DNA of 11,017 nt from Geminicoccaceae bacterium (GTDB taxonomy: Bacteria > Pseudomonadota > Alphaproteobacteria > Geminicoccales > Geminicoccaceae): NCBI GenBank assembly GCA_020446285.1, contig JAGREZ010000301.1, positions 1 to 11,017 on the forward strand, in the 5' to 3' direction. Positions 1 to 11,017 of the stretch are shown here, piece after piece. The stretch's first letter is position 1. Every line of letters starts with the position of its first letter. Position numbers and translations under genes: made by a program. The notes beneath the pieces are model-generated. The model was given only the letters and a program-made list of their open reading frames with translations. It ran no database searches and was not told the origin of the DNA.

Positions 1-318
1 CAATATAAAAATTATTTGGTATTTAATAGATGAAAAAAAATGATATTGAAAATCCATTTTTAAATAAATAAGAAAATATAAAAAATAAAATAAATGAAAA
101 ACTATAACCAAAATAAATAAAAAAAGAAACAAATATGGCGTCTTTTTGCAAAACATTGCTACGTATATTGCAAAAACAAATGACGCTATCATTCCATAAG
201 CAAATCGTGCCTCTGAATATGAAAATATTGCCAATATACCAATAAATATGATAACCCAAGATAGAGCATAAAATAATGAATAGAAGAATGCATTATTAAT
301 ATTATTATTAATAATCAT
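1..318 (-). CDS. Multi-pass membrane protein, putative immunity protein for the Rhs-Tlde1 toxin (3' end outside window)
   Basis: This reading frame starts at ATG 318-316 and stays open for 106 codons to the window edge. GGTGA (329-325) lies six bases before the ATG, a near-ideal ribosome binding site. The start overlaps the last 11 bases of the Rhs gene, so the two are probably translationally coupled. The protein begins MIINNNINNAFFYSLF. It shows about three hydrophobic helices (residues roughly 10-34, 36-55 and 58-85) separated by short polar turns such as SYSEARF and CKKTP, which suits an inner-membrane protein. Base composition is extremely AT-rich. Position directly behind a polymorphic toxin is where cognate immunity genes sit, and Tlde1 toxins act on periplasmic peptidoglycan, so a membrane immunity protein is plausible. 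I recognise no named family; the immunity role is inference from context. Confidence 0.72.
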   Translation of the reverse strand, partial: MIINNNINNAFFYSLFYALSWVIIFIGILAIFSYSEARFAYGMIASFVFAIYVAMFCKKTPYLFLFLFILVIVFHLFYFLYFLIYLKMDFQYHFFSSIKYQIIFIL

Positions 319-754
319 TGCTTTTCACCACAAATGGAACTACTCTATCCGGATCTGATTGAATATCATTGAGAACTCTATTCGTTATGTCATTGCCCAA
401 TATGCCACCACCGATATCAATACATCCAGCCGAACCTAAAAGAGAGCCACCGTGCAGAAAAAATCCACTTCGTCCAAACGGATCAGTACCAAGAAGAGGA
501 TTTATTTTAATGCGCCAATCCCCCCAATCTCCAAGTATATTGCGCATCAAGTCACCCAAGAATGAAGGATTAGAAAGATCATTTGCATTCAATTGATAGT
601 TTCCTGGTGGGATGGGGCCGGTATTTGAATAGCTAGCGCATGACGCATTCCCCATACAACTACCCTTTCCTGAAGTAGCAGGAACTTGATATGGTGAATC
701 GGTCGAATTCTCTGGATCAACAGTAAGTGTTCCATTTTCCAAATCATATTCCAT
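308..754 (-). other. AT-rich toxin tip of the Rhs gene (Tlde1/DUF2778 domain)
   Basis: This segment encodes residues 426-573, just after the VDREGL end of the RHS core. Composition falls from GC-rich core DNA (beyond about 780) to AT-rich DNA here, and to very AT-rich DNA in the following membrane gene. That step is the usual mark of an exchanged toxin/immunity cassette on a conserved Rhs scaffold. His526 is the codon at 454-452 and Cys536 the codon at 424-422. Confidence 0.8.
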
Positions 755-2029
755 TGAAGTAAGCCCCTCGCGATCCACAAAGCTCAACGGATTGGCGTTG
801 GCATACCCATACAGGTTCGCCCCGCCCGCGAGCCCGATGGGATCGGCCTGGACGTATCGCCCGAGGGCCGGATCATAGTCGCGCCACCAGTTCTGGTACA
901 GGCCGGTTTCGATGTCGGCATATTGGCCCGGCAGGCGGAAGTTCTGGGTGAGGTTTCCCGTCAGTGAGGCGAGTTCGCCGAAGGGGGTGGTGACGGCGTC
1001 CCAGACCACCGTACCCGTGTCGTCGGTGAGCTTCTGCGGCGTGCCGAGATGGTCGCTGTGGATCCAGTGCACGCGCGGGGCGGCCGTGTCGGCGTCGGTG
1101 ATCAAGGCCAGCGGCATGTCGCCGAGCCAGATCGTTTCGGACGTGACCGTGCCCGCGGTGTTCGCCTCGGCGATCAGCTCGCCGCCAGGGCCGTGGATGT
1201 AGTGTGCGCCCGGCAATCCCGGCACTGTTGAAAATTTCGCCACGCGGAGACCGGTGAGGTCGTGCAGGTAGGTGACATCCGTCGAACCGTCGCGGGTGAT
1301 CGAGGACAACCGTCCGGCATGATCGTAGCCATAGGCGAATTGTGTCCCGTCGAGACGGGTGTCGCTTGTGATGTTGCCGGCAGCGTCATGGCCGAGCGTG
1401 CGCGTGAACGTGCCGTCGGTAACTGACAAAAAACGGTTGGAACCGGCGGCGACGGTCGAGGCCTCAACGCGGGTCGACAGCCCGTCATCGATGATCCGGC
1501 TCGTGCGGTTCGAGCCCGCATCCCAGGCATAGTCGATATCGCCATAGGCACCAGTGGCGTCCGTCAGCCGCGACAGGGCGTCATAGGCAAAGGTCTGGCT
1601 GCGGGAGGCATCGAGCGCGTCGGCGAGGGAGGTGATCCGCGATGCCGCGTCATGGCCCAGAGCCAGATCCTGGATGTCGAGAGTGGCATTGCCGGTGTCG
1701 ATCCCGGTGAGACGGCCGTCGGTATCGTAGGCGAGAGCCACATCCAGCCCGTTGCCGAGCTGCATCGAGCTCACCGGGCCGAACGGCTCGTAGGCGATGT
1801 TCGAGGCGATGGCCGTCGTCACGCCCGAGGCTGCCGTCGTCACCGAGGTCACCCGGCCGAGCGCGTCGCGAACGTAAGTGACCACCCGCCCGGAAGGATG
1901 GGTGATGGAGATGAGATTGTCGGCGAGATCGTAGGTGAAGGCGGTGACGTAGCTCTTGTTGTTGATCACCTTGCTGCGCGAGACGATGTTGCCGCGGGCG
2001 TCATAGGTGAACGAGGTCGCCTTTGTCAT
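308..2029 (-). CDS. Rhs repeat protein with C-terminal Tlde1/DUF2778 L,D-transpeptidase-like toxin domain, 5'-truncated
   Basis: The 573-residue frame opens directly in YD repeats (FTYDARGN at 7-14, then about ten copies to residue 260) and has no N-terminal PAAR or targeting region. Full Rhs proteins usually exceed 1000 residues, so the 5' part is missing at the 2007-2030 junction. The RHS core spans about 320-423 and includes HSDHLGTPQKL, GLYQNWWRDYDP, YVQADPIGL and NPLSFVDREGL. From M426 the sequence resembles Tlde1/DUF2778: GPIPPGNYQL (471-480), FGRSGFFLHGGS (518-529) and SAGCIDIG (533-540), with candidate catalytic His526 and Cys536. In the family this fold attacks or edits peptidoglycan stem peptides in the target periplasm, usually after type VI delivery. 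DNA for the toxin end is much more AT-rich than the core. The ATG at 2029 is preceded by AGGGA, so expression of the shortened protein cannot be excluded. Confidence 0.9.
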   Translation of the reverse strand: MTKATSFTYDARGNIVSRSKVINNKSYVTAFTYDLADNLISITHPSGRVVTYVRDALGRVTSVTTAASGVTTAIASNIAYEPFGPVSSMQLGNGLDVALAYDTDGRLTGIDTGNATLDIQDLALGHDAASRITSLADALDASRSQTFAYDALSRLTDATGAYGDIDYAWDAGSNRTSRIIDDGLSTRVEASTVAAGSNRFLSVTDGTFTRTLGHDAAGNITSDTRLDGTQFAYGYDHAGRLSSITRDGSTDVTYLHDLTGLRVAKFSTVPGLPGAHYIHGPGGELIAEANTAGTVTSETIWLGDMPLALITDADTAAPRVHWIHSDHLGTPQKLTDDTGTVVWDAVTTPFGELASLTGNLTQNFRLPGQYADIETGLYQNWWRDYDPALGRYVQADPIGLAGGANLYGYANANPLSFVDREGLTSMEYDLENGTLTVDPENSTDSPYQVPATSGKGSCMGNASCASYSNTGPIPPGNYQLNANDLSNPSFLGDLMRNILGDWGDWRIKINPLLGTDPFGRSGFFLHGGSLLGSAGCIDIGGGILGNDITNRVLNDIQSDPDRVVPFVVKSNDY

Positions 2030-2040
2030 CGGCGGTCCCT
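2007..2040. other. Rearrangement junction joining truncated Rhs and truncated binding-protein genes
   Basis: Up to about 2006-2020 the minus strand encodes a YD repeat (TSFTYDARGN). From about 2013 the plus strand encodes binding-protein sequence (EVAFVIGGPWAIG). Both divergent genes lose their 5' ends here. No insertion sequence, inverted repeat or integrase gene is visible at the join. Confidence 0.75.
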
Positions 2041-2510
2041 GGGCGATCGGCCGCTATGACCGCAATCCGGATCTTCACTATGCGGTTGCACCGGTTCCCT
2101 ATTTTGCTGGCGGCAAGCCGGTGACGCCGACCGGCTCTTGGGCGATCTCGATCAACCCGCATTCGCAGAAGATCGATGCAGCACGCAAGTTTGCTGAATA
2201 TGTCTCCCTGAATCCGGAGGGGGCGGTTCTGTCGGTATCGAAGAACCCGCTACCGCCAGTTAATGCCGATGCTTTCAAGGTCTATGCCGAACACATGTCG
2301 GCAATGACCGACAAGATTGGCCCAGCGATCGACATCATCACCTACGAGCTTGCGAATACCGCAGTGGGCCGGCCCCGCTCGCGCGGCTATGTGACCTTTG
2401 AAACCATCATGCACCGCGCGTTCAGCGATATCCGCAATGGTTCGGACCCGGCCGAGGTCCTCAACGGCGCCGAGAAGCAGCTGCAGCGTGCGCTTGGTCG
2501 CCTCAAATAG
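2007..2510 (+). pseudogene. C-terminal fragment of a carbohydrate ABC transporter solute-binding protein
   Basis: The frame reads FVIGGPWAIGRYDRN, then PVTPTGSWAISINPHS and a helical C-terminus ending RALGRLK before two TAG codons (2508-2513). This is typical of the last 160 or so residues of family 1 extracellular sugar-binding proteins, which are normally about 400-430 residues long with a signal peptide. Here the signal peptide and the whole first lobe are absent: upstream of about 2010 the DNA belongs to the opposite-strand Rhs gene. A GTG at 2007 is formally in frame but lies in Rhs sequence and has no convincing ribosome binding site. The intact protein would have bound sugar in the periplasm and passed it to the two permeases encoded just downstream. 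This fragment should not be functional. Confidence 0.85.
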
Positions 2511-2522
2511 TAGACGCGATAT

Positions 2523-2549
2523 CCGGGAGTCCGGTTGCCGGGCTCCCGG
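2523..2549 (+). promoter_or_regulatory. Stem-loop between binding-protein and permease genes
   Basis: Bases 2523-2534 pair with 2538-2549 as a 12-bp GC-rich stem with one G-T pair and a TTG loop. It lies ten bases after the second TAG of the binding-protein fragment. No T-run follows (AATTTCCT), so a full intrinsic terminator is unlikely. Hairpins here in sugar ABC operons commonly protect the binding-protein mRNA and lower permease expression relative to it; that role is inferred. Confidence 0.7.
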
Positions 2550-2573
2550 AATTTCCTGACCTGGAACGCTGCT

Positions 2574-3428
2574 ATGTCACGAATGAAGCGCCTCATGATT
2601 GCCCTCGGCTTCCTGTTACCAGCAATTGTCTGTGTGGTTCTCTTGCGGATCTGGCCTGCAGGGTTGGCGCTACACGATTCACTCATTGCGCCGGGTGATG
2701 ACAGCTATTCGCTTGAAAATTTCAACTATGTTTTCACAGATCCCGATTTCCTGAACAGTCTCAAGGTTACCCTGGTCTATTCGCTGATCGTCAATCCGCT
2801 CCAGATCGGTATCGCACTGGCTCTGGCACTTCTGATGAATACGCTGGTCCCGCTTATCGGGTTCTGGCGTACGCTGGTCCTCCTGCCGGTGGCCATTCCG
2901 CAAAGCGTTTCTGCGGTCGTCTGGGGTGTCGCGCTTCGTCCCGACGGACTTATCAATTCGGTGCTGGTGGTGCTGGGGCTGGAGCCGCAGCGCTTCCTTA
3001 CATCCGCCGATCAGGCGCTGGGGTCTATCATCCTCATCGTGAGCTGGATCGGCGTCGGCTACTGGATGACATTCATTCTTGCCGGGCTGCAGGATATTCC
3101 GAAATCGCTATACGAAGCCGTCACCATCGACGGCGCGAATGGCTGGCAGCGATTCCGCTTCGTGACGCTGCCGCAGCTTCACCGTCCGCTGACCTTCGTG
3201 CTCGTGGCCAATACCGTCGCGAATTTCCTCGTCTTTGCACCGGTGCAGATCCTCACCGCAGGGGGACCGGAAGGGTCGACGAACCTGATCATGAACGAAA
3301 TCTATACCAAGGCTTTCGTCATCAGCGATCCGGAAAGTGCGGCTGCGGCAACTGTCGTGCTGGTTGCGGCAGTGCTGCTGGTGGTGGTCATACAGTTCCG
3401 GCTCATGAGCCGGGCGGAGGACCGGTGA
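2574..3428 (+). CDS. Carbohydrate ABC transporter permease (MalF/UgpA type)
   Basis: This 284-residue inner-membrane protein is the first of the two permease subunits of a sugar importer. I chose ATG 2574 (MSRMKRLMIALGF) because GGAA lies seven bases upstream and because an in-frame TTG at 2535 sits in the loop of the preceding hairpin. The first helix follows the short basic N-terminus. The cytoplasmic coupling (EAA) loop is at about 178-206, with SLYEAVTIDGANGWQRF, and LTAGGPEGSTN follows at 227-237, a common signature of this family. Length is normal for the shorter members, which carry six helices. Its TGA stop shares a base with an ATG at 3428 (TGATG), the expected start of the next permease. 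The reading frame looks intact, but the partner binding protein is truncated and no ATPase gene is nearby. Confidence 0.9.
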   Translation: MSRMKRLMIALGFLLPAIVCVVLLRIWPAGLALHDSLIAPGDDSYSLENFNYVFTDPDFLNSLKVTLVYSLIVNPLQIGIALALALLMNTLVPLIGFWRTLVLLPVAIPQSVSAVVWGVALRPDGLINSVLVVLGLEPQRFLTSADQALGSIILIVSWIGVGYWMTFILAGLQDIPKSLYEAVTIDGANGWQRFRFVTLPQLHRPLTFVLVANTVANFLVFAPVQILTAGGPEGSTNLIMNEIYTKAFVISDPESAAAATVVLVAAVLLVVVIQFRLMSRAEDR

Positions 3429-3460
3429 TGGAACGGCGCCGCAAAATCCTTTGATATGTC

Positions 3461-4258
3461 ATGATCGTCCTCGTCGCATTGCTTTTCTTTGCGCCGCTCT
3501 GGTGGGTCACCATCAGCGCGTTGCGTCCGTCGGATGAAATTTTCCGTTATATCTCACCGCTCAGCCTGCGCTGTTTCTGGCCCGAGGGCTGGACCCCGGC
3601 CAATGTCGTCTCGCTCTGGGAGGGCAGCTTCCGGCGCGCGATCCTGAATTCGATCTTCGTTTCTGTGGTGACGGTCGTCGTTGGGCTGGCGATCTGCTCG
3701 ATGGCGGCCTTTGCGCTCGCCGTCATCGATTTTCCGTTCCGCAATACCATCTTCATGGTGATGGTGATCAGTTTTCTCATCCCCTTCGATGCCATCGCCG
3801 TTCCGCTTTTCGGGATCATGCGCGAACTAAAGCTGCAAAACAGCTATACGGGGCTGATCCTTCCTGGGATAGGCAACGGGCTCGCCGTCTTTCTGCTACG
3901 CCAGTTCTTTCTTGGCATCCCCAAGGAACTGCGCGAGGCAGGATTTGTCGATGGCATGAACTGGTTCGGGATCTATTGGCGGATCTACCTGCCGCTTTCC
4001 GGCCCGGCGATCATCAGCGCTGCCCTGATCCTGTTCATTTTTCAGTGGCAGGCCTATCTCTGGCCGCTTCTCATCGCGCCGGGTCCCGATTACAAGGTGG
4101 CCGCCGTGGCGATCGCGCAGTTTTCGGGGCAATATGATGTCGATTTCGGCCTGATCTTTGCGGCGGCGCTTTTCATATCCATCATACCGATGGTGATCCT
4201 GACACTGTTGCAGCGATTCTATTCGACCTCCGTCGCGAGTTCGGGAAGCAAGGAATAA
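3461..4258 (+). CDS. Carbohydrate ABC transporter permease (MalG/UgpE type) with early in-frame stop in its expected N-terminus
   Basis: The 265-residue open part starts at ATG 3461 with the first membrane helix (MIVLVALLFFAPLWW). It continues with five more hydrophobic segments, the EAA loop REAGFVDGMNWFGIYWRIYLP (about 158-178) and the family signature FQWQAYLWPLL (194-204). It ends at TAA 4256-4258. The natural start is almost certainly ATG 3428, which overlaps the previous stop, but that frame runs only MERRRKIL before TGA at 3452-3454 and then continues in the same frame as YVMIVLV. No ribosome binding site precedes ATG 3461. The protein may be made weakly by reinitiation, since all six helices remain, or the gene may be a recent pseudogene. 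No msmX/ugpC-type ATPase gene follows. Confidence 0.85.
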   Translation: MIVLVALLFFAPLWWVTISALRPSDEIFRYISPLSLRCFWPEGWTPANVVSLWEGSFRRAILNSIFVSVVTVVVGLAICSMAAFALAVIDFPFRNTIFMVMVISFLIPFDAIAVPLFGIMRELKLQNSYTGLILPGIGNGLAVFLLRQFFLGIPKELREAGFVDGMNWFGIYWRIYLPLSGPAIISAALILFIFQWQAYLWPLLIAPGPDYKVAAVAIAQFSGQYDVDFGLIFAAALFISIIPMVILTLLQRFYSTSVASSGSKE

Positions 4259-4276
4259 TAACAGTCTTCATAAACC

Positions 4277-4305
4277 TTGACTTATATCGGCCCATTTACG
4301 ATTAA
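4277..4305 (+). promoter_or_regulatory. Weak candidate promoter for the Fic gene
   Basis: CTTGACT at 4276-4282 matches a sigma-70 -35 box well (TTGACt). A poor -10 candidate, GATTAA, lies 17 bases on at 4300-4305. It sits just after the permease stop and upstream of the structured leader of the Fic gene, so position is sensible. The -10 match is weak. Confidence 0.3.
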
Positions 4306-4331
4306 CGGAAGCAATCAATCCCGCCATGGTG

Positions 4332-4408
4332 ACCCGAATTTGCCCGTTTCAGCAGCTTCGAGGGAGTCCCCAAGCAGGTTTGCTTGGAGAAATCGGGTAT
4401 TTTCGGGT
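4332..4408 (+). promoter_or_regulatory. Structured leader upstream of the Fic gene
   Basis: ACCCGAA (4332-4338) is the exact complement of TTCGGGT (4402-4408). Inside this, GCCCG (4342-4346) can pair with CGGGT (4394-4398, one G-T pair). At the top, CCAAGCA (4370-4376) pairs with TGCTTGG (4381-4387) across a GGTT loop. Together these give a long interrupted hairpin in the stretch between permease and Fic. It lacks a T-run and no known riboswitch class is recognised. Confidence 0.45.
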
Positions 4409-4454
4409 ATCAAGCGGTGGATTATCGGGTGTGAATGGATATATGATTGGGTAT
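4393..4454 (+). repeat. Four phased direct repeats of TCGGGTAT ahead of the Fic start codon
   Basis: Copies are TCGGGTAT at 4393, TCGGGTAT at 4403, TCGGGTGT at 4425 and TTGGGTAT at 4447. Spacings of 10, 22 and 22 bases are close to one and two helical turns, so all copies face roughly the same side of the DNA. The last copy covers the ATG at 4453. An inverted relative (TGACCCGA) lies at 4330-4337. This looks like an operator array; the winged helix of the Fic protein itself is a possible ligand, by inference. Confidence 0.5.
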
Positions 4455-5502
4455 GCCGTTCAGAAACCCGACCATCATCACACCACGCATGCTCTCCCTG
4501 ATCGCCGAGATCGACGAGTTCAAGGGGGCTTGGCGGGCACTCGGCACACTCGCTCCGGATCGTCTGTCAGCGTTGCGCCGGGTCGCCACGATCGAGAGCA
4601 TCGGCTCCTCGACGCGTATCGAGGGCAGCCGTCTTTCTGATCAGGACGTCCAAAGGCTGTTGTCGAACCTCGACATCCAGTACTTCGACAGCCGGGACGA
4701 GCAGGAAGTCGCCGGCTATGCAGATGTCATGGAGACGGTCTTTTCCTCCTGGCGCGAAATCACGGTCACCGAAAACCATATCCGTCAGCTTCATCGTGAC
4801 CTTCTGCGTTATAGCGCGAAAGACGAGCGCCATCGCGGCAGCTACAAGACGACACCCAACAGCGTTGCGGCCTTCGATCCGAACGGAGTGCAGATCGGTA
4901 TCGTGTTCGAGACGGCGACACCGTTCGATACACCGCGTCTGATGTCCGAGTTGGTCGAGTGGTATCGCATAGAGACCGAGATGGGAGAACTTCACCCGCT
5001 GCTGGTGATTGGCGTGTTCATCGTCGTCTTTCTCGAGATCCATCCGTTTCAGGACGGCAACGGGCGATTGAGTCGGATACTGACGACTTTGCTGCTGCTA
5101 CGGGCAGGCTACGCCTACGTGCCTTACAGTTCACTGGAAAGCATCATCGAGCAGAGCAAGGAAAGCTACTATCTCGCTTTGCGACAGACGCAGGGCACGA
5201 TCCGAACTAAGGCACCGGACTGGACACCGTGGCTCGAATTCTTCCTGCGGGCGCTGCAGGGTCAGATGGCACGTCTCCGTCGGCGCGTCGAACAGGAAAA
5301 GCTGATGACCGGATCGCTGCCGGAACTTTCGGCACGGCTGGTCGAACTGACTCGCGAGCACGGCCATCTGACACTGGCCGAAGCAGGCGCACTGACCGGT
5401 GCTAACCGCAACACGCTCAAGCAACACTTCCGTTCACTGGTCGAAAACGGCCATCTGCAGCTCAATGGCAAGGGCCGCGGGGCATGGTATGCGATTCCGT
5501 GA
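4453..5502 (+). CDS. Fic-family protein (class II, self-inhibited) with C-terminal winged helix
   Basis: Fic enzymes usually transfer AMP from ATP to a hydroxyl side chain of a target protein. This 349-residue protein (from ATG 4453, MPFRNPTIITPRML) has the complete catalytic motif HPFQDGNGRLSR at about 197-208, with catalytic His197. The N-terminal inhibitory helix motif SSTRIEG at 52-58 has its glutamate at 57, so it belongs to the class whose inhibitor is in the same chain. The substrate flap (HRGSYKTTPNSVAAF) precedes the core. Residues about 289-349 form a winged helix (LTLAEAGALTGANRNTLKQH). TGA at 4444-4446 closes the frame upstream, so the start is TTG 4447 or ATG 4453. ATG gives the usual family N-terminus; no strong ribosome binding site is visible. 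It converges with the defence operon, 108 bases away. Target unknown. Confidence 0.93.
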   Translation: MPFRNPTIITPRMLSLIAEIDEFKGAWRALGTLAPDRLSALRRVATIESIGSSTRIEGSRLSDQDVQRLLSNLDIQYFDSRDEQEVAGYADVMETVFSSWREITVTENHIRQLHRDLLRYSAKDERHRGSYKTTPNSVAAFDPNGVQIGIVFETATPFDTPRLMSELVEWYRIETEMGELHPLLVIGVFIVVFLEIHPFQDGNGRLSRILTTLLLLRAGYAYVPYSSLESIIEQSKESYYLALRQTQGTIRTKAPDWTPWLEFFLRALQGQMARLRRRVEQEKLMTGSLPELSARLVELTREHGHLTLAEAGALTGANRNTLKQHFRSLVENGHLQLNGKGRGAWYAIP

Positions 5503-5610
5503 TAATGCGGATTATGGGAAATCTGAAATTCTGAGCTTAAACCACCGAAACCCCTTGCACCTGCAAAACTCCCGTTCTTGATACCCATGTGACAACATTT
5601 TGCACGCATC
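5503..5610. other. Short intergenic region between convergent Fic and AIPR genes
   Basis: This 108-base stretch separates two convergent stops. It holds only a weak AT-rich 5-bp hairpin (5502-5515) and a TTGCA/TGCAA repeat with a two-base loop. I see no convincing terminator, promoter or gene. Confidence 0.6.
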
Positions 5611-7425
5611 TTAAACATGCACCGATTGCCGCAGCTCCTGGATTGAACTCTGCGGAACCAGGAATTCAGCAGATCGCACCTTCGCCCACGTGTCCGCACG
5701 CTTCGCCACCTCCGAAATCTGCCGGCCCGGGGCGATCCTGTTGAACTCGGCGTTCACGACGACTGCCCAGTCCCGGAGCAGGTCCCGCAGACCCGCAGAA
5801 ATCCCTTGCCGCATCCAGATCTGCTCGAGGTCGAGCCGATCACCAAGTCGATCGGCGACTACCGATACGACGTAGGTCGCTATGTTGACCCATCCCTGGC
5901 GAAACACCTCCTTTGCTTCCTTCGTCTTGATCATGCTCTCGATTGCCTTGAACAGAATGACCTTGGCGATCATCGTCCGATACCAGCGGGCATCGAGCGG
6001 GCTGGGCACAATGGTCGGATCGTCATCGAGAGCAGCCATGAAGGCCGCGAAGTTCTTCTCGCCAGCCATGGCGACCTGGTTCGGCTTGCAGCGCCATGCT
6101 TCGTGGTATTTGGCGATGTCATTCTTGGTCAGCTTGCGTTTCGGCGGGATCATCTCCTTCAGGTTTCGCCTCTTCGCCGGTGTAGTACCTTCTCTCAGCA
6201 GCATGACATTGTAGGCACCAGCTGCACGCTCGTAGAACCATCTCGTCGCGCCGTCGGGGCACCAGGTTTCATTCGCGAGTTTCTCGAGTTCCCGATGGAA
6301 CGGGCGGTTTGCCGACAGGTCGGACATCTTCACCGTGTTCTGACTGTTCGCATAGCGGGAGACCTTGCTGATCAGTCTCTCTCTGACTTCATCCTCGGAA
6401 CCCTTGAGGATGATGATCTTTGCCGGGACCATGACATGGCTGAGATCGATGGTGCGATCGTCGCGGGATGAGAAGTAGATGGTCGAGGTCGTCTGGCCGC
6501 CGTTCACGATCTGCAGACCCTTCAGGAAGGACAGGCCCAGATTCCCGTCCTCGGTCCGCTCGAAGGCTGCAGCGTCGCAGACAAGCACGAGGCCATTGTT
6601 GAAAGCCAGAAAGTGCTCCGGTTCCTTTCGCAGTGTTTCGACGATGCCCTTGTTGACCGCGCGCTTGTTCCCCAGAAAGGTGCGGATGTTGGCTTCGAGC
6701 AGCATGGTCCCATAGCGCAGATAGAGATCCCGGATGAGCTGCCCGGGAATGACCGCAAGGGCGTACTCGTAGTCAGCATCAGGGTCCGGGACGTGAACGC
6801 AGGGGAGCGCCCGTCCGATCGACTGGACAAAACTGATCGCCAGTTCGTCTCGCGGCTTGCCCTCGGTGTGGCGGAACAGCCTCTCCATGTCCATGGCCTC
6901 AACGGCCACCATCTTCTGGTGAACCTCCTTGTTCGAGAACCGTTTCGTCCTGGTCTTGCCATCGGTGATCACGAAAACGCGAAGTCGGTCGATATCACCC
7001 CAGCGCGAACGAATGGTTGCTACCAGGTTCCTGACCGGATGAGTCGGATCGATCCTTGCGTCGAGCTTGCCGCTGGCCGCACGAAAGAGAAAGCGAACCC
7101 CCTCGCTTGCAGTTGCCGTGGCATCCGAGTCCCTGAGATCGTTCAGCTCCTCGAGCCCGAAATAGTGGGTCACAAAGAGGTCAAGAGCCGTTTCATCAGA
7201 GCTGAGCGCATAGCCGGTAATGCGGAGTTTCGCGTTGCCGACCTTTCCGCTCCAGTGGCAAACGGTTGGGGCCTCGCAGATCCCGGTTTCTGCGACATGC
7301 TCCATGACCATTTCCGCAAACACGAGCTCATCCGAAGGAAAGGGACCTTCGCCAGCCTCTACCCGCTCGGCGATGATGGTCTGCAGGTCTGAACGAAAGT
7401 TGCGGTGAAATTCTTCGAGGCTCAT
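5611..7425 (-). CDS. AIPR family protein (abortive infection phage resistance), last gene of an Mza-type defence operon
   Basis: The 604-residue protein carries the conserved AIPR (PF10592) features: FLAFNNGLVLVCD at 272-284, LKGLQIVNGGQTTSTIYFS at 301-319, and ANSQNTVKMSDLSANRPFH at about 359-377, followed by RWFYER at 395-400. The N-terminal part includes ITGYALSSDETALDLFVTHY (69-88), which resembles the strand region of nuclease-like folds in this family; that reading is tentative. AIPR proteins were first linked to abortive phage infection and recur in Z1/DUF4420 defence operons, but their biochemical activity is not settled here. ATG 7425 lies one base after the TGA of the upstream nuclease gene, so translation is likely coupled. 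The stop is TAA at 5613-5611. In the Mza naming this would be the last component (mzaE, from remembered gene order). Confidence 0.9.
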   Translation of the reverse strand: MSLEEFHRNFRSDLQTIIAERVEAGEGPFPSDELVFAEMVMEHVAETGICEAPTVCHWSGKVGNAKLRITGYALSSDETALDLFVTHYFGLEELNDLRDSDATATASEGVRFLFRAASGKLDARIDPTHPVRNLVATIRSRWGDIDRLRVFVITDGKTRTKRFSNKEVHQKMVAVEAMDMERLFRHTEGKPRDELAISFVQSIGRALPCVHVPDPDADYEYALAVIPGQLIRDLYLRYGTMLLEANIRTFLGNKRAVNKGIVETLRKEPEHFLAFNNGLVLVCDAAAFERTEDGNLGLSFLKGLQIVNGGQTTSTIYFSSRDDRTIDLSHVMVPAKIIILKGSEDEVRERLISKVSRYANSQNTVKMSDLSANRPFHRELEKLANETWCPDGATRWFYERAAGAYNVMLLREGTTPAKRRNLKEMIPPKRKLTKNDIAKYHEAWRCKPNQVAMAGEKNFAAFMAALDDDPTIVPSPLDARWYRTMIAKVILFKAIESMIKTKEAKEVFRQGWVNIATYVVSVVADRLGDRLDLEQIWMRQGISAGLRDLLRDWAVVVNAEFNRIAPGRQISEVAKRADTWAKVRSAEFLVPQSSIQELRQSVHV

Positions 7426-7426
7426 G

Positions 7427-8431
7427 TCAATCCAGTCCCAATTCGACGATCAAGTCCGGAAGTCCGATCGAGGGAACTTCGAGCGCGTCAAGGTCGAGTA
7501 CATAGGCAGCTGAGCGGATGGCAGCCGGAAGTGCAGCGCGCGTGAGACGCGGCATGCCACCTTCCACGCGGAGTACCCTCGCGTCCTTCAATGTCAATGT
7601 GCGCCCGTAGAGTGCTGCATGCTCGTCGAGATATCCCATCACCATGAGAAGCGCTTCGAATCCGCGTTGCACTCCGGCCGCTCCGAACCTCTCCCGGAGT
7701 TTCGTCACAAGACCGACGAGCGAGATCCCATCGGGGTTTTCCTCGAAGCGGAAGGCGCACAGGAAGATGGGCGCCCGGTCACCATCCAGCTGCTCGATGC
7801 TGTTGATCCGCGCGAGGAAGCTGCCGGTCCGGTCCGTGCTCTTCACCTCTGCAGCACCCCTCCGAATGTGGAAATCTTGCGCCGCCCGCAACGGTCCCTG
7901 CCAGCAGTCGAGAGCACCCGCCCCAAGGGAAGTGTCCGCCAGCAATCCGAGCATCCAGAGCTCGCCGAGCAGACCGATCTGCGCGTCGGACGAAAGAGGG
8001 CGGTGCGTTCGAGCCATGAAAGCCTGCCACTCCCTGACCCGCTCAAGGAAGACCTTCATAACGTCGCGGCCCGCGCTGTTGGCTGCAGTTTCCAGAGTTC
8101 TCAAGACATCCACGACCATGATGGCAAAGATGTCGGGTGAACCCTCTCGCCGCCTGGCGAGAGCAATCGCCGTCTTGCCTGCGAATATGGCCTGATCCTT
8201 GATGCAGGAGACGTCGAAGCCCTTGCCTTCAGGAAGCCTTGCCGGATTCATCGGCCACGACCCCGGAAAGGAGACGATCAGCGCTTCCCGTCCGAACGGA
8301 AAGTGACAACCCGCCTCGATCGAGACGGCGCCCATATCGGTGAGATATACAAATCGCCAATCTTCCGCCGCTTCCTGTCGCGCGAGTGCTCGCCAGACAC
8401 AAGCAATCCCCTCTTCAGTCCACCCAGTCAT
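7427..8431 (-). CDS. PD-(D/E)XK motif protein (DUF4420), putative nuclease of an Mza-type defence operon
   Basis: I place the start at ATG 8431 (MTGWTEEGIACVWRAL, 334 residues), which overlaps the end of the helicase gene by 17 bases. A G-rich run lies 5-12 bases upstream and could act as a ribosome binding site. A longer frame from 8539 would add 36 low-complexity residues encoded wholly inside the helicase gene. The family (PF14390) is a PD-(D/E)XK nuclease fold; the expected residues are visible as LLGELWMLGLL (Glu157), AAQDFHI (Asp186) and GAAEVKSTD (Glu195, Lys197). All core residues are present, so DNA cleavage is plausible, with the neighbouring Z1 helicase probably supplying loading or translocation. 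It ends one base before the AIPR start. By remembered gene order it would be mzaD. Confidence 0.88.
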   Translation of the reverse strand: MTGWTEEGIACVWRALARQEAAEDWRFVYLTDMGAVSIEAGCHFPFGREALIVSFPGSWPMNPARLPEGKGFDVSCIKDQAIFAGKTAIALARRREGSPDIFAIMVVDVLRTLETAANSAGRDVMKVFLERVREWQAFMARTHRPLSSDAQIGLLGELWMLGLLADTSLGAGALDCWQGPLRAAQDFHIRRGAAEVKSTDRTGSFLARINSIEQLDGDRAPIFLCAFRFEENPDGISLVGLVTKLRERFGAAGVQRGFEALLMVMGYLDEHAALYGRTLTLKDARVLRVEGGMPRLTRAALPAAIRSAAYVLDLDALEVPSIGLPDLIVELGLD

Positions 8432-11017
8432 TGAGCCCCCCCCACAGCACGCTGTTGGCGATGTATCTGGAGTTGGAGACTCTTCTCTCGGAAGTACTTG
8501 ACGGAAAACTGATTGCCCAGGCGACGACGGGATCGGCATCCTTCAGTTCATCGACATCCGCGCCCTCGGGGTCGAGCAGATAGAGCAGGAGCAGGCCGCG
8601 TTCCCGACGAGCCGGAATGCCCGCTTCGGTGACTCCTTCTCCGAGTACATAGCGGATCTGTGGACCTCTCGGTTCGGATGGCAGCCCCTTGCCTTCGTTT
8701 CGATCCGCGTCGTTACGCCAGGTCTTCTGGCTGAGATCGAGCGCCGCCTTCCATTCCGCCTCGGTCAGATCGATGGCCTGATCGCGAGGTGAGATCAGGG
8801 TCTTGATCGAGTATCGATCCGAATGTTCGGTCGTGCGCTTGCGCTGGAGCATGTTGACCGAACGACCGCCGGCATTGCGGTGCCGGTCGTCCGGACCACT
8901 GTCCTTTCCGATCAGCGCGACGGTCCAGCCCGTGAGCTCGCGATCCTTGTTCATCTCCTCGATGAAGTCCGCAATCAGCGGACTCATTATCCTGAAGCTG
9001 GCGGAGTGGGTCCGGTAGTCCCGCAGAAACGAGATGACGTTCAGGGCTGGCACATTCCGCCAGAGGTGCCCGTTCCACTTCTGACCTTGCGGAACGAAAT
9101 GCTGATCGTTCAAATCCATCGACGGACCGAGCGCGCTGATGAACCGATCCGTAGCATTGAAGTTTGCAGCGATGTCTTCCTTGCGATTGGAAAACACGAT
9201 GGTCTGCAGAAGGTCGCCCGAATAGGTCAGCTGCATCGCGCGAGCGTTTCTCATCTTGGCTCGAGAGGTTACCGTCAGCACGGAATGCGATTTCACCCGT
9301 AGACCGAACTGTTTTGGTGTGGCACCGGCCGCTACCATGTTGTCAAACTCCTGGCGGAGCTCTTCTGCGGCATCGGCGATATGGCCAAACCACTCCACCA
9401 TTTCCTGCGATGTGTAGAGACGGCAGGCATCGAGGTAGCCGTCGCGGTAGCCGAACCATCGCCCCATCTGCATGAGCGTGTCGTACATGCGTGCGGTTCG
9501 AAGAAAATAGCTCGTGCAGAGCCCCTCGAGCGTCAGACCACGCGCCAGCTTGTCGCCGCCGATGGCAATCACCTTGAGGCCGGTGCCGTCATTTTCGGCG
9601 TAGTCGAGAGCATCCTTGGCAGTGCCGTTGATCTCGCGAACGCGAATGTCGGACAGGACGTCGGGGAGGACGGCACGAATGTCTGCCCACGAAAAGTCCT
9701 CGAGAGTCTCGCCCTCGATGAGGGCGGAACGGATGCGCAGCATCCCTGGCAGAAAGGTCTCCTGGTACTCCGTGCGCATGGACGCCTCGATGGCTTCGAG
9801 TTCGATGCCGCGGAGGAAACGGCCCTTCAGATCCCGCACATATTCCGCGACCTGATTGACGACGGCGTTCTGTACCGAGGTGAAGCGGGTAACGTGGATG
9901 AGCATCGAGCAGTGTTTGCTGCCCTGTCCGCGCAACTTCCTGATGGCGCAGGCGTAGACAAAGGAGCGGATCGCCTCCGCGAGCGAGTCGGGCACACAAT
10001 CCTTCCCCTGCCATCGCGGCCGGCAGCCGTTCTTGTGTCGTGGTGGCATCCACGGCTGGAACTCGTCGTCCGACAACGGGCGCACCAGAGGCAGGTCTTC
10101 GGGCGTGCTTGAAGCTGATCCGAAGACGCGACCTGGCCCGACATAGTTCGATGGCGCCGCAAGGCTGGTGATGAAAGCTGCGGGGAAGAGGTCCGGTCCG
10201 TGCTCCTGAGTCTCCCCGCGGTCATGAATGAAGATGTTCGCAAAGGGTGTCGCCGTGTAGCCTACATATGCCTTCCGCGAGAAATGGTGGAGGATCGACC
10301 GGATCAATCTGTTGATTGTCCTGGGTTCATGTTCGAGATCCGGGTTGCCGGACTCGTCCACGACATCTTCACCGGTATCGACGGATCCGTGATCGGACTC
10401 GTCGTCGATCACCAGCAGCGGCAGGTTGGTGACGAGTTTGCGACCTGTTTCGGGGTCGACGTGATTGGCTACACGGTTGCGGATCCAGTGCAGCAGACGG
10501 TCCAGTACCGTCTTGTTCTTCTTGACTACGAACAACCACGGTCGCTGTTCCGGGCTGATGTTCATCTTCGCCGCAACAGCCGTATTGAAATCGCCCTTGT
10601 CGCTCCGGTTTGTTGCAGCGTTGGGACGGACCGACATGTCCTTGTCGATCAGCCCCACCCCTACTGCCGGCAGCTCGTCAGCATCCGCGATGGTGGCAAA
10701 ACCGAGGAACCCCTCGTCCAGGCGAATCTGGGTCTGTGCTCTCAGGTTGTTATGCAGGCCGGCCAGCACGATGATGATCTTGTAACCGGCGTCGGCAGCC
10801 TTGCATATCAGCCCGGTATAGTTACCTGTCTTCCCCGACTGAACGTGGCCCACGACCAGTCCGCGACGATCCCATGCGCCTTCCCGGGTCGGATCCTCGA
10901 GCTGTGAAAGGACTTCGTCGGTGGCGACGTCGAGGGCGTCGAGGGCCGTCCAGGGGATGCGCGCTTCCATGTACTCCGAGTAGCGCTGCCAATAGGTCCA
11001 GCCCTTCTTCCTTTCTG
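8415..11017 (-). CDS. Z1-domain superfamily 2 helicase/ATPase (5' end outside window), Mza-type defence
   Basis: Visible motifs, numbered from the internal ATG at 10970, are Walker A GHVQSGKT (41-48), Walker B LLVIDDESDH (185-194), motif III YTATPFANIFI (238-248), GGDKLARGLTLEGL (471-484) and the arginine-finger region QMGRWFGYRDGY (501-512). These define the Z1 (PF10593) helicase class found in restriction and antiphage operons. The frame stays open upstream of ATG 10970 and still reads like the family (KKGWTYWQRYSEY), so the true start lies beyond base 11017 and the 10970 start is too short. The C-terminus (WGGLNDWVD) overlaps the next gene, and eight consecutive G on the coding strand (8443-8436) encode part of it. 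Likely job: ATP-driven DNA remodelling or translocation feeding the nuclease partner. By remembered order it would be mzaC. Confidence 0.92.
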   Translation of the reverse strand, partial: ERKKGWTYWQRYSEYMEARIPWTALDALDVATDEVLSQLEDPTREGAWDRRGLVVGHVQSGKTGNYTGLICKAADAGYKIIIVLAGLHNNLRAQTQIRLDEGFLGFATIADADELPAVGVGLIDKDMSVRPNAATNRSDKGDFNTAVAAKMNISPEQRPWLFVVKKNKTVLDRLLHWIRNRVANHVDPETGRKLVTNLPLLVIDDESDHGSVDTGEDVVDESGNPDLEHEPRTINRLIRSILHHFSRKAYVGYTATPFANIFIHDRGETQEHGPDLFPAAFITSLAAPSNYVGPGRVFGSASSTPEDLPLVRPLSDDEFQPWMPPRHKNGCRPRWQGKDCVPDSLAEAIRSFVYACAIRKLRGQGSKHCSMLIHVTRFTSVQNAVVNQVAEYVRDLKGRFLRGIELEAIEASMRTEYQETFLPGMLRIRSALIEGETLEDFSWADIRAVLPDVLSDIRVREINGTAKDALDYAENDGTGLKVIAIGGDKLARGLTLEGLCTSYFLRTARMYDTLMQMGRWFGYRDGYLDACRLYTSQEMVEWFGHIADAAEELRQEFDNMVAAGATPKQFGLRVKSHSVLTVTSRAKMRNARAMQLTYSGDLLQTIVFSNRKEDIAANFNATDRFISALGPSMDLNDQHFVPQGQKWNGHLWRNVPALNVISFLRDYRTHSASFRIMSPLIADFIEEMNKDRELTGWTVALIGKDSGPDDRHRNAGGRSVNMLQRKRTTEHSDRYSIKTLISPRDQAIDLTEAEWKAALDLSQKTWRNDADRNEGKGLPSEPRGPQIRYVLGEGVTEAGIPARRERGLLLLYLLDPEGADVDELKDADPVVAWAISFPSSTSERRVSNSRYIANSVLWGGLNDWVD
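8436..8443 (-). repeat. G8 homopolymer at the helicase/nuclease gene overlap
   Basis: Eight C on the plus strand (eight G on the coding strand) lie five bases before the nuclease ATG and in the last codons of the helicase (TGG GGG GGG CTC). With seven G the helicase frame would read GGC TCA ATG ACT and continue into the nuclease frame. Confidence 0.8.

Follow-up and report, generated by a model that had tools for sequence, protein, structure and literature searches.

Several described systems bear a likeness to the locus analysed here. Tlde1a and Tldi1a, encoded in Salmonella SPI-6, form a T6SS effector-immunity pair (PMC9638812; PMC10434147). According to the available excerpts of these papers, Tlde1 is marked by an L,D-transpeptidase-type H...(S/T)HGC motif and Tldi1a carries a Sec signal (PMC9638812), and the Tldi1a gene is located upstream of the toxin gene (PMC10434147). 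RHS toxins of the Tox-LD-peptidase group occur with Imm16 and Imm57, and the accessible part of the relevant paper describes a subset of the immunity proteins as secreted or transmembrane (PMC3482391). A Pgp2-type L,D-transpeptidase of Salmonella, presented as a candidate effector in the excerpt of that study, adjoins an immunity candidate with a signal peptide (PMC10469887). Small membrane-embedded immunity proteins are also on record for other antibacterial toxins; as far as the source excerpts go, these have two helices and are directed against different toxins.

The window, by which is meant the whole stretch of DNA analysed (11,017 bases), is an entire contig, with base 1 at the contig end, from a genome (G000) of 4.2 Mb in 619 contigs that is 87.46% complete. 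The features at issue are as follows.

1..318, minus strand: candidate immunity gene, 106 codons, 3' end lost at the contig end
308..318, minus strand: overlap of toxin stop and immunity start, 11 bp, read from the sequence
325..329, minus strand: GGTGA, partial Shine-Dalgarno-like, six bases ahead of the ATG at 318
308..769, minus strand: Rhs C-terminal toxin tip, GC3 0.29, with His and S-A-G-C replacing the Tlde1a motif
413-685, minus strand: PF10908 Tlde1 domain within the tip, by Pfam profile
770..2029, minus strand: Rhs YD repeats and RHS core, GC3 0.83, 5' part of the gene off the contig

It is highly probable that positions 1-318 hold the first part of an immunity gene cognate to the Tlde1 toxin that forms the tip of the Rhs protein. 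The locus resembles that of Tlde1a and Tldi1a in that the toxin belongs to the same Pfam family and finds its best PDB fold match there, and in that the presumed immunity gene adjoins the toxin gene. By description, the immunity proteins differ: whereas Tldi1a has a Sec signal and an upstream gene, the window protein is a predicted four-helix membrane protein encoded downstream, with an overlap. The toxins differ as well, SHGC in Tlde1a corresponding to S-A-G-C in the window toxin, which is an Rhs tip. In the Pgp2-type case, too, an effector of the L,D-transpeptidase type lies next to a candidate immunity gene, but the immunity candidate is exported by a signal peptide, whereas the window family is membrane-embedded. 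The Tox-LD-peptidase systems share with the window an RHS-linked L,D-peptidase toxin and a linked immunity gene, and the accessible part of PMC3482391 names no immunity family of the window protein's build. The Imm57 profile (PF15596) gave no match over its cut-off in any of nine genomes searched, a set that did not include the genome of locus L020; its weak matches (E 0.78 and 1.1) fall at positions past the ends of the toxin contigs, hence on other contigs. Pfam scans of the family members gave no match to an Imm family. Because the accessible part of PMC3482391 already mentions L,D-peptidase Rhs toxins with membrane or secreted immunity proteins, the window family is regarded as new and unnamed but of a known kind.

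The Rhs protein and its toxin tip

The Rhs reading frame (308-2029, minus strand) contains six RHS_repeat matches, an RHS core and a Tlde1 domain at residues 449-539. This order, in which PF10908 follows the RHS core, is that of polymorphic Rhs toxins, in which a variable C-terminal toxin domain stands behind the core. The tip is a Tlde1 domain of L,D-transpeptidase fold. Its match to Tlde1_dom (PF10908) has an E value of 2.4e-9 and a score of 38.1 bits, against a Pfam gathering cut-off of 30.1, and is the sole match to this family in the source genome. A model of residues 421-573, built from 11 aligned rows (mean pLDDT 86, pTM 0.82), has Salmonella Tlde1a as its best PDB match (7uo8; E 8.7e-5, TM-score 0.63 by query); further proteins of the L,D-transpeptidase fold come next. 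The preliminary description of this DNA had spoken of a Tlde1-type effector, and both the profile score and the fold match bear this out. At the sequence level, a profile of the toxin reaches Tlde1a weakly (E 0.021), with W, R, R, F, H, S, G and C aligned.

Relatives of the toxin were collected for comparison. A scan of a species-genome collection with the toxin tip gave nine loci (L014-L022), and profile searches of 398 and 295 genomes added two distinct close loci (L046 and L055) and seven distant ones. The close loci number 12 (the window, L014-L022, L046 and L055) and the distant Tlde1 loci eight (L005 and L047-L053). Duplicates were left uncounted (L054, a duplicate of L019; L056 and L058, duplicates of L021), and L003 was left out, its Rhs match stopping at residue 425-431, before the tip. 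Within the 153-residue tip the motif residues are H106, S113, G115 and C116, with Ala in place of the second His, and the His-to-Cys spacing is 10, as in Tlde1a (H121-C131). The second His of SHGC is absent in all 12 close loci and all eight further loci, the motif reading S-A-G-C, S-K-G-C or, in L015, T-S-G-C across the toxin clade; it is present in some viral relatives (L029 and L030). Toxins lacking this residue are possibly a functional sub-group of Tlde1.

Third-position GC content falls from the Rhs core (0.83) to the tip (0.29) and to the candidate immunity gene at 1-318 (0.18), and the AT-rich tip and immunity gene are most likely a swapped-in module behind a GC-rich Rhs core. Searches with the toxin tip gave no match in phage records and one weak match among plasmids, on a Photobacterium plasmid.

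Towards its 5' end the Rhs frame meets, at about 2007-2029, a truncated solute-binding-protein gene on the plus strand (2007-2510, PF01547) that keeps about its last 167 residues, so that both genes are cut at the same spot. This junction (window 2000-2060) is either a recombination border or an assembly chimera or error, and the frame start at 2029 is probably not the true start of the gene. A second Rhs core fragment lies elsewhere in the same genome (contig C247, 16684-16923; L009), 79% identical over residues 345-424; its tip is different, with no Tlde1 match there.

The overlapping gene and the predicted topology of its product

The candidate immunity gene starts with an ATG at 318..316, and the TAA stop of the Rhs frame lies at 310..308, both on the minus strand. 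The start is fixed by an in-frame TGA three codons upstream, identified by eye. From the ATG the frame runs to base 1 without a stop. Openness alone is modest evidence, because simulated first-order Markov sequences of the same composition stayed open over 106 codons in 925 of 200,000 runs; the frame is taken as a gene on account of its homology to proteins of relatives. These are 112-137 aa long when complete, and positions 1-318 are about the first four-fifths of the gene. Its start within the toxin's last codons suggests translational coupling between the toxin stop and the immunity start. The start codon, the GGTGA six bases upstream, the 11-base overlap and the 106 open codons, all reported in the preliminary description, are there in the sequence, as is the shadow frame at 23-259 (TTG start, 78 aa).

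The proposal that the frame is a chance neighbour, either an unrelated membrane gene or a spurious AT-rich frame, draws on this same fairly frequent openness of AT-rich sequence. It is extremely improbable, however, given that significant homologues occupy the same position in other lineages and that the linkage to the toxin holds in 11 of the 12 close loci, both set out below.

Three hydrophobic helices had been attributed to the protein. Three segments do stand in the window, but a full-length relative models as four, and only three are visible because the gene is cut at the contig edge. The model of the complete L014 protein, made from eight aligned rows and of moderate quality (mean pLDDT 78, pTM 0.63), places helices at residues 6-27, 34-53, 59-77 and 93-128. 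The window copy keeps helices 1-3 and the start of the fourth; the greater part of that last helix, like the basic tail, is missing. When the L014 helix borders were mapped over all eight rows, the end of the last helix being set manually at 112, the counts of K+R against D+E were 8 to 2 at the N-terminal end, 2 to 9 in loop 1-2, 11 to 3 in loop 2-3, 7 to 11 in loop 3-4 and 23 to 1 at the C-terminal end. By the positive-inside rule, these charges put the two ends on the cytoplasmic side of the membrane, with loops 1-2 and 3-4 on its periplasmic side. The family is accordingly predicted, at the level of this model, to have four helices, both ends inside and two periplasmic loops. The loop after helix 1, on the periplasmic side, bears S-[DE]-x-R in the nearest relatives, and several members have YHD in loop 3-4. 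A PDB fold search with the immunity model gave no match at E<=0.001 (best 0.83).

Relatives of the membrane protein and their linkage to the toxin

Kinship of the membrane proteins was assessed against 1000 shuffles that keep the local hydrophobicity of the protein. A profile of the L014, L015 and L016 proteins gave the window protein 16.7 bits, a score reached by none of the 1000 shuffles (maximum 6.8), and gave L022 30.4 bits, again reached by none. In phmmer searches from the window protein among 11 sequences, L014 was found at E 3.7e-6, L015 at 0.0017 and L016 at 0.032. For L021, 14 of 1000 shuffles scored as high with this first profile and one did so with a five-member profile; in phmmer searches among 11 sequences, its partner is L022 (E 7.1e-6). 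The matches of L017 and L020 are weak, their scores being reached by 11 and 229 of 1000 shuffles, respectively, and by 140 and 227 with the five-member profile. By these sequence comparisons, the window, L014, L015, L016 and L022 form one demonstrable family, which L021 joins through L022. A motif after helix 1, FSxS-[DE]-x-R-x-AY, occurs in the window, L014 and L015 and partly in L016; it is absent in L021 and L022. The carriers of the family are Marinobacterium (L014), an unclassified bacterium (L015), a Deltaproteobacteria MAG (L016), Moritella (L021) and a Desulfobacterales MAG (L022), so that the relatives span Gammaproteobacteria and MAGs labelled Deltaproteobacteria and Desulfobacterales.

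A single family for all toxin neighbours was considered and rejected, L019, L046, L055 and seven distant ones not scoring above shuffles against the window group. L019, L046 and L055 are related among themselves, with a signal-like start followed by A-E-[VI]-[AI]-DK. The distant neighbours, among which L048 pairs with L053 and L047 with L052, make up several sequence groups that are not detectably related to that of the window.

That the family might be an unnamed one had been suggested earlier, and the profile searches indeed match no named family. Pfam and NCBIfam gave no above-cut-off match for the family (single-member Pfam hits, down to E 0.029, are below cut-offs), PADLOC, applied to the window protein, gave no family match, a plasmid search gave none for the window or L014 membrane protein, and the titles and openings of abstracts listed by literature searches contained no description of such a family. 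L014 also hit a MutG permease (E 0.0022), at 17.5 bits where the cut-off is 117.2; this hit was put down to helix composition. When the family profile was searched independently of the toxin, 398 genomes yielded just the window sequence and 295 genomes just that of L021, both already part of the profile; no homologue lacking the toxin, which the preliminary description had named as a finding against its proposal, was seen in these searches.

A small membrane protein of 112-137 aa (106 in the truncated window copy) is encoded directly downstream of the toxin, on the same strand, in 11 of the 12 close loci, and in these 11 its start lies between -13 and +6 bp from the toxin stop (counted for L021 from the second ATG, the first giving -23). 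The one exception is L018. By the Kyte-Doolittle scale, nine of the 12 have at least three strongly hydrophobic segments and ten at least two; L046, with one such segment, was counted as having a membrane-protein neighbour through its clear kinship to L055. In three 50-kb stretches of E. coli K-12 taken as a control, 0 of 138 genes encode a protein of 100-140 aa with at least three segments and 1 of 138 one with at least two, a size range that does not cover the longer neighbours of the distant loci. At seven of the eight distant loci the neighbour is a protein of 117-184 aa with 1-3 hydrophobic segments, starting at -53 to +139 bp; L050 breaks the rule with a neighbour of 143 aa that has no hydrophobic segment. 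On one contig, two toxin/membrane-protein pairs (L048 and L053) lie about 2 kb apart. The linkage is in part a matter of ascertainment, because all relatives were found through the toxin, and linkage to a toxin is not neutralisation of it.

The surroundings of the pairs vary. An RHS core precedes the tip in L014 (under the Pfam cut-off) and L015, as in the window; a PAAR gene lies directly upstream of the toxin in L019, and a phage-lysozyme-type gene and another small gene lie upstream in L020. Several pairs stand alone, with toxin frames of 143-228 aa that have no hydrophobic segment. These last, together with a size, helix number and basic C-terminal end that recall holins, would suit a helper rather than an antidote, that is, a holin-like or anchoring partner that brings the Tlde1 enzyme to the periplasm as in a phage lysis cassette. 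Such a role is nonetheless improbable: PHROG gave no match below E 0.05 in eight members (best 0.057), and the setting is that of effectors rather than of a lysis cassette, two members standing behind RHS-fused tips (L014 and L015) and the L019-type pair behind a PAAR gene. Moreover, six of 18 viral Tlde1-like loci inspected (four of them distinct, one with 280 bp downstream) had no such neighbour.

Two further loci bear on the reading of the membrane protein as an antidote. An unbroken member of the window's family (L022, 3917-4467) adjoins a toxin remnant of 66 residues, a pairing expected if the antidote outlives the toxin. In Massilia glaciei (L018, 410-934), a one-helix protein with HEAT-like repeats (below the Pfam cut-off) stands beside a toxin of the same clade and is perhaps another kind of antidote. 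Taken with the exported immunity protein of Salmonella and the membrane protein described here, this suggests several unrelated antidotes as partners of Tlde1-type toxins.

Proposed function and genomic surroundings

The preliminary description had placed membrane-bound immunity opposite a toxin that acts on peptidoglycan, and the Tlde1 tip and the homologues in the same position elsewhere support this pairing, from which we infer protection. In the proposed mechanism, the immunity protein would be translated from its start inside the last codons of the toxin gene, with which it may be coupled, and would form a four-helix bundle within the inner membrane, its two ends lying in the cytoplasm. 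Two short loops, one after helix 1 and the other between helices 3 and 4, would be presented to the periplasm and may bind the toxin and block it at its site of action, the outer face of that membrane, so that the producer and its sisters would stay alive. The immunity families of peptidoglycan-attacking Rhs tips would then include an unnamed one of membrane proteins. The way in which a protein that exposes so little surface can stop an enzyme in the periplasm is open to direct testing.

The same property suits immunity by another route, in which the protein shields or changes the toxin's substrate or the cell envelope and does not touch the toxin: these proteins lie mostly within the membrane with short outward loops, and many sequence-unrelated membrane proteins adjoin this toxin group, as if membrane location mattered. 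Against this, no enzyme-family match rose above cut-off, and fast divergence with toxin linkage is usual for specific toxin binders; the probability of this other route is judged to be low. A broader proposal is that H...S-x-G-C Tlde1 toxins generally have membrane-embedded immunity proteins as partners, drawn from several families unrelated in sequence. Unlike an exported soluble inhibitor, which would plug the active site, these proteins perhaps catch the toxin, or guard its substrate, on the outer side of the inner membrane. We hold this generalization to be doubtful; if true, the four-helix family of the window would be one of several such families.

Concerning the route of delivery, profiles of VipA, for the T6SS sheath, and of PAAR gave no match in the 87.46%-complete source genome, which at that completeness does not exclude a T6SS, and T6SS delivery is not supported for this genome.

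The remainder of the window carries other genes of note. Homologues of MzaE, MzaD and MzaC of the MZA anti-phage system lie side by side at 5611-10970 on the minus strand, with PADLOC E values of 2.4e-159, 3.5e-53 and 0, respectively; all three proteins score below the NCBIfam equivalog cut-offs, and further MZA genes, if any, would sit past the right contig end. A SoFic-like Fic-domain protein (PADLOC E 2.1e-47) is encoded at 4447-5502 on the plus strand, flanked on one side by the MZA genes and on the other by two transporter-permease-like frames at 2535-4258, recognized by eye.
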